DNA of 61,825 nt, taken from assembly GCA_938022935.1 (NCBI GenBank), contig CALIHL010000012.1:1-61825 (forward strand), given 5' to 3'. The stretch's first letter is position 1, and every line of letters starts with the position of its first letter. Under the pieces are notes generated by a model. The model was not told the DNA's origin and made no database searches. It worked only from the letters and a program-made list of their open reading frames with translations. This document shows, in pieces, positions 1 through 61,825 of the stretch. The translations under genes and the position numbers were made by a program. The stretch comes from an uncultured Saprospiraceae bacterium (GTDB lineage Bacteria; Bacteroidota; Bacteroidia; Chitinophagales; Saprospiraceae).

Positions 1-2
1 TA

Positions 3-776
3 AGGGAGGCATTAAATAATTCTATCGCTCATCAGGATTACGAGTTAGGAGGTCGTATAAATGTTATCGAACGGCCGGATAGTCTAACTTTTAGCAATAA
101 GGGTAGTTTTATTCCTGGTTCTGTTGAAGAGGTTGTGAAGAAAGACATTCCAGAAGAAACATATCGAAACCCATTTTTAGTCGGTGCGATGTTCAATTTA
201 AAAATGGTAGATACAGAAGGTGGAGGAATAAGAAAAATGTTCAACATTCAGGCAAAGCGGTATTTTCCTCTTCCTGATTACGATATTGATAATTCAAGGG
301 TTCAGGTTGATTTGGTTGGGAAAGTGCTTGATATGGAATATGCCCGTATTTTAGCAAGAAGCGAAGATTTATCGTTGAATGATATTATCCTACTTGATAA
401 GGTGCAAAAGAAGAAGCCTTTAACTGATGAAGAGTTGAAATATTTGAGAAAGAATAGTTTAATAGAGGGCCGTAAGGGCAACATTTACCTTTCAAAAAAA
501 GTAGCTCAGAAGACAGGACAAAAAGATAGGTACTCTAAAGTTTCAGGGTTTGATAAACAGTATTACTTGGATTTAGTATGTAAAGCTATTGAGGAGCATG
601 AGTCAATGACAAGAAAGGAAGTTGATGCTTTATTATGGAACAAGTTGCCCGAAAGCTTGAATGAAGATCAAAAGAAGAACAAAGTGATGAACCTTATAAG
701 AGAACTAAGAGTGAATGGGAAAATCATAAATATGGGGACTACTCATAAACCAAGCTGGCGGTTGAATACAAATTAA
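3..776 (+). CDS. AlbA_2/RecG-like ATP-binding protein, C-terminal part (cut by left edge)
   Basis: The reading frame is already open at base 3, so the N-terminus lies outside the window; the GTG at 135 is internal. The visible part starts with REALNNSIAHQDYELGG, the GHKL-type ATP-binding signature found in the C-terminal half of 'RecG-like' AlbA_2 (Schlafen-type) proteins of COG2865. A phosphate-loop-like TEGGGIRKM stretch follows, then a helical tail of about 110 residues that looks like a winged helix. Proteins of this family are often encoded between hsdS and hsdR of type I restriction loci, and hsdR follows here about 500 bp downstream. I infer a regulatory or accessory role in that locus. 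The family call is good; the exact function is unknown. Confidence 0.75.
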   Translation, partial: REALNNSIAHQDYELGGRINVIERPDSLTFSNKGSFIPGSVEEVVKKDIPEETYRNPFLVGAMFNLKMVDTEGGGIRKMFNIQAKRYFPLPDYDIDNSRVQVDLVGKVLDMEYARILARSEDLSLNDIILLDKVQKKKPLTDEELKYLRKNSLIEGRKGNIYLSKKVAQKTGQKDRYSKVSGFDKQYYLDLVCKAIEEHESMTRKEVDALLWNKLPESLNEDQKKNKVMNLIRELRVNGKIINMGTTHKPSWRLNTN

Positions 777-1085
777 TAATAATGTATAGTTATGTGTAAA
801 ACACACAAATACACATAATTTATATGTATAAAAACTTAAATATCAATTAGTTATATCAAATTATCATAAAGATAAACTAATTTGTTTACGTGATTCTTAC
901 GTGTTTGGTTGAAAGTTATAGTTGTTGAGACGTATATAAATATTGTTTAATGAATATTCGATTTTTACGTGATTCCTGACGTGTTTAGATTATCGTGCAG
1001 GGCATGTAACTAAGCTCCTAAATAGCACAATATGCCACCTGATAATCAACGACTTATGATGTAACTGAATGTAACTAAAGCTTAA
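777..1085. other. Gene-free 309-bp gap with short direct repeats
   Basis: No coding sequence is convincing here. The stretch is AT-rich and has two near-identical 24-26-nt blocks at 885-908 and 962-987, both of the form TTTACGTGATTC..ACGTGTTT. A shorter repeat ATGTAACTAA..GCT occurs at about 1004 and 1068. No T-run terminator is seen after the upstream gene. The gap may be scar tissue between restriction-locus modules. Confidence 0.5.
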
Positions 1086-1160
1086 ATGACAATCCAATTC
1101 AAACAAATATTAAAGGATGGCCTTATCCAGCAACTGGGTAAACATGGAAACGCATTTGTA
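1086..1160 (+). pseudogene. Relic of an hsdR 5' end
   Basis: The first 20 or so codons (MTIQFKQILKDGLIQQLGK) align without gaps to the start of the hsdR gene at 1289 (MTTQSEQILENSLIQQLGK). Both copies share the run atccagcaactgggtaaac. After about codon 22 the likeness stops and the frame continues with unrelated, unlikely residues up to 1292, where it overlaps the real start of hsdR. I read it as the remnant of a second or earlier hsdR start, left by duplication or recombination, not as a functional 68-residue protein. A leader-peptide role cannot be excluded, because its stop overlaps the ATG of hsdR. Confidence 0.6.
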
Positions 1161-1288
1161 AAAAACGAAAGCCAAACTTTCGCTTGGCTTCCGCTCGACC
1201 AGGGTCACCCCAGTCCTTTTTCTTTGTGTCTGCAAATATGCAGCTATTATATTTTGGACGACAGAATTAGATTAGATAAAGTTCTTTT

Positions 1289-1993
1289 ATGACCACCCAA
1301 TCCGAACAAATATTAGAGAATAGCCTCATCCAGCAACTGGGTAAACTCGGTTATGAATCTGTTGTAATAGCAGATGAAGCAGCATTATTATCTAATCTAA
1401 AAACTCAGCTAGAAAAACACAACCAGATAACCTTATCAGATCAAGAATTTGCAAAGGTGCTGAACCACCTTAATAAGGGTAACATCTTTGATAGGGCAAA
1501 GACGCTTAGAGATAAGTTTCAACTCACCAAGGATGATGGACAGAGTACCTACATCGAGTTCATCAATATGGATCATTGGTGTCAGAATCAATATCAAGTC
1601 ACTAACCAAGTCACCATAGAAGGAAGCTATAAGAATAGATATGATGTGACCTTACTGGTCAATGGACTTCCATTAGTACAGATAGAACTGAAGCGCAGAG
1701 GATTGGAGATGAAAGAAGCCTTCAATCAGATCAACCGCTATCAAAGGCACTCCTTCTGGTCAGCGTATGGACTATTCCAGTATGTACAACTCTTTGTCAT
1801 CAGCAATGGTGTTAATACTAAGTACTACGCGAACAATCGTAAGACTTCATATAAGCAGACCTTCTATTGGTCGGACAAGGACAACAACAGAGTCACACAA
1901 CTGAAGGACTTCGCTAATGAGTTCTTAGAAAAGTGTCACCTCTCCAAGATGATCACGAGGTACATCGTGCTTCATGAGACAGACAAATACTGA
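1289..1993 (+). CDS. hsdR: Type I restriction enzyme R subunit, N-terminal nuclease part (split hsdR)
   Basis: These 234 residues form the N-terminal nuclease domain of HsdR, the DNA-cleaving and translocating subunit of a type I restriction-modification complex. The PD-(D/E)xK site is visible as D119 (NRYDVTLLV) with E133 and K135 (QIELKRRG), followed by a QxxxY motif at 147-151. The frame ends in TGA at 1991-1993, inside the segment that in intact HsdR leads straight into 'LMVLRPYQ', and the next ORF starts on the overlapping ATG (TGATG). The two parts together equal one normal HsdR. Adding one base after 1990 would fuse them, so this is either an authentic frameshift, a sequencing error, or a real two-polypeptide enzyme. 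hsdM and hsdS are not in the window and probably lie to the left. Confidence 0.88.
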   Translation: MTTQSEQILENSLIQQLGKLGYESVVIADEAALLSNLKTQLEKHNQITLSDQEFAKVLNHLNKGNIFDRAKTLRDKFQLTKDDGQSTYIEFINMDHWCQNQYQVTNQVTIEGSYKNRYDVTLLVNGLPLVQIELKRRGLEMKEAFNQINRYQRHSFWSAYGLFQYVQLFVISNGVNTKYYANNRKTSYKQTFYWSDKDNNRVTQLKDFANEFLEKCHLSKMITRYIVLHETDKY

Positions 1994-4203
1994 TGGTGCT
2001 TCGCCCTTATCAATATTTTGCAGTAGAAGAGATAATAGAAAGAGTAAAGAACTCAACAAAGAATGGTTACATCTGGCATACGACTGGTTCTGGGAAAACA
2101 CTGACTTCTTTTAAGGCAAGTCAGATCATTATGAGACTTCCGACTGTAGATAAGGTCGTCTTCTGTGTAGATAGAAATGACCTCGACTATCAGACGATGA
2201 AGGAGTTCAATAACTTCAAGAAGGATTGTGTGGATGGTACTGATAATACGAAAGTGCTGGTCCAACAATTTACAGATAGCACACAGCTCATTGTTACAAC
2301 GATTCAAAAGCTGAACACTGCCATCAGTAAGCAAAAGTATCTTGCAAAGATGCAATCGCAGAAAGATCAAAAGATCGTTTTCATATTTGACGAATGCCAT
2401 AGAAGCCAATTTGGAGATACACATAATCGGATTACTAAGTTTTTTGCGAATCATCAGTTATTTGGTTTTACAGGAACACCCATATTCGCAGAGAATGCCT
2501 CAAAGAATGATTTAGGAAAAAGGACTACTAAGGATTTATTTGATTTATGTCTTCATAAATATGTCATCACCGATGCGATCAGAGATGAAAATGTCCTGAA
2601 GTTCTCAATCGAATATGTCGGAAAGTATCGCAACAAGGCAGAGAGCGAGAATGAGGTCGACATTGAAGTAGAAGCGATAGATACAAAAGAGCTTTTAGAA
2701 GCGCCTGACAGACTCAACAAGATCACTGACTATATCATCCATCACCATAAGCGCAAGACGCATTCTGGAGAGTTTACTGCGATGTTTTGTGTGAGTAGTG
2801 TTGATGTGTTGATTCGATATTATGAGCTGTTCAAGAAGAAGAAAGAAGAGGGAAAACATAATTATAAAGTGGCTACTATATTTAGTTATACAGCCAATGA
2901 AGAAGACCAAGATGCTGATGGATATATAGAAGATGCCTTTGCTCAGACTGATGGTAAGGACACAAAAGAACATAAGCATACAAGAGACAAGCTGGATGAA
3001 TTTATAACCGATTATAATGACATGTTCCAGACTAAGTATAGCACCAAGGACAGCAAGTCATTTTATAATTACTACAAGGACATAGCTAATCGCGTCAAGA
3101 AGAAGCAAGTAGACATTTTGCTTGTAGTCAATATGTTTTTAACTGGTTTTGATAGTAAGCCACTTAATACTTTGTACGTGGATAAGAATCTGCGCTACCA
3201 TGGTTTGATCCAAGCCTACAGTCGCACCAATCGTATACTCAACGAGTTGAAGTCACAAGGGAATATCTTGTCTTTTAGAAATCTGAAGAAGCGGACAGAT
3301 GAAGCAATCATTCTATTTTCAAATAAGGATGCCATTGAAGAAATCATCATACCACCTTATGAAGAACAAGTAGATAGATTCGATAATGCATTCACAGTGT
3401 TACTAAAGATTGCCCCTACTTATCAAAGTGTTGATAAATTAAAAGATGAAAATGAAGAATTGGCTTTTGTGCAGCAATTCAGAGAAGTGATGCGCACGCT
3501 CAATGTGCTCCAATCCTTTGCTGACTTTTCTTGGGATAATGTCGAGATGGATGCGCAACAATTTGAAAATTATAAAAGCAAATATCTCGATCTATATGAT
3601 AAGGTAAAAACCGACAATCAAAAGGAAGTTGTCTCAGTATTGGATGAGGTAGACTTCGAGTTAGAGTTGATACATCGTGATGAAATCAACGTGACATATA
3701 TACTTGGACTTCTTGCTGACTTGCATGATACAGCTCCTAAAGACAAAGCCAAGAAGCAACAACAGATTGTTGAAATGCTTACTGGTCAGGCACAACTCAG
3801 AAGCAAGAAAGAACTCATCGAGAAATTCATCAAAGACAACCTCCCACAGATAGAGGACAGCAGGAATATCCCTGATGAATTCGATGGTTTTTGGAATGGA
3901 GAAAAGAAAAAAGCCTTTGAATCTATGTGTGAAGAAGAAGGTCTACAGCCAGATAAACTAGATAAGATTATTAATAACTATTTGTTCTCTGGAAGAAAAC
4001 CTTTGAGGGATAAGATAATCGGGAGCCTTAAATCCAAGCCTAGTGTACTAAAACGTAAATCAATCGGAGAAAGAGTCCTTCAGAAGATGTTAAGTTTTGT
4101 AGAGACTTATATTACCGATGTACCAGCAAGCAACGCGAAGATTTACCAATTGTCAAGTCTGCCGTTGGATATGGCGGCTGATGAGACTGAAGGATATAAT
4201 TAA
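1993..4203 (+). CDS. hsdR: Type I restriction enzyme R subunit, motor and C-terminal part (split hsdR)
   Basis: These 736 residues hold the superfamily 2 helicase-like translocase and C-terminal helical domain of HsdR. Walker A is HTTGSGKT (29-36), the DEAD-box variant is DECH (133-136), motif III is TGTP (160-163), and motifs V/VI are seen around LTGFDSKPL and YSRTNRI. The protein begins MVLRPYQYFA, which in intact HsdR lies directly after the nuclease domain, so the gene is cut exactly at the domain border. The ATG overlaps the upstream TGA by one base, which would allow termination-reinitiation. All motor motifs look intact, so the split may be recent or tolerated. Confidence 0.9.
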   Translation: MVLRPYQYFAVEEIIERVKNSTKNGYIWHTTGSGKTLTSFKASQIIMRLPTVDKVVFCVDRNDLDYQTMKEFNNFKKDCVDGTDNTKVLVQQFTDSTQLIVTTIQKLNTAISKQKYLAKMQSQKDQKIVFIFDECHRSQFGDTHNRITKFFANHQLFGFTGTPIFAENASKNDLGKRTTKDLFDLCLHKYVITDAIRDENVLKFSIEYVGKYRNKAESENEVDIEVEAIDTKELLEAPDRLNKITDYIIHHHKRKTHSGEFTAMFCVSSVDVLIRYYELFKKKKEEGKHNYKVATIFSYTANEEDQDADGYIEDAFAQTDGKDTKEHKHTRDKLDEFITDYNDMFQTKYSTKDSKSFYNYYKDIANRVKKKQVDILLVVNMFLTGFDSKPLNTLYVDKNLRYHGLIQAYSRTNRILNELKSQGNILSFRNLKKRTDEAIILFSNKDAIEEIIIPPYEEQVDRFDNAFTVLLKIAPTYQSVDKLKDENEELAFVQQFREVMRTLNVLQSFADFSWDNVEMDAQQFENYKSKYLDLYDKVKTDNQKEVVSVLDEVDFELELIHRDEINVTYILGLLADLHDTAPKDKAKKQQQIVEMLTGQAQLRSKKELIEKFIKDNLPQIEDSRNIPDEFDGFWNGEKKKAFESMCEEEGLQPDKLDKIINNYLFSGRKPLRDKIIGSLKSKPSVLKRKSIGERVLQKMLSFVETYITDVPASNAKIYQLSSLPLDMAADETEGYN

Positions 4204-4208
4204 TATTT

Positions 4209-4802
4209 ATGCTATCTACCACAGAGTTATTTGTTGAACATATTATCTCAGGCATTCTTTCATTAATTTGGATTGGTGCGATTGTATTTTGTTTCACTGG
4301 TGTTGATACTTCTTTCATGCCTTTGATAAAAGACTTATGGGGGCTATTGGCTGTGGTTGCCACGGCTATAGCTTACCCTGTTGGAATATTTGTGGATACG
4401 GCAGCTGATAAGATCTTAGAGAATTGGAATGGAAAGATAAAAAAGTAAGCTTTTAAAGACAGCGAACATTACAATAATGTAAGCCTCTTGCATATAATTC
4501 AAGTCCTAAAAAATGATAACATCACGAACTACTTCACTTATAATAGATTCAAAACAAGAGTATCTCGGTCGTCAGCTTTGAATTTTCTATTTATCGGAAT
4601 TGCGGCTCCTGTATTTATAATGAATCAAGGAGCTGATATGGGTTTAGAGTTTCCAGGTAAACTCGCACTCACACTAAGTATCACCTTCCTATTGCTCTCA
4701 ATAGTTGCGTTTCTCTTATGGAGGGAGATCGCTAAGACTGTTTATAGACGGATAAAGCAGGTGATTGACGATAACCCTGATGTGCTGTCAAGTGCAGCCT
4801 AA
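4209..4802 (+). pseudogene. Small polytopic membrane protein interrupted by an in-frame stop
   Basis: An ATG frame of 79 codons (4209-4448) ends in TAA at 4446-4448. The same frame then stays open to 4802, and the residues directly after the stop (AFKDSEHYNNVSLLHIIQ) read like ordinary protein. Joined, they give a 197-residue protein with two hydrophobic segments before the stop (about residues 12-30 and 45-62) and two after it (about 120-138 and 148-168). I infer one gene with a nonsense mutation. Alternatives are two separate small genes, the second starting at TTG 4488, or stop readthrough. The function is not recognised. The gene starts 5 bases after hsdR, so it probably belongs to the restriction operon. 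Confidence 0.6.
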
Positions 4803-4825
4803 GGGTTTAAAAAGGGCAAGGTAGA

Positions 4826-5095
4826 TTATTGGGTAATCAAATCGATCAGACTTAAGCCTTCTTTCTCTATGTCCCTCCTCCATTTCTCATATAGCCTCTT
4901 GATTCTTTTTTCTGAAAAAGTTGAGCCGAGTTTTACTTCTTTTTCCAATAATTCGTTTTGGTAATATTTTATTAGTTTTTTATGATCAGTACCAAGAAGG
5001 GTAATTCCCAAACGGTACGTCCCAATATCTTTATCTAAGAGCATTGATACCAATTCTCGAGGCAGATAGCTTAAGTGATTATAGGGGAAATTCAT
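4826..5095 (-). CDS. Hypothetical small protein downstream of the PhoD-like gene
   Basis: This is an 89-residue, charged, mostly helical protein (MNFPYNHLSYLPRELVSMLL...) with no signal peptide or membrane segment. Its ATG lies 10 bases after the stop of the phosphatase gene, on the same strand, which suggests co-transcription. I recognise no family. The C-terminal part (FSEKRIKRLYEKWRRDIEKEG) could form an amphipathic helix. The coding call rests on spacing and reasonable composition only. Confidence 0.55.
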   Translation of the reverse strand: MNFPYNHLSYLPRELVSMLLDKDIGTYRLGITLLGTDHKKLIKYYQNELLEKEVKLGSTFSEKRIKRLYEKWRRDIEKEGLSLIDLITQ

Positions 5096-5105
5096 TTTTA
5101 ATTAT

Positions 5106-7772
5106 TCAACTTTTAACCTTCAAACTCTCCATACTCTCCACCAACCTCATCTCCCTAATTCTTCTAATTGTATAAGTTCGATCCAGATCAAAAACCATCG
5201 GTTTAAACTGTCCTGCAGGTGGTCGATAAGCATAGATGATCTCATTAGTCTCTTGATCAACTAAGTGAATTACATCTTGCCCATCCACACTGATTGCTTC
5301 AAGATGACCCACAACCTTACGCCCATAATTTTCTAATTGATTGATCTTCATGGGCCAGTCAGGATAGGGCGTGTTATCTGGTGCGGCTTGACTTGGTCCA
5401 GCCCATCTTGGCCAAACTGCGATGTCTATGTCTCGTGATGTTTTCTCAAATGATATGATAGAATATCCCGGGGCTTTATCAAAAACCATAGATGGCTCGC
5501 GATCTATATCATGTGGATTGGCGATACCTTTCACAGTTATTTTATTGCCAAATCCATCCTCGTAATTGCCGGTATATTTTCTAATATCGTTGGATGCCTT
5601 ACCACCTTCGCTTTCTACTGCCGGAAACCATCGCCTTGGCCAAAGATTAGCAACTGCTGGACTTGAGACCCAATATCCGCCATCACCGTATTCGTCAACC
5701 CCATATTGTCCGGTAGATCCAAGATGTTGATCGCCTGTGAGATGAAGTGCAAATGCTTTTCTAATCGTCTTGATGGCTTTGTCTCTTTTGTTTTGTGGCC
5801 AACCATTAGAATCAAAGTCAGCGACGGGTCGATCATCGGTCGGGTATTCATCAACTTTGTATTTCTTCAGACCAGGTACGTATTTGTCATGCCAGATGTG
5901 AGCGGGTAGGGTAGCGACATTGCAAAAAGGAGTTTGTGATATCACGGCTTTGAATTGTGTGTCATCACTCCAGTCAGCTATCCATTCTTCTAAGAATGCT
6001 TCTTGCCTCGGCCCGAGAAGCTCAGCATCAGGATGGAAAGCATCTGTCTTGGGATCCCAAGATTTGTTTTGCGGCCATCCGTTTTCTATTTCAGCGTCTG
6101 GGAAGAATTGTTTGGGAGCAGTCTTCCATTGGCGATCACCAAGAATGGCAAAGCTTACTCCGCCGTACTTCAAGTGACTATAGTAAACTGTGATGTCTTG
6201 TAAGATTGGTGTTGGATCATCTGGGTCAGGCAGATGTCCCGTTTGTGTGCGATGTACCATGTTGACAAATTCTCCTGACTCCTTATAACCGCCGCTGTCT
6301 TGGCCGAAGTATCCATAGCCTTTAGACACATCAGCGGCTTTGCCTCCTTCGCCCCACAGATTGCCATGAAACACATCGTGATCATCAGGTATGATAACAG
6401 TTGGTGTGCTTCTCATCAGATCTCTGAATGACCAACCGAAGATGTACCACTTGCGCTGATAGTCTAAGAGGCTATTGCGTTCTACACCATATCCAGCGAC
6501 TCGTTCGTATAACTGATCTCCATGAAACGCTATGAAGTCTGGCGTGTGAGCAGCAACATTATCAACAAGATCTTGATGAGGGAATCCTCTGTCATCGACA
6601 CAAGAGAGCGAAGCCATTTTGAGTTTGCTGGTTTTAGGATCCTTTTTGATGATACCTTTGTAAAAGTGATTTGCGCCAGCCTTATCAGTATAGCTGATTT
6701 TATAATTGTGATCTGTGGTGTCATCCCAATCTGATATTCTAAATAGCGCGTTTCTACCTTCTTGATCAATATCTGAAGTCTGTACTTCTTTACCATCTAT
6801 GATCAGCGTGGCTGTTCTTGTATTGTTTCCTATGGGTGCAAACTGAGTACTCATCTTCATGATATTGTCAGATAGGGTATGCTGCGTCCATAGGATCGGA
6901 CCATAAGATCGCTCACCATGATTTGAGATTTTAGCACCTGATACTTTCCAATTAGAGAAAGCATAATTGGTTTCGCCGCCAACTCTTTTGTTTAGATCTT
7001 TGAGATCAGTGTAAGCAGGTCTTTCTCTTTGATGATCGATGGTATCTGGTGTGCTTTGAGAACAAGTGATAGCCATTAATCCAGCAAGCCATGATTGATG
7101 AACGGTTGATGTCATTGAGAGGCCTTCTTGTTCATTGCCCTGATTGTATGATACTGTAAGATCATATAAGTCAGAGTCGTTTTTGGGTACGGCGCTAATG
7201 GCAAGTGATCCTTCATTCACTTTTTTGATGTCGGTTTCTTGAACATTGTCAAGGCTTCCGATGAATAAGGTGCCAGCTATAGTGATCCCAACGCTAAGCC
7301 CTCTACCCTTGATAACATCGTCGCGATAATCATCAAACTGCCCTTTTAACCCAAGTTGAAATCCTACCCAGCCTATTGGGTTAAGCCCTTTGGGTAATGC
7401 ATCAGGTATAGCCTCTGAAGTCGGTTTCTGTGATTTTTTATTTACCGTGTTGAGTCTTTCGATATCTACAGAGATCTCAAAGCTTCCCAAGTCGTCATTG
7501 ATACTTCTTGTTAACAGCACAACATTCCTATCTCCTCCGGAGATTTCACATTTCAGTTTGCCATCCGCTTGCTTCCAAGCTTGAAGAGGGTTGAGCCAAT
7601 AATCTTCTCCAGCCCAATGTCGATCTATCGATGTGTCGGACCAATCTGACTGAAAGTTGGCATTAGGTTCTGTGTCGCAGCTATTGAAGAATAATGCAGT
7701 CAGAATTATAAGAATGAAGAAAAAATATTTCACGTAAGTATAATTATGAGGAGAAGATACAGAGAAGTTCAT
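5106..7772 (-). CDS. PhoD-like phosphatase/phosphodiesterase, predicted lipoprotein
   Basis: This is an 888-residue member of the alkaline phosphatase D-like metallophosphatase group. Metal-site motifs appear in order: SCVDD (390-394), HGDQLY (417-422), DDHDVFHG (463-470), GDRQW (545-549) and LTGDQHLG (678-685). Before the catalytic part are about 350 residues of beta-rich sequence, probably a sugar-binding-like or Fn-like module. The N-terminus is hydrophobic and ends in FFNSC, with Cys32 as the likely lipidation site, so the protein should sit on the outer membrane or periplasmic face. A GTG at residue 14 (base 7733) would give a more typical signal peptide length than the ATG used here. 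The substrate is unknown; phosphate esters or lipoteichoic-acid-like polymers are typical for the family. Confidence 0.85.
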   Translation of the reverse strand: MNFSVSSPHNYTYVKYFFFILIILTALFFNSCDTEPNANFQSDWSDTSIDRHWAGEDYWLNPLQAWKQADGKLKCEISGGDRNVVLLTRSINDDLGSFEISVDIERLNTVNKKSQKPTSEAIPDALPKGLNPIGWVGFQLGLKGQFDDYRDDVIKGRGLSVGITIAGTLFIGSLDNVQETDIKKVNEGSLAISAVPKNDSDLYDLTVSYNQGNEQEGLSMTSTVHQSWLAGLMAITCSQSTPDTIDHQRERPAYTDLKDLNKRVGGETNYAFSNWKVSGAKISNHGERSYGPILWTQHTLSDNIMKMSTQFAPIGNNTRTATLIIDGKEVQTSDIDQEGRNALFRISDWDDTTDHNYKISYTDKAGANHFYKGIIKKDPKTSKLKMASLSCVDDRGFPHQDLVDNVAAHTPDFIAFHGDQLYERVAGYGVERNSLLDYQRKWYIFGWSFRDLMRSTPTVIIPDDHDVFHGNLWGEGGKAADVSKGYGYFGQDSGGYKESGEFVNMVHRTQTGHLPDPDDPTPILQDITVYYSHLKYGGVSFAILGDRQWKTAPKQFFPDAEIENGWPQNKSWDPKTDAFHPDAELLGPRQEAFLEEWIADWSDDTQFKAVISQTPFCNVATLPAHIWHDKYVPGLKKYKVDEYPTDDRPVADFDSNGWPQNKRDKAIKTIRKAFALHLTGDQHLGSTGQYGVDEYGDGGYWVSSPAVANLWPRRWFPAVESEGGKASNDIRKYTGNYEDGFGNKITVKGIANPHDIDREPSMVFDKAPGYSIISFEKTSRDIDIAVWPRWAGPSQAAPDNTPYPDWPMKINQLENYGRKVVGHLEAISVDGQDVIHLVDQETNEIIYAYRPPAGQFKPMVFDLDRTYTIRRIREMRLVESMESLKVKS

Positions 7773-7814
7773 AAGTAGGATAAAACGCGCTAATATCCAT
7801 TACCTTTGGATACA

Positions 7815-8303
7815 ATGAAAACGATAAAAGATCTCAAAGCTTCATTACCCCAAGTAGGGAGGATAGAGTGGATTGGTATTCGGTCAAAAAGAAGAGCAGA
7901 GGTCATCTCAGTTGAACGTGTATCTATATCAGAAGAAGAAGGTATAGAAGGAGATCATTATAGCAAGCAAGGTGGGAAACGCATGGTTACTTTGATCCAG
8001 AAAGAGCATCTTGACGTTGTTTCAACCTTGTTGCGAAAAGAGGTAAGCCCAGGTCAGATTAGACGAAACATAGTTGTCTCAGGTATCAATCTTTTAGCAC
8101 TTCATGATGAGACATTTTCGCTAGGTGAAGAAGTGGTTTTGAAAGGCACTGGGTACTGCCATCCATGTAGTCGGATGGAAGAAAATCTTGGCGCGGGAGG
8201 TTACAATGCCATGAGAGGTCATGGGGGAATAACTGCGGTTGTTGTCGATGGAGGCGAAATAAGTGTTGGCAACCAAGCGAAACTTCAAAACGAGATTGGG
8301 TAG
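7815..8303 (+). CDS. MOSC domain protein
   Basis: This 162-residue protein is a MOSC (molybdenum cofactor sulfurase C-terminal) domain standing alone. Such proteins bind a sulfur-carrying cofactor or the molybdenum cofactor through a conserved Cys. The signature is the YCHPCSRME segment, preceded by EGDHYSKQGGKRMVTL and followed by MRGHGGITAVV. I start at ATG 7815 and not at the in-frame TTG 7806. A TACCTTTG box at 7801-7808 resembles the Bacteroidota -7 element and would put transcription start close to that ATG. moaC and mobA follow on the same strand, so it belongs to a cofactor-synthesis group. Confidence 0.85.
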   Translation: MKTIKDLKASLPQVGRIEWIGIRSKRRAEVISVERVSISEEEGIEGDHYSKQGGKRMVTLIQKEHLDVVSTLLRKEVSPGQIRRNIVVSGINLLALHDETFSLGEEVVLKGTGYCHPCSRMEENLGAGGYNAMRGHGGITAVVVDGGEISVGNQAKLQNEIG

Positions 8304-8354
8304 ATGGTTTCGTTTATAAAAAATATACATATTTTTAATAATTGATATATCAAG

Positions 8355-8834
8355 ATGAGTAATTCTTTCTCACACTTAGATAAAAACGGCGACCCTTCGA
8401 TGGTCGATGTTGGAACAAAGGCTGTTACAAAAAGAGAGGCAACAGCTCGCTCCATTGTAACACTTCCTGCTGAGGTGGTTGATATCATTACAAAGGATGA
8501 GATCCATACCAAGAAAGGACCTGTTTTTCAGACGGCGATCTTGGCTGGGATCATGGGTGCGAAGAAGACAAGTGATCTTATACCCTTATGCCATCCACTA
8601 CCCATCAATAAGTGTGGGGTTGATATATCAATAAGTGAAAATAATCAGGTGTTAGTTACCTGTACAGTCAAAACTGAGGGTAAAACTGGTGTTGAAATGG
8701 AAGCGCTTACTGGCGCCTCTATAGCGGCTCTGACCATCTATGATATGTGCAAAGCTTTCTCTCATGACATCATCATAGAGTCGACTCAGCTCATTAGTAA
8801 GTCAGGAGGCAAAAGAGATTTTCAAAGATCGTGA
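8355..8834 (+). CDS. moaC: Cyclic pyranopterin monophosphate synthase MoaC
   Basis: These 159 residues match the full length of MoaC, which with MoaA turns GTP into cyclic pyranopterin monophosphate, the first step of molybdenum cofactor synthesis in the cytoplasm. The family signatures are present: MVDVGTKAVTKREATA near the start, LIPLCHPLP, and KTGVEMEALTGAS followed by ALTIYDMCKA. The gene ends one base before the ATG of mobA, so the two are almost certainly co-transcribed. moaA, moaD, moaE and moeA are not in the window. Confidence 0.96.
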   Translation: MSNSFSHLDKNGDPSMVDVGTKAVTKREATARSIVTLPAEVVDIITKDEIHTKKGPVFQTAILAGIMGAKKTSDLIPLCHPLPINKCGVDISISENNQVLVTCTVKTEGKTGVEMEALTGASIAALTIYDMCKAFSHDIIIESTQLISKSGGKRDFQRS

Positions 8835-8835
8835 T

Positions 8836-9957
8836 ATGAAGAAGCATAAGAAGCACGCGGACATCAAGAGGCCTTCATTGGGTCAGTTTGGAAGATATGA
8901 GCTTGGGTTGATCGGTGCACCTTGTGATGTTATCACCAGCCTCGTCGGCTCAGTGACAATATCACTTGGAGAAGGATATAACATTACTTACATCGATGCA
9001 GATCATCAAGTAGGTGAGCAACCCCTTTATGTTAATCTCACTGATAGGATATCACATGAGAGCATAGCTTTTCAAGGGTCGCTTAATGAGTTTGATCGCA
9101 AGATCTTATTAAGCCAAGCTGACATATTACTGGTCAATGGTAATCACTTCAAAGCGAAAAAGCAGATCGTCTTCTGCACTCAAAAAAAGAGGGAGTCGCT
9201 TGAGAGAAAGTTGGATAGACTGACTGACGTCGGACTGATCATCTTGGATCAAGATATATCAGAGCCGCACGATTACCTTAAGTCAGCACTTTCTAATTAC
9301 AAAGAGATTCCAGTAATTAGAATAGATGCAGTTGATCAACTTTCTAATTGGATAAAAGAAAACTACCAATTGCAGTTGCCTCCAATAAAAGGACTTGTCC
9401 TTGCAGGAGGTAAGAGCCAGCGCATGGGAGAGAACAAAGCACTTTTGGACTATCATGGTGAGCCACAAGTTGCATATGCAGCGAGACAGTTCAAAGCTTT
9501 AGGTATTGACCCAGTCATCTCTTGTAGAAAAGAACAAGCCGAAACTTACGCTGGTGACTACGAGCTGATTCATGATACTTTTGATGGCTTAGGACCTAAT
9601 GGAGCTATCCTCTCAGCATTTCGTTCAGACCCAGATGCGGCATGGTTAGTCACAGCTTGCGATCAACCACTTTTAAAAAGCGAGCATCTACAACAGCTCA
9701 TCAATCAAAGACAGCCTAACAAATTAGCTGCTTGTTTTCATAATCCTGAGACTAAGTTTCCGGAGCCATTAATCACACTTTGGGAGCCGAAAGCCTACCC
9801 TCGACTACTATCTTTTCTAAGTATGGGGTATAGCTGCCCTAGAAAGGTGTTGATCAACTCTGACGTACATGAGATCCATGTATCAGACACTGACTTCATG
9901 AAGAATGCTAATACGCCAGAAGAGAAAGAAGCCTTGAAAGCTTCAATAGTTAGTTAG
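8836..9957 (+). CDS. mobA: MobA-type molybdenum cofactor nucleotidyltransferase with an extra N-terminal domain
   Basis: The C-terminal part (about 184-373) is a MobA nucleotidyltransferase, which attaches GMP or CMP to molybdopterin. It shows LAGGKSQRMG (189-198), the KALLDYHG lysine segment and the TACDQP metal site (273-278). The N-terminal 180 residues begin LGLIGAPCDVITSLVGSV. They resemble a MobB-like or P-loop fold in layout but have no GxxxxGKT, so nucleotide binding there is doubtful. Standard MobA is about 190-200 residues, so this is a fusion. It starts one base after moaC. A second copy of its last 21 codons lies downstream at 10280-10345. Confidence 0.88.
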   Translation: MKKHKKHADIKRPSLGQFGRYELGLIGAPCDVITSLVGSVTISLGEGYNITYIDADHQVGEQPLYVNLTDRISHESIAFQGSLNEFDRKILLSQADILLVNGNHFKAKKQIVFCTQKKRESLERKLDRLTDVGLIILDQDISEPHDYLKSALSNYKEIPVIRIDAVDQLSNWIKENYQLQLPPIKGLVLAGGKSQRMGENKALLDYHGEPQVAYAARQFKALGIDPVISCRKEQAETYAGDYELIHDTFDGLGPNGAILSAFRSDPDAAWLVTACDQPLLKSEHLQQLINQRQPNKLAACFHNPETKFPEPLITLWEPKAYPRLLSFLSMGYSCPRKVLINSDVHEIHVSDTDFMKNANTPEEKEALKASIVS

Positions 9958-10237
9958 CGCGGATTTCCTGTTCTTTAAAATCGTTTCTCAAATAGATGAA
10001 TGGTCTTAAAATGCAAGGGACTAAAACATCTTGTCAAAGGTTTAACAAGAAAGGGTAGCTATGGAAGATTTGTGGGGCGGCCATGCTCGCAGGGGCTAAA
10101 AAAATGATGCCATTATCACTTCTTTATCAATCTGATAAAGTATGCCAATTGATCAAATCCATCATAAACAACTTTTTTACGGCGCTTTAAATATGACGAT
10201 TTTGTAACACTTTTCTAAAAAGTGTGAACAGAAAAAA
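9892..10237 (+). repeat. Duplicated mobA-tail/intergenic element, copy 1
   Basis: This copy comprises the last 21 codons and stop of mobA plus about 230 bases of conserved non-coding sequence (about 10008-10237). It matches 10280-10670. The non-coding part contains a possible stem of AGCTATGG (10057-10064) with CCATGCT (10081-10087), leaving one bulged U and a 16-nt loop. It ends with a perfect 8-bp hairpin at 10207-10225 (ACACTTTT CTA AAAAGTGT). No T-run follows the hairpin, so it is not an ordinary terminator. Confidence 0.8.
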
Positions 10238-10279
10238 GACTTTACAAGTAGTCGAGATCCTTCATAACTCCAGGTCTCG

Positions 10280-10345
10280 GACTTTATGAAGAATGCTAAC
10301 ACTCCTGAAGAAAGGGAGGCGCTGAAGTCTTCATTAACTAGTTAG
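10280..10345 (+). pseudogene. Tail of a lost second mobA
   Basis: Read in frame, this stretch gives DFMKNANTPEEREALKSSLTS and stop, against DFMKNANTPEEKEALKASIVS at the end of the intact mobA. By my count, 9 of the 22 codons differ only synonymously and 4 encode mild changes. That pattern fits two genes that diverged while both were translated, followed by loss of the body of the second one. No start codon or upstream coding sequence is left. Confidence 0.7.
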
Positions 10346-10670
10346 CGTTGTTTTCCTTTATTACGAGAAGAGCTGAGGCTGGAAGCCTACAGCAACGGCT
10401 AAGAAGGATCGATGGAATTCAGATTCACAAATCATAAATGCAAGGAGCTAAAGCACCTTGTCAAAAGTTTAGGAAGAAAGGGTGGCTATGGAAGATTTGA
10501 GGGGCGGCCATGCTCGCAAAGGCTAAAAAAGTTGAATGATGCCATTATCACTTCTTCAGCAATTAGATAGAGCATGCTAAACGATCAATTCGAAGTAAAA
10601 CAACTTTTTTACAGCGTTTTAAATCTTACGATTTTGCAACACTTTTCTAAAAAGTGTGATCAGAAAAATG
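10280..10670 (+). repeat. Duplicated mobA-tail/intergenic element, copy 2
   Basis: This is the second copy of the element at 9892-10237, with about 44 extra bases after the mobA-tail stop. The conserved non-coding part (about 10436-10670) keeps the stem GGCTATGG (10484-10491) with CCATGCT (10508-10514), where an A-U pair of copy 1 becomes G-U. It also keeps the 16-nt loop length and the same 8-bp hairpin (10639-10657). The two copies are roughly 80-85% identical by eye. They fill the gene-free interval between mobA and the convergent phosphopantetheinyl transferase gene. Confidence 0.78.
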
Positions 10671-10720
10671 ACATTAAAATAGTATGGATCAATCATTCTG
10701 ATAAGAGATTAAGTCAACGA

Positions 10721-11377
10721 TCATAGATCATCCTCATTTGATGACTCTACCACTTGACAGACATAGTAAGGTCCGATCATTCTGACCTTGGCTTGGTAAC
10801 TTCTATTCACTCCTTCTTTTTCTAGTCTAACCATCGCTTTCTTGGAATAAGTATCACCATGATATGATTCAATAAATATATGATTCTTATAACTCAATGA
10901 ACCACGACCATACGCCTTAAAGACTGCTTCTTTAAGTCCCCAAATCAGATGTTGTGATGCTGCTTGGTCAAAGTGATCGCTTAGTATACCGTACTCTTTA
11001 TCTGTACAAAACTTGTGAGCCACACGACCTATCTTATCAGTTGTGATCTGGATATCCAGTCCGATAGGAGCTATATGGTATAGTAAGCCAACCATTCCTT
11101 TTGTATGAGATATCGAGAAGTTGAAATCACAATCTTTGAACGATGGTTTGCCATGCTCATCTACAGAAAGTGTGGTTATGTCTTCATCCATAAACTCACT
11201 AACAAGGTATCTGCCGCTCATCCATTCTTTCTGTCGTTTGGGATGCCACTCGGATATGCGAGCCATAGAAAGACCTTCTGACTCAAGTGTCGTCCTGAAG
11301 AAGGATTCATCCTCTGTAGAAGACCAAATCACACATTTGCCGAAAAGGGGATTCTTTTCTGTTAGAATTAAAGGCAT
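10721..11377 (-). CDS. 4'-phosphopantetheinyl transferase superfamily protein
   Basis: This 218-residue protein has the size and motifs of Sfp-type phosphopantetheinyl transferases, which move phosphopantetheine from CoA to a serine of carrier proteins. The magnesium-binding GLDIQ (106-110) and the WGLKEAVFKAYG block (146-157), a form of WxxKEAxxK, are both present. FNFSISHTKG (86-94) is the usual preceding strand and loop. It could serve fatty-acid ACP or a secondary-metabolite carrier; no synthase is nearby. It is divergent from dcd, whose ATG lies 41 bases away. Confidence 0.9.
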   Translation of the reverse strand: MPLILTEKNPLFGKCVIWSSTEDESFFRTTLESEGLSMARISEWHPKRQKEWMSGRYLVSEFMDEDITTLSVDEHGKPSFKDCDFNFSISHTKGMVGLLYHIAPIGLDIQITTDKIGRVAHKFCTDKEYGILSDHFDQAASQHLIWGLKEAVFKAYGRGSLSYKNHIFIESYHGDTYSKKAMVRLEKEGVNRSYQAKVRMIGPYYVCQVVESSNEDDL

Positions 11378-11418
11378 AGAGATACGAACATACGAGATAT
11401 ATACTTTCTTTGCTTCTT

Positions 11419-11955
11419 ATGATTCTGACCGACAAAAAGATATTAGAGGCGATAGATAAAAGAGAGATCGTTATCGAACCGTATAGACGGGAATGTTTAG
11501 GTACCAACTCATATGATGTTCACTTGGGAAAAACGTTGGCCGTTTACAAAGATGAAGTCCTCGATGCACGAAAGCACAACAAGATCGACTATATGGAGAT
11601 AGGTGCAGAGGGTTTTGTGCTGCAGCCTGGTACGTTATATCTCGGCGTCACAGAAGAATATACTGAAACGCATAACTCTGTACCTTTCTTAGAAGGCAAG
11701 TCAAGTATCGGTCGTCTCGGCATCGATATACATGCTACTGCTGGCAAGGGAGATGTAGGGTTTTGCAACACATGGACCCTTGAGATTTCGTGTGTACACC
11801 CAGTACGTGTCTATGCTGGTATGCCGATCGGTCAATTGATCTACTTCTTGGTAGAAGGGGATATCGAGAATTACTATAATAAGAAGTCCAATGCCAAGTA
11901 TGTAGAGCGGACAACCAAGCCAGTCGAGTCGATGATGTGGAAGAATAAGTTTTGA
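11419..11955 (+). CDS. dcd: dCTP deaminase
   Basis: These 178 residues match the trimeric dCTP deaminase/dUTPase family and deaminate dCTP to dUTP for thymidylate supply. The nucleotide-binding block GKSSIGRLGIDIHATAG and the WTLEI strand with the catalytic Glu are clear, and the N-terminus (MILTDKKILEAI) is typical. I chose ATG 11419 over the in-frame TTG 11410 because family members start at this Met. The following membrane protein gene starts 27 bases after the stop, on the same strand. Confidence 0.95.
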   Translation: MILTDKKILEAIDKREIVIEPYRRECLGTNSYDVHLGKTLAVYKDEVLDARKHNKIDYMEIGAEGFVLQPGTLYLGVTEEYTETHNSVPFLEGKSSIGRLGIDIHATAGKGDVGFCNTWTLEISCVHPVRVYAGMPIGQLIYFLVEGDIENYYNKKSNAKYVERTTKPVESMMWKNKF

Positions 11956-11982
11956 TCACTATCTTACCACAAAAGATCACCT

Positions 11983-13308
11983 ATGAAATCAGATGAAAGA
12001 AAGGGTTCGAAGCTGTCTGATTGGCTGGACACTATTCAGAGGGACAGTTGGCAGTTAGAATTGATCTTATCTGGTTTTGTTATTTTTTTGTTGCTCGCTG
12101 GATTAGAGCCATATGCAGAATTATATGTTCATATAGACAAACTTTCTAATTCTGACGATTGGGTCCAGTACTTAGATATTCCTTACCACACTTTTCGCAT
12201 TGCTTATTATTCTATGATGATAGCTGTGATGCTTCATGTCTTTCTCCGAGGGCTTTGGATTAGCACAATTGGATTAAGAAGCGTATCTGGAGATATAGAT
12301 TGGGATACGATTAAAGCAAGAGGGAGATTTGATAAATTTTTGAGAAAGGAGATTCCATCTTTTGATAGTTATATAGAGCGATTGGAGACTTATTGCAGCA
12401 TCTCTTTTTCTTATACTTTTTTGCTTTTCTTTTCCATAATAGCTACTGGCTGTGTTCTAGCTAGCTTTATTCTATTTACAAGCCTTCTTAAGCTAATGGG
12501 TATGTCTCAAGGTGAACCTTTAGCTGAGTTTTTAGTGGGGACATACGTGATTTGTTCCCTCCTCTATTTTATTGATTTTATTTCATTGGGATGGCTTAAG
12601 AGGATAAAGTACGTGGGGTATATATATTACCCTATCTACAGGTATTTTGGCTTTATAACTTTTGCGAGTCTTTATAGACCACTCTATTATAATTTGATTG
12701 ACCACAAGTTGGGTCGCAGGTTGGCCATTATGATACTGCCGATTGGTCTGGCCGTTGTGGTATTGATGTCTCTCCAATATATTACTGATGCTTATATGCC
12801 ATCAGAGTTGCCCACTCATACTGAACAAGCTTATCTTTTTGATTCTTATGAAGACATTGCTTTAGGAGATGTGACTGAAGATCGCCCGAGTATCAGGTCT
12901 CAGATAGTCAAGGATAATTACTTGCCGCTCTTCGTGCCGTATTTGCCTATCCCTCATGATGAAACGATCAAGAGAATTTGCCCTGAGCTCGAACCTGGTT
13001 ATGATACAGGTGTAAAATTAAGAGGAGGGATTAGTGCTGGACGGATCATCAATAAATTAGCTGATCCATCAGAGCTGCTTGATTGTATGAAGCAACTATG
13101 GCGAGTCTCTATCGATGATAGTTTATATGGTGACGTAAATTTTAGATTCTACGAACATCCGCTAAGAGATCAAAATGGATTGTTCGCTATGATACCTATC
13201 CATCATCTGGATAATAATGAGCACTTTGTCAAAATCGACCGCTATCGATTAAGTCAGGACTCTGTGCAGTGGTTTGATGGTCGACACATCTGGTTTTATA
13301 AGGATTAG
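11983..13308 (+). CDS. Polytopic membrane protein of unknown function
   Basis: This 441-residue protein has about five predicted membrane segments, at roughly 26-45, 71-91, 140-168, 185-204 and 247-267. A soluble C-terminal domain of about 165 residues follows. It is rich in Asp, Pro and Tyr and ends DGRHIWFYKD. With one re-entry the topology would place this domain outside the cytoplasm, but this is not certain. I recognise no family. It lies 27 bases after dcd and could be co-transcribed with it, though no functional link is evident. Confidence 0.75.
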   Translation: MKSDERKGSKLSDWLDTIQRDSWQLELILSGFVIFLLLAGLEPYAELYVHIDKLSNSDDWVQYLDIPYHTFRIAYYSMMIAVMLHVFLRGLWISTIGLRSVSGDIDWDTIKARGRFDKFLRKEIPSFDSYIERLETYCSISFSYTFLLFFSIIATGCVLASFILFTSLLKLMGMSQGEPLAEFLVGTYVICSLLYFIDFISLGWLKRIKYVGYIYYPIYRYFGFITFASLYRPLYYNLIDHKLGRRLAIMILPIGLAVVVLMSLQYITDAYMPSELPTHTEQAYLFDSYEDIALGDVTEDRPSIRSQIVKDNYLPLFVPYLPIPHDETIKRICPELEPGYDTGVKLRGGISAGRIINKLADPSELLDCMKQLWRVSIDDSLYGDVNFRFYEHPLRDQNGLFAMIPIHHLDNNEHFVKIDRYRLSQDSVQWFDGRHIWFYKD

Positions 13309-13443
13309 CGTAGTCTTCATTTGCGTCAAGCGCAAATACTCAACAAATAGAGATAACTCTCCTGATTTTTATCGGTCATAAAACACCGTTTATCGAATTC
13401 TGCCTTGGCAAATCGAGTTAATCCAAGCATCAGTCTGACTTCC

Positions 13444-13474
13444 TTGTTGAAAGGTGACTTCTGTCCCATCTTTG
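13444..13474 (+). promoter_or_regulatory. Candidate Bacteroidota promoter for a small ORF
   Basis: TTG (13444-13446), a 20-base spacer, then CATCTTTG (13467-13474). The -7 box differs from TAnnTTTG at its first base. The spacing is the same as in the rpsU and queE promoters of this window. It would start transcription near 13481, some 50 bases before the ATG at 13531. Confidence 0.4.
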
Positions 13475-13530
13475 TATTGTCAACAACGAAGAAATAATTA
13501 CTTCAATCAATAATTAAAAAATAGAATACA

Positions 13531-13638
13531 ATGAAAGCTTCAACGACTCACAGACCAGACCACTACGCAAGATTAGCTTTATTAGTAACTGTATGTAGTG
13601 CCTATGTCACTATCATGGTGGCTTCATTGATGATGTAA
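13531..13638 (+). CDS. Candidate 35-residue membrane peptide
   Basis: ATG to TAA encodes MKASTTHRPDHYARLALL followed by a hydrophobic stretch with TVCSAYVTIMVASLMM at the end, that is, a short polar start and one membrane helix. It is too short for homology by eye. Support comes from the promoter-like site at 13444-13474 and from the clean polar-then-hydrophobic layout. It may be a non-coding stretch; my confidence is low. Confidence 0.35.
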   Translation: MKASTTHRPDHYARLALLVTVCSAYVTIMVASLMM

Positions 13639-13665
13639 AAAACTATCAACCAATCTTTGTTGCGT

Positions 13666-13739
13666 CACTGCTTATCAAAGATGTCACTGCTCAGTCATGC
13701 CACTGCACAGCTTGATCGCTGCACAACCAAAATCACTGC
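13666..13739 (+). repeat. Imperfect CACTGC repeats
   Basis: CACTGC or CGCTGC occurs at 13666, 13685, 13701, 13717 and 13734, at 16-19-base steps. The flanking bases are only partly alike. It could be a protein-binding cluster or an eroded tandem repeat. Confidence 0.4.
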
Positions 13740-13775
13740 ATCAACCGACCCCTACCATACTGTTCTTCAATTGTA

Positions 13776-13783
13776 TACTTTTG
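13776..13783 (+). promoter_or_regulatory. Possible -7 promoter element of prfC
   Basis: TACTTTTG matches TAnnTTTG and lies 20 bases before the prfC ATG. No clear TTG is found 19-21 bases upstream, so this is a half-match. Confidence 0.35.
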
Positions 13784-13803
13784 CATGCTCGCAGTAGCAA
13801 AAG

Positions 13804-15384
13804 ATGACTTTAGAAGAAGAAATAAAGAAACGAAGGACATTTGGTATCGTCTCTCACCCTGATGCCGGTAAGACAACCCTCACAGAGAAGCTCTTACTCT
13901 TTGGGGGAGCCATCCAAGTGGCAGGTGCCGTAAAGTCCAATAAGATTAAAAAATCTGCTACCTCTGATTTTATGGAGATCGAAAGACAGAGAGGGATTTC
14001 TGTGGCTACGTCGGTCATGGCATTTGAGTATAGAGATCGTAAGATCAATATCCTTGATACGCCTGGTCACAAGGACTTTGCAGAGGATACATATAGAACA
14101 CTGACTGCGGTCGATAGTGTAATAGTCGTCATCGATGTGGCCAAAGGGGTAGAGGAGCAAACTGAGAAGCTCGTCAAGGTCTGTAAGATGCGCAAGACTC
14201 CTATCATCGTATTTATCAATAAGCTCGATAGAGAAGGTAAAGATGGAGTTGATCTTTTGGATGAAGTAGAAGAGAAGCTTGGACTCAACGTAGTGCCAAT
14301 GTCATGGCCGATAGGTATGGGTCAAAGATTTCAAGGAGTGTACAACATGTATGAAGAGAAGTTAGTCCTCTTCAACTCTCATGGCAAGCAAAACGAAGAA
14401 GACACAATCACCTTCAGTGATCTGAGTAATCCAGAACTGGATGAGATAGTAGGAGAGCGAGCAGCTGAAGAGTTAAGAGAAGAAGTGACATTGATCAATG
14501 AAGTGTATCCTGATTTTGATCGCGAGACTTACTTATCTGGAGATCATAGTCCAGTCTTTTTTGGTAGTGCCATCAACAACTTTGGCGTTAAAGAGTTACT
14601 GGACTGCTTTGTTGAGATAGCTCCGACGCCTCTACCTAGGACAACTGAAGAAAGAGTGGTCGAGCCCAATGAAGATGAGTTTTCTGGATTTATATTTAAG
14701 ATCCACGCTAACATAGATCCAAAGCATCGAGATCGGATAGCCTTTTTAAGAGTTTGTTCTGGCGTCTTTGAGCGCAATACTAACTATAAGCATATCAGGC
14801 TGGACCGTAAGCTAAAGTTTAGTAACCCAACGTCTTTCATGGCAGCCCGAAAGGAGGTCGTAGATGAAGCATTTCCAGGAGATATTGTCGGTCTATATGA
14901 TAGTGGAAACTTCAAGATTGGAGATTCACTTACCAGCGGAGAAGTATTGCACTTTCAAGGCATACCAAGTTTCTCGCCAGAGCAATTCAGATATGTCAAT
15001 AACGCCAACCCACTAAAAACAAAACAGCTCAACAAGGGGCTTTTGCAGTTGATGGACGAAGGTGTTGCTCAGTTATTTACCATGGAGCTATCCCAACGTA
15101 AGATTATCGGTACGGTTGGAGCCTTACAGTTTGATGTGATCCAATATCGATTAGAACACGAATATGGAGCATCATGTACTTATGACTCTATCAATCTTAA
15201 TCGCGCCTGTTGGGTAGATAGCGATGATCCACAGGCGATGAAAGAGTTTGTAGCCCGAAGGAAGAAAGATATAGCCAAAGACAAGGATGGCAAGTTAGTT
15301 TACATGGCCGAAACAGCTTGGGGATTAAAGACCGTCCAAGAGAATCATCCTGACATCCGATTTTACTTTAAGAGTGAGTTTTAA
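13804..15384 (+). CDS. prfC: Peptide chain release factor 3
   Basis: This 526-residue GTPase matches RF3, which recycles RF1/RF2 from the ribosome after termination. The G-domain motifs are HPDAGKT (18-24), the RGIS switch I (63-66), DTPGH (85-89) and NKLD (139-142). The length and the C-terminal region (GALQFDVIQYRLEHEYG) are typical and separate it from EF-G. It appears to be a single-gene unit, with proC starting about 90 bases downstream. Confidence 0.96.
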   Translation: MTLEEEIKKRRTFGIVSHPDAGKTTLTEKLLLFGGAIQVAGAVKSNKIKKSATSDFMEIERQRGISVATSVMAFEYRDRKINILDTPGHKDFAEDTYRTLTAVDSVIVVIDVAKGVEEQTEKLVKVCKMRKTPIIVFINKLDREGKDGVDLLDEVEEKLGLNVVPMSWPIGMGQRFQGVYNMYEEKLVLFNSHGKQNEEDTITFSDLSNPELDEIVGERAAEELREEVTLINEVYPDFDRETYLSGDHSPVFFGSAINNFGVKELLDCFVEIAPTPLPRTTEERVVEPNEDEFSGFIFKIHANIDPKHRDRIAFLRVCSGVFERNTNYKHIRLDRKLKFSNPTSFMAARKEVVDEAFPGDIVGLYDSGNFKIGDSLTSGEVLHFQGIPSFSPEQFRYVNNANPLKTKQLNKGLLQLMDEGVAQLFTMELSQRKIIGTVGALQFDVIQYRLEHEYGASCTYDSINLNRACWVDSDDPQAMKEFVARRKKDIAKDKDGKLVYMAETAWGLKTVQENHPDIRFYFKSEF

Positions 15385-15472
15385 TAGTTATTTAGCAAGA
15401 GCAAGACATAGCTCAAGTCGTCATTATACTTAGGCACGTTTTCTGCTTTAGATATTACTTAGATCTAAGATT

Positions 15473-16276
15473 ATGAAAATACTAATCATCGGAGGAGGCA
15501 ACATGGGATTGACCTATGCAAGAGGCTTCCTAAAGTCACATATTGTTGAGGCGACTAACATGTTTATACTAGAGAAGTCTCCAGATAAGGCTGAGACGCT
15601 TTCAGCTCTTGAGATAGGTCAAGTTATAGGCACTCCAGGGGAATATATCAAGGAAATGGACCTAATTGTGTTAGCGGTCAAGCCACAGGATGTCAATGTC
15701 TTATTTGACTCGATCAAAGAGTTTATAGATAGTCAGCAGCTGATTCTTTCCATTATGGCAGGGGTTAAGACAGAAAGCATTAAAAGTGGATTGAATGCCA
15801 CAAAGGTGATTAGAGCCATGCCTAACCTGCCGGCACAGATAGGCGCCGGAATGACAGTATATACATCTACTGAAGAAGTAACTCGCATAGAACTTGTTAC
15901 TGTCCAGAACCTTTTAAGTGCCAGCGGCAAAACCATCTATGTCGAACGAGAAGAGATGATCAATGCGGCAACCGCTATATCAGGTTCAGGGCCAGCATAT
16001 GTCTTCTACTTCATGCAATCCCTTATCGCTTCTGCTAAGGATATGGGCTTCACTCAGTCAGAGTCCGAGCTCTTGACTTATCAGACCTTCAAGGGAGCGG
16101 TCGACTTATTCAACAAGTACGATATCTCTTGCGAAGAGTGGATATCGAAAGTTTCATCTAAAGGTGGTACGACCGAAGCTGCCATCAATGGCTTTAATAA
16201 GCGGAGTATTCAGATGGGATTTAAGGAGGGCGTTATCGCGGCATTGGATAGGGCGGAGGAACTTTCCAGTTCTTAA
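15473..16276 (+). CDS. proC: Pyrroline-5-carboxylate reductase
   Basis: This 267-residue enzyme performs the last step of proline synthesis, NAD(P)H-dependent reduction of pyrroline-5-carboxylate. The Rossmann motif is GGGNMG (7-12). MPNLPAQIGAGMT, the SGSGPAYVFYFM block and VSSKGGTTEAAI near the C-terminus are the family signatures. The length is normal. Confidence 0.95.
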   Translation: MKILIIGGGNMGLTYARGFLKSHIVEATNMFILEKSPDKAETLSALEIGQVIGTPGEYIKEMDLIVLAVKPQDVNVLFDSIKEFIDSQQLILSIMAGVKTESIKSGLNATKVIRAMPNLPAQIGAGMTVYTSTEEVTRIELVTVQNLLSASGKTIYVEREEMINAATAISGSGPAYVFYFMQSLIASAKDMGFTQSESELLTYQTFKGAVDLFNKYDISCEEWISKVSSKGGTTEAAINGFNKRSIQMGFKEGVIAALDRAEELSSS

Positions 16277-16337
16277 CGTTCTATACGTTTGAGTCGTTTT
16301 ATGGGTTTAATACGTTCGCAAGTTAACATCAACGATA

Positions 16338-16709
16338 ATGGCTACTATATCGAAGTTTGAGGATTTGGACTGCTGGAAATCGGCTCAATCATTGTTGATA
16401 AGTGTTTATGCCATTATGAAAAAGGACGAAGTCAGAAGAGAGTTTTCTTTTCAAGATCAGATAAAAAGGGCTGCTTTAAGTGTATCTTATAATATTGTTG
16501 AAGGATTTGAAAGGAAGTCTGCTAAGGAGAGAATTAGGTTTCTTGAGTTCGCTAGTGGCTCTATTTCTGAAGTAAAAAGTATGCTATACGCTGCTCTTAA
16601 GCTCGAATTCATAAATCAATCAGAATTTGATTCTACCTTTGCGCTTTGCGAAAAATGCCAAGGACAGGTAAAAGGTTTTATGAAGTATCTACACACGATC
16701 ATAAATTAG
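16338..16709 (+). CDS. Four-helix-bundle protein of the 23S rRNA intervening-sequence family
   Basis: This 123-residue protein belongs to the TIGR02436/S23 four-helix-bundle family, first seen encoded inside 23S rRNA intervening sequences and common as free genes in Bacteroidota. FEDLDCWKSAQ at the start, QIKRAALSVSYNIVEGFER in the middle and FLEFASGSISEVKSML are the hallmark segments. It forms pentamers in known structures; its job is unknown. It sits between proC and glyS with no rRNA nearby. Confidence 0.9.
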   Translation: MATISKFEDLDCWKSAQSLLISVYAIMKKDEVRREFSFQDQIKRAALSVSYNIVEGFERKSAKERIRFLEFASGSISEVKSMLYAALKLEFINQSEFDSTFALCEKCQGQVKGFMKYLHTIIN

Positions 16710-16766
16710 CATCGTCCAAACTTCTTAAACCGATAAAACATATTAAACACGTTAAACTCGAAAACT

Positions 16767-18305
16767 TTGGATTTCAAAAACATAATATCACACTGCAAAG
16801 AATACGGATTTATATACCAGTCATCAGAGATCTATGATGGATTGGCGGCCGCTTATGACTATGGCCCTTACGGTGTGGAGCTGAAGAACAACATCAAGCA
16901 GTATTGGTGGAAGTCTATGGTGCAGATGCATGAGAACATTGTAGGTATAGACGCTTCAATATTCATGCATCCTAAGACTTGGAAGGCCAGTGGGCACGTC
17001 GATGCTTTTAATGATCCATTGGTTGATAACAAGGATAGCAAGAAGAGATATCGCGCAGATCAGCTGGTAGAAGGATACGCTGAGAAAATTGAAAATAAGA
17101 TCCAGAAGGATGTCGATAAGGCTAAGAAAAGATTTGGAGATGCTTTTGATGAGCAAGAGTTTCGATCGACAAATGGCCGAATATTGGAGCGTCAAGCGAA
17201 AATAGATAGTGCTATGACCTTGTTGGGTACGCACATGAAGAACGAAGACATGGCTGGCTTGAAGCAACTGATTGAAGATCTGGAGATAGCATGTCCAGAT
17301 AGTGGTAGTCGTAACTGGACAGATGTACGTCAGTTCAATCTGATGTTCTCTACTCAGTTGGGTAACATCGCTGGAGAAGAAGGGAAGTTGTACCTAAGAC
17401 CTGAGACGGCACAAGGTATCTTTGTTAACTTTCTCAATGTTCAGAAGTCTACAAGACAGAAGCTGCCATTTGGTATAGCACAGATCGGTAAGGCTTTTAG
17501 GAACGAGATCGTAGCACGTCAGTTTATCTTCAGGATGCGTGAGTTTGAACAGATGGAGATGCAGTTTTTTATCAAGCCAGGTGCTGAGATGGATTGGTAC
17601 AAGCATTGGAAGGCTGCGAGATTAGAGTGGCATAAGGCACTGGGCGTTCCAGCTGATCATTTGAGATACCATGATCATGACAACTTAGCACATTATGCTA
17701 ATGCAGCCGTAGATATAGAGTTTAAGTTTCCATTTGGATTTAGAGAGCTGGAAGGTATACATAGTCGTACTGACTTTGATCTTTCGAGTCATCAAGAACT
17801 ATCAGGTAAAAAACTGCAATACTTCGATCCGCAGACCAATGAGAGCTATGTACCTTATGTAGTGGAGACTTCTATCGGCTGTGATCGTATGTTTTTAGCA
17901 CAGATCAGTCTTGCGCTTCAAGAAGAGAAGGTGCCAGATGCAGATGGCAAAGAATCAAAGAGAACGGTGATGAAGTTACATCCTGCCGTTGCGCCAGTAA
18001 AGTGTGCAGTACTTCCGCTACTCAAGAATAGAGAAGAGTTAGTTAACGCTGCCAAAGATGTAACTGCCAAGCTGAAGCCACATGTTAATGTACAGTATGA
18101 TGAGAAAGATGCCATCGGCCGCCGATACCGGAGACAGGATGCCATAGGAACTCCATACTGTGTTACTGTGGATTTCGATACACTTGAAGATCAGACAGTC
18201 ACGATCAGAGATAGAGATACACTTGAGCAAACAAGGGTTAAAATTGAAGATGTTGCTAAGATCATTGGAGAGAAAGTGGATATGTCAGGCTTGTTTCCAG
18301 GTTAA
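16767..18305 (+). CDS. glyS: Glycyl-tRNA synthetase, single-chain alpha2 type
   Basis: This 512-residue class II synthetase charges tRNA-Gly. Class II motifs are seen in YGPYGVELKNNIKQYWW, LRPETAQGIFVNF, GKAFRNEI and the motif-3-like ETSIGCDRMFLA. The only start consistent with the family's N-terminus is TTG at 16767. The frame is closed by TAA at 16734-16736, and the first internal ATG lies well inside motif 1. An unusual TTG start is therefore likely. The start lies 57 bases after the four-helix-bundle gene. Confidence 0.94.
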   Translation: MDFKNIISHCKEYGFIYQSSEIYDGLAAAYDYGPYGVELKNNIKQYWWKSMVQMHENIVGIDASIFMHPKTWKASGHVDAFNDPLVDNKDSKKRYRADQLVEGYAEKIENKIQKDVDKAKKRFGDAFDEQEFRSTNGRILERQAKIDSAMTLLGTHMKNEDMAGLKQLIEDLEIACPDSGSRNWTDVRQFNLMFSTQLGNIAGEEGKLYLRPETAQGIFVNFLNVQKSTRQKLPFGIAQIGKAFRNEIVARQFIFRMREFEQMEMQFFIKPGAEMDWYKHWKAARLEWHKALGVPADHLRYHDHDNLAHYANAAVDIEFKFPFGFRELEGIHSRTDFDLSSHQELSGKKLQYFDPQTNESYVPYVVETSIGCDRMFLAQISLALQEEKVPDADGKESKRTVMKLHPAVAPVKCAVLPLLKNREELVNAAKDVTAKLKPHVNVQYDEKDAIGRRYRRQDAIGTPYCVTVDFDTLEDQTVTIRDRDTLEQTRVKIEDVAKIIGEKVDMSGLFPG

Positions 18306-18406
18306 CTTGAAATATTAATCTACAGAATAATATTAGTTAAATACAATTCAAGATTTATATTCGCAGTATAAATAAGAAGTTTCGTCATCATCGGTAAATT
18401 ATTGTT

Positions 18407-18844
18407 ATGCCAAAGTTGTATAAAGAAATCGACAAGAGTATCCTTAAGTCAATCCCTAATCCAACAAGGGAAGCTTATGAGATTAAGATAAAGATTCCAG
18501 AATTTACATTTTTGGGTGTGAGTGAGCAGCCAGATTTTGCCACTGTCTATCTTACGATGTATCCTTCTGACAAGATCATCGAGCTGAAGTCGCTCAAGTT
18601 ATATTCGTTTCATTTGCGAGACATCGTAGTCTCCTATGAGCGCTTGATCAACATCTTTTATGATCAACTAATGGAAGTTTACGATCCAGTTAGACTTCGT
18701 ATATCTATGGTTTGTAACCCACGTGGAGGGATCAGTTCAAAGTTGGCTATTGATTCTGACTGGGCCGTTAGAGGCGGTAAAGAAGAGTTCAAAGATTGGG
18801 TGGGGAGAAGCAGTGGAGATGACGATTGGAGTGTCTTGATGTAA
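18407..18844 (+). CDS. QueF-like T-fold protein lacking the catalytic Cys and His
   Basis: This 145-residue protein aligns with the unimodular QueF family (7-cyano-7-deazaguanine reductase): PEFTFL (31-36), QPDFATVYL (41-49), ELKSLKLYSF (59-68), YDPVRLRI (92-99) and NPRGGIS (104-110). In B. subtilis QueF the segment FTSLC-PKTGQPDF carries nucleophile Cys55, and FHE carries His96-Glu97. Here the Cys position is Gly37, one residue is missing before QPDF, and FHE is replaced by SYE (76-78). Asp43 and the substrate-holding ELKSLKLY are kept. Nitrile reduction through a thioimide therefore looks impossible. It may bind a deazapurine or pterin-like ligand, or do different chemistry. queE lies 10 kb away. 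Confidence 0.82.
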   Translation: MPKLYKEIDKSILKSIPNPTREAYEIKIKIPEFTFLGVSEQPDFATVYLTMYPSDKIIELKSLKLYSFHLRDIVVSYERLINIFYDQLMEVYDPVRLRISMVCNPRGGISSKLAIDSDWAVRGGKEEFKDWVGRSSGDDDWSVLM

Positions 18845-18882
18845 GCCTATTTCAACTTCACTTTCGTAAATACTTTTTCTAA

Positions 18883-20175
18883 TTAGCCAGCTGTTGCGAC
18901 CACACGCATCAGCTCTGCACATATGATGGCACCATAAGTGCCCAAGGCATAACCAAGGACAGCAAGTAGGACACCAACAGGAGCTAAGGCAGGATGAAAG
19001 GCGTTCGCTATTACGGGAGCTGAAGCAGCACCTCCTACATTGGCAGTACTACCGACAGCTATAAAAAAGAAAGGCGCTTTGATCAACTTGGCGACAATCA
19101 AGAGTGTGATGACATGGATCAACATCCATACAACGCCTATAGCGAATAAGCCAAGATTATCAAATATCTCTCCGATGTTCATCTGCATGCCTATAGTCGT
19201 TACAAGTATATAGATGAAGAGCGAGCCAAACCTCGACGCACCCACTCCTTCTAGACTTCGCGCTTTTGTAAAACTGAGACCAACTCCGATCGTAGTGGCT
19301 AAGACAACTAACCAAAAGAACCCTGAAAGCAATGAGTTTAGCCGCATGGCTGCGATTTGCTCTTGATAGTTTTGTAAAATAGGTACGATGATCTGAGCAC
19401 CCAGATGAGACAATGCAACTGCGCCAAATGCAATGCCTCCTAACAGATACAAGTCCTTGGAAGTCATCTTGCGAGCGACGCTCAGTCTATAGTCCTCAAC
19501 CTTTTGCTTTAGTGTCTCTATAGCGGAGTTATCAGCCTTGAGCCACTTGTCTATCTTATCAGATGAGTTTACACCATATAGTAGGAAGCCAAGCCAGGTG
19601 TTGCCGATCAGGATATCAACGATGACCATGGTTCCAAAGAGGTTGTCACTGACCTCATATATCTCCTTCATCGCTGCTTGATTGGCTCCACCTCCGATCC
19701 AGCTTCCAGCTACTGTAGAAAGTCCTCGCCACAATTGATCAGGCGTCACACCAACGAGGTCTGGAGCTATCGTAGAGCATACAAAAAGTGCTATAGGTCC
19801 TCCTAAGACGATACCTAATGACGCTACTGCAAATATGGTCAGCGCCTTACTACCCAAACCCATGATGGCCTTCAAGTCAATACTCAAACACAGCAAGACT
19901 AAACTCGCTGGGAGTAGATATCTGGATGCCATATAGTAAAGTGACGATTGCTCAGGATCTATCCAGCCTAAAGGCCAGTGAAATATCGCAGGCACAAAGT
20001 AACATAGGATCAGAGCTGGACAGTATCTGTAGAACTTTTTCCAGAAAGGATGAGCTGAATTGCTGGTATACATCACCCCAGCGAGGATGGCCATTAGTAG
20101 GCCAAATACAATCGCATCATTGGTAAATGGTATCATCGTTGTGCCAAGATATAAAAGCTTAACTAAGTGAGGCAC
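18883..20175 (-). CDS. DUF819 family membrane protein
   Basis: This 430-residue polytopic protein has about eleven hydrophobic segments and the family's glycine-rich motifs (GSWIGGGANQAAM at about 154-166 and STANVGGAASAPVIA near the C-terminus), which recall carboxylate and sodium-coupled transporters. The substrate is unknown. An alternative start at Met14 would remove a short N-terminal extension. It follows the HhH gene by 17 bases on the minus strand and may be read from the comEC unit. Confidence 0.85.
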   Translation of the reverse strand: MPHLVKLLYLGTTMIPFTNDAIVFGLLMAILAGVMYTSNSAHPFWKKFYRYCPALILCYFVPAIFHWPLGWIDPEQSSLYYMASRYLLPASLVLLCLSIDLKAIMGLGSKALTIFAVASLGIVLGGPIALFVCSTIAPDLVGVTPDQLWRGLSTVAGSWIGGGANQAAMKEIYEVSDNLFGTMVIVDILIGNTWLGFLLYGVNSSDKIDKWLKADNSAIETLKQKVEDYRLSVARKMTSKDLYLLGGIAFGAVALSHLGAQIIVPILQNYQEQIAAMRLNSLLSGFFWLVVLATTIGVGLSFTKARSLEGVGASRFGSLFIYILVTTIGMQMNIGEIFDNLGLFAIGVVWMLIHVITLLIVAKLIKAPFFFIAVGSTANVGGAASAPVIANAFHPALAPVGVLLAVLGYALGTYGAIICAELMRVVATAG

Positions 20176-20192
20176 TCTTGAGTTGATCTCCC

Positions 20193-21458
20193 TTAATCCA
20201 GATCTGGATCATGAATATAGATATACGGGATCAATCGTTTGTCAATCGTTCCATCATCTATAAGTGCTTGAAGGTCTTCTGCATAATTCATGATAGACAT
20301 GTTTTTGACAATCTTAGTAGTTTCAAAATCTATGTAAGGATGACGTAAGACTTGTTTGAATTTTGTACTGGGTATATAAAATCTTTTTATCTCGCCATCA
20401 ACAAAAAGATGTTGGGAGATCTTTTCGTATGATTCTTCGCTTACGTTATAGACTTCCTTTAATTGCGATACTTCAACATAACCTCCTAACATGTCTCGGT
20501 ACTTTACAATTCCCTTTGAGATCGAAGGGCCGATACCTGAGATTTTCATGAGCTCTTCTTGTGTAGCTATATTGATATTCAAAGAGATAATCTCTTTCGG
20601 TACTTCTACTAGCTCCGCTTCTTCTCCTTCCTCTTTTGTCCATTTTGAACTTGAACTTGAGTCAGTTGTAAAGTCTGTATGTTCTTTGCTGCTCTCTTCA
20701 TTATTTTCAATTTTGATATAAGGTAGGATCTTGGTGTATGTGTCATCATCAATTCCATATATTCTTTTAAGGTCTTCAGGTTCTCTTAGTTCTCCACCTT
20801 TAGAAATATACTTGGTAAGATTTTTAGCAGCATATGAAGAAAGTCCATACTTCTGTAAATCGTCTTGGGATGCAGTGTTTGGGTCAAATGATTCTAATTC
20901 TTGCGCTTCTCTTTTTTCTTCTATTGTTTTATTAATTGGTAGATGGTTAGAATCTTCAACAACCTCTTTCTTGCGGTTTTGGACTCTCGCTTCTTTCTTT
21001 GGTTTTGGCAGAATCAACCTGTCTTTCATTTGAATAATGGTAGCTGTATCCAGGCCATATATTCTATAGAGATCACTTGATTTCTTTATCTCTCCTCCTT
21101 TGTCTCTGTACTTTTCCAAGTTGTTAGCCGCATACTCTGAAAAACCTTGCTCTATTAAAGTTTCTATGGATGCAACATTAGGATCGAATGTTCCTAGCTT
21201 TATTGATGTGAGCGATTCTGTAACATCCTTTATTGTAATCGTTTCTCTTACTTGGGCTTGTACTGCTTGTTCTTGTTCGGCTATTACTTTTTCTATCAAA
21301 GCAAGTTGTTCACTTTCATTAAGCGCAAAGACACTTTGATACAACGCAGCGGATGCGCTAATGATCAAGAATAGAAGAATCAATGTCAGATACCCAATTC
21401 TATCTTTTGGAGGCAAATAGAAAGTTCTACTCATAGCTTTTACTTTTTGAAAGATCAT
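20193..21458 (-). CDS. Membrane-anchored helix-hairpin-helix protein, ComEA-like
   Basis: This 421-residue protein has one N-terminal membrane segment (21-42), then three clear HhH units of about 60 residues (90-148, 190-249, 292-352) separated by charged linkers, and a fourth degenerate unit. Units 1 and 2 share FDPN.AS..., YAA.NL.KY, KGGE and IYG, and so arose by internal duplication. Unit 3 has the standard ISGIGPSISKGIVKYR hairpin. In ComEA such domains bind incoming DNA. Its start overlaps the end of comEC by about 32 bases (8 bases if Met9 is used), so a role in DNA uptake together with ComEC is likely. Confidence 0.85.
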   Translation of the reverse strand: MIFQKVKAMSRTFYLPPKDRIGYLTLILLFLIISASAALYQSVFALNESEQLALIEKVIAEQEQAVQAQVRETITIKDVTESLTSIKLGTFDPNVASIETLIEQGFSEYAANNLEKYRDKGGEIKKSSDLYRIYGLDTATIIQMKDRLILPKPKKEARVQNRKKEVVEDSNHLPINKTIEEKREAQELESFDPNTASQDDLQKYGLSSYAAKNLTKYISKGGELREPEDLKRIYGIDDDTYTKILPYIKIENNEESSKEHTDFTTDSSSSSKWTKEEGEEAELVEVPKEIISLNINIATQEELMKISGIGPSISKGIVKYRDMLGGYVEVSQLKEVYNVSEESYEKISQHLFVDGEIKRFYIPSTKFKQVLRHPYIDFETTKIVKNMSIMNYAEDLQALIDDGTIDKRLIPYIYIHDPDLD

Positions 21459-23244
21459 TACCTCTTAGAATATCGACGTTCAAGAGTTTTATCTTTTTGA
21501 TTTTATGTTGTCTTCTACTGTATTTTGTTTCATATGAATCGAAGTCTTCGATGTCAGTGATGTATGCTGTTCTGCCTATATAGATCTCTAAGATTTCATT
21601 AGAGTTTTGTTCATATACTATATCTACACAATTAGTATGATTCAGAAGTGTAATGTTGTGATATATGGATTGGATGAATAATAATAAAAAGCCGATCTGT
21701 ACCAATCTCCTAGATTTAGAATGGTAAGAAATTGCAATAAACATGATTGCAATAGCAAGTACTGTTGATTCGATTCCTTCAAAGTATATATTGTCGAGGA
21801 TCGCTACCTTAATCTCTGACATAAATATGGTAATGCTTTCTAATGCCTGTACAATAGCTTCCAACCCGGAGGTAAACATTGCAGAGAGCTTCTCGCTAAA
21901 CAAAGAAACGACTATCATAGAAAAGCCTCCTATGATCAGGACAAATGCAGCACTGATTGAAGCTATGCTTGTGATGGGTGATAATAATGATACTTGATTA
22001 AAATAGTAAAAGGAAAGTGGAATCAATGATACTTGAGCAGCAATACCCATATAGATAATACCCATGCAATAGCGGCCAATTTTTCTTTTAGGTATATAAA
22101 GTTTTTCTAATATTGGATAGATGAGAATGATGCCTATCACTGCGGTGAATGACAGCTGAAAGCTTACATTGAAGATAGATTGATAGTTTATCAGAAGTAG
22201 TACGAAAGCAGCTAATGCCACCATGTTTAAACTGTGACTATATCGGCCAGTTGCTCTGCCAGCAAGATATATAGAAGTCATAACTACGGCTCGCCAAACG
22301 GGTGGTGCTCCACCACTTAGCTCAGCAAAGAAGATGAGGCCAATTATTACAAATGAAATATTGGCTATTGAAAACTTAGAATGGTTGTAGAGCAAAATTC
22401 TCCCAAGTCCAAAAAGTATAAATGCAACTATGCCAACATGTAACCCTGAGACAGCCAATACGTGCATGGTGCCACTATCTATAAAAGTGCTTCTCTGTTC
22501 TTGACTAAGATCTTCTTTGTACCCTAAGATCAGCGCTTTTATAATGGCTGCTGAGTTTTGATTGGGTAACTTTTGGTTGATAATGCTAATGGCTTTGGTT
22601 CGGAGGTCATATCTTATAAATTTCCAAAAAGGATAACTACCTGATGTCGAGAGGACTATGTCGTCCGTCTTTGCATAACCTATATAATTGATGCCTTGAC
22701 GTTGTAGGTAGAGACCATAATCAAACCCCTCTTGGTCTGCGTTTGTGGATACAGGTTTTAATTTTGTCTTTATAGTAAGCATGTCTCCAGGGTTGACATT
22801 GCTTGCATATGCGAGGTCTTTTATTTTAATTATGCCTTTGTTTTTAGCCAAGCTAAAAGTGCCATGTGTGTTTATAACATTTCTTAGGATCACATTTACA
22901 TTAGTGAACTTCTCTGTCTTAGATACTTTGTTAACTTCAGCATTGTATTGTTGATATCCAGAAATAACAGCTTCATGTATCTCAGATCTATCGATCCTCA
23001 GATTTTGGTATCCAGCGTGACTCGCACCACAAAACAGTAGCAAGACGATCATTAGTGGACTTCTATATCTCCAATGCAGTATTTCTTTGGGACTGAACAG
23101 CAAGAGACTCGTAATTGCGACAATCGTAAAAAGTGAATATTGAAGCGGAATTTTAAAGAAATCAAAAAGGAGAATCCCTGCTACGAATGGTATAATACCT
23201 ATAACGAGTGGGACTTGCCGGAAAGTAAGTTTTGTCACTACCAT
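21427..23244 (-). CDS. comEC: ComEC/Rec2 family DNA-uptake channel
   Basis: This 605-residue protein contains N-terminal hydrophobic helices, a DUF4131-type soluble segment (about 90-200) and the competence domain with the signature HVLAVSGLHVGIVAF (261-275), followed by about seven membrane helices. It forms the inner-membrane channel for single-stranded DNA. The C-terminal metallo-beta-lactamase domain of Bacillus-type ComEC is missing: only about 80 residues follow the last helix and no HxHxDH motif is seen. The HhH gene follows with overlap. Confidence 0.9.
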   Translation of the reverse strand: MVVTKLTFRQVPLVIGIIPFVAGILLFDFFKIPLQYSLFTIVAITSLLLFSPKEILHWRYRSPLMIVLLLFCGASHAGYQNLRIDRSEIHEAVISGYQQYNAEVNKVSKTEKFTNVNVILRNVINTHGTFSLAKNKGIIKIKDLAYASNVNPGDMLTIKTKLKPVSTNADQEGFDYGLYLQRQGINYIGYAKTDDIVLSTSGSYPFWKFIRYDLRTKAISIINQKLPNQNSAAIIKALILGYKEDLSQEQRSTFIDSGTMHVLAVSGLHVGIVAFILFGLGRILLYNHSKFSIANISFVIIGLIFFAELSGGAPPVWRAVVMTSIYLAGRATGRYSHSLNMVALAAFVLLLINYQSIFNVSFQLSFTAVIGIILIYPILEKLYIPKRKIGRYCMGIIYMGIAAQVSLIPLSFYYFNQVSLLSPITSIASISAAFVLIIGGFSMIVVSLFSEKLSAMFTSGLEAIVQALESITIFMSEIKVAILDNIYFEGIESTVLAIAIMFIAISYHSKSRRLVQIGFLLLFIQSIYHNITLLNHTNCVDIVYEQNSNEILEIYIGRTAYITDIEDFDSYETKYSRRQHKIKKIKLLNVDILRGNDLSKSKSYE

Positions 23245-23532
23245 AGGAATATATCTAATAGAACATCAGTAATATAGAATATTATTTCCTATTTGGTTCT
23301 TTGCAATAGCGTGATTCCACATGACATTAACATATTATAATAAATTATAATAAATTGAAATTTGCACCAGTTGATTGATGAGTTCAATGGGAAAAGAGAT
23401 TGTTTTCGGAGGAAAAGCCCTGTTAAAGCTTGCCCTCAGTCTTTATAGCTTGGCCCAAAATGTATTATAGTTGACAATAATTAATATATTGTTATTAGGA
23501 TTATTGATTAACTAACTAAACTATCCATCCTG

Positions 23533-24354
23533 ATGCGCAACATAGCGATAGCTATTGTCCTGATATTATGGGTTGTACTGGCAGCTAAAATGTGTAGTGA
23601 TTACTCAGCTTGCTGTCCTGGAGGTGAGCAAGCAGATGAAACCATTGGTGCAGTTGTCCCTGCTGTTTCTGGCAAAAGTAACTGTGCTGAGGGTATGATT
23701 TGCTTTGCTAACGATAGTTGTGAGCCCACTTACGGAGACAGTTTTGAAAGGTTTAAAGACTCACTGATCGCACTTGTTTCTTCTGATAATCAGCTTAAGG
23801 TAACTGGGATCTACAACACTGATGAGAGCTATGACGGATCTTCAAGTAATCTCGGTACCTGTAGAGCAGAGGCTATGGCGAAAGCATTTGGCTTGGCCGA
23901 AGATCAGATCGATATAGCTGGACAACTTACAGTTGGTAGAAAAGTAGGGATTGGAGAGAGATATGCATTTGATATTGTCAAAGTCGAGATTGAGCGGAAC
24001 AGTAGAGGTGCCTCTACGAGTGATGGCGCTTTGATCTACTTCCCATACAATAGCACTAACAAGCTAGATGATCAGGATATCGAAGCCTATCTGGATAAGG
24101 TTGCAGCGGGTATCAAGAATGGTGGTGGAAAGGTGAGGTTAATTGGCCATACCGATGATAAAGGAAGGGCAATCCAGAATCAAAAACTGGGACAGCGTCG
24201 GGCCAATGTGATCGCTGACTATTTATATGGACAAGGACTGTTGAGAGAACAAGTCATGACTGAATCCAGAGGTGAGGCCGCCCCTGTCGCTTCTAATGCG
24301 ACTGAAGTTGGCAGAGCTAAAAATAGACGAGTAGAATTACAAATCATACGATAA
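23533..24354 (+). CDS. OmpA-family protein
   Basis: This 273-residue envelope protein has an N-terminal hydrophobic anchor (about 4-19), directly followed by a Cys-rich stretch. A degenerate OmpA-like module comes next (about 67-155: LKVTGIYNTDES...GTCRAEAMAKAFG). A complete OmpA C-terminal domain closes the protein (166-273), with GHTDD (205-209), LGQRRANVIADYL and GRAKNRRVEL, which bind peptidoglycan. The HhH gene begins 16 bases after the stop, so the two form an operon. Confidence 0.9.
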   Translation: MRNIAIAIVLILWVVLAAKMCSDYSACCPGGEQADETIGAVVPAVSGKSNCAEGMICFANDSCEPTYGDSFERFKDSLIALVSSDNQLKVTGIYNTDESYDGSSSNLGTCRAEAMAKAFGLAEDQIDIAGQLTVGRKVGIGERYAFDIVKVEIERNSRGASTSDGALIYFPYNSTNKLDDQDIEAYLDKVAAGIKNGGGKVRLIGHTDDKGRAIQNQKLGQRRANVIADYLYGQGLLREQVMTESRGEAAPVASNATEVGRAKNRRVELQIIR

Positions 24355-24370
24355 TCATAAACGGCAAAGT

Positions 24371-25537
24371 ATGTTATTATTTATAGATTTCTGTGCAGTA
24401 CCTTGGTTAGGATGGCTACTTCCATTATTGGGCTTATTGCTCGGTTGGTTGCTGTGGGGGAGATTGAGTGGACGGATCACAGAGTTAGAAGAGACCAATA
24501 AAAGACTACAAGCAAGAATTAAAAGTCTCGAAAGCGAACTCAATGATTGTACTACTGGTAAAGCAGGAATGGAAAGTGAGCTGTCATTGTTGCAAGGCAG
24601 ACTGAGAGAGCAATCACGGAGAATGCAATTTTTAGCAGAATCTAATGAAGCAAAACAAGCTGATGCAGTTGAAGAGCCTATTAGAGAGGAAATCAAAGTT
24701 GTTGATGAGGTAAAGGAGGATCATGTAGTTTCAGAAATAGTCCAAGATGATAACATAGAAGTAGATTATGAGACGGTCGAAGCTCCTAACGCTGATGAAA
24801 CGCTTGAAGTAAAGAGTGATTCTGATGACCTAAAAGATAATGCAGCTACTGCGCCGCCTATTGTTTCTACAACACAAGGATTAGCATCAGAAGGTCCTAT
24901 TGCTCCAAAGAAGGCAAGTGTAGCATCAGGAGGCAAGAAGAATATCTATGCTGGTTTAATGTCAGATAACCTTCAAGTTGTAGAGGGTATAGGTCCAAAA
25001 ATGAATGAAATATTGAATAACGCTGGCATCAAAAACTGGTCTGATCTCAGTGCCAAGTCGACTGCCGATATCAGAACCATACTTGATAATGTCAATGCTA
25101 AGCGGTATCGAATCATAGATCCTTCTTCATGGCCTGAGCAAGCCAGCTTAGCTGCTGCTGGTGATTTTGAGTCATTGATTAAGGTGCAAAAAAACCTATC
25201 ATCAGGCCGATCAGCTGGAGCAAAGGGTGAGACAGACTCTAAGGTAGAGAAGCTCTTGATCAAGATGGGGGTAATCAAAAGATGGAAGCAGAATGATCTA
25301 ACTGCAGTAGAAGGTATCGGACCAAAAATATCAGGACTATTGCAGGCAGATGGTATAACGACTTGGAGAGAGTTGGCCAATACCAAAGTAGAAAGGATCC
25401 AGGGTGTACTTGATGCCGCAGGAAAAAGATACAAACTCGCAGATCCAAGCTCATGGCCAAAGCAAGCTGAGATGGCTGCTGATGGCAGATGGGATGACTT
25501 AGACGAATATCAGGACTTCCTTCAAGGAGGTAAGTAA
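24371..25537 (+). CDS. Membrane-anchored coiled-coil protein with two EGIGPK helix-hairpin-helix repeats
   Basis: This 388-residue protein has a short cytoplasm-facing or periplasmic start, a membrane segment (about 10-30), a coiled coil (33-95), a long acidic linker (about 98-190) and two copies of a DUF4332-like HhH module at 200-277 and 309-385. Each copy has VEGIGPK, an NAGI/ADGI turn, a W-S/R-x-L strand and the DPSSWP motif. Such modules resemble DNA-binding hairpins but also occur in envelope proteins of Bacteroidota. It shares an operon with the OmpA-family gene and ends at a strong terminator. It might tether DNA or a protein partner to the envelope; this is inference. Confidence 0.8.
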   Translation: MLLFIDFCAVPWLGWLLPLLGLLLGWLLWGRLSGRITELEETNKRLQARIKSLESELNDCTTGKAGMESELSLLQGRLREQSRRMQFLAESNEAKQADAVEEPIREEIKVVDEVKEDHVVSEIVQDDNIEVDYETVEAPNADETLEVKSDSDDLKDNAATAPPIVSTTQGLASEGPIAPKKASVASGGKKNIYAGLMSDNLQVVEGIGPKMNEILNNAGIKNWSDLSAKSTADIRTILDNVNAKRYRIIDPSSWPEQASLAAAGDFESLIKVQKNLSSGRSAGAKGETDSKVEKLLIKMGVIKRWKQNDLTAVEGIGPKISGLLQADGITTWRELANTKVERIQGVLDAAGKRYKLADPSSWPKQAEMAADGRWDDLDEYQDFLQGGK

Positions 25538-25573
25538 GAAGTAAACCGATTCCCTTGAACAGTACCGATTTGA

Positions 25574-25600
25574 CCCCGATGAATTCATCGGGGTTTTTTT
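25574..25600 (+). terminator. Intrinsic terminator after the OmpA/HhH operon
   Basis: A 20-base perfect palindrome, CCCCGATGAATTCATCGGGG (25574-25593), is followed by seven T (25594-25600). This is a textbook rho-independent terminator. Confidence 0.95.
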
Positions 25601-25656
25601 ATTGATAAAATAAAGAATCGGAGTTCGTCTTAGTGGACTTGTTATCTTAGCCCTTC

Positions 25657-28600
25657 ATGCAATCTTTGTCACAGTTCATAAGATCAGTAAGGAAGTTCCG
25701 ATCACGATTGGAGACCGCTGGTTATGAACCTGGCCGGCAGTTGATCAAACTACATCAACTTTTTACGCTGTTAGTGACTACGATCTCCGATGAAACCAAG
25801 GTGCAGTTCACCAGTGTCTTTGCAAGATTAAGCTACCTCATCAGCTCTTATAATATCCCCTATAAGGAAAGCTATATCCTTCATTCATTTAGAAAAAGAG
25901 GTGCTACGATCCATAATGATGAGCAGGATATAAGGATCGGTCAGGCGGCTATCAAGATTATAATGGGCTATATCATCGAAGATATAGAAGACTTGAGTGA
26001 TGTGCCCGATCTATATCGAGCACTGACAAAAGGTGCAGATTATAAAAAGGTTCTTTTTAAAAAAGAAGTCCGTGTTTTTCTTAAAGGTGTGCATGTAGAA
26101 GACAAGCAGATAGAAGGGCAACTTTGTGATGAGCCCTTTGATACTGTGATTGTCTCCTATAACCGACCTGATAGGAACGAAGACTATGCAGAGATAATTG
26201 AAAAAGCCAATGACACTGGATTATTTCCCCTTACGGCAAATCTTGTAGATGTTGAGATAGATAATGACCAGGTTTATTATCCAAGTACGATTGTACTCGA
26301 GCCTGACTATATGTATGATGTCACATCTATCTCTGAGTGTTTTGGTCCATTTGCTAATCATCAGACGGGATATCTGATCAGAAAGTTTCAGAAGAAGCAG
26401 GTAAGCAAACCTATTCTCATTGGAAATATCTCTAATTACTTTCTGGATCAGTTGATCTATTCTCCCAAAGGCCGGTTTGAAGATTTTATAAGTCAGATAT
26501 TTGCTTTAGATCCCCTTGGTATTGCTCTCTTATCTGATCAAGAAGTGAGAGAGATGATGGTGCTCCTTGAGAATCATTTTAACCATATAAAAGATGTAGT
26601 AGTCGAGGGCCTGGAGCAGATCAAGATAAAACCGAATGATTGTCAGATTGAGCCAGCGTTTTATTCTAACAAATACGGTGTGCAAGGAAGACTCGATCTT
26701 TTTGCAATTAACGAGCAAGGCTCGTCTATTGTAGAATTGAAAAGCGGTAGTGCATTCAGACCTAATAGTTATGGTCTTTCTAACAATCACTATCATCAGA
26801 CCCTGCTGTATGATATGTTGATTGAGTCGGTCTATGGTTCTAAGTTAAAACGAAACAACTTTATACTCTACAGTAAAGAGTCTACTAACCAATTGAGATT
26901 TGCGCCAGCTCTTAAGTCTGAACAAAGAGAAGCAATCAAAGAACGAAATCTCTTATATATCCACGATAGGTCGCTGCTCATTCACGAAGACTTTATTTCT
27001 TATTATCAAGCTTATGCAAGTAAGCATGCTAACAATATAAAGGGGTTTCTCAGGACAGATCTCAATGCCATCTTTAAAGCATTTAAGACGTTTGATGAAA
27101 CAGAGCGTCTCTATGCCAACTTATTTTTAAAGTTTACGCTTAGAGAGCTTTTTATAAACAAGTTGGGCAATGAAGGGGCAGAACGATCTACTGGGTTAGC
27201 AGCTTTATGGTTGCAAGATTTAGAAACGAAGAAGGAGCAGTTTAATATCATTAATCACTTAGAGATTGAAGAAAACTGTTGTGGTGCGGCCGATCCATTT
27301 ATAAGATTAAAGCTGTCGGAGCATTCCGCAGTACTGAGCAATTTTAGAGTAGGGGACTTGGGTGTTTTATATCCACATCAAGATGTCAACTGTGCTATTC
27401 TCAAGCAACAAGTATTTAAGGTAACTATTCTTAGCATGGATGAACAGTCCGTTGTTGTCAGGTTGAGAAGTAGACAAGAGAATAGTACAATCTTTGATCA
27501 ATATAAGTATTGGCATATAGAGCATGATACGCTTGAGAATGGCTACTATGAGATGACTCGAAGTCTTTATGAGTTTGCAAGAGCTAAAAAATCATATCGC
27601 GATCTCATGCTCTGCCGTAGACCGCCAGAATCCTATGACGTAGCGCCTGTTAGTTGCGGTCATCACTTAACCGATGAGCAGCAACAGATTTTTTCTGAGG
27701 TGATCACTTCTAAAGATTACTACTTGCTGTGGGGACCACCTGGTACTGGAAAGACCAGCGTTATGTTGCGGGAGATAGCATATCACTTTATCCAACATGA
27801 AAACGATAGAGTACTGTTCTTGGCTTATACTAACCGAGCAGTTGATGAGATATGTGAAGCGCTTTATACACTAGATCCAGTTCCTTCATTTATTAGGATA
27901 GGATCGCGATATAGTACTGGGAAAAAGTTTGTCCCGCATCTTTTAGAGAATCAGATAAAAGACATCACCAATCGTAAAAAGCTGCGCGACAAGTTGTCGC
28001 AAGAACAGGTGTACGTAGGAACAGTTGCTTCTGTAGTTGGTAAGGTGAGTTTGTTTGAGCTGATCAATTTTGATATAGCAATTGTTGATGAAGCATCTCA
28101 GATATTGGAACCTTCGCTTATCGGATTGTTGAGTAGAGTAGGGAAGTTTGTTTTGATAGGCGATCACTTACAGCTTCCAGCTGTGGTTAGACAGGATGAG
28201 TCCTTTACTACTGTAGGGGGTGAATCTTTAACAGACATCGGTTTTAAGTCATTATCATCATCTCTATTTGAAAGAATGTATACGACGGCACTTGACAATA
28301 AGTGGGATCACGCCATTGGCCAGCTAACCCATCAAGGACGTATGCATGTTGATATCATGTCTTATGTCAATGATCATTTTTATAATCAACAGCTCCAACC
28401 AATCGCAGGGATCAAAAGGCTATCATCTCAGTCATTTTTCAAAAATGAAGAGGAGAAACTTGATCGGATTTTATATGTCCCAAGTGATGTGGACCTAAAA
28501 AGCGAAAGTATCAAGGTCAATGAAAATGAAACTCAACTTGTCTATGAGGTTTGCAAAAGAATATTAGAGAAGTGTGAAGCGCATGGAATTGAGATATCTA

Positions 28601-28950
28601 AACATACAATTGGGGTCATCACCCCTTATCGAGCGCAGATCGCTTCAGTAAGACAAAAACTACGCAAAGAGCTGGGTGATGTAATAGAGAAGATTACAAT
28701 CGATACAGTAGAACGTTATCAAGGAGGTGCGCGAGACTTTATAGTTATGTCGTGTTGTATGAATTATTCATTTCAGATGAAGGCGCTGGTCTCACTGTCA
28801 GAAGAAGGTGTTGATAGAAAACTCAATGTTTCCATCACGCGGTCGCGAGAACAGTTTATTCTCATCGGTAACAGAGCGATACTTGAGCAAAACGACTTGT
28901 ATAAGGAGTTGATAACGAGAGCTGCGTTACATGACCCTAGCAAGTCCTAA
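25657..28950 (+). CDS. Dna2-like nuclease-helicase (PD-(D/E)xK plus superfamily 1 helicase)
   Basis: This 1097-residue protein joins a RecB/Cas4-type nuclease to an SF1B helicase, the layout of eukaryotic Dna2. The nuclease site is D347 (GRLD), E360 and K362 (VELK), with QTLLY at 381-385 as QxxxY. The helicase shows GPPGTGKT (693-700), DEAS (811-814), GDHLQLPAV, GVITPYRAQ and DTVERYQGGARDF. The cysteine spacing of the Dna2/Cas4 iron-sulfur cluster is not evident. The first 300 residues are unassigned. It may act in replication-fork or end processing. It has its own 5' region after a terminator and ends 4 bases into the convergent queE. Confidence 0.88.
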   Translation: MQSLSQFIRSVRKFRSRLETAGYEPGRQLIKLHQLFTLLVTTISDETKVQFTSVFARLSYLISSYNIPYKESYILHSFRKRGATIHNDEQDIRIGQAAIKIIMGYIIEDIEDLSDVPDLYRALTKGADYKKVLFKKEVRVFLKGVHVEDKQIEGQLCDEPFDTVIVSYNRPDRNEDYAEIIEKANDTGLFPLTANLVDVEIDNDQVYYPSTIVLEPDYMYDVTSISECFGPFANHQTGYLIRKFQKKQVSKPILIGNISNYFLDQLIYSPKGRFEDFISQIFALDPLGIALLSDQEVREMMVLLENHFNHIKDVVVEGLEQIKIKPNDCQIEPAFYSNKYGVQGRLDLFAINEQGSSIVELKSGSAFRPNSYGLSNNHYHQTLLYDMLIESVYGSKLKRNNFILYSKESTNQLRFAPALKSEQREAIKERNLLYIHDRSLLIHEDFISYYQAYASKHANNIKGFLRTDLNAIFKAFKTFDETERLYANLFLKFTLRELFINKLGNEGAERSTGLAALWLQDLETKKEQFNIINHLEIEENCCGAADPFIRLKLSEHSAVLSNFRVGDLGVLYPHQDVNCAILKQQVFKVTILSMDEQSVVVRLRSRQENSTIFDQYKYWHIEHDTLENGYYEMTRSLYEFARAKKSYRDLMLCRRPPESYDVAPVSCGHHLTDEQQQIFSEVITSKDYYLLWGPPGTGKTSVMLREIAYHFIQHENDRVLFLAYTNRAVDEICEALYTLDPVPSFIRIGSRYSTGKKFVPHLLENQIKDITNRKKLRDKLSQEQVYVGTVASVVGKVSLFELINFDIAIVDEASQILEPSLIGLLSRVGKFVLIGDHLQLPAVVRQDESFTTVGGESLTDIGFKSLSSSLFERMYTTALDNKWDHAIGQLTHQGRMHVDIMSYVNDHFYNQQLQPIAGIKRLSSQSFFKNEEEKLDRILYVPSDVDLKSESIKVNENETQLVYEVCKRILEKCEAHGIEISKHTIGVITPYRAQIASVRQKLRKELGDVIEKITIDTVERYQGGARDFIVMSCCMNYSFQMKALVSLSEEGVDRKLNVSITRSREQFILIGNRAILEQNDLYKELITRAALHDPSKS

Positions 28951-29576
28951 GGTATACCGACGTATTTATGAGTTTGGAGACTTAGCCTCCATTTAGGACG
29001 AGATTTGCAGATGTCTATGCAGGCCTCTGTGTTAGCAGTTTGATCTTCATTGTCCTGAGGTTGTAATGAAAGATGCTCGAAGTTCATTTTTTCATATACA
29101 TCCAGATCGATATCCGCTTGAGGATAAACCAGCTTTAGTTCGTGTCCAGAAGTTACTATCAGTTCACTTTGCAATTTTGGACTGATACATATCCAGTCTA
29201 TACCGGCTGGCACTGGCAGTGTTCCGTTTGACTCAATCGCTACAAAAAAACCTTCTTTATGTAAAGCACTGGTTAGCGCTTCATCAAGTTGGAGAAGTGG
29301 CTCTCCTCCTGTACAAACTATATAAGGATCTGAGTTACTATTATCTGGCCAAAGTGATTTGCAAAAGCTTGCTAATTGTTCTGCACCGTATTTGCCTCCA
29401 TTAGTCCCATCGGTGCCCCAAAAGTCGGTATCGCAGAATGTGCATTGCGCTGTTGCTCGGTCTTTCTCCAAACCTGACCACAAGTTGCACCCACTAAATC
29501 TTAAGAAAACAGCAGCTTGACCCGTATGGTAGCCTTCGCCTTGGATGGTATAGTATATCTCTTTAATGCCGTACAT
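28947..29576 (-). CDS. queE: 7-carboxy-7-deazaguanine synthase QueE
   Basis: This 209-residue radical SAM enzyme makes 7-carboxy-7-deazaguanine in queuosine and other deazapurine pathways. The cluster motif is CNLWSG...QCTFC with CX14CX2C spacing, the variant used by one QueE group. The N-terminal YTIQGEG and the TGGEPLLQ segment are also present. A good promoter lies just upstream. The last 4 bases overlap the convergent helicase gene. Other queuosine genes are absent from the window, except for the unusual QueF-like gene at 18407. Confidence 0.94.
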   Translation of the reverse strand: MYGIKEIYYTIQGEGYHTGQAAVFLRFSGCNLWSGLEKDRATAQCTFCDTDFWGTDGTNGGKYGAEQLASFCKSLWPDNSNSDPYIVCTGGEPLLQLDEALTSALHKEGFFVAIESNGTLPVPAGIDWICISPKLQSELIVTSGHELKLVYPQADIDLDVYEKMNFEHLSLQPQDNEDQTANTEACIDICKSRPKWRLSLQTHKYVGIP

Positions 29577-29602
29577 GACGCTTCTGCGATTTTAGCAGCG
29601 GG

Positions 29603-29633
29603 CAAAGGTATGCTTTAGTCTTACAGGGCACAA
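29603..29633 (-). promoter_or_regulatory. Bacteroidota-type promoter of queE
   Basis: On the minus strand: TTG (29633-29631), a 20-base spacer, TACCTTTG (29610-29603). It predicts transcription start near 29596, about 20 bases before the queE ATG. Confidence 0.7.
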
Positions 29634-29637
29634 TAGC

Positions 29638-30195
29638 TTAATAAGCGATCTTCTCTATGATCTTTTCGATGATGGGTGCTGCATCTTTGACATCATTTGT
29701 TTCGAAGAACGATCTAGGTAGAACTTCCTTTATTATACCATCAGGATCAATAAAGAACATACGCCCGTAACCCAAGTCGCCACCATAAACAGCATCTCCA
29801 AAGACAGTCCCATTAGGAAAATTAGAAAAAATGATGGCTTCGTGGCCGAGCACTGGAGCAAGATCTTCCCTGTTTTCGTTTCCAAAACCAAAAATCTTAA
29901 GGTTATCGAGGTATTGGAGCTGGACTAAGTTTAGAACGGGTAACCATTTCATGGAAATGGGATCATCCTTACTCCAAAACCAAAGAAGCTTAGTTTGATC
30001 TTTATAATTACCCAGAAAGTGTTCCTCGCCATCAATGTCTTTGGCCAGAAAGTTTTCCGCTGGAAATCCTTTTAGACTCTTTATTATGTCCTTTTCTGGT
30101 GGAGTAAAACTTTCTAGCTCCACTAAGAAGTGATCTTGTCCGTTTACGCTAAGTCCTGAAAAGATGATCAGGATTGCTGCCATTACTTTTCTCAT
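29638..30195 (-). CDS. Secreted thioredoxin-fold protein without redox cysteines
   Basis: This 185-residue protein has a signal peptide (1-19, ending SVNGQ) and a TlpA/AhpC-like fold: PAENFLAKDIDGEEHFLGNYK, then LLWFWSKDDPISMKWLPVL where family members carry WATWCGPC, and a late RMFFIDPDGIIKEV strand. There is no Cys at either redox position; the segment reads W-S-K-D-D-P. It should be periplasmic and cannot act as a dithiol oxidoreductase. It may be a chaperone-like or binding derivative. It has its own promoter at 30214-30244. Confidence 0.75.
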   Translation of the reverse strand: MRKVMAAILIIFSGLSVNGQDHFLVELESFTPPEKDIIKSLKGFPAENFLAKDIDGEEHFLGNYKDQTKLLWFWSKDDPISMKWLPVLNLVQLQYLDNLKIFGFGNENREDLAPVLGHEAIIFSNFPNGTVFGDAVYGGDLGYGRMFFIDPDGIIKEVLPRSFFETNDVKDAAPIIEKIIEKIAY

Positions 30196-30213
30196 GCCCT
30201 ATTATCTTGCCTA

Positions 30214-30244
30214 CGAAAGTACATACTCTGCCTTTCAATAACAA
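30214..30244 (-). promoter_or_regulatory. Promoter of the thioredoxin-fold gene
   Basis: On the minus strand: TTG (30244-30242), a 20-base spacer, TACTTTCG (30221-30214). There is one mismatch in the -7 box (C for T). The start codon follows 18 bases downstream. Confidence 0.6.
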
Positions 30245-30291
30245 GAACGGAATTTGTAAGGAGTCTTTCTCGGCAACTTGAAGAATTAGCT

Positions 30292-30327
30292 AAAACAAGA
30301 AAGCCCCTTCACAAAGTGAAGAGGCTT
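30292..30327 (-). terminator. rpsU terminator
   Basis: The hairpin AAGCCCCTTCAC AAA GTGAAGAGGCTT (30301-30327) has one C-A mismatch on the plus strand. Read on the minus strand it becomes a G-T wobble and is followed by a T-rich run (complement of 30292-30300). It ends the rpsU transcript about 30 bases after the stop codon. Confidence 0.8.
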
Positions 30328-30354
30328 CTTTATATCTATTAAGATAGCTAATGG

Positions 30355-30537
30355 CTAGCTATAGTTCTTTTCTCTGTAGACCGCGTTAAGTACTTGATTG
30401 CGTCTTTCAACGGAAGGCTTAGTGAAGTTTTTTCTTCTTCTGATCTCTTTAAGTAGACCAGTCTTCTGAAACTTTCTTTTGGATCTTTTAAGAGCTCTGT
30501 CTATTGACTCTTCTTCTTTAACATTGATTATAAGCAT
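30355..30537 (-). CDS. rpsU: 30S ribosomal protein bS21
   Basis: These 60 residues are the typical short, very basic bS21 with ESIDRALKRSKRKFQKTG and LKEIRRRKNF. It binds the platform of the 30S subunit near the anti-Shine-Dalgarno region. In Bacteroidota bS21 helps hide the anti-Shine-Dalgarno sequence. It has a strong promoter and its own terminator, so it is transcribed as a single gene. Confidence 0.96.
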   Translation of the reverse strand: MLIINVKEEESIDRALKRSKRKFQKTGLLKEIRRRKNFTKPSVERRNQVLNAVYREKNYS

Positions 30538-30570
30538 AAACGTTCTTTCTTATTATTCCTTAACGGGCGG

Positions 30571-30601
30571 CAAATGTAGTATTTATAGGTTAACTAAGCA
30601 A
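30571..30601 (-). promoter_or_regulatory. Bacteroidota-type promoter of rpsU
   Basis: On the minus strand: TTG (30601-30599), a 20-base spacer, TACATTTG (30578-30571), a full match to TAnnTTTG. The leader would be about 27 bases. Confidence 0.8.
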
Positions 30602-30613
30602 TAGGGAGGGCAT

Positions 30614-30638
30614 AAAAAAAGCCGATTGTTACATCGGC
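30614..30638 (-). terminator. Terminator of the mini-transcription unit
   Basis: The stem GCCGAT (30621-30626) pairs with ATCGGC (30633-30638) around a 6-base loop. On the minus strand it is followed by seven T (complement of 30614-30620). It lies about 35 bases after the 24-residue ORF and just upstream of the rpsU promoter. Confidence 0.85.
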
Positions 30639-30672
30639 TATTTCGGTTGTGGATCTTGCCTTGGTTGAAGGC

Positions 30673-30747
30673 CTAAACATGTGATTCTTTCATCATCTGA
30701 TTACCAAATAACAGAATCACCATCGAAGCGATTGCAAATAGTATCAT
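30673..30747 (-). CDS. 24-residue membrane peptide
   Basis: ATG to TAG encodes MILFAIASMVILLFGN followed by QMMKESHV: a single hydrophobic helix with a charged tail, like other bacterial small membrane proteins. The case for expression is context. A promoter with exact N20 spacing lies 18 bases upstream (30765-30795), a perfect terminator follows (30614-30638), and the sod terminator (30813-30847) insulates it from above. No homologue is recognised. A non-coding RNA with an accidental ORF is the main alternative. Confidence 0.55.
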   Translation of the reverse strand: MILFAIASMVILLFGNQMMKESHV

Positions 30748-30764
30748 GGGTAAAGAATTTGTAT

Positions 30765-30795
30765 TAAAAATAGGGTTTATCTGAATATTGAGCAA
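30765..30795 (-). promoter_or_regulatory. Promoter of the 24-residue ORF
   Basis: On the minus strand: TTG (30795-30793), a 20-base spacer, TATTTTTA (30772-30765), which differs from TAnnTTTG only in the last base. It predicts a start near 30758. Confidence 0.6.
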
Positions 30796-30812
30796 TACCT
30801 ATTTATAGGGAC

Positions 30813-30847
30813 AAAAAACGGGCCAACATTTTGAGATGTTGACCCGT
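30813..30847 (-). terminator. Terminator of the superoxide dismutase gene
   Basis: An 11-bp stem (ACGGG-CAACAT with ATGTTG-CCCGT, one mismatch, 30818-30847) with a 6-base loop is followed on the minus strand by a T-run (complement of 30813-30818). Confidence 0.85.
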
Positions 30848-30877
30848 GTCTATAGTATATAAGTTGTTGAGTGCTAA

Positions 30878-31486
30878 TTATTTAGCATTAGCATAGTTCT
30901 CTTCTACTTTGTTCCAGTTGACGATGCCTAGAAAAGCTTGTACATAATCAGGACGACGGTTTTGGTAGTTTAAGTAGTATGCATGCTCCCATACATCGAT
31001 CCCCATGATTGGCGTACCACCACATCCGATGCCTGGCATCAATGGATTGTCCTGATTAGCGGTGCTACATACCTCTACTTTGCCTCCTTCATGAACACAT
31101 AACCATGCCCATCCCGATCCAAAGCGTGTGCCTGCCGCTTTCGCAAATGCTTCTTTAAAACCATCATAAGAACCAAATGCCGCATTGATCGCATCTGCTA
31201 ATTCCCCTGATAGTCTACCTCTTCCTTCAGGAGCGATAACCTCCCAGAACATTCTGTGGTTGTAGAATCCACCTCCGTTGTTTCTAACTCCGGTGTTAGT
31301 CATATCCAATGAAGTAAGTATATCTTCTATGCTTTTGCCATCAAGATCAGTTCCTTCTATAGCAGCATTTAGCTTGTTGGTATAACCATTATGGTGCTTA
31401 CCGTGGTGGATCTCCATAGTTTTTGCATCGATCGCTGGTTCAAGAGCGTCATAAGCATATCCTAAGTCTGGTAATGTAAAAGCCAT
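30878..31486 (-). CDS. Superoxide dismutase, Fe/Mn family
   Basis: This 202-residue enzyme is a complete Fe/Mn superoxide dismutase. Metal ligands are in [13 protein letters not shown] (first His), [10 protein letters not shown] (second His) and [13 protein letters not shown] (Asp and His). No signal peptide is present, so it is cytoplasmic. The Gly/Gln residue pattern around GGGFYNH does not let me decide between Fe and Mn by eye. It is divergent from fumC and has its own terminator. Confidence 0.95.
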
Positions 31487-31555
31487 TATGTTTTATTTTA
31501 AGTGTTAGTTAATTAAAGACTATGATAATCAGAACGCCAACGAAGATAAGAAGTT

Positions 31556-31563
31556 TACTTTTG
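31556..31563 (+). promoter_or_regulatory. Possible -7 promoter element of fumC
   Basis: TACTTTTG, a full match to TAnnTTTG, lies 32 bases before the fumC ATG. No TTG is found at the usual distance upstream. Confidence 0.4.
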
Positions 31564-31595
31564 TCATGACTTATAACTAAGACAATTAAGGATTA

Positions 31596-32993
31596 ATGGA
31601 AACTAGAAAAGAAAAAGATTCTATAGGATACATCGATGTACCCGCTCACGCATATTGGGCCGCTCAGACGCAGAGAAGCACACAAAACTTCAAGATTGGT
31701 GGCCAAAAAATGCCTATCGAGATCATAAAAGCATACGCAATACTTAAGAAAGCAGCCGCAACTACTAATCACAAACTTGGTGCACTCTCAGAAGAGAAAG
31801 CACAACTCATAGGCAAAGTTTGTGATGAGATATTAAATGGTGATCTCGATGATCAGTTTCCCTTGGTAGTGTGGCAGACAGGAAGCGGTACGCAGACCAA
31901 CATGAATGTCAATGAAGTCATCGCTAACAGAGGCCATGTATTGACTGGAGGAGCACTAACCGACGCTGACAAAGCACTTCATCCCAATGATGATGTCAAC
32001 AAGTCACAATCGTCCAATGATACTTTCCCAACAGCGATGCATATAGCAGCATATAGATTGCTACATGATGTGACATTACCTGGGTTAGAAGCACTAAAGT
32101 CTACTCTTGAGGCCAAGTCTAAGCAGTACATGGATGTCGTTAAGATCGGAAGAACACATTGTATGGATGCAACGCCTGTGACATTGGGCCAAGAGATAAG
32201 TGGATATGCCTCTCAAGTCGATCATACGATCAGAGCGATCAATCATAGTTTGCCACATCTAACCGAACTGGCCTTGGGAGGAACTGCTGTAGGTACAGGG
32301 TTGAACACACCTAAAGGATACGATGTCGCTGTCGCAAATGAAATTGCTTCACTAACAGGACTACCGTTTATTACAGGTGAAAATAAATTTGAAGGATTGG
32401 CAGCTCATGATGCTATAGTTGAGGCACATGGCGCATTGAAGACTGCTGCAGTAGCACTCACTAAGATCGGCAACGACATACGCCTTTTGGCTTCAGGTCC
32501 TCGAAGTGGTATCGGAGAGATCACTATTCCAGCTAATGAACCAGGTTCTTCGATCATGCCTGGGAAAGTTAATCCAACACAAGCTGAAGCCTTAACGATG
32601 GCTATGGCACAAGTCATAGGCAATGATGTAGCGATCAATGTCGGTGGTATGACTGGACACTTTGAGCTCAATGTTTTTAAGCCTATGATGATATACAACT
32701 TCATCACCTCTGCTAGATTGATAGGAGACGCTTGCGTTAGCTTTAATGATAATTGTGTAGCAGGATTAGAGCCTAATAGACCACGTATCAAAGAGCATTT
32801 GGATAACTCGCTAATGCTTGTTACTGCTCTTAATACGAAGATTGGCTATGACAAATCTGCCGAGATAGCGAAGAAGGCATACAAAGAAGGAACGACACTA
32901 AAGCAAGCGGCTTTGGCTCTTTCATATCTCACTGAAGAGGAGTTTGATCTGTGGGTGAGACCAGAGGATATGATCGGATCTTTGGATAGTTAG
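31596..32993 (+). CDS. fumC: Fumarate hydratase, class II
   Basis: These 465 residues match class II fumarase, which interconverts fumarate and malate in the citric acid cycle. The signature [11 protein letters not shown] is present, as are [14 protein letters not shown], the [14 protein letters not shown] block and [13 protein letters not shown]. It is an iron-free enzyme and is divergent from superoxide dismutase. Confidence 0.96.
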
Positions 32994-33033
32994 GAATTGT
33001 GGAGCTTTCTTAGAAAGTACATTGCATATTTTC

Positions 33034-33065
33034 TTGGAAAAATATGCATACAAACCTTATCTTTG
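33034..33065 (+). promoter_or_regulatory. Bacteroidota-type promoter of yceD-rpmF
   Basis: TTG (33034-33036), a 21-base spacer, TATCTTTG (33058-33065). Transcription would start near 33072. This excludes the TTG at 33022 as the yceD start and supports GTG 33094. Confidence 0.65.
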
Positions 33066-33093
33066 CGCACCATTTCAAAAAAGACGACCAAGA

Positions 33094-33621
33094 GTGAGCG
33101 CCTTAAGCGAATTTGTTATTCCCTATCTGGGCCTCGCGAACGGCACTTACGAGTACTTTTTTGAACTTGACAATTCCTTCTTTGCGAACTTCGAAAAGTC
33201 AGAAGTCAACAAAGGAAACTTTGATATCAATATCTCTTTCGAAAAACAAGATCGAATGGTGGTTTTGATGATTCAAGGAAAAGGATATACGAAGGCAGAT
33301 TGTGATAGATGTCTATCTGAGATCGAGATCCCGATTATTTTTGATGATCGTGTGATTCTTAAGATCGAAGACACACCAGCAGTTCAAGAAGACGAAGTTT
33401 ACTACTTGGATGCGCAGACCAGCCAAATCGACCTAAGTCCTTACATCCACGAATCCATTCATCTGTATCTACCGATGAAGAAGATCAGAGATTGTGAAAG
33501 TGAAGACTATAAGTTCTGTGATGAAGAAGTCTTAAAGAATCTTAACCACAGCACTGATGAAGAAAATAAATCTCAAGAAGATGATCCTTGGGACGCATTA
33601 AGAAAACTTAATTTAGAATAG
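33094..33621 (+). CDS. YceD/DUF177 family protein
   Basis: These 175 residues belong to the DUF177 (YceD) family, encoded just before rpmF in most bacteria and involved in 23S rRNA maturation or accumulation in some species. Typical parts are SEFVIPYLGLANGTYEYFFELD at the start, the ADCDRCLSEIEIPI zinc-like Cys pair and the acidic tail DDPWDALRKLNLE. I place the start at GTG 33094, since family members begin there and the promoter lies between it and the earlier TTG. rpmF follows after 30 bases. Confidence 0.88.
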   Translation: MSALSEFVIPYLGLANGTYEYFFELDNSFFANFEKSEVNKGNFDINISFEKQDRMVVLMIQGKGYTKADCDRCLSEIEIPIIFDDRVILKIEDTPAVQEDEVYYLDAQTSQIDLSPYIHESIHLYLPMKKIRDCESEDYKFCDEEVLKNLNHSTDEENKSQEDDPWDALRKLNLE

Positions 33622-33651
33622 AGGACCGAGTCCTCAAAAGAGAATATTACA

Positions 33652-33846
33652 ATGGCACATCCTAAGAGTAGAATATCAAAGCAGCGTAAGCGCAAGAGAA
33701 GAACTCATAAAAAAGCCACTCCACCACAAGTAGCGATCTGTAAGACTACTGGAGAGCCACATCTTTATCACCGTGCTTATTGGCACGAGGGAAGTATGTA
33801 TTATAAAGGCCAAGTGGTGATCCAAGCCGACGAAGATCTCGATTGA
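33652..33846 (+). CDS. rpmF: 50S ribosomal protein bL32
   Basis: This 64-residue bL32 starts [19 protein letters not shown], the family hallmark. It binds 23S rRNA in the large subunit. Only one Cys is left (AICKTTG), so the zinc-binding form is excluded. It is the second gene of the yceD-rpmF unit, with a terminator 35 bases downstream. Confidence 0.95.
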
Positions 33847-33880
33847 TCGACTGATCTTTAACATTGTATGAAATAATATC

Positions 33881-33913
33881 GCCCCTTCGCTCTTAATGAC
33901 GTAGGGGCTTTTT
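33881..33913 (+). terminator. Terminator after rpmF
   Basis: GCCCCT (33881-33886) pairs with AGGGGC (33903-33908) around a 16-base loop, followed by five T (33909-33913). Confidence 0.8.
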
Positions 33914-33941
33914 AATTTGACTAATCCATATACATCCAATA

Positions 33942-34325
33942 ATGAAAAAAATACTCAATACAACTAAAGCACCAAGCCCAGTGGGTCCGTACAACCAGTC
34001 TATCTTAGCTGGTAATACTTTGTATCTGTCAGGTCAGATAGCACTGGATCCGGCAACAGGCGAGTTGGTGCAGTCTTCTATCGAAGAAGAGACGCATCAG
34101 GTGATGAAAAACCTTGGAGCTGTTTTAGATAATGCAGGCCTCACTTTTGAAGATGTGGTGAAGTGCACTGTCTTTGTAAAGAACATGCAGAACTATGGAC
34201 GCATCAACACAGTCTATGCATCATACTTTAATGATGACACAGCACCCGTCAGAGCACTTGTAGAAGTAAGTGCACTGCCTAAGTATGTCAATGTTGAGAT
34301 CTCAGCGATCGCATTGAAGTCATAA
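33942..34325 (+). CDS. ridA: RidA family enamine/imine deaminase
   Basis: These 127 residues match RidA (YjgF/YER057c/UK114), a trimeric enzyme that hydrolyses reactive enamines formed by PLP enzymes. Key residues are in APSPVGPYNQSI, YLSGQIALDP, and the Arg of APVRALVEV followed by the Glu of VNVEISAIA. The length is normal. It lies 28 bases after the rpmF terminator, with trpS 34 bases further on. Confidence 0.95.
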   Translation: MKKILNTTKAPSPVGPYNQSILAGNTLYLSGQIALDPATGELVQSSIEEETHQVMKNLGAVLDNAGLTFEDVVKCTVFVKNMQNYGRINTVYASYFNDDTAPVRALVEVSALPKYVNVEISAIALKS

Positions 34326-34359
34326 TTCCCTTTACTACCTATATTAAGATTCTATAGAT

Positions 34360-35370
34360 ATGAAAAAGACGGTCCTCTCTTGTATTCAACCAACTGGACA
34401 GATGCACTTAGGTAATTACTTTGGTGCAGTTAAGAACTGGGTTGATCTACAAGCAGAATATGATTGCTTTTATGGAGTGGTAGATTTTCATGCCATCACG
34501 ATGCCTTATGACACCAAGAAGTTAAGAAACAATACTTGGGAGCTAATCATGGATCTTGTAGCGGTCGGTATCAAACCAGAACATCTATTTATCCAATCAT
34601 TGGTACCAGAGCATGCCGAGCTATGCTGGATCTTCAATTGCTTTTGTTCTTATGGGCAACTGACAAGGATGACCCAGTTCAAAGACAAGAGTCAAGCCAA
34701 CGAACTAAAAGGTGGGGATAACTATATATCTGCTGGGCTTTTGGATTACCCAGTGCTTCAGGCTGCGGATATCTTAATTTATAAGGCTGACTTTGTGCCA
34801 GTAGGAAAGGATCAAGAACAACATCTTGAATTGACAAGGGACATCGCTCAGCGCTTTAATCATGCTGTTGGTAAAGAGTATTTCGTTTTGCCTGATACTT
34901 TATTTACAGAGACCCCAAAGATTAGATCTACGGCAGATCCTACAAGAAAGATGAGTAAGAGTGCTGGAGCAAAGCACTTCATAAGTGTGTTTGAAGACGA
35001 AGCAAGAGTACGCAAACAGATAAAGTCTGCAGTGACAGATACAGGTGAAGTGGATCCAGAAAACATGAGTCCTGGAGTAGATAACTTGTTTGAACTATTG
35101 AAAGCCTCAGGAGACTCTGTTGGAGCTTTAGACTCTTTGATGACTGATTACAATTCTGGAGCACTAAAGTATTCTGTTCTCAAAGAAGCTGTTGCTGATA
35201 GTGTTGTAGCGATGCTAACGCCTTTTAGAGAAAAAAGAGCAGAACTTTCAGCAGATAAAAGAGCTTTAAAAGATCAAATCAAGGCCTCAAGCTTTGAGAT
35301 TAGGAAGCGAGCACAACAGACAGTCAAAGAGGTGAAAGACTTAGTTGGATTGATGAATGTAAAATACTGA
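34360..35370 (+). CDS. trpS: Tryptophanyl-tRNA synthetase
   Basis: This 336-residue class I synthetase charges tRNA-Trp. The HIGH-like motif is MHLGN (18-22) and the KMSKS motif is intact (RKMSKSAGAK). The GKDQEQHLELTRDIA segment is typical of TrpRS. The stop is one base from the next ATG, so it is co-transcribed with the FAH-family gene. Confidence 0.96.
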   Translation: MKKTVLSCIQPTGQMHLGNYFGAVKNWVDLQAEYDCFYGVVDFHAITMPYDTKKLRNNTWELIMDLVAVGIKPEHLFIQSLVPEHAELCWIFNCFCSYGQLTRMTQFKDKSQANELKGGDNYISAGLLDYPVLQAADILIYKADFVPVGKDQEQHLELTRDIAQRFNHAVGKEYFVLPDTLFTETPKIRSTADPTRKMSKSAGAKHFISVFEDEARVRKQIKSAVTDTGEVDPENMSPGVDNLFELLKASGDSVGALDSLMTDYNSGALKYSVLKEAVADSVVAMLTPFREKRAELSADKRALKDQIKASSFEIRKRAQQTVKEVKDLVGLMNVKY

Positions 35371-35371
35371 T

Positions 35372-35980
35372 ATGAAGATATTTTGCGTAGGCAGAAATTA
35401 TGCTAAGCATGCCAAGGAACTCAACAATGAGGTGCCAACGACGCCTCTGATCTTTATGAAGCCTAAGACGGCATTACTGCCCAATGGGCTCACTTTTTAT
35501 TATCCTGAGTTTTCTAATGACGTTCATTATGAAGGCGAGATAGTTATTAGAATCAGTAAGTCTATAAAAAGCTTAGAGCCATCTAGGGTCAAAGATTTTA
35601 TTGATGGTGTATCTGTAGGTATTGACTTTACCGCAAGGGATATACAAGCTAAGTGCAAAGAGAAGGGTCATCCCTGGGAGTTAGCTAAGAGTTTTGACTT
35701 TAGTGCGGCTATCGGAGATTTTGTTGAGATGGATCTGGAAGAGATATCAAAGAGCGAGATTAAGGTGTTGAAAAATGGTGAGCAAGTACAGCATGGATCA
35801 GCGCTGGATATGATATTTGATATACCGACTTTAGTTAGCTTTATATCACATCGGTTTACGTTACATCGCGGAGATTTGATTTATACGGGAACCCCAGCAG
35901 GCGTTGGCCCAATCGCCAGAGGTGATGTTTTCGAGATATATCTGAATGACAAGAGACTTCTTGTTACAGATATCAAATAG
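35372..35980 (+). CDS. Fumarylacetoacetate hydrolase-family protein
   Basis: These 202 residues form a single FAH domain, as in FAHD1/YcgM acylpyruvases and oxaloacetate decarboxylases. The metal site is read from HYEGEIVIRI (the Glu-x-Glu) together with GVSVGIDFTARD. The C-terminus has the family's LIYTGTPAGVGPIARGD. The natural substrate cannot be told from sequence. The start follows trpS by one base. Confidence 0.9.
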   Translation: MKIFCVGRNYAKHAKELNNEVPTTPLIFMKPKTALLPNGLTFYYPEFSNDVHYEGEIVIRISKSIKSLEPSRVKDFIDGVSVGIDFTARDIQAKCKEKGHPWELAKSFDFSAAIGDFVEMDLEEISKSEIKVLKNGEQVQHGSALDMIFDIPTLVSFISHRFTLHRGDLIYTGTPAGVGPIARGDVFEIYLNDKRLLVTDIK

Positions 35981-36041
35981 AATTATCATATTTGTGCTTT
36001 TTTTAATAAGATCTTTTTACGCTCATTAATACTTAAGAACA

Positions 36042-37295
36042 ATGCCATACTTATTTACATCAGAATCTGTTTCAGAAGGACACCCAGATAAAGTATCAGA
36101 TCAGATTTCGGATGCACTGGTAGATCATTTCATAGCGTTTGATCCTTCATCTAAGGTAGCGTGTGAGACTTTAGTGACCACAGGACAAGTAGTTCTTGCC
36201 GGAGAGGTGAAGTCAAAGACTTACTTAGATGTACAGCAGATAGCCAGAGATGTTATTCAAAGAATAGGCTACACTAAGTCAGAGTACATGTTTGAGGCAT
36301 TGAGCTGTGGTGTGTTCTCATCTATCCACGAACAAAGCCCTGATATCAATCAGGGTGTAGAAAGAAAGAAGAAGGAAGACCAAGGAGCAGGAGATCAAGG
36401 GATGATGTTTGGTTATGCTACCAACGAGACTGAGAACTATATGCCTTTGGCACTTGATCTTTCTCATAAGCTGCTTCAAGAGTTGGCTAAAGTAAGAAAG
36501 GCAGGTAAAAAGATGACTTACCTACGCCCTGATTCTAAGTCGCAGGTGACTATAGAATATAACGACAACAATAAGCCAATAAGAATAGATAGCATCGTAA
36601 TCAGTACCCAGCATGACGAGTTTTCTACTAGTGATGCTAAGATGTTGAAGCAGATAAAGGAAGATGTTATTAAAATAATCGTTCCTGCTGTTAAAAGAAA
36701 ATGTTCAACAGCTGTAAAGAAGTTATTCAACAACAAAATCAAATACTATGTAAATCCGACTGGTAAGTTTGTCATTGGTGGACCGCACGGTGATACAGGT
36801 TTGACGGGAAGAAAGATCATCGTTGATACATACGGTGGTAAAGGTGCTCACGGAGGAGGAGCATTCTCTGGAAAAGATCCATCTAAAGTGGATAGATCAG
36901 CAGCATATGCGACTCGCCACATAGCGAAGAACATGGTTGCGGCAGGTATCTGTGATGAAGTTCTTGTCCAAGTCTCATACGCTATCGGAGTAGCGAAACC
37001 TACTAACATCTATGTCAATACATATGGTACAGCCAAAGTGAAGATGACTGACGGTCAGATCGCTAAGAAGATCTATGGCGTATTTGATATGAGACCATAT
37101 GCAATTGAGAAAAGATTGAAGCTTCGTACTCCAATCTATTCTGAGACGGCAGCTTATGGACACATGGGGAGAACACCAGAAAAGAAGACTGTATCCTTTA
37201 CAGATGGATCTGGTAAGACTAAAACAATGAAGGTCGAGACTTTCCCTTGGGAGAAGCTTGATTACGTATCTAAGATCAAAAAAGCATTTAAGTAG
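36042..37295 (+). CDS. metK: S-adenosylmethionine synthetase
   Basis: This 417-residue enzyme makes S-adenosylmethionine from methionine and ATP. The signatures [29 protein letters not shown] and [20 protein letters not shown] are complete, and [16 protein letters not shown] supplies the phosphate-binding loop. The protein is slightly longer than the E. coli enzyme because of insertions around 150-260, a form seen in Bacteroidota. Confidence 0.97.
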
Positions 37296-37375
37296 ACATA
37301 ATCGTTCATTTTGCCTATCGAGGAGTTCTCTTTTTGTCTCTGCTCAATTATAATTAGCTTAGCTTAACGTAGCTT

Positions 37376-38152
37376 ATGATCATAGCAGTAGATATAGGGA
37401 ATTCCAATGTTGTAGTAGGTGCTCACAATGGCGAGAAATGGCACCACTTCTGGAGACTACCAACTAACAAGTCAGAGGAAGCTCGCATGTTCTATGATGT
37501 CGAGATTAGAAATCTAATCCTCGAGCATAGCGTAGACAAAACTGAAGTTACAGGTGTTATACTGAGTACAGTTGTTCCCATCTTAAGGGAAGCAATGGTA
37601 GATGTCTTAGGTCGCCTCTTTGGACAAAAGGTGGAGGTCTTAGGACCTGAACTTTATGACAGACTGAATTATAAAGTGCCGAGACCTTATGAGATAGGAA
37701 CTGATTTGGTTTCCAATGCATATTCGGCTTTTAGACAGTTTAAACAAGCGTGTATCGTTATTGACTTTGGCACTGCCCTTACATTTACGACAGTGGATCA
37801 TACCGGTTACATCTTAGGCGTAGCTATTGCACCTGGGATAAAGACAGCTATGAAGGCTTTGTCTTCTAACACTGCGCAGCTTCCTGAGATTCCATTAGAA
37901 CTTCCTAATTCTGTTATTGGTTTGCATACAACACATGCCATGCAAGCAGGTATATTGTGGGGCTATGTTGGTATGGCAAAAGAGTTGATATCCAAGATTA
38001 GAAAAGAGGTAGGAGAAGAGTATATAGCCGTGGCTACTGGTGGACTCTCTTTTGTTATGACACCATTGCAAGAAGTCTTTCATAATATTGATGCGGAGCT
38101 TACGCTAAATGGTTTGAAATATATGTTAGAAGACTTAAAAGCAGAAAATTAG
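37376..38152 (+). CDS. coaX: Pantothenate kinase, type III
   Basis: These 258 residues match CoaX, which phosphorylates pantothenate in CoA synthesis. The phosphate motif DIGNSNVVVG is at 5-14. Further features are the GTDLVSNAYSAF block, the DFGTALTFTTVD motif and PGIKTAMKAL. The next gene starts 12 bases after the stop. Confidence 0.95.
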   Translation: MIIAVDIGNSNVVVGAHNGEKWHHFWRLPTNKSEEARMFYDVEIRNLILEHSVDKTEVTGVILSTVVPILREAMVDVLGRLFGQKVEVLGPELYDRLNYKVPRPYEIGTDLVSNAYSAFRQFKQACIVIDFGTALTFTTVDHTGYILGVAIAPGIKTAMKALSSNTAQLPEIPLELPNSVIGLHTTHAMQAGILWGYVGMAKELISKIRKEVGEEYIAVATGGLSFVMTPLQEVFHNIDAELTLNGLKYMLEDLKAEN

Positions 38153-38164
38153 TATAAGATACAT

Positions 38165-38713
38165 ATGGAGAAATATACAGCAATTAAAGATCGAGCTGCC
38201 AAGTATACTGGTATACTTCAACAAGTCGTAGACTTCAGAGATGCATGGGCAGGAGGATTGAAAGAGAGTATTAAATCGACTTCTAAGAAGATTCTAAAAC
38301 AAACAGGCATCAATGCTCAGATAGAAGTGGAAGAGCGTTTTGAAAATTTAGAATCTATAACTATTTCACTTGGTAAGTCGATCAGCGGAATTGCAGAGAA
38401 TGTCGATGGCGTTAACAAGAGAACAATTATAAAAGACAAAGGATCTTTGGTCTTTAGCCAATTGTTTAATGGTAAAGTGCAAGCTTGGATGACATATCCA
38501 ATCATAGAAGGGTTGATGCAGCCAAAGCCACCAAAGATGATCGGCATCTATGGTCCACCAGAGTTTAATGATGATCTCATCTTAAAAAACTTTGATGACT
38601 TTTTTAAAGAGTTGATCGAGTGGGAAAACTATGACGATGATCAACCAGGACAACAAGTAAATAGAATTGGATTTGGTACTCAACACGGAGGTGCTGAGGA
38701 AGATATAATGTAG
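38165..38713 (+). CDS. Hypothetical protein between coaX and the TerC-family gene
   Basis: This 182-residue soluble protein is not recognised. The first 60 residues look helical (IKDRAAKYTGILQQVVDF...), the middle is beta-like (ESITISLGKSISGIAENV...), and a proline-rich GLMQPKPPKMIGIYGPPE segment leads to an acidic tail. There is no signal peptide or membrane segment. It is closely spaced in a row of plus-strand genes: 12 bases after coaX, 19 bases before the TerC-family gene. Confidence 0.75.
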   Translation: MEKYTAIKDRAAKYTGILQQVVDFRDAWAGGLKESIKSTSKKILKQTGINAQIEVEERFENLESITISLGKSISGIAENVDGVNKRTIIKDKGSLVFSQLFNGKVQAWMTYPIIEGLMQPKPPKMIGIYGPPEFNDDLILKNFDDFFKELIEWENYDDDQPGQQVNRIGFGTQHGGAEEDIM

Positions 38714-38732
38714 ACTGATAAATTAGAATCTT

Positions 38733-39587
38733 ATGTTTCAAATGTTGCTTTTTGATATGCCCAATTGGGGCAGCTCCGAAGTGTGGATGAGTCTATTGAC
38801 GCTTACATTTCTAGAGATAGTATTAGGTGTTGATAATATTATATTCATCACACTTGCAGCTAACAAGTTGCCTGAAAAACTTCAAGCTAAAGCGACTAAC
38901 ATTGGATTGTTTTTAGCTATGTTTTTAAGGATAGCTTTACTCTTTGGTATATCTATTCTGATTGCCATGAAGGATCCTTGGATATCACTTGATTGGTCTT
39001 GGGTTCAGGCAGGATTCTCTGGGCAATCTCTTATCCTCATTGCAGGTGGTGTCTTCCTCTTGTATAAAAGTGTATCTGAGATACATCATAAATTAGAAGA
39101 AGATGACGGGCACGGAGGATCTGGTAAAAAAGGAACTACTACTTTAACCAAAGCTATCATTGAGATTGTACTCATTAATATTGTCTTCTCTTTTGATAGT
39201 ATCTTAACTGCAGTTGGTATGACCAATGGTATACATGGAGCATTGATAATTATGATAATTGCAGTGGTTGTTTCTGTTGGAATCATGATGTTATTTGCTA
39301 ACCCAGTTGGAAGATTTGTTAACAAGCATCCAACTATACAAATGCTGGGTCTTGCTTTTTTAATCTTGATTGGTTTTATGTTGATCTTAGAAGGAGGTCA
39401 CTTAGCTCATCTGTCGATTTTAGGAAGTGAGATTGGTGCTGTTCCAAAGGGCTACTTATATTTTGCCATAGCATTCTCTCTTTTAGTAGAGTTTCTAAAC
39501 ATGAAACTACGTAAGGGTAAGAAAGCGCCAGTGCAATTACATGGTGCTCAAGAGCAAGCTATATCAGAAGGGTTGTTACAAGAATGA
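38733..39587 (+). CDS. TerC family integral membrane protein
   Basis: These 284 residues match the TerC family, with about seven membrane segments and the motif pair FLEIVLGVDNIIFI and IVFSFDSILTAVGM, whose Asp residues may bind metal ions. Members export manganese or act with secretion machinery. The stop overlaps the apbE start by 4 bases (ATGA), so the two genes are translationally coupled. Confidence 0.93.
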   Translation: MFQMLLFDMPNWGSSEVWMSLLTLTFLEIVLGVDNIIFITLAANKLPEKLQAKATNIGLFLAMFLRIALLFGISILIAMKDPWISLDWSWVQAGFSGQSLILIAGGVFLLYKSVSEIHHKLEEDDGHGGSGKKGTTTLTKAIIEIVLINIVFSFDSILTAVGMTNGIHGALIIMIIAVVVSVGIMMLFANPVGRFVNKHPTIQMLGLAFLILIGFMLILEGGHLAHLSILGSEIGAVPKGYLYFAIAFSLLVEFLNMKLRKGKKAPVQLHGAQEQAISEGLLQE

Positions 39588-40654
39588 TAGACTTAAAGTC
39601 AGTGAGATTGCTGACAAAAGGAGGAATAATACTACTCTTGTGTTGCTCTCTACTATCATGTAAGAAGTCTGACGACAAGGATATTACAAAGCAGAAAGCT
39701 CTACCCTCATATCAATTAATGAGCGGAACCACTATGGGTACCTACTATAGAGTTACAGCTCATGGTACAGATCACAAAAGAATAAAAACTTCAATTGATA
39801 GCCTTCTTATTGATATCAATAGCGTAGTATCTACTTACGAACCTCTATCTTTTATTTCGAAAATTAATGACGCAGATGCTCATAGATCATTCGATGCTAT
39901 TCCAAAGCATTTTGACGTCAATCTTAAGTCTGCTCAGCATTGGTATGAGCAGAGTCAAGGTTATCTTGATGTAAGCATTATGCCTTTGGTTAATTATTGG
40001 GGATTTGGGTATCAAGAAAAAAGAGCAGTTTCTGTAGTTGATAGTATGTTCGTGGATAGTGTTTTTCAATTTATAGGATTGGATAAATGGAGTATCTCTG
40101 ATCATGCGTTGTCAAAATCTTCTAAGGAGCAGCAGTTGGATTTTAGTGCACTAGCTAAAGGTTATGCAGTTGACCAAGTAGGGAAGCTGCTTCTTTCAAA
40201 AGGATGTACTGACTTTCTAATTGATATCGGAGGAGAGTATGTTGCAAAAGGAGTAAACGCTAAGGGCTCTTTATGGTCGATCGGATTGTCTACTCCCAGT
40301 GCTGATGCAAAGCCCATAGATGTAGAGTTGGCTATAATGTTAGACAACCAAGCATTGGCCAGTTCTGGCAATTATCGCAATTATCATGAAGCGAATGGTA
40401 AGAAGTATGGTCATACCCTTGATCCGAAGACGGGCTACCCATATCAAGATGAGCTGCTCGGAGTTACTATAATCGCAGATCAATGTATAGATGCTGACGC
40501 TATTGCTACGGCATGTATGGCTATGGGTTATAGAAAAGCTGTTACTTTTATCGATCAGTTACCAGAAGTCGCTGCCTGTTTTCTAATAGGTGATGACGAT
40601 GGAACGATCACATCAAAATTTGCAAATGGATTTATTCGAAGCGTCATCCGATAA
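39584..40654 (+). CDS. apbE: FAD:protein FMN transferase ApbE, lipoprotein
   Basis: This 356-residue ApbE covalently attaches FMN to threonine residues of proteins such as NQR/RNF subunits. A signal with lipobox LLSC (Cys about 27) places it on a periplasmic membrane face. Signatures are SGTTMGTYYRV, the DFSALAKGYAVD block, DIGGEY, and the metal-site HTLDPKTGYP and DADAIATACMAMG. It is coupled to the TerC-family gene, and the exonuclease gene follows. Confidence 0.94.
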   Translation: MIDLKSVRLLTKGGIILLLCCSLLSCKKSDDKDITKQKALPSYQLMSGTTMGTYYRVTAHGTDHKRIKTSIDSLLIDINSVVSTYEPLSFISKINDADAHRSFDAIPKHFDVNLKSAQHWYEQSQGYLDVSIMPLVNYWGFGYQEKRAVSVVDSMFVDSVFQFIGLDKWSISDHALSKSSKEQQLDFSALAKGYAVDQVGKLLLSKGCTDFLIDIGGEYVAKGVNAKGSLWSIGLSTPSADAKPIDVELAIMLDNQALASSGNYRNYHEANGKKYGHTLDPKTGYPYQDELLGVTIIADQCIDADAIATACMAMGYRKAVTFIDQLPEVAACFLIGDDDGTITSKFANGFIRSVIR

Positions 40655-40667
40655 GAAGTCTGAACTA

Positions 40668-41486
40668 ATGGTTGACTTTGTACTTGATAGAGATATCGTG
40701 TTTTTTGATATAGAGTCAACAGGTCTCAATGTCTTAAAAGATAGAATCATACAGATCGCATTGATCAAGTATAAGAAGGATGGTGGGGCACCTGAAGAAC
40801 GTGAATACTTAGTTAATCCTTTAATTCCTATCTCAGCAGAAGCAATGGCTGTACATGGGATTACTCCAGATAAAATAAAGGATCAACCGCCATTTCCTGA
40901 GTACGCTAAAGACATATATGACTTCATTGGAGATAGTGACCTTGGAGGTTATAATTCTGATCGCTTTGATTTGCCAATGTTGACAGAGGAGTTATTTCGA
41001 GCAGGATATGATATGGACGTAGAGAATCGTCGTACGATTGATGTCCAAAAGATCTTCTATAAGATGGAGCCACGGACTTTAAAGGCAGCCTTTAAAGTCT
41101 TCTGCAATAAAGAGCTTGAAGACGCACATGATGCCTTAGCTGATGTTAGAGCTACCGTAGAGGTGCTGGCAGGACAGATATCAAAATACGATGGAGTAGA
41201 TTATGTAGATGGTGATGGCTTTGTAACCAAAGCTCCTATCAAAAACGATATGCAAGCCATCCATGAGTTCATAAGCGATTATAAAGTAGTTGACTTCACT
41301 CAGAGATTGAGAAGAGACCATAAAGGAGAGATCATCTTCAACTTTGGCAAGTATACCAATCAAAAGGTCTCAGACGTCTTCAAGAGAGATAAGAACTACT
41401 ATCACTGGATCATGCAAAAGGACTTCTCTTCACAGGTAAAGAAGATTGTCAAAAAGATCATGGAAGACGTCCAGGCAGCTCAATAA
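40668..41486 (+). CDS. DnaQ-like 3'-5' exonuclease (DEDDh)
   Basis: This exonuclease-domain protein has D-x-E in VFFDIESTGLN, the second Asp in GGYNSDRFDLPML, and HDALADVRAT with the His/Asp pair: the DEDDh set. A C-terminal 90 residues (FGKYTNQKVSDVF...YYHWIMQKDF) resemble a DUF3820-like or 'putative quorum-sensing-regulated factor' segment that follows such domains. I start at ATG 40668, 13 bases after the apbE stop. Starts at 40626 or 40590 are in frame but would overlap apbE by 29 or 65 bases. A role in DNA repair or RNA trimming is inferred. Confidence 0.85.
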   Translation: MVDFVLDRDIVFFDIESTGLNVLKDRIIQIALIKYKKDGGAPEEREYLVNPLIPISAEAMAVHGITPDKIKDQPPFPEYAKDIYDFIGDSDLGGYNSDRFDLPMLTEELFRAGYDMDVENRRTIDVQKIFYKMEPRTLKAAFKVFCNKELEDAHDALADVRATVEVLAGQISKYDGVDYVDGDGFVTKAPIKNDMQAIHEFISDYKVVDFTQRLRRDHKGEIIFNFGKYTNQKVSDVFKRDKNYYHWIMQKDFSSQVKKIVKKIMEDVQAAQ

Positions 41487-41520
41487 AAACAAACGCTCCT
41501 TTGCTAGCGTTGTACATCTG

Positions 41521-42606
41521 ATGATCTGGAGATTAGCATCTTTATTAGTCTTGATATTGTTCGTAGCATGTTGTGAAGAGATGCCTGCGCCGAGTAACTT
41601 GTTGGATATACCATATGAGCCAACAGACTATAACTTAGAGATACCTGATCACTTTCCTAAGATGATCATCCCTGAAGACAACCCCCTAACAGATCAAGGC
41701 GTCACATTGGGTAGAAGATTGTTTTATGATCCAATTCTTTCTGCTGACAACAGTATGAGCTGCTCCTCATGCCATTTACCTCAAGGAAGTTTTACTGATA
41801 ACAACAGTGTCTCTGTCGGTATAGATGGCATCCCTGGCCAGAGAAGCTCTATGAGCTTGCTGGACATAGGATTTAACAACAATGGCCTCTTCTGGGATGG
41901 TCGAGTGGCTACTTTAGAAGAGCAGGCGTTACTGCCTGTAGAAGATCCGATAGAGTTGCATCATACGTGGCCGGATGTTATCGAAGAGTTGAAGGCTCAT
42001 CAACTTTATCCTAAGTTGTATCGAGAGGCTTTTGGTATCTCAGATACATCTGAGATAACCAAAGAATTAAGTGCCAAGGCGCTTGCACAGTTTGAGAGGA
42101 CACTAGTTAGTAGCGGAGCGTCTAAGTATGATCAAATCATCGATGGTATCGCCGTTTTTACGGATGAGGAGTTGTTGGGACATAATATCTTCTTCGATAT
42201 CGAACCTGATGTAAGAAGGCATGCAGAATGTGGCCACTGTCATAATGCACCTTTATTCACGACTAACGAGTACTTCAATAACGGACTAGACAACCCAGAT
42301 AGTGGCAGTCTTTCTGATATCGGTAGAGGAGAAGTTACAGGTACGCCATTCGACAATGGAAAGTTTAGGGTACCATCGCTAAGAAACATCTTCAAGAGTG
42401 CCCCTTATATGCATGATGGGCGATTTGCAACATTTGATGATGTGCTTGATCATTATGATGCAAAGGTCCAGTTTTCACGAAATGTCGACCCTAATCTTAG
42501 AGTTTTGAATCTAAGCGCTACAGATAGAGCTGCTTTAATGGCTTTTATCAAGACATTAGAGGATCCAGTTTTTACCTCAGATACTCGATATCAATCGCCG
42601 TTATAG
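41521..42606 (+). CDS. Di-haem cytochrome c peroxidase, lipoprotein
   Basis: This 361-residue MauG/CcpA-type peroxidase has two haem-binding CxxCH motifs, CSSCH (81-85) and CGHCH (237-241), plus VPSLRNIFKSAPYMHDGRFATFDDVL near the C-terminus, typical of the family. The N-terminus is a lipoprotein signal (LILFVAC, Cys17), so it sits in the periplasm. I start at ATG 41521 because the in-frame start at 41446 would place 25 charged residues before the signal and overlap the exonuclease gene. Confidence 0.92.
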   Translation: MIWRLASLLVLILFVACCEEMPAPSNLLDIPYEPTDYNLEIPDHFPKMIIPEDNPLTDQGVTLGRRLFYDPILSADNSMSCSSCHLPQGSFTDNNSVSVGIDGIPGQRSSMSLLDIGFNNNGLFWDGRVATLEEQALLPVEDPIELHHTWPDVIEELKAHQLYPKLYREAFGISDTSEITKELSAKALAQFERTLVSSGASKYDQIIDGIAVFTDEELLGHNIFFDIEPDVRRHAECGHCHNAPLFTTNEYFNNGLDNPDSGSLSDIGRGEVTGTPFDNGKFRVPSLRNIFKSAPYMHDGRFATFDDVLDHYDAKVQFSRNVDPNLRVLNLSATDRAALMAFIKTLEDPVFTSDTRYQSPL

Positions 42607-42865
42607 GCCCATTTCACACTTTTTTAGATTTTTTTTTGAATAAATGTTAGGCTAACATATAGGTGTATTTAAATAATTATAGAACATTTGTTTAGTCATG
42701 ATCCTTCATAAATAGTTGATAATCAATATCAATTTTGTGATATTTGATGTTTGTTCTGGTAACAATACCGATATTTTGTATTTGATATGGCTAATCTTAT
42801 TATCGATACTTGTATCATGAAACAATGGCAAAAGAGGCTAACGAGTCTCAGCCATCATTTCGGAT

Positions 42866-42887
42866 ATGTTCATGGGATTATGATTTG
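42866..42887 (+). repeat. 22-nt motif, copy 1
   Basis: ATGTTCATGGGATTATG followed by ATTTG. It is identical to 43028-43049 except for one base. It runs into a 12-bp inverted repeat whose arms are 42884-42895 (TTTGTTAATAGA) and 42924-42935. Confidence 0.85.
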
Positions 42888-43027
42888 TTAATAGATTGTT
42901 GCTCTCTTCGGAAATCGCAGCTTTCTATTAACAAACATATAAGCTACTTACAATAGCTTCATTCCATACCAAAGTTGAAAAGTTTTTGAGTTTATATTGA
43001 GAAAGGTCAGAGGTGGCCTTAAGATTT

Positions 43028-43049
43028 ATGTTCATGGGATTATAATTTG
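43028..43049 (+). repeat. 22-nt motif, copy 2
   Basis: ATGTTCATGGGATTATA followed by ATTTG. It lies two bases before the 12-bp hairpin at 43051-43082. Confidence 0.85.
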
Positions 43050-43050
43050 C

Positions 43051-43090
43051 AAAGCTGGTCGTCTGATATCACGACCAGCTTTTCTTTTTT
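43051..43090 (+). terminator. Strong intrinsic terminator-like hairpin
   Basis: AAAGCTGGTCGT (43051-43062) pairs perfectly with ACGACCAGCTTT (43071-43082), followed by TTTTCTTTTTT. It could end the transcript of the peroxidase gene or of an RNA encoded in the gap. It lies 440 bases after the peroxidase stop. Confidence 0.85.
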
Positions 43091-43183
43091 ATACCCAGAT
43101 AAAGACAAGCCAATCCAAAAAGAACAAACCCTTCCTATAGTCGACCGACGACTTCTTATTTTACTTCCTACTTATTTTATTAT

Positions 43184-45289
43184 TTACAAACTGCCGTGAT
43201 ACCTTCTGAGCAGCCATTCGAGTATGAGAGGTACTACGAGTAGAAAGAAAAGCCATTTGCTATCCATCAGTGGCTTCGTGATCACATTCTGATATATAAC
43301 CGGTTTGATGCTATCAGAGCTAAGCAGCTGATCTGTCAGTGTGCTTATCTGCCCTGGATAAGTAACTGAGCCATTCGTTTTATCTGCGAGTGCATAGAGC
43401 AGACTGTGTTGTGCTTCAAGATCATACATCTCGTATTGGATCTCTCTCACCACAAATTTGCCTTGAGCGGTATATTGATCTCCATTAAATATTGTCTCAG
43501 CGGTATAGCGATATGAGCCTGGACTTATCTTACCCAGCTCTAATGCATATATCTTATCGTTCTTAGAGAACGTATAATCATAAGAATTGCCTTCCGCATC
43601 TCTTAGCTGTATCACAGCCTCCGGGCCGTTGACCAACTCATAGCTGTTGTTATAGAGCTCTGCTGTAAGCGTCACATTGTCATTGGTCAGATAAACGTTA
43701 CTATTGCTGTTTACTCTAAACTTTCGTTTATCCTCCTTAGTGGATGTGTAGATGATTGTTTTGTCAATCAGCTCAGTGATCAGATTAAAGTTTTCATTCT
43801 GAAGATAATCAAATAGCTTCCATCTCCATATATCAGTTCCCAATAGGTATGCCGTCTTAACCCCGTCTACATCAGCGAATGATAACAAAGGAAAGTCTGT
43901 CGTGATATCTCCGATGCGCTGGTGAAGTAAGGTCTGTAGGCTTCCATTGGACGTATATTCTCCGAAAGGGGAAGACAATGGTGGATATCTCTTGATCTCA
44001 GACTTAAGTGTCTCTGATAAGGTAAAGTTCTCAAAGCTTCCATCCACTTCTCCTTGGGCATCGTTAGAGCTGCCTCGACTTCCTTTGATCGTAATCAAGG
44101 ATTGTACTTGGTTAAACTTGGTCAAGTTCGTCTTCTCGCCAACAATGAACATCCTTGGTGTCGCTCTATTATTGAGTGAAGTCAGCAAACTATTAATGTT
44201 GCGAGATCCAGAAGGTAGATTATGCAAGATTGCAAAATCCATACCTGATAACTCCGAAGATGATGGATTGTCAAAGTATAGTTTGACTTGATAGTTTTTG
44301 TTCTGCTCGAGTATCTGCTTCAGCGCTGTGATATCAGGATGTGGAGACGCTGCTATGATGCCGATGTCTTGTCGAGCATCGAGTACTTCGATATATATGT
44401 CCTTTCTATTGTTGGATCTATTGATCTCATTAGTTAGAGAAGATATGCGATATCGATAGTGTACGATTCCTACTTCTTTAAAAGTCAACTTGATTTCTTC
44501 AGTTGCAAAGAAGTCATTTCCTTGAGCTTTTATATTTCTTGTTTCTACAGTTATATATCCACTACCTGTTTCCTTCTCAATCGTAAGGAGCAGCGTCTGA
44601 TTGCTTGCATTGATGGCTTTGATATCGACCTGAGTGATCATCTCGTCATTGAGATAAGCCACTTCGTTATGAAGTATCGTCTGTACTGACGCATCTTTTC
44701 TTTTAGTCGTATCGCCAAGTGCTATGCTATGGACTGGTATGTTGGAAGGGAGCGAGGCGTAGAGGGGATTTTGTCCTCCGTTGTAAATACCATCTGTAGC
44801 CAGGATGACAGCACCAAGATTTTCCCCTTCATATACATCTGATATATACTGAAGTGAGCTTGTAATGTTAGTGATGTCTTGATCATAAGACATCGTATCT
44901 GCTTCGAGTAGTGAGATGTCCTCTCCAAACGAATAAGTGGTCACATCGTACTTCTCACCAAGGCCAGAAGAAAGTGCGCCTATGTTTGTATGTAGTGCCT
45001 GATTACCAGATTGATCGAGCCAAGTGCCCACAGAGCGACTATTGTCCGTTACAATAGCTATCGAAGGTCGCTTAGTCTCTTGTATGAGTTTCTTAAGTAG
45101 TGGTCCCAGTAGTAAACTGGCGATGGCCATGATCGGTAAGAACCTCAGAAAGAACAACAATGGCTTCAACCATCTTTTGTCTTTATCGAGTTCTTTAGTC
45201 CGCCAGTAAAGGAGCGCTGCGAACAGCAAGGCACCAAGAATACAAAAGACGACTAACCAAATAGGATACTGAAAACTAAGTTGCTCCAC
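43184..45289 (-). CDS. VWA-domain membrane protein
   Basis: This 701-residue protein has two N-terminal membrane segments (about 10-28, 44-66), a von Willebrand A-like domain whose MIDAS begins TDNSRSVG (DxSxS, 82-86) with ATDGIYNGG further on, a long beta-rich part and one C-terminal membrane helix (about 675-693). The layout is that of Bacteroidota membrane proteins related to BatA/BatB and to YfbK-like proteins with a glutamine-amidotransferase-like middle. It is transcribed alone, convergent with the peroxidase and divergent from the next gene. The function is unknown. Confidence 0.82.
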   Translation of the reverse strand: MEQLSFQYPIWLVVFCILGALLFAALLYWRTKELDKDKRWLKPLLFFLRFLPIMAIASLLLGPLLKKLIQETKRPSIAIVTDNSRSVGTWLDQSGNQALHTNIGALSSGLGEKYDVTTYSFGEDISLLEADTMSYDQDITNITSSLQYISDVYEGENLGAVILATDGIYNGGQNPLYASLPSNIPVHSIALGDTTKRKDASVQTILHNEVAYLNDEMITQVDIKAINASNQTLLLTIEKETGSGYITVETRNIKAQGNDFFATEEIKLTFKEVGIVHYRYRISSLTNEINRSNNRKDIYIEVLDARQDIGIIAASPHPDITALKQILEQNKNYQVKLYFDNPSSSELSGMDFAILHNLPSGSRNINSLLTSLNNRATPRMFIVGEKTNLTKFNQVQSLITIKGSRGSSNDAQGEVDGSFENFTLSETLKSEIKRYPPLSSPFGEYTSNGSLQTLLHQRIGDITTDFPLLSFADVDGVKTAYLLGTDIWRWKLFDYLQNENFNLITELIDKTIIYTSTKEDKRKFRVNSNSNVYLTNDNVTLTAELYNNSYELVNGPEAVIQLRDAEGNSYDYTFSKNDKIYALELGKISPGSYRYTAETIFNGDQYTAQGKFVVREIQYEMYDLEAQHSLLYALADKTNGSVTYPGQISTLTDQLLSSDSIKPVIYQNVITKPLMDSKWLFFLLVVPLILEWLLRRYHGSL

Positions 45290-45448
45290 TAAATCTTTCT
45301 GTGATCAAAAATGAGATGCAAAGATGACAATATTATAAACGCGCGGTTGTACGATTTCTATGTATTAAGTAAATAATAATTATTGCCATTTCTGTGACTA
45401 TTTTTCTTTAGGATGCGTTAGTATAGGGTCACTAGAAAAGAAATAGAT

Positions 45449-46729
45449 ATGAATAGGTTGATCTGCTTGATATTATTCGTGATGATGGCGCAGATGGCAT
45501 CAGCATCTTACATCCTTATACCGATGGATGCTGAGCAACAAAAGAGTCATCTTAAGGCGTATGGTATGACCTATTGGATCCTCGAGAAAGGACTGGAGGC
45601 TTATTGGCTCTTGAATTATCAAGGTGGATCATTTGCCTTTGAGCATACAAGTGTTGCCGAAGCTGAATGCAAGATCCGCAACGTCAACTACAAGGTGATT
45701 AGCAATGGGGAGTTTGCATCGATCAGAAGTAAGATCGCTAACCCAGAGCAAAACCAGGATGTTGTTAAGCTGGAGAAAGCCCCTAAGATTGCTGTATACA
45801 CGCCTGAGTTTACTGCGCGAGGAGATAGAGTTCAACCATGGGATGACGCTGTTACGATGGTGTTGACCTATGCAGAGATCCCTTATGAGACCATCTACGA
45901 CAAAGATGTACTTACGGATAGATTGGCTGAATATGATTGGCTACATCTCCATCATGAGGACTTTACTGGTCAGTATGGCAAGTTTTATAGATCTTATCAT
46001 ACCGAGATGTGGTATCGCGAGAATCAGCGATTGATGGAAGAGTTGGCTGTAAGCCTTGGTTTTGCAAAAGTTTCTCAGTTGAAGCTGTCTGTGGTGCAAA
46101 AGATTAAGGAGTATGTAGAGGGAGGCGGATTTATGTTTGCTATGTGCAGTGCTACTGACTCCTATGATATAGCACTGGCTGCGGCTGGTCTTGATATTTG
46201 TGAGAAGATGTATGATGGAGATAGCGCAGATCCGAGTGCTCAGTCAAAACTTGATTTTTCGCAGAGCTTTGCATTCAAGGACTTTACATTGGTGAAGAAT
46301 CCGATGGAGTACGAATACTCTTCTATTGATATGTCACCACAAAAAAGAGCTGTCAAGCCTGAGGTGGACTACTTTACATTATTTGACTTTTCTGCTAAGT
46401 GGGATGTGATCCCAACTATGCTTACACAAAATCATACACGAACAGTAAAAGGCTTCATGGGCCAGACTACGGCATATGACAAAGACTTTATCAAGTCTGA
46501 CGTCTTGATCTTGGGAGAGAATAAAAGTGTCAATGAAGCTAGATATATCCACGGTACTTTTGGATATGGGACTTGGACGTTCTTTGGAGGCCATGATCCA
46601 GAAGATTATAGACATTTTGTTGATGATCCAGAGACAGATTTAAACTTACATCCGACATCACCGGGATATCGGTTGATTCTAAACAATGTATTGTTTCCTG
46701 CAGCTAAGAAGAAAAAGCGCAAAACGTAG
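45449..46729 (+). CDS. Secreted 'asparagine synthetase B'-like protein
   Basis: This 426-residue protein has a signal peptide (ends ASAS at about 19). It belongs to a Bacteroidota family commonly labelled asparagine synthetase B, although it lacks both domains of true AsnB. The middle shows a class I glutamine amidotransferase-like fold: KIAVYTPE, YDWLHLHHEDFTG and GGFMFAMCSATDS with a nucleophile-elbow-like Cys. It may be a periplasmic hydrolase or a binding protein. The next gene follows by 40 bases on the same strand. Confidence 0.78.
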   Translation: MNRLICLILFVMMAQMASASYILIPMDAEQQKSHLKAYGMTYWILEKGLEAYWLLNYQGGSFAFEHTSVAEAECKIRNVNYKVISNGEFASIRSKIANPEQNQDVVKLEKAPKIAVYTPEFTARGDRVQPWDDAVTMVLTYAEIPYETIYDKDVLTDRLAEYDWLHLHHEDFTGQYGKFYRSYHTEMWYRENQRLMEELAVSLGFAKVSQLKLSVVQKIKEYVEGGGFMFAMCSATDSYDIALAAAGLDICEKMYDGDSADPSAQSKLDFSQSFAFKDFTLVKNPMEYEYSSIDMSPQKRAVKPEVDYFTLFDFSAKWDVIPTMLTQNHTRTVKGFMGQTTAYDKDFIKSDVLILGENKSVNEARYIHGTFGYGTWTFFGGHDPEDYRHFVDDPETDLNLHPTSPGYRLILNNVLFPAAKKKKRKT

Positions 46730-46769
46730 CAGTCCTTTTATAAATATAAAGACATATACACTTTCGTAA

Positions 46770-47552
46770 ATGCTCTATCTCAGAATTACAACTGTTCTTC
46801 TTTTTTCTTTTCTGGCACTCAATATGAATGCTCAATGGGGGCAGTATGAAGCTACATGGGAGAATGAGCCCGGCATCATGTCTGTCAACTTGGATGTAAA
46901 AAAAATAGCACCTGTTGATGAGCTTGCCTTCTTATTGGAGATAACTCAAGCTGGCGAAGAGTGTGATGAAAATGGACTAATTATAAATGCAGGCCTAACC
47001 ACTTCAGAGCAGACTGCAGTGGATGTAGATAGTATACTTTCGACGGCGATGTATGTTGAAGATGTTGGACGCCTTCTGTACCGATGTCAATCTAAAGACT
47101 ACTACTATATCCAAGATTCGTCAGTTGCATATCAAGTGCTTGAAGCTTTATATGGCTTATCCCTTGATTTTAAAATAATAGAAGATAAGAGTTGGAAAGT
47201 TTATGAAGAGCTCATCTACCCAGATGACTTTCTGGTACAAACTATGATCAACAAACGCATCTTCAATCAACTCCATGAAGAAGCCTACAACTTTGAAGGA
47301 AAAGCACTGTTGCAGCATTATGCTTCTTTCTCCAGCGAAGAGGACCGTCACGACTATCGCCGCTTTTTGATACAGAATAATTATAAAATCGGTGAGATGA
47401 CAATCAGTGCTGATGAAGCCCGATCTTATGTTATTTCTTTTTCAAGAAAGGATAAGCTGCACCTAGAGCGACTGAGCAATATCACATTAAGACTTGATCA
47501 GAAAGCCATATCTCTTGCGGGCTCTTATGATGGTTGGGGGATAGAGTTATAA
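46770..47552 (+). CDS. Secreted DUF695/RraB-like protein
   Basis: This 260-residue protein has a signal peptide (MLYLRITTVLLFSFLALNMNAQ, cut near residue 22). It starts with a DUF695-like segment (WGQYEATWENEPGIMSVNLDVK), and its last 80 residues resemble the RraB ribonuclease-regulator fold (DRHDYRRFLIQNNYKIGEM..., SFSRKDKL). With a signal peptide it cannot control cytoplasmic RNase E, so the fold must have another use. The assignment is by pattern only. Confidence 0.65.
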   Translation: MLYLRITTVLLFSFLALNMNAQWGQYEATWENEPGIMSVNLDVKKIAPVDELAFLLEITQAGEECDENGLIINAGLTTSEQTAVDVDSILSTAMYVEDVGRLLYRCQSKDYYYIQDSSVAYQVLEALYGLSLDFKIIEDKSWKVYEELIYPDDFLVQTMINKRIFNQLHEEAYNFEGKALLQHYASFSSEEDRHDYRRFLIQNNYKIGEMTISADEARSYVISFSRKDKLHLERLSNITLRLDQKAISLAGSYDGWGIEL

Positions 47553-47643
47553 TCTGTTAAAAAAAAGCGCTTAGTGAATAAGAGCCTTTCTAACCAACCC
47601 TTTCAACGCTCAAGTCGTATACAAGACTACAAACCTTTTACAC

Positions 47644-48045
47644 ATGACTACATTATTCAAAGTCTCTTCAGTCTTTATCTTTTTCTTAAGCTTATTTCTG
47701 TTTTCGTGTAGCGGTAGTGATGAACCTATTTTAAATGATAATAAACTCGTAGGAGAATGGCAACACACCGAGCGAGCGTACAGTATCGGAGCTGGACTCA
47801 TCGTAGAAGATGTAAGTAGAGGAGAAGTCTATGAGATAAGAGCAGATGGCACGTTCACATACGACGCTGGAGGACGTGATACAGGGACTTGGGAGGTTTC
47901 GGATGATGATATCATAAACTTCAGATTTGAAGTTGAAGATCGCATCGTAAACTTCAAGTATGAGTTTGATGGTGACGCGTTGATTTTTAGACCTGCGTTT
48001 GTGATCTGTACAGATGGATGCTACGACAAGTACGAAAGAAGATAA
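47644..48045 (+). CDS. Lipocalin-like lipoprotein
   Basis: This 133-residue protein has a lipoprotein signal (FLFSC, Cys22) and a small beta-barrel with LVGEWQHTER, IRADGTFTYD and GTWEVSDDDIINF, the pattern of lipocalin-like (DUF5004-type) Bacteroidota lipoproteins. The ligand is unknown. Its stop codon overlaps the terminator of the convergent M16 gene. Confidence 0.8.
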   Translation: MTTLFKVSSVFIFFLSLFLFSCSGSDEPILNDNKLVGEWQHTERAYSIGAGLIVEDVSRGEVYEIRADGTFTYDAGGRDTGTWEVSDDDIINFRFEVEDRIVNFKYEFDGDALIFRPAFVICTDGCYDKYERR

Positions 48046-48077
48046 AAAAAGCTCAACCTCTAACAGAGATTGAGCTT
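48044..48077 (-). terminator. Terminator of the M16 peptidase gene
   Basis: AAGCTCAA (48049-48056) pairs with TTGAGCTT (48070-48077), with inner CTCT/AGAG pairing. On the minus strand it is followed by seven T (complement of 48044-48050). Confidence 0.8.
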
Positions 48078-48115
48078 ACACAAAATTCAATAACAAAAAT
48101 AGTATAGTCTAATTC

Positions 48116-50848
48116 TTATGGCTTGATGACGCTTTTTGAGAAGTCACCTGCTTTTACATAAGATATATTCTTTGGTATTATGTACTTCTTAAAAGCAGCA
48201 TTGATCTGGGCGGTTGTAAGCTTAGATACTTTTTCTTCCAGTTCTGCATTCCACATCATAGTACGATCATAAGAAAGATAGCTATTCAAAGTATTAGTAA
48301 GGTAACCATCTTGTGATCTTGATACTTGCTGATTTTGTATCCAACCTTTCTTAGCATCTTCTACTTCTTGTTCAGTAAATCCTTCTGTAGTCGCTTTTTC
48401 TAATTCCTCAGCAAACGCCTTTTCCAATGCATCTTTATTTTCTGGAGCATAGATCGCATAAGCACCCCAAGTTGTTTTTTCAACATATGGATTAGCATTC
48501 ATGTAAGAACCAACTCCGTAGCTTAGACCTTCTTCTTGTCTGATTCTATTTGCCAATCTTGAACTAAGACCGCCGCCACCAAATATGTAGTTGGCCATCA
48601 ATAGAGCTGGATAGTCTGGATCACTATCTTGCATTGCAAAAGTAGAACCTGCAAAGAATCCTGCGTTAGCCTTATCTGGTGTTTCTAAGTTTTTGTTTTG
48701 CGCTTCAACTTTGTAGAGAATAGCATCCATTCTTTTATAAGGTGACTTACTCTTCCACATACTAAACTCTTCTTCAAGAACTGCTTGGATTGCTTCTTGG
48801 TCAAAGTCTCCAACAACTGTTGCCGTTGCATTAGTTGCTCCATAAAACTTATTATAGAATGATTTTATATCGTCAATTGATATAGCCTTAATCATCTCAA
48901 TATCTTCTTCAAAAGTGCTGTTGTATCTAATGTCAGATTTTGGATATGGGTTGTTGATACGCCCTATCTCTTGTTGAGCAACGGCCATAGGTTGAGACTT
49001 TTGCTCTTCTATCTGAGCAAGTCTTTCATCTACGAGTTTTTGATATTCGTCTTCTGAGAAACTTGGGTCTTTTAAAACCTTGCCGACCAACTTGATGACA
49101 TCTGAGAGGTATTCGCGCTCAGTTTCTATGTTAACTGTTACATTTCCATAACCTCCTGAAAAACGCACATTAGCTTTCATGTTATCAAAGGCATCTTTGA
49201 TCTCTTGGCGTGTATGTGTGCTGGTCCCTTTGTCTAACATGTTGCCCGTCATAGTTGGGATCCATGCATTGTTTCCAAGACTATTCTTTGTGCCATTCTT
49301 GAAAGAAAGTACTGCTTGCACAGCATCGCCTCTGGTTTCTTTTGGCATAAAAGCGTAGTCTATTTTATTTGGCTTGACCAATCTTGTCAACCTCTCTTCT
49401 ATGTTAGCTGGAGTAGGATCAAATGCTTCACCTTGACTGATGGCTTCACCACCTTTATAATTACCAACAACAGCCATAATATCTGGTGCCTCAGGTATCT
49501 CCACTCTTTCTGGCTCTTGCTCTGGTATGAACTTTCCAACGGTACGATTAGAAGGTTTAAAGTATTTTTCTGCAACTCTAATCACATCTTCTAAAGTTGC
49601 CTCCCTTACACGATCTCTATCCAGGAATGCTAATCTCCAATCGCCAGAAGCGATATAGTTGCTGGCAAAAACACCAATCTGTTGACTGTTGTTAAATGCT
49701 AATTCAAATTGCTTAAGCAGTGTCGTCTTCGCTCTTTCAACTTCCTCGGCTGAAGGTGGATTGTCTTTCAAATTATCGAGGACTGAAGTCAGTGTGCTTT
49801 GAGCATCTTCTATGTCATTTTCCTTTAGGATATCCGCTCCAAAATATATGAAGCCAGGTTCTTTAAGTCCTGCGGCCCAGCCCCATACATTGGTTGTCTT
49901 CTTTTCTTCTACAAGTGCTTTATAAAGGCGCCCACCAGGTTCAGAAGTAAGCACTTCAGTTAGAATAGAAAGTGGTGCATAATCTGGATGAGCCATCGCA
50001 CAGATGTGATACATAGCTGCCAGAGCTTGTACATCACCGACTCTTCTCAATGAGACAACTCGCTCACCATCTTGCGTTGGCTCTCTTGTGTAAGTCTTGT
50101 TCAATACTCTCTCTGGTTTTGGAATCGCACCAAACGTTCGTTTTATAATTCCTTTTGTTTTTTCTTCATCAAACTTTCCAACTACAAGTAGCACCGCGTT
50201 GTCAGGCTGATAGTACTCTTTGTAAAATGCTTGAAGTTTATCGATCGGCACGTTTTCAAGATCTGCTCTCGCTCCGATTGTTGTTTGGCCGTAATTATGC
50301 CATTGGTAAGAAGCAGACATTACTCTTTTCATCAGTACGCTGGTTGGGCTGTTTTCTCCCATTTCAAATTCATTTCGGACCACAGTCATCTCACTTTCGA
50401 GATCCTCAGCTGAGATAAATGAGTTAACCATACGATCTGATTCCATCTCAAGTGCCCACTCGATATTCTCTTCTGTAGCGGCAAGTGTCTCGAAGTAGTT
50501 CGTTCTATCAAACCATGTAGTACCATTGAAAAATGCACCATGATCTTTAAGTTCTTTTGCGATGTCTTCATGGTCCGGAGTCCCTTTGAAAACAAGGTGT
50601 TCTAAAAGGTGTGCCATACCTGTCTCGCCATAGTCTTCGTGACGACTTCCTACAAGATAGGTGACATTGACAGTTACTTGTGGTTTAGAAGGGTCTGGGA
50701 AGAGTAAGACTTTCATACCGTTGTCCATCTTATATTCTGAGATACCTTCGACGGTAGTGACAAAAGTCAGTTCACTTTCTTGAGCGTATGTCCATGTACC
50801 AATCAATGAAAGGCACAAAAGCATAAGCACTTTTGTAAATCTTATCAT
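48116..50848 (-). CDS. M16 family zinc metallopeptidase, two-domain, secreted
   Basis: This 910-residue pitrilysin-type protein has a signal peptide (about 1-22). The inverted zinc motif is HLLEH (80-84), with a distal Glu expected in the ELESEMTVVRNEFEM region (second Glu ligand). The second M16 half (about 480-910) lacks HxxEH, as usual for the inactive partner. It is likely periplasmic, degrading peptides. It is transcribed alone with its own terminator. Confidence 0.93.
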   Translation of the reverse strand: MIRFTKVLMLLCLSLIGTWTYAQESELTFVTTVEGISEYKMDNGMKVLLFPDPSKPQVTVNVTYLVGSRHEDYGETGMAHLLEHLVFKGTPDHEDIAKELKDHGAFFNGTTWFDRTNYFETLAATEENIEWALEMESDRMVNSFISAEDLESEMTVVRNEFEMGENSPTSVLMKRVMSASYQWHNYGQTTIGARADLENVPIDKLQAFYKEYYQPDNAVLLVVGKFDEEKTKGIIKRTFGAIPKPERVLNKTYTREPTQDGERVVSLRRVGDVQALAAMYHICAMAHPDYAPLSILTEVLTSEPGGRLYKALVEEKKTTNVWGWAAGLKEPGFIYFGADILKENDIEDAQSTLTSVLDNLKDNPPSAEEVERAKTTLLKQFELAFNNSQQIGVFASNYIASGDWRLAFLDRDRVREATLEDVIRVAEKYFKPSNRTVGKFIPEQEPERVEIPEAPDIMAVVGNYKGGEAISQGEAFDPTPANIEERLTRLVKPNKIDYAFMPKETRGDAVQAVLSFKNGTKNSLGNNAWIPTMTGNMLDKGTSTHTRQEIKDAFDNMKANVRFSGGYGNVTVNIETEREYLSDVIKLVGKVLKDPSFSEDEYQKLVDERLAQIEEQKSQPMAVAQQEIGRINNPYPKSDIRYNSTFEEDIEMIKAISIDDIKSFYNKFYGATNATATVVGDFDQEAIQAVLEEEFSMWKSKSPYKRMDAILYKVEAQNKNLETPDKANAGFFAGSTFAMQDSDPDYPALLMANYIFGGGGLSSRLANRIRQEEGLSYGVGSYMNANPYVEKTTWGAYAIYAPENKDALEKAFAEELEKATTEGFTEQEVEDAKKGWIQNQQVSRSQDGYLTNTLNSYLSYDRTMMWNAELEEKVSKLTTAQINAAFKKYIIPKNISYVKAGDFSKSVIKP

Positions 50849-51082
50849 GCTTTTTGTTTGAAGTAGATTAATTGTAACTCTACAAGTTTAGTTGTTATCT
50901 ACTTGAAAAGTAACCACTCTGGTATAGTATACCGGCACGTTGGTCGATCATTAAGATATCTTTAAGACTCAAGCTATTTTAGACTGCTTGGAGACACTCT
51001 TTGGGATTGGAAGCATAGTTATCGGAGCTACGAAAACTTTTTATCCCTTTATATGGTTATGGGCATAGATCATTGATACATT

Positions 51083-51463
51083 ATGGGATTTTTAGACAGA
51101 TTAAAGGCCAGCCAAAGTTCTGGGATAAGCGATTGGAAGATGTTAACAGACATAAGTCAGTTAGATGAGATTGACAATTTGTCAATGGAGAAGACAGTCG
51201 TAATATTTAAGCACAGTACTACTTGCGGCATCAGTGCGGGAGCAAAGAGCAGACTTGAGATGGACTGGACCAGTCTTGAAGGAGATGTAGCGTTCTACTA
51301 TCTTGATCTTCTTTCTTATCGACCTATATCCAATGAGATAGCTTCAAGATATAGCGTTAGACATGAGTCTCCGCAGATCATTGTCATCAACAATGGAGCC
51401 GCAACACATGATTCTTCTCATCATAGGATCAGTGTTGGCGATCTGAACAAGGCACTTTCGTAA
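51083..51463 (+). CDS. ytxJ: Bacillithiol-system monothiol protein YtxJ
   Basis: This 126-residue thioredoxin-fold protein matches YtxJ (BrxC), which takes part in bacillithiol redox control. The active site is FKHSTTCGIS, with the single Cys of the family. YYLDLLSYRPISNEIA and RHESPQIIVINNG are typical. Its presence suggests that the organism makes bacillithiol, as many Bacteroidota do. Confidence 0.9.
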   Translation: MGFLDRLKASQSSGISDWKMLTDISQLDEIDNLSMEKTVVIFKHSTTCGISAGAKSRLEMDWTSLEGDVAFYYLDLLSYRPISNEIASRYSVRHESPQIIVINNGAATHDSSHHRISVGDLNKALS

Positions 51464-51640
51464 AATACTCTCGCGACTCTTGATATTCTATGAGCAGCAC
51501 AAAATATTCTGCTGCCATCTTCCATATCACCTCTACGATATCTCGTAATGGGAAGGTGTTTTTATGATTTCGGTATAAAAATTGGGACTCTGCAGGCGGA
51601 TGTTACGAGAAGTAAGAATCAGTAGATAATTCCTCAACAA

Positions 51641-51672
51641 TTAACGCAAAACAACATTGTTTTGTCGGTTAA
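51641..51672. promoter_or_regulatory. Palindrome upstream of maeB, possible operator
   Basis: CAAAACAA (51647-51654) and TTGTTTTG (51657-51664) are perfect inverted repeats around CA. Outer arms TTAAC (51641-51645) and GTTAA (51668-51672) extend the symmetry. It lies about 50 bases before the maeB ATG. No T-run follows, so it looks more like a binding site for a dimeric regulator than a terminator. Confidence 0.5.
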
Positions 51673-51720
51673 TATATTGAGATTTGAGGCTCTTATTTGT
51701 GGTCAAAAATATGTGTTGTT

Positions 51721-54003
51721 ATGAGTAAAGATTCATTGAATGAAGAAGCACTTCATTATCATGCGAAAGGTCGTCCAGGAAAGATAGAAGTTATTCCTAC
51801 AAAGGAAACTGCTAACCAGCGGGATCTATCTCTTGCATACTCTCCTGGAGTTGCTGTGCCGTGCCTTGAGATAGCTAAGAACAAAGAGGATGTATACAAA
51901 TACACAGCAAAAGGTAACCTCGTAGCTGTCATCAGTAACGGAACTGCTGTCTTAGGACTCGGAGACATCGGCGCGGAAGCTGGCAAACCGGTGATGGAAG
52001 GAAAAGGTCTACTCTTCAAGATATATGCAGACATCGATGTCTTTGACATCGAGCTTAATACAAAGAATGTAGATGAGTTTGTACGTACAGTGAAGATCAT
52101 GGAGCCAACCTTTGGAGGTGTCAACCTTGAAGATATATCTGCCCCAGAGTGCTTTGAGATCGAAGAACGACTTAGAGAAGAACTCGATATCCCTGTTATG
52201 CACGATGATCAGCATGGTACTGCCATCATAAGCGCAGCTGCCTTGCTTAATGCCTTGGAGATCGTAGGTAAGAAAATAGAAGAAGTAAAGATCGTAGTGA
52301 GTGGAGCAGGAGCTTCTGCTATCTCATGTAACAAGTTGTATGCCTCGCTTGGGGCGCTCAAGTCAAATATTTTCATGTTTGACAGTAAAGGATTGATCCA
52401 TCCAGATCGTACTAACCTCAATGGTAAAAAGCCAGAGTTTGTAAATGGCAACATGCCCATGGAGACGACCTTGGCGGAAGCACTAAAAGGTGCAGATGTT
52501 TTTATCGGCTTATCGAGAGGGGATATCTTAAATGGCGACAATATCAAATCGATGGGCAAAGATCCAATCGTTTTTGCGATGGCTAATCCAACGCCAGAGA
52601 TTAGCTATGAAGAAGCTACGGAGTCAAGAGATGACGTTATCATGGCCACAGGAAGGTCAGACTACCCTAATCAAGTCAATAACGTCCTTGGATTTCCATA
52701 CATATTCCGAGGAGCTCTGGATGTTCGGTCGAGTATTATCAATGAAGAGATGAAGATCGCGGCTGTAAGGGCGTTAGCAGATCTTGCGAAGAAACCAGTT
52801 CCAGACATGGTTAATATGGCTTATGGTGACGCTAACTTGAAGTTTGGGAGGGATTACATTATACCTAAACCAGTAGATCCAAGATTGATTACAGAAGTTG
52901 CACCTGCTGTGGCAAGAGCTGCGATGGATAGCGGAGTAGCGAAGTACCCAATCAAAGATTGGGATGCTTACGAATATGAACTATCAAGTAGACTAGGATT
53001 AGACAACACTCTAACTAAGGTTATTGAGACAAAAGCCAAGCAAGCACCTAAGAGAGTTGTTTTCGCAGATGCTGAGAATGCTTCTGTACTAAAAGCAGCT
53101 CAAGTTGTAGTAGAAGAAAAAATAGCACTCCCAATCCTGCTGGGTAATACAGAACGCATCAATGCTTTGATAGAAGAATATTCTATCGAGCTTCCTAATG
53201 TTAAGATCATCGACCCATCAGTACCAGCGAATGAAACTGAACAAGAAAAGGTAAAGGCATATGGAGAAGTATTCTTCAAAAAGAGACAGCGCAAAGGTCA
53301 AACCTTGCAAGAAAGTTATGCGATGCTACGCAAGCGTAACTATTATGGAGCGATGATGGTCGACCAAGGTGAAGCAGATGCTATGATCGGTGGTCTATCA
53401 CGAAAGTATCCAGATACGGTAAGACCTGCTCTCCAGATCATTGGCCCAAAAGATGGTGTAAAGAAGGTGGCTACGATGCATATCTTGATGACACAGAAAG
53501 GACCTTTGTTCTTAGCTGATACAACCATCAATCACCATCTTGATGCGACTGACATAGCAGATATATCAGAGTTAGTTGCTAATGCGGTCAAGAACTTCAA
53601 TATCGAACCAAAGATTGCTTTAGTTACCTATTCTAATTTTGGTAGTGTTGCTGATGGGGAGTCAGCAGTTTTGATGCGTAAAGCAACTGCTATCCTTCAT
53701 GAGCGTCACCCAGAATGGATCGTTGATGGAGAGATGCAGGCGCATATGCCATTTGATAGTGATCTTCTGAAAGAGATGCACCCATTCTCTAAGCTTGCAG
53801 GCCATACTGCCAACATCCTGATCTTCCCTAATCTTTCTTCTGCCAATATAGCATACAACTTGTTGCATGAAGTATCAGATATAGATATGATAGGTCCAGT
53901 GATGTTAGGCATGAAAAAACCTGTTCATGTCTTGCAATTAGGCGCGACTGTTAGAGAGATTGTTGATATGGTTGCTTTGGCCGTAGTCGATGCGCAAGGG
54001 TAG
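51721..54003 (+). CDS. maeB: NADP-dependent malic enzyme with phosphotransacetylase-like domain
   Basis: This is a 760-residue MaeB. The N-terminal half is malic enzyme (YSPGVAVPCLEIA, MHDDQHGTAIISAAALLNAL, VVSGAGASAI, FAMANPTPE), oxidatively decarboxylating malate to pyruvate. The C-terminal half (about 430-760) is a phosphotransacetylase-like domain (GAMMVDQGEADAMIGGLS), usually regulatory and acetyl-CoA sensing. I start at ATG 51721 and not at TTG 51697, matching family length. A palindrome sits in the upstream region. Confidence 0.95.
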   Translation: MSKDSLNEEALHYHAKGRPGKIEVIPTKETANQRDLSLAYSPGVAVPCLEIAKNKEDVYKYTAKGNLVAVISNGTAVLGLGDIGAEAGKPVMEGKGLLFKIYADIDVFDIELNTKNVDEFVRTVKIMEPTFGGVNLEDISAPECFEIEERLREELDIPVMHDDQHGTAIISAAALLNALEIVGKKIEEVKIVVSGAGASAISCNKLYASLGALKSNIFMFDSKGLIHPDRTNLNGKKPEFVNGNMPMETTLAEALKGADVFIGLSRGDILNGDNIKSMGKDPIVFAMANPTPEISYEEATESRDDVIMATGRSDYPNQVNNVLGFPYIFRGALDVRSSIINEEMKIAAVRALADLAKKPVPDMVNMAYGDANLKFGRDYIIPKPVDPRLITEVAPAVARAAMDSGVAKYPIKDWDAYEYELSSRLGLDNTLTKVIETKAKQAPKRVVFADAENASVLKAAQVVVEEKIALPILLGNTERINALIEEYSIELPNVKIIDPSVPANETEQEKVKAYGEVFFKKRQRKGQTLQESYAMLRKRNYYGAMMVDQGEADAMIGGLSRKYPDTVRPALQIIGPKDGVKKVATMHILMTQKGPLFLADTTINHHLDATDIADISELVANAVKNFNIEPKIALVTYSNFGSVADGESAVLMRKATAILHERHPEWIVDGEMQAHMPFDSDLLKEMHPFSKLAGHTANILIFPNLSSANIAYNLLHEVSDIDMIGPVMLGMKKPVHVLQLGATVREIVDMVALAVVDAQG

Positions 54004-54034
54004 TGCTTTAGTGAGTCTAACTAATGTTAATCAG

Positions 54035-54077
54035 ATCAGAGATTACAAATCTCTGATAACGCAAATCTCTGATAACG
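54035..54077 (+). repeat. Hairpin and tandem 16-nt repeat after maeB
   Basis: ATCAGAGATT (54035-54044) pairs with AATCTCTGAT (54048-54057) around a 3-base loop. The unit CAAATCTCTGATAACG is repeated exactly at 54046-54061 and 54062-54077, so the left arm could pair with either copy. No T-run follows. Confidence 0.75.
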
Positions 54078-54163
54078 CCTTACATCGAGTTTCTTTCTTG
54101 GTTAGTCGATGACCCAATGATGACGAAGATTTATAGATTAATTTCTATAACAAATCATCAGTC

Positions 54164-54337
54164 ATGGGACTCTTAAGAACAATCGTTTGTGTTTTCTTAC
54201 CACCTTTTGCGGTAGTCGATAGAGGGTGCGGTTCTTTTATTCTTATTCTCTTGCTTACTTTATGTGGATGGGTGCCTGGTGTGTTGGGTGCATTGATTAT
54301 AAATAACGGTATTTATGCTAAAGGGTATGAGCGTTAG
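54164..54337 (+). CDS. YqaE/Pmp3 family small membrane protein
   Basis: This 57-residue UPF0057/Pmp3 protein has FLPPFAVVDRGCG (11-23), then LLLTLCGWVPGVLGAL (29-44), the family's two-helix hairpin. Relatives in yeast, plants and bacteria sit in the membrane and are often induced by salt or membrane stress. It is complete, with ATG 54164 and TAG 54335-54337. Its end overlaps the start of the next gene, so the two are coupled. Confidence 0.9.
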   Translation: MGLLRTIVCVFLPPFAVVDRGCGSFILILLLTLCGWVPGVLGALIINNGIYAKGYER

Positions 54338-54902
54338 ATTTAAAATATCAAACCACCTTGGTAGACAATTATCTCATCGTTCCGGCGACTTCATTGATTA
54401 TAATCGAAGACAGAAGTTGATAGTAGCTTCGGGAGATCGATATAGGACATTAGATTATAATCCAAAATGGGATAAGTTCTTAAAGGGCCTGTCAATAATC
54501 GTGTGCTTGATCTTCATGGCTATAATTATAATGACCTTCAATGATCTCTTTTTTAAAGAGAAGACTTTCAGAATTCCATTGTATGATCAAAACTATGATC
54601 TCTACAGAGACCAGACAATCGGAATCTCACTCACTTGTGGGTTGATAGAATTAGAAAGAGGAAACTTTGGTGCAGCGCAAAGAGAGTTGCAGTATTACAT
54701 ATTGCAAGGCGAACCTAATGGACAAGCGGTACTTGGGATGGCAACTACTTTGGTCAACAGATGTGAGTTAGATGCTAGCTATTGTATTCGTGCTGAAGAA
54801 TACATCACCTATGCCGAGAAGGTAAACAAACGAGTAGGCTGGAATATGTATGATGGTAGTATCGAAAAATTGAAAGATAGAATGGGAGCTCTGCCTTATT
54901 AA
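54315..54902 (+). CDS. Membrane protein of unknown function with helical-repeat tail
   Basis: This 195-residue protein (191 if the ATG at 54327 is used) has one membrane segment (about 58-76, LKGLSIIVCLIFMAIIIM). The part after it (about 100-190) looks like a short TPR/SEL1-type helical stretch (GLIELERGNFGAAQRELQYYILQGEPNGQAVLGMATTL). The start overlaps the YqaE-family gene by 11-23 bases. The family is unknown. It is convergent with the T9SS plug gene, with 2 bases between the stops. Confidence 0.75.
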   Translation: MLKGMSVRFKISNHLGRQLSHRSGDFIDYNRRQKLIVASGDRYRTLDYNPKWDKFLKGLSIIVCLIFMAIIIMTFNDLFFKEKTFRIPLYDQNYDLYRDQTIGISLTCGLIELERGNFGAAQRELQYYILQGEPNGQAVLGMATTLVNRCELDASYCIRAEEYITYAEKVNKRVGWNMYDGSIEKLKDRMGALPY

Positions 54903-54904
54903 AA

Positions 54905-56170
54905 TTAGAATCCCAACACACTTTCAAATGCGCTAACTGATATCAATTGATCATATCGTTTGTTAAATGATCGTTGATAAACTAAAAGATGGTACTGATT
55001 GCGGGTCGCATAGTGACTTCCTTCAAAGTGTTCGCAGTCTGTAGTGCCATCATCATATTGGATCATATACTGATAGTCATAGTAGCCTTGCTTTAGTAAG
55101 CCGTTGCCATGATATACTTTTTTCTTTTTGTCATACTGCAATCTAAACTCGTCACTGGGTTTCCAATCTGTAAATGATCCAACTACATATACATCGCCAT
55201 CTAAGATTTGATCAGGAGAGTAGATTGTAAAATATGTATTGCCATATTCTGATCGAACATGATCGTTGTTATATTCTAATGTTTGGATTAAGAAGTCTCC
55301 GTTGATGTCTTCGTAATTTTGAAAAAGAACGTTCCCTCTCTTTTCATCCATTTGGAGTATATAGTCTATCTCATCTTCATATATGTCGATACTATGCACA
55401 CCAAACCCTCTCGTTCTAAATGTTCTTAGGTCTACTCCTCTGAACTCGTTGTATCCAGTAAATAGCAATCTTGATGTTCTGTCAAATGATATCAAATTGC
55501 CCGTATAGACTTTAGGTTGCACGTTTGTGTATGCATTGTCCCAGCGGCCATTTTGTAAAACAGTGATGTAAAGTTCTGACTGAGGATTGCCAATAGGGTA
55601 GTTCTTATTATCGATCCACATTTCAATTTCTTGATCGTATAGCATTCTATTGAGGCGTGTAGATCGGACAATTTTGCTTCCGATAGACACCTTCCGGTCG
55701 GTTACCATAAATCGTCGAGTGAATGCTATCTCATCTGAGTCATCATCGGTGATGACTAACAAATAGTTGCCAGATAGTCTCCAACCCATGTCATCATTAG
55801 GGATTTGCAAGCTGTAGTTTGTATAATCTACTTTGGTACCACTGGAGTATTCGTAGTCATTGATCTCTTCATCATTAAATCCCGTGAGATAGTCCATCTC
55901 TGAAACATTTTCTGAAGGATTCCAATCCTTATCACAGTGGATGATCTTATAAGTATATTCTCTATCGCCACCAAGTATATCATCAAATGTCAATTGTAGA
56001 GTTCCACTCGAATTAAGATCGATGATTGGTTCTGATGTTGGAAGATTAGAAATATGAAACTTGACAGACTTTATATGGTCTAAGTAGATATGATTATCAT
56101 AAATCAGCTCTTGTCCCTTGAGCCCAAGAGCGCAACTAATCAAAAAGATTATATAACAGTATCTCATCAT
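54905..56170 (-). CDS. Type IX secretion system plug protein (DUF5103)
   Basis: This protein of about 421 residues matches the DUF5103 family, shown in Flavobacterium to be the plug that closes the SprA translocon of the type IX secretion system at the periplasmic side. It has a signal peptide (MRYCYIIFLISCALGLKGQ), early beta strands (IYLDHIKSVKFHISN), the TYKIIHCDKDWNPS segment and a C-terminal DVYVVGSFTDWKPSDEF fold. I start at ATG 56170 because the longer frame from 56215 would put 15 residues before the signal. It implies a working T9SS elsewhere in the genome. Confidence 0.9.
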   Translation of the reverse strand: MMRYCYIIFLISCALGLKGQELIYDNHIYLDHIKSVKFHISNLPTSEPIIDLNSSGTLQLTFDDILGGDREYTYKIIHCDKDWNPSENVSEMDYLTGFNDEEINDYEYSSGTKVDYTNYSLQIPNDDMGWRLSGNYLLVITDDDSDEIAFTRRFMVTDRKVSIGSKIVRSTRLNRMLYDQEIEMWIDNKNYPIGNPQSELYITVLQNGRWDNAYTNVQPKVYTGNLISFDRTSRLLFTGYNEFRGVDLRTFRTRGFGVHSIDIYEDEIDYILQMDEKRGNVLFQNYEDINGDFLIQTLEYNNDHVRSEYGNTYFTIYSPDQILDGDVYVVGSFTDWKPSDEFRLQYDKKKKVYHGNGLLKQGYYDYQYMIQYDDGTTDCEHFEGSHYATRNQYHLLVYQRSFNKRYDQLISVSAFESVLGF

Positions 56171-56246
56171 GCTAATATCGAGGATTGTCTCTCTATAGAC
56201 GAAGTTATAGCCCACGTAATTGTTAATGTATCATTAAGTTCTGAGA

Positions 56247-56867
56247 TTATGACTCGTAACTTACCTCATGAGGTAGACTTGTCCAAGGATTATCCTTTAT
56301 CCTAAACCTCCAAGGCCAATGGGCACATTCTTTAGCATAAGCTATCCCGACTCTAGGGCTGGCTATGATCTCTTTAGAAGCTAATTGTCGTTCAGATAAA
56401 GTGATCTTTATTGGGCTCCCGTCAGACAGTAGATTGATACCATTGTGAGCTGTTTTGATACCTAATGCCTGAGATAGTTTTCCCGGTCCATTAGTGAGGC
56501 TGTGACCTTTAGATTTTATGGACCTTCTGGTCCACATGTCATCTTTACCGAGGCATGGTTCTATCGCTCGGATCAAGACAGCATGTGCTACGTCTTTTGG
56601 TCCTGTAACGATATTGAAGAGATGATGTATCCCATAGCACAGATATACATATGATGTGCCCGCTTCCGCAAATAACGTCTCCGTTCGTTTTGTCCTTTTA
56701 TTACCATGAGCATGAGAGCCCTTGTCTTCTGGGGCTTTGTAAGCTTCTGTCTCTGTGATGATCCCGGCGGTTGTTATTCCCCCGATGGTTGTGGAGATAG
56801 TAGCTCCAAGAAGTATTTGCGCAAGCGATACTACGTCCTCACTAACCAAAACCTTCTGCAAGGACAT
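56247..56867 (-). CDS. DNA-3-methyladenine glycosylase, AAG/Mpg family
   Basis: This 206-residue base-excision repair enzyme of the AAG family removes 3-methyladenine and other alkylated bases. Key segments are GIITETEAYKAPEDKGSHA (catalytic Glu), TSYVYLCYGIHHLFNIVT, AVLIRAIEP and LTNGPGKLSQALGI. It starts one base after the guaB stop, so it is probably read from the guaB transcript. Confidence 0.93.
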   Translation of the reverse strand: MSLQKVLVSEDVVSLAQILLGATISTTIGGITTAGIITETEAYKAPEDKGSHAHGNKRTKRTETLFAEAGTSYVYLCYGIHHLFNIVTGPKDVAHAVLIRAIEPCLGKDDMWTRRSIKSKGHSLTNGPGKLSQALGIKTAHNGINLLSDGSPIKITLSERQLASKEIIASPRVGIAYAKECAHWPWRFRIKDNPWTSLPHEVSYES

Positions 56868-56868
56868 C

Positions 56869-58350
56869 TTATGATCTTCTCGAATAATTAGGTGATTCCT
56901 TTGTAATCGTGATATTATGCGGATGACTTTCTAAAACACCTGAGCTTGTGATTTTCACCATGTTAGAGCCCTGAAGCGATGCGATATCACTAGCTCCGCA
57001 GTATCCCATACTCGCTCTCAATCCACCGGTATATTGGACCATGACTTCAGAGACAGTGCCTTTATAAGGTACGCGACCTTCGATGCCTTCAGGGACTAAC
57101 TTCTTAACGTCGTCTTCGGCATCTTGGAAGTAACGATCTTTCGATCCTTTTTGCATAGCACCAAGAGAGCCCATCCCACGATATACTTTAAACTTTCTTC
57201 CTTCGTATATAACCGTTTCGCCTGGTGCTTCTTCGGTACCTGCGAATAATGATCCCGCCATAATCGTACTTGCTCCTGCTGCAATGGCTTTAGAGATATC
57301 ACCTGTATAGCGGATACCGCCATCACCTATGATAGGGACGCCCGCATTGAGTGCTACGCTTGCTGCATTCATGATGGCAGTCAATTGAGGAACACCTACA
57401 CCAGCGACAATCCTAGTTGTACAGATACTACCTGGGCCAACGCCGATCTTCAGTCCATCTGCACCATGATCTATGAGCGATTGAGCTGCTGCTGCTGTTG
57501 CTATATTGCCTCCTATGACTTGGAGGTCTGAGTATTTTGTTTTGATCTCTTTGACCATGTCAAGTACACCTTGAGAATGGCCGTGTGCCGTGTCAACGAT
57601 GACGACATCTACTCCAACTTCTGTAAGCGCCTCGATCCTGTCAAAAGTATCTGAACTCACACCAAGCGCTGCACCTACTAACAATCTACCTCTGCTGTCT
57701 TTACTGGCATTAGGGTAACTCTCGACTTTAAGTATGTCTTTATAAGTGATGAGCCCCATCAATACATTGTTGTCATCGACAACAGGGAGCTTTTCTATTT
57801 TATATCGTTGTAGGATCTCTTGTGCCTGCTCTAAGGTTGTCCCTTCTGGCGCAGTGATAAGATTCTCTTTGGTCATCACATCTTTGACTAATCTGTCCAG
57901 TTGCTCTTCAAATCGCAAGTCCCTATTAGTTAATATACCTACAAGTTTTTTTTGCTTATCGATAACAGGTATGCCACCGATGCTATATGTCCTCATCATG
58001 TCCAAAGCATCGGCAAGTGTTGCCTCGGGAGTCAAGGTGACAGGGTCAACAATCATCCCACTTTCTGACCTCTTGACTTTGCGTACTTGCTCCGCTTGTG
58101 CTTCAACGGACATGTTCTTATGGATGATACCGATACCGCCTTCTCGAGCCATAGCGATAGCAAGAGCATACTCGGTAACAGTGTCCATAGCTGCTGAGAT
58201 GATAGGGACATTGATAGTTATGTCACGTGTAAGTTTAGACTTTATAGATACTTCCCTTGGTAATACTTGAGAGTAAGCTGGCACTAATAGGACATCATCA
58301 AAAGTCAGTGCTTCGCTTATCTGTGGGAGACGATTGCTTGCTTTTTCCAT
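56869..58350 (-). CDS. guaB: Inosine-5'-monophosphate dehydrogenase
   Basis: This IMPDH of about 493 residues converts IMP to XMP in guanine nucleotide synthesis. The barrel has [10 protein letters not shown] at the start, two CBS domains (about 95-210) and the catalytic loop [16 protein letters not shown] with the nucleophilic Cys, then [18 protein letters not shown] start at ATG 58350 and not at TTG 58356. A TAGTTTTG box at 58361-58354 matches the -7 consensus and would put the transcript start at or near the ATG, so a leaderless message is possible. Confidence 0.96.
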
Positions 58351-58403
58351 GCACAAAACTACGTATAAGAAAATAAATTGTCTTACTATCGAACTCAGAT
58401 TTT

Positions 58404-58853
58404 ATGGAAATAGAATTATACAGCGACGAATACTTTATGCAGCAAGCCTACAAAGAGGCTTTGGTTGCTGAGTCATCAGATGAGATCCCTGTAGGGGCGG
58501 TCATCGTGGCCAAAGATCGGATCATAGCACGTGGACATAATCAAGTGGAAGCCCTGCAAGATGCTACCGCACACGCGGAGATCATAGCCATCACTTCTGC
58601 CATGTCTTATCTCGGAACAAAGTACCTTAAGGGGTGTACCCTTTATGTGACACTTGAGCCATGCGTGATGTGCGCAGGTGCACTTTCATGGGCGCAGCTT
58701 GATCGTATCGTCTACGGCGCTGAGGATGGCAAAGCAGGGTTTATGAGGTATGGGAAGGAGCTGCTTCACCCAAAGTCCAAATTAGAATTTGGAATAATGG
58801 CTAATACTTGTGGGCAGTTGATGACAGACTTTTTCAAAAAGAAAAGGAAGTAA
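58404..58853 (+). CDS. tadA: tRNA-specific adenosine deaminase TadA
   Basis: These 149 residues match TadA, which converts A34 of tRNA-Arg(ACG) to inosine. The zinc site is HAEIIAI and PCVMCAGAL with the catalytic Glu in HAE. The C-terminal KKKRK-like end is typical. It is divergent from guaB; the glycosyltransferase gene converges with a 3-base gap. Confidence 0.94.
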   Translation: MEIELYSDEYFMQQAYKEALVAESSDEIPVGAVIVAKDRIIARGHNQVEALQDATAHAEIIAITSAMSYLGTKYLKGCTLYVTLEPCVMCAGALSWAQLDRIVYGAEDGKAGFMRYGKELLHPKSKLEFGIMANTCGQLMTDFFKKKRK

Positions 58854-58856
58854 AAC

Positions 58857-59468
58857 TTACGAGTCTAAGCCATACTTGTCCCAGTCTTCTTTATAATCTA
58901 TATCAGATAGTCGATCTAGGGTAGCATAGGTTAGGCCTTTCTCTTTGATGCGCTTTACAGTTTCTTCGTACACGCTTTCTACACTCCATGTCATGTCTTC
59001 GAAGAGCTCTTTATGCATCTCTTTTACACCCAGTAGATAATAGCCTCCATCGTAAGTTGGGCCTAAGACTACATCGTTTTGGTCTAAGGCATCATAAGCA
59101 GCTTCTACTATGGAGCTTTTTAATTGCGCACAATCACTACCTATGATCACGGCTTTGTTGCTTGTTGAAAGTGCGGTCTTTATAGCATGTTGCATCTTGT
59201 CGCCAAGATCACCTTTGGCTTGTAGTGATTTATCAAAGTGCTCGGTAGACCAATCATCTTTTATGATCTCATCACTGTAGAAGAGATGCCTTGTGGCCTC
59301 GACTTGCTCTGCAACTTCTCTGGTATGCGTTAAGAGTCGGATGTATATAGACAAAGCCTCTTCGTCTCCGACCTCTTTGGCTAAACGAGTTTTAACTTTT
59401 CCAAGTTTGGGACTTCTGACAAATATGATGAGTGAGTTCCTACGACTCCTCTTTGACTTTGTCATCAC
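58857..59468 (-). CDS. TIGR04282/DUF2064 family glycosyltransferase
   Basis: This 203-residue protein matches the TIGR04282 (DUF2064) group of GT-A-type transferases, some of which are linked to arsenosugar synthesis. Signatures are FVRSPKLGKVKTRLA, the VIIGSDCAQL DxD-like region and VVLGPTYDGGYYLLG. The substrate cannot be told. Its first 29 bases overlap the end of the efflux adaptor gene upstream, so it seems to be the last gene of that operon. Confidence 0.88.
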   Translation of the reverse strand: MMTKSKRSRRNSLIIFVRSPKLGKVKTRLAKEVGDEEALSIYIRLLTHTREVAEQVEATRHLFYSDEIIKDDWSTEHFDKSLQAKGDLGDKMQHAIKTALSTSNKAVIIGSDCAQLKSSIVEAAYDALDQNDVVLGPTYDGGYYLLGVKEMHKELFEDMTWSVESVYEETVKRIKEKGLTYATLDRLSDIDYKEDWDKYGLDS

Positions 59469-60804
59469 TATCCTTTTTCCTCAGCTCAGTGCCGTTATCA
59501 AGCTCTTTGGAAAGGGCAGAATATGGTCCACTGATGACATCAACTCCTTTCTCCAACCCTTCTGTGATGTGTATGAACTCGTCATCTTGGATGCCAGTTG
59601 TCACAGGAATCATACGTGCAGTATCTGCTTCATAGACAAATACTACTTCTTCGTATTCCTCATCTTTTGATTCTTTGTCAAGAACTCTTACCGCTACTGA
59701 CTGGATCGGGATAACAAGGATATCATCTTTAGTTTCTGTGATTATATCAACTGAAGCAGACATGCCTGGTCTGAAAGCATAGCCTTTACTATCCACTCCG
59801 ATGTCGCTGTATGAGTTAGGATCTATCCTAATCTTTACAATGAAGTTGGTTACCTGATCAGTATTGAGTGATGCGGTTGCGCTGGTTGTGCCAGCAACGT
59901 TAGATGCACTATTAGCGATCTCTGTTACATATCCAGTGAATGTTCTATCTAAGTAGGCATCTACTTCTATCTCAGCAAGGTCATTTTCAGTGACTTTGAG
60001 GATGTCGTTCTCACTCACCTCTACTTGCACCTCCATAGTGCTAAGGTTAGAGATTCTCATGATCTCTGTACCTGCCATCTGAGCAGTTCCAACTACACGC
60101 TCTCCTTTTTCAACTGAAAGGCTGGTGATGATACCGCTATTGGGTGCTTTTATCGCAGTCCTTCCGAGGTTAGTTCGTAGTTCTTTAAGTACTGCTTCTG
60201 AGCTCTTTACGGAAAATGAAGATCCCAACGCACTCTCTTCAGCTGATCTGATACTCGCTTCGGCTGATCTCATTCTTGCTTTCACAGATTCTACCTCTGC
60301 TAATGTTTGATCAAACTCAGCCTGAGAGATCACTTCTTGTTTAAAGAGTTCTTGGTTTCTCTTATGGTTACGCTCCGCTTGTATTAAAGAAGTAGTTAGT
60401 TCTTCTCTTTGTGCTTTATTGGTTTCTATTTGTGCTCTTGACATGGCTTGTTGTGCCTTAGCATTGTTGAGATCTGCTTCTCCTCTTTCTACAGATGACA
60501 AGTATGCTTCCGGGTCTATCTTGAGCAAGAGCTGACCTGCTACAACAGAATCACCTTCTTCTACATATAGATCGACTATCTCTCCAGATACATCTGAGCT
60601 GATGACTACTTCTACCTCAGGATAGATACGACCTGATGCTGAAACACTTTCTCGTATTGATTTTGTCTCTGATTCTGAGACTTCCACCTCTAAGCCTTTG
60701 GGTGCTGATGCATTTTTAAAATACATAGCTGCTGCTATAGCAGCCAGGATCAATAGCAATCCTATAATTAACCACTTCCTGCTTTTTTTCTTCTTTGTTG
60801 CCAT
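59440..60804 (-). CDS. HlyD/MacA-type efflux membrane-fusion adaptor
   Basis: This 454-residue periplasmic adaptor has an N-terminal membrane anchor (about 11-27), a biotinyl-lipoyl-like hairpin (about 55-90 and 205-240), a long coiled-coil hairpin between them (about 90-190) and a beta-barrel. The C-terminal end is charged. It bridges an inner-membrane pump and a TolC-type channel, encoded just upstream here. The pump itself (MacB or RND) is not in the window. Confidence 0.92.
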   Translation of the reverse strand: MATKKKKSRKWLIIGLLLILAAIAAAMYFKNASAPKGLEVEVSESETKSIRESVSASGRIYPEVEVVISSDVSGEIVDLYVEEGDSVVAGQLLLKIDPEAYLSSVERGEADLNNAKAQQAMSRAQIETNKAQREELTTSLIQAERNHKRNQELFKQEVISQAEFDQTLAEVESVKARMRSAEASIRSAEESALGSSFSVKSSEAVLKELRTNLGRTAIKAPNSGIITSLSVEKGERVVGTAQMAGTEIMRISNLSTMEVQVEVSENDILKVTENDLAEIEVDAYLDRTFTGYVTEIANSASNVAGTTSATASLNTDQVTNFIVKIRIDPNSYSDIGVDSKGYAFRPGMSASVDIITETKDDILVIPIQSVAVRVLDKESKDEEYEEVVFVYEADTARMIPVTTGIQDDEFIHITEGLEKGVDVISGPYSALSKELDNGTELRKKDSDDKVKEES

Positions 60805-60832
60805 GTGTGAGTGCCTTTCTTTGTTCTGAGTC

Positions 60833-61825
60833 TTATTTTAATGATACTGGGTAGCCTTGGTAAAAGTCTAAGACTTTTACTTTCAACATATAGTCATATT
60901 TGGCTATGATCTGATCTGTTCGAGCAGTATTGAGTTGGTCTTGGATGCTTATATAATCAAATGAGTTAATCGCACCCAGTTCATATCTTTTCTTAGCGTT
61001 ATCAAATGCTATTTGTCTTGCTTGAAGAACTTTGTCTACGGCCTCTAAGTTACGCTTTGACGCTTTAGCATCTGTCAAGTATTGACCTAAAATGTTTCTG
61101 AGGTCGATAATGTATCGCTCCTTGTTGATTTTCAGGTTTTCAAGGTTAAGCAAAGCACGCTGCTTGTTTCCTTTTGCTTGATAGTTGTTGAAGATAGGCA
61201 TACTTACTTGTACACCAAATCCATAAGATAGCAGTTGATCCAGCTGTGTAAAGTATGGTGTTGTCTCTTCGCCTGTGGCAAATGGTTGATTAACACCAAA
61301 TACAGCAGGTTCCCCATTGATGAGAACATTGGATTCTACGACACTTTGGTCAAAGCCCGTCGGTCTGATAAATCGGTTAGAAAAAGCACTTCCTATGTTA
61401 AAGCCCGCTCCAATGTTTGGATAGAAAGCTGACTTAGCGATATCTACTCCAACCTCTCCACTTTTGATACGCAGATCAAGTGCTCTTAACTCTGGTCGAG
61501 AGTCTGCTACTCTTGTATATATATCTTCTATTCCAACATTATCGAGATCCGTATAAGTCGCTTGTTCAGTAGGAGGAGTAGCCAAGGCGATGTCCGTACT
61601 TGGATCAAGATTCATTACTCCTTTTAAGTTGAGCATGGATAGATCTATTCTGTTTTGAGCGATGGTTACTTGTTGCTCGGATGTCGCCTGTTGTGCTTCA
61701 AGATCGTAGATCTCAAATTGCGCTCTACTACCAGCAGCAACCAACTTTTTCATCTGAACGATCTGATCATTGATGCTCTTGAGTTGTATCTCAACATTTC
61801 CATAGTTGTCTCTTGCAAACAATGC
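60833..61825 (-). CDS. TolC-family outer-membrane efflux protein (cut by right edge)
   Basis: The frame is open to the last base, so the N-terminus lies outside the window. The 331 visible residues are the C-terminal part of a TolC protein: long alpha-helical stretches (IQLKSINDQIVQMKKL..., AKGNKQRALLNLENLKI) with the typical VADSRPELRALDLRIKSGEVGVDIAKSAFYPNIG repeat start. It exports small molecules through the outer membrane together with the HlyD-type adaptor, whose gene starts 28 bases after its stop. Confidence 0.92.
   Translation of the reverse strand, partial: ALFARDNYGNVEIQLKSINDQIVQMKKLVAAGSRAQFEIYDLEAQQATSEQQVTIAQNRIDLSMLNLKGVMNLDPSTDIALATPPTEQATYTDLDNVGIEDIYTRVADSRPELRALDLRIKSGEVGVDIAKSAFYPNIGAGFNIGSAFSNRFIRPTGFDQSVVESNVLINGEPAVFGVNQPFATGEETTPYFTQLDQLLSYGFGVQVSMPIFNNYQAKGNKQRALLNLENLKINKERYIIDLRNILGQYLTDAKASKRNLEAVDKVLQARQIAFDNAKKRYELGAINSFDYISIQDQLNTARTDQIIAKYDYMLKVKVLDFYQGYPVSLK

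Follow-up and report, generated by a model that had tools for sequence, protein, structure and literature searches.

The gene at 18407–18844 (+) of the window, by which we mean the whole 61,825-nucleotide stretch of DNA analysed here, encodes a QueF-fold protein that has lost the nucleophilic cysteine of QueF, and its relatives strongly indicate a well-conserved T-fold family with a role in methionine and one-carbon metabolism. Family databases group these proteins with preQ1 synthase; we consider the protein to be probably a flavin-free, NAD(P)H-dependent methylene-tetrahydrofolate (methylene-THF) reductase that is built on the T-fold and replaces MetF. Support for this activity comes from genomic association, from which we infer a likely substrate, product, cofactor and mechanism.

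The open reading frame starts with ATG and specifies 145 amino acids plus a stop codon, and its assignment rests on the frame itself, its Pfam match, 86 aligned family rows and a low ratio of nonsynonymous to synonymous substitutions. The window protein scored 60 bits against the Pfam QueF family PF14489 (cut-off 27.3) and is thus a match to that family, whereas its 83.4 bits against the NCBIfam model TIGR03139, "preQ(1) synthase", fell slightly below the cut-off of 86.9, so that it does not qualify as an equivalog; all 41 family members searched matched the same model at E < 1e-5. PDB chains of Bacillus subtilis QueF were matched with E-values from 1.5e-17 to 5.7e-17, and in a Pfam search that admitted E-values up to 1 the only families matched were QueF and QueF_N, with no match to PF02219 (MetF). 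The loop FTFLGVSEQPDF (residues 33–44, 18503–18538, +) has no cysteine and is one residue shorter than the FTSLCPxTGQPDF of QueF; in the alignments it carries Gly37 where QueF has Cys and retains Asp43, the equivalent of Asp62 in B. subtilis QueF. It is followed by the QueF motif ELKSLKLY (residues 59–66, 18581–18604, +), by SYE (residues 76–78, 18632–18640, +) at the position of FHE in B. subtilis, in which Glu78 corresponds to the substrate-anchoring Glu97, and by PRGGIS (residues 105–110, 18719–18736, +), which is common with QueF. Residues 116–141 (18752–18829, +) form a family-specific C-terminal part, DSDWxxRGGxExxxDW...W. By the markers of QueF membership, Asp62, Glu97 and the QueF motif with its Glu78 (QueF numbering) are represented by Asp43, Glu78 and ELKSLKLY with its Glu59, and the thioimide-forming Cys (Cys55 of B. 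subtilis) is absent.

A scan of a genome collection found 108 relatives, the best 80 loci of which were retained for analysis. Identities among these best 80 of 108 range from 68 to 98% across several phyla; most of the loci are from Bacteroidota, with others from Neomarinimicrobiota and from records titled Deltaproteobacteria or Syntrophorhabdus, although some titles of metagenome-assembled genomes (MAGs) may be wrong (L015, for example). We aligned 86 family rows (the window protein, the 80 loci and five sequences from further genomes) with nine Cys-bearing QueFs of the same phylum; two of the family rows (L004 and L009) come from one contig and a few others are near-identical. The column of the nucleophilic Cys was empty in all 86 family rows and filled in all nine ordinary QueFs, and every family row had Gly37 with the one-residue gap. 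Asp43, Glu59, Lys64, Tyr66, Arg71, Ser76, Tyr77, Arg79 and PRGGIS were likewise present in 86 of 86 rows, and Glu78 in 85, the remaining row having an unreadable residue at that position. The C-terminal pattern DSDWxxRGGxExxxDW occurred in nearly all family rows and in none of the nine QueFs. In Anaerophaga thermohalophila DSM 12881, the gene occurs on two contigs (L064 and L067) with no difference in its sequence or its neighbours, which reflects a duplication or an assembly artefact.

The first-pass annotation of this DNA had recognised the frame and its retained QueF motifs, the replacement of Cys by Gly with a one-residue deletion, the change from FHE to SYE, and the persistence of Asp43 and of the Glu of ELKS, and these observations are confirmed. 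The importance that it gave to the lost catalytic His was misplaced: the His of FHE is found in only one of the nine Cys-bearing QueFs, the other eight having FFE, FYE, YFE or FNE, so that its absence from the family is unremarkable. At the catalytic positions, the loss of Cys alone distinguishes the family from QueF.

Since the annotation had proposed to look for conservation of Gly and SYE in orthologues, we note that both are fixed, and that orthologues with the Cys, which would make this a lone mutation, are not found among the 86 family rows; a lone mutation is ruled out by the shared gap and Gly37. A sequence error at 18510–18525, also raised there, is excluded as well, because the gene of a same-genus relative has the same residues at the loop despite 43 base differences from the window gene, and all 86 rows agree. 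Those 43 differences result in three amino-acid changes (dN 0.009, dS 0.68, dN/dS about 0.013), and 61 columns are invariant across 41 family sequences, which together rule out a decaying copy and, at the level of sequence evolution, indicate strong constraint on the family. The missing nucleophile is what could suggest a dead QueF copy or a sequencing error; set against the identities among the best 80 of 108 loci in several phyla, the invariant columns and the low dN/dS, we regard such an explanation as having almost no chance of being correct.

Gene neighbourhoods, determined by clustering of flanking open reading frames and Pfam searches and counted over the best 80 of the 108 loci, connect the family with methionine synthesis; the counts are lower bounds, because gene calling missed even the family gene in four loci (L010, L011, L042 and L061) and so probably overlooked some neighbours too. 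In 30 of the 80, a B12-dependent methionine synthase (MetH) is split in two, and the gene is flanked by its homocysteine-methyltransferase part (PF02574) on one side and by its pterin-binding, B12-binding and activation part (PF00809, PF02607, PF02310, PF02965) on the other; at two further loci the second part adjoins the gene and the first does not. The pterin-binding, B12 and activation domains of MetH are intact beside the family gene. Seven loci have the gene between a metB-type PLP enzyme of Cys/Met metabolism (PF01053) and a homoserine-dehydrogenase-like gene (identified by eye), with no metH adjoining it, while it follows thyX (PF02511) at eight loci and a lone pterin-binding methyltransferase-type protein (PF00809) at two; the other 31, including the near-twin of the window (L009), have no telling neighbour. 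A SAM-I riboswitch was found upstream of the operon at each of the 18 MetH-type loci examined, out of 30, and at all seven metB-type loci, and at none of 11 loci outside these two operon types. The genome G354 also has a SAM-I riboswitch, followed by a metB-type gene, the family gene and a homoserine-dehydrogenase-like gene, and the Marinoscillum operon runs in the order homocysteine part, family gene, MetH and MetF. The gene context thus points away from queuosine. In two Neomarinimicrobiota loci (L057 and L063), the family gene comes after a lone PF00809 protein of 285 amino acids (L057:5104–5958, +), and neither genome has a match to MetF or to the MetH activation domain; this arrangement is perhaps a minimal split methionine synthase.

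To relate the family to MetF, we checked 52 carrier genomes (46 hand-chosen from the 80 loci and six further genomes) for MetF, dihydrofolate reductase (DHFR), MetH and QueF. MetF (PF02219) was missing in 26 carriers, broken in one and intact in 25. In the family to which Crocinitomix algicola belongs, sampled with 200 genomes for which at least 80% completeness was asked, 11 of the 14 carriers had no MetF, compared with 16 of the 186 non-carriers (p about 1e-8); C. algicola itself, an isolate and a carrier, had no MetF that we could find. In the 60 genomes around that of the window, itself included, PF02219 was missing in five of five carriers versus nine of 55 non-carriers (p 4e-4), and within the genus of the window MetF is absent from both carriers and present in three non-carriers, while a further genome (85% complete) has neither gene. 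When non-carriers of like completeness (75–90%) are compared, the contrast is weak, at five of five versus two of six. Across the phylum sample, MetF occurs in 378 of 392 genomes and is missing in one of two carriers versus 13 of 390 others (p 0.07); since this association alone is not significant, we place weight on the order- and family-level samples. Many of these genomes are incomplete MAGs, and the genome counts do not represent independent events because the carriers are relatives of one another: the family tree requires at least eight changes of MetF state, only one of which is forced by strongly supported branches. The broken copy lies in the carrier G060 (L101, G060:C3:535500–539500), where a metF remnant at about 1457–2273 (-) is spread over three frames with many stops, has about 50% identity to an intact relative, and lies directly upstream of an oppositely oriented lepA-like gene.

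The methionine synthase that would consume the product is generally present. Of the 27 carriers that have no intact MetF, 23 possess the MetH activation domain, compared with seven of 22 MetF-less non-carriers, and the genome of the window, rated 84% complete, contains a complete MetH of 1225 amino acids and DHFR, with no MetF match. Because six or seven MetF-less non-carriers have MetH, either MetF must be bypassed there in some other way or the assemblies must be incomplete. One such genome, G054, rated 100% complete, has a split metH beneath a SAM-I riboswitch (L107, G054:C1:4000–16000, 4553–8495, -), and neither a MetF match nor a family member was found in it. DHFR is present in 45 of the 52 carriers, the window's genome included, which rules out the family as a general DHFR substitute in most carriers, though not in three genomes with "delta" titles (G081, G083 and G089; loci L044, L049 and L062). 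In these three, the gene follows thyX, a MetF-like gene is retained, and no match to DHFR or to the MetH activation domain was found. The 25 carriers with an intact MetF, the 31 loci with no telling neighbour, the 11 loci lacking a riboswitch, the three "delta" genomes and G054 all count against a replacement of MetF by the family. For carriers that keep MetF, our guess is that the protein serves conditionally.

The predicted structure places the family among T-fold proteins. An AlphaFold2 model built on 41 family members (pLDDT 79.7, pTM 0.75, with the last 13 residues poorly predicted) has the two helices between strands 2 and 3 that are characteristic of a T-fold domain. Its top PDB match is B. 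subtilis QueF (4fgc_A, Z 14.8, rmsd 3.1, 130 aligned), followed by the archaeosine synthase QueF-Like (5jyx_G, Z 13.6, rmsd 1.9, 106 residues), and GTP cyclohydrolase I was also matched (9p8z_L, Z 13.5, rmsd 3.1, 128 aligned); a common fold by itself does not show function. With unimodular QueF, the NADPH-dependent preQ0 reductase (TIGR03139, PF14489; 4F8B, 4FGC), the family shares the T-fold at about 35% identity in the Foldseek alignment, together with the QueF motif, the Asp, the anchoring Glu and PRGGIS; it differs in having no nucleophilic Cys, a loop one residue shorter, a C-terminal part of its own, and a place in methionine operons with SAM riboswitches. The Crenarchaeota QueF-Like (5JYX, 5K0P) is likewise a T-fold QueF homologue with an altered reaction, but it keeps the Cys and the thioimide as described in PMC5485725, whereas the family has no Cys and is 11% identical to it. 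GTP cyclohydrolase I (FolE) and dihydroneopterin aldolase (FolB) have in common with the family the T-fold and a purine/pterin site (Z 13.5 and about 9), yet the identities in fold alignments are 8–18%, and these enzymes catalyse other reactions and are not reductases.

Methylene-THF reduction requires a pterin site, an acid that forms the N5-iminium and a hydride donor. We propose that the family would use NAD(P)H, and no flavin, to convert 5,10-methylene-tetrahydrofolate to 5-methyl-tetrahydrofolate (the reaction of EC 1.5.1.20, PMC7857596), and would thereby supply methyl groups to B12-dependent methionine synthase in MetF's stead. QueF, whose chemistry rests on the covalent Cys (PMC5372742), is described as anchoring preQ0 by Glu97, using the Asp as general acid/base and binding NADPH via the QueF motif (PMC5372742, PMC5485725). 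The active sites of QueF are located between subunits. By analogy, Glu78 would anchor the pterin ring as Glu97 anchors preQ0, Asp43, the general acid of QueF, might help to protonate N10 and so open the methylene bridge to the N5-iminium, and NAD(P)H, bound through the QueF motif, would pass its hydride straight to this iminium. Because a covalent thioimide would not be needed under this proposal, the nucleophilic Cys could be lost, opening its place for a larger substrate.

Flavin-free reduction of methylene-THF has a precedent in the mycobacterial enzyme Mfr (PMC11094777), in which NAD(P)H passes hydride directly to an N5-iminium formed by an acid, and we liken our proposed mechanism to this; Mfr is a TIM barrel, and the account in PMC11094777 places it in mycobacteria only. 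The proposed likeness to MetF (MTHFR, PF02219) consists of the same reaction at the same place in methionine metabolism, whereas MetF is a TIM barrel with FAD (PMC11094777) and has no sequence relation to the family. The same source compares three methylene-tetrahydropterin reductases, MTHFR, Mfr and Mer, all of them TIM barrels, and for Price et al. the methylene-THF reductases to look for are those of PF02219 and of the Mfr family (PMC7857596). In the CC0, CC BY and CC BY-SA literature, excluding preprints, we found no paper that connects MetF, MetH or methylene-THF with any homologue of QueF by title or start of abstract, and none pairing QueF, MetF and methylenetetrahydrofolate reductase in full text; the family is not recognised in the literature and database sources that we searched. 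On balance we favour the view that the family reduces methylene-THF in yet another way, unrelated in structure to the others: the nitrile reductase QueF would have given up its covalent catalyst and become a flavin-free T-fold enzyme, which took the place of MetF in some lineages of Bacteroidota and Neomarinimicrobiota. If so, a T-fold reductase would bring a new fold to a central one-carbon reaction, nucleophile loss would provide a route from a covalent nitrile reductase to an iminium reductase, an apparent gap in methionine synthesis would be filled in many environmental bacteria, and caution would be due in annotating such genes as preQ1 synthase.

Of the functions suggested by the first-pass annotation, a new T-fold activity in pterin metabolism, here that of folate one-carbon units, is the part that our results support best, while no support emerged for a deazapurine or a regulatory role. 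If the protein did act in queuosine synthesis as a QueF variant that works without Cys, or bound preQ0 or preQ1 as a regulator, this would agree with QueF being nearest by both sequence and fold and with the 42 of 52 carriers that have no other PF14489 protein above the cut-off. The annotation had also asked about a second, normal QueF, and none was found in the window's genome (84% complete), where the only other PF14489 match is below the cut-off and falls in a 198-aa frame that resembles GTP cyclohydrolase I by eye. Ten of the 52 carriers do have a second PF14489 protein above the cut-off besides the family member, nine of them in open frames of 292–353 amino acids and one (G090) in a frame of 144, and this coexistence with seemingly ordinary QueFs favours a separate function of the family. 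The covalent Cys is missing in all 86 rows, and the surroundings are SAM-I riboswitches and methionine genes, unlike Bacillus methanolicus queF, which is described as lying behind a preQ1 riboswitch (PMC4342826). Judged on Cys and context, a queuosine enzyme is unlikely, and we give a deazapurine role of either kind very little credence.

Closer to our preferred reading, the protein might be an accessory of methionine synthase, which binds or delivers methyl-THF or helps to reactivate MetH, or a different folate or pterin enzyme acting at another C1-folate step, with 5-methyl-THF coming from another enzyme. The position inside split metH operons, persistence beside MetF in 25 of 52 carriers, the thyX neighbourhood of the "delta" group and the presence of GTP cyclohydrolase I among the nearest folds would all suit such a function. 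An accessory would replace no MetH domain, however, given that the pterin-binding, B12 and activation domains of MetH are intact alongside it; nor does an accessory role predict the excess of MetF loss or the seven metB-type/homoserine-dehydrogenase-like operons without adjoining metH, and we consider this reading rather unlikely. The protein could also use NAD(P)H to reduce some other compound of purine or pterin type that is connected with methionine supply, and might in some lineages be, for example, a reductase of the dihydrofolate type. Such a role would be compatible with the retained QueF motif and with the three thyX-linked "delta" genomes without a DHFR match, but DHFR in 45 of 52 carriers, including the window's genome, and the SAM riboswitch and metH context make it improbable.

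The window's own neighbouring genes yielded no functional clue: prfC-, proC- and glycyl-tRNA-synthetase-like genes precede the family gene and a gene for a DUF819 protein follows on the other strand (several of these were named by eye). No riboswitch was matched in the window at the Rfam gathering thresholds, and a promoter and terminator scan around the gene was uninformative. Between the proC-like and glycyl-tRNA-synthetase-like genes lies a frame of 123 amino acids (16338–16709, +), which we take to resemble the four-helix-bundle proteins of the 23S rRNA intervening-sequence type.
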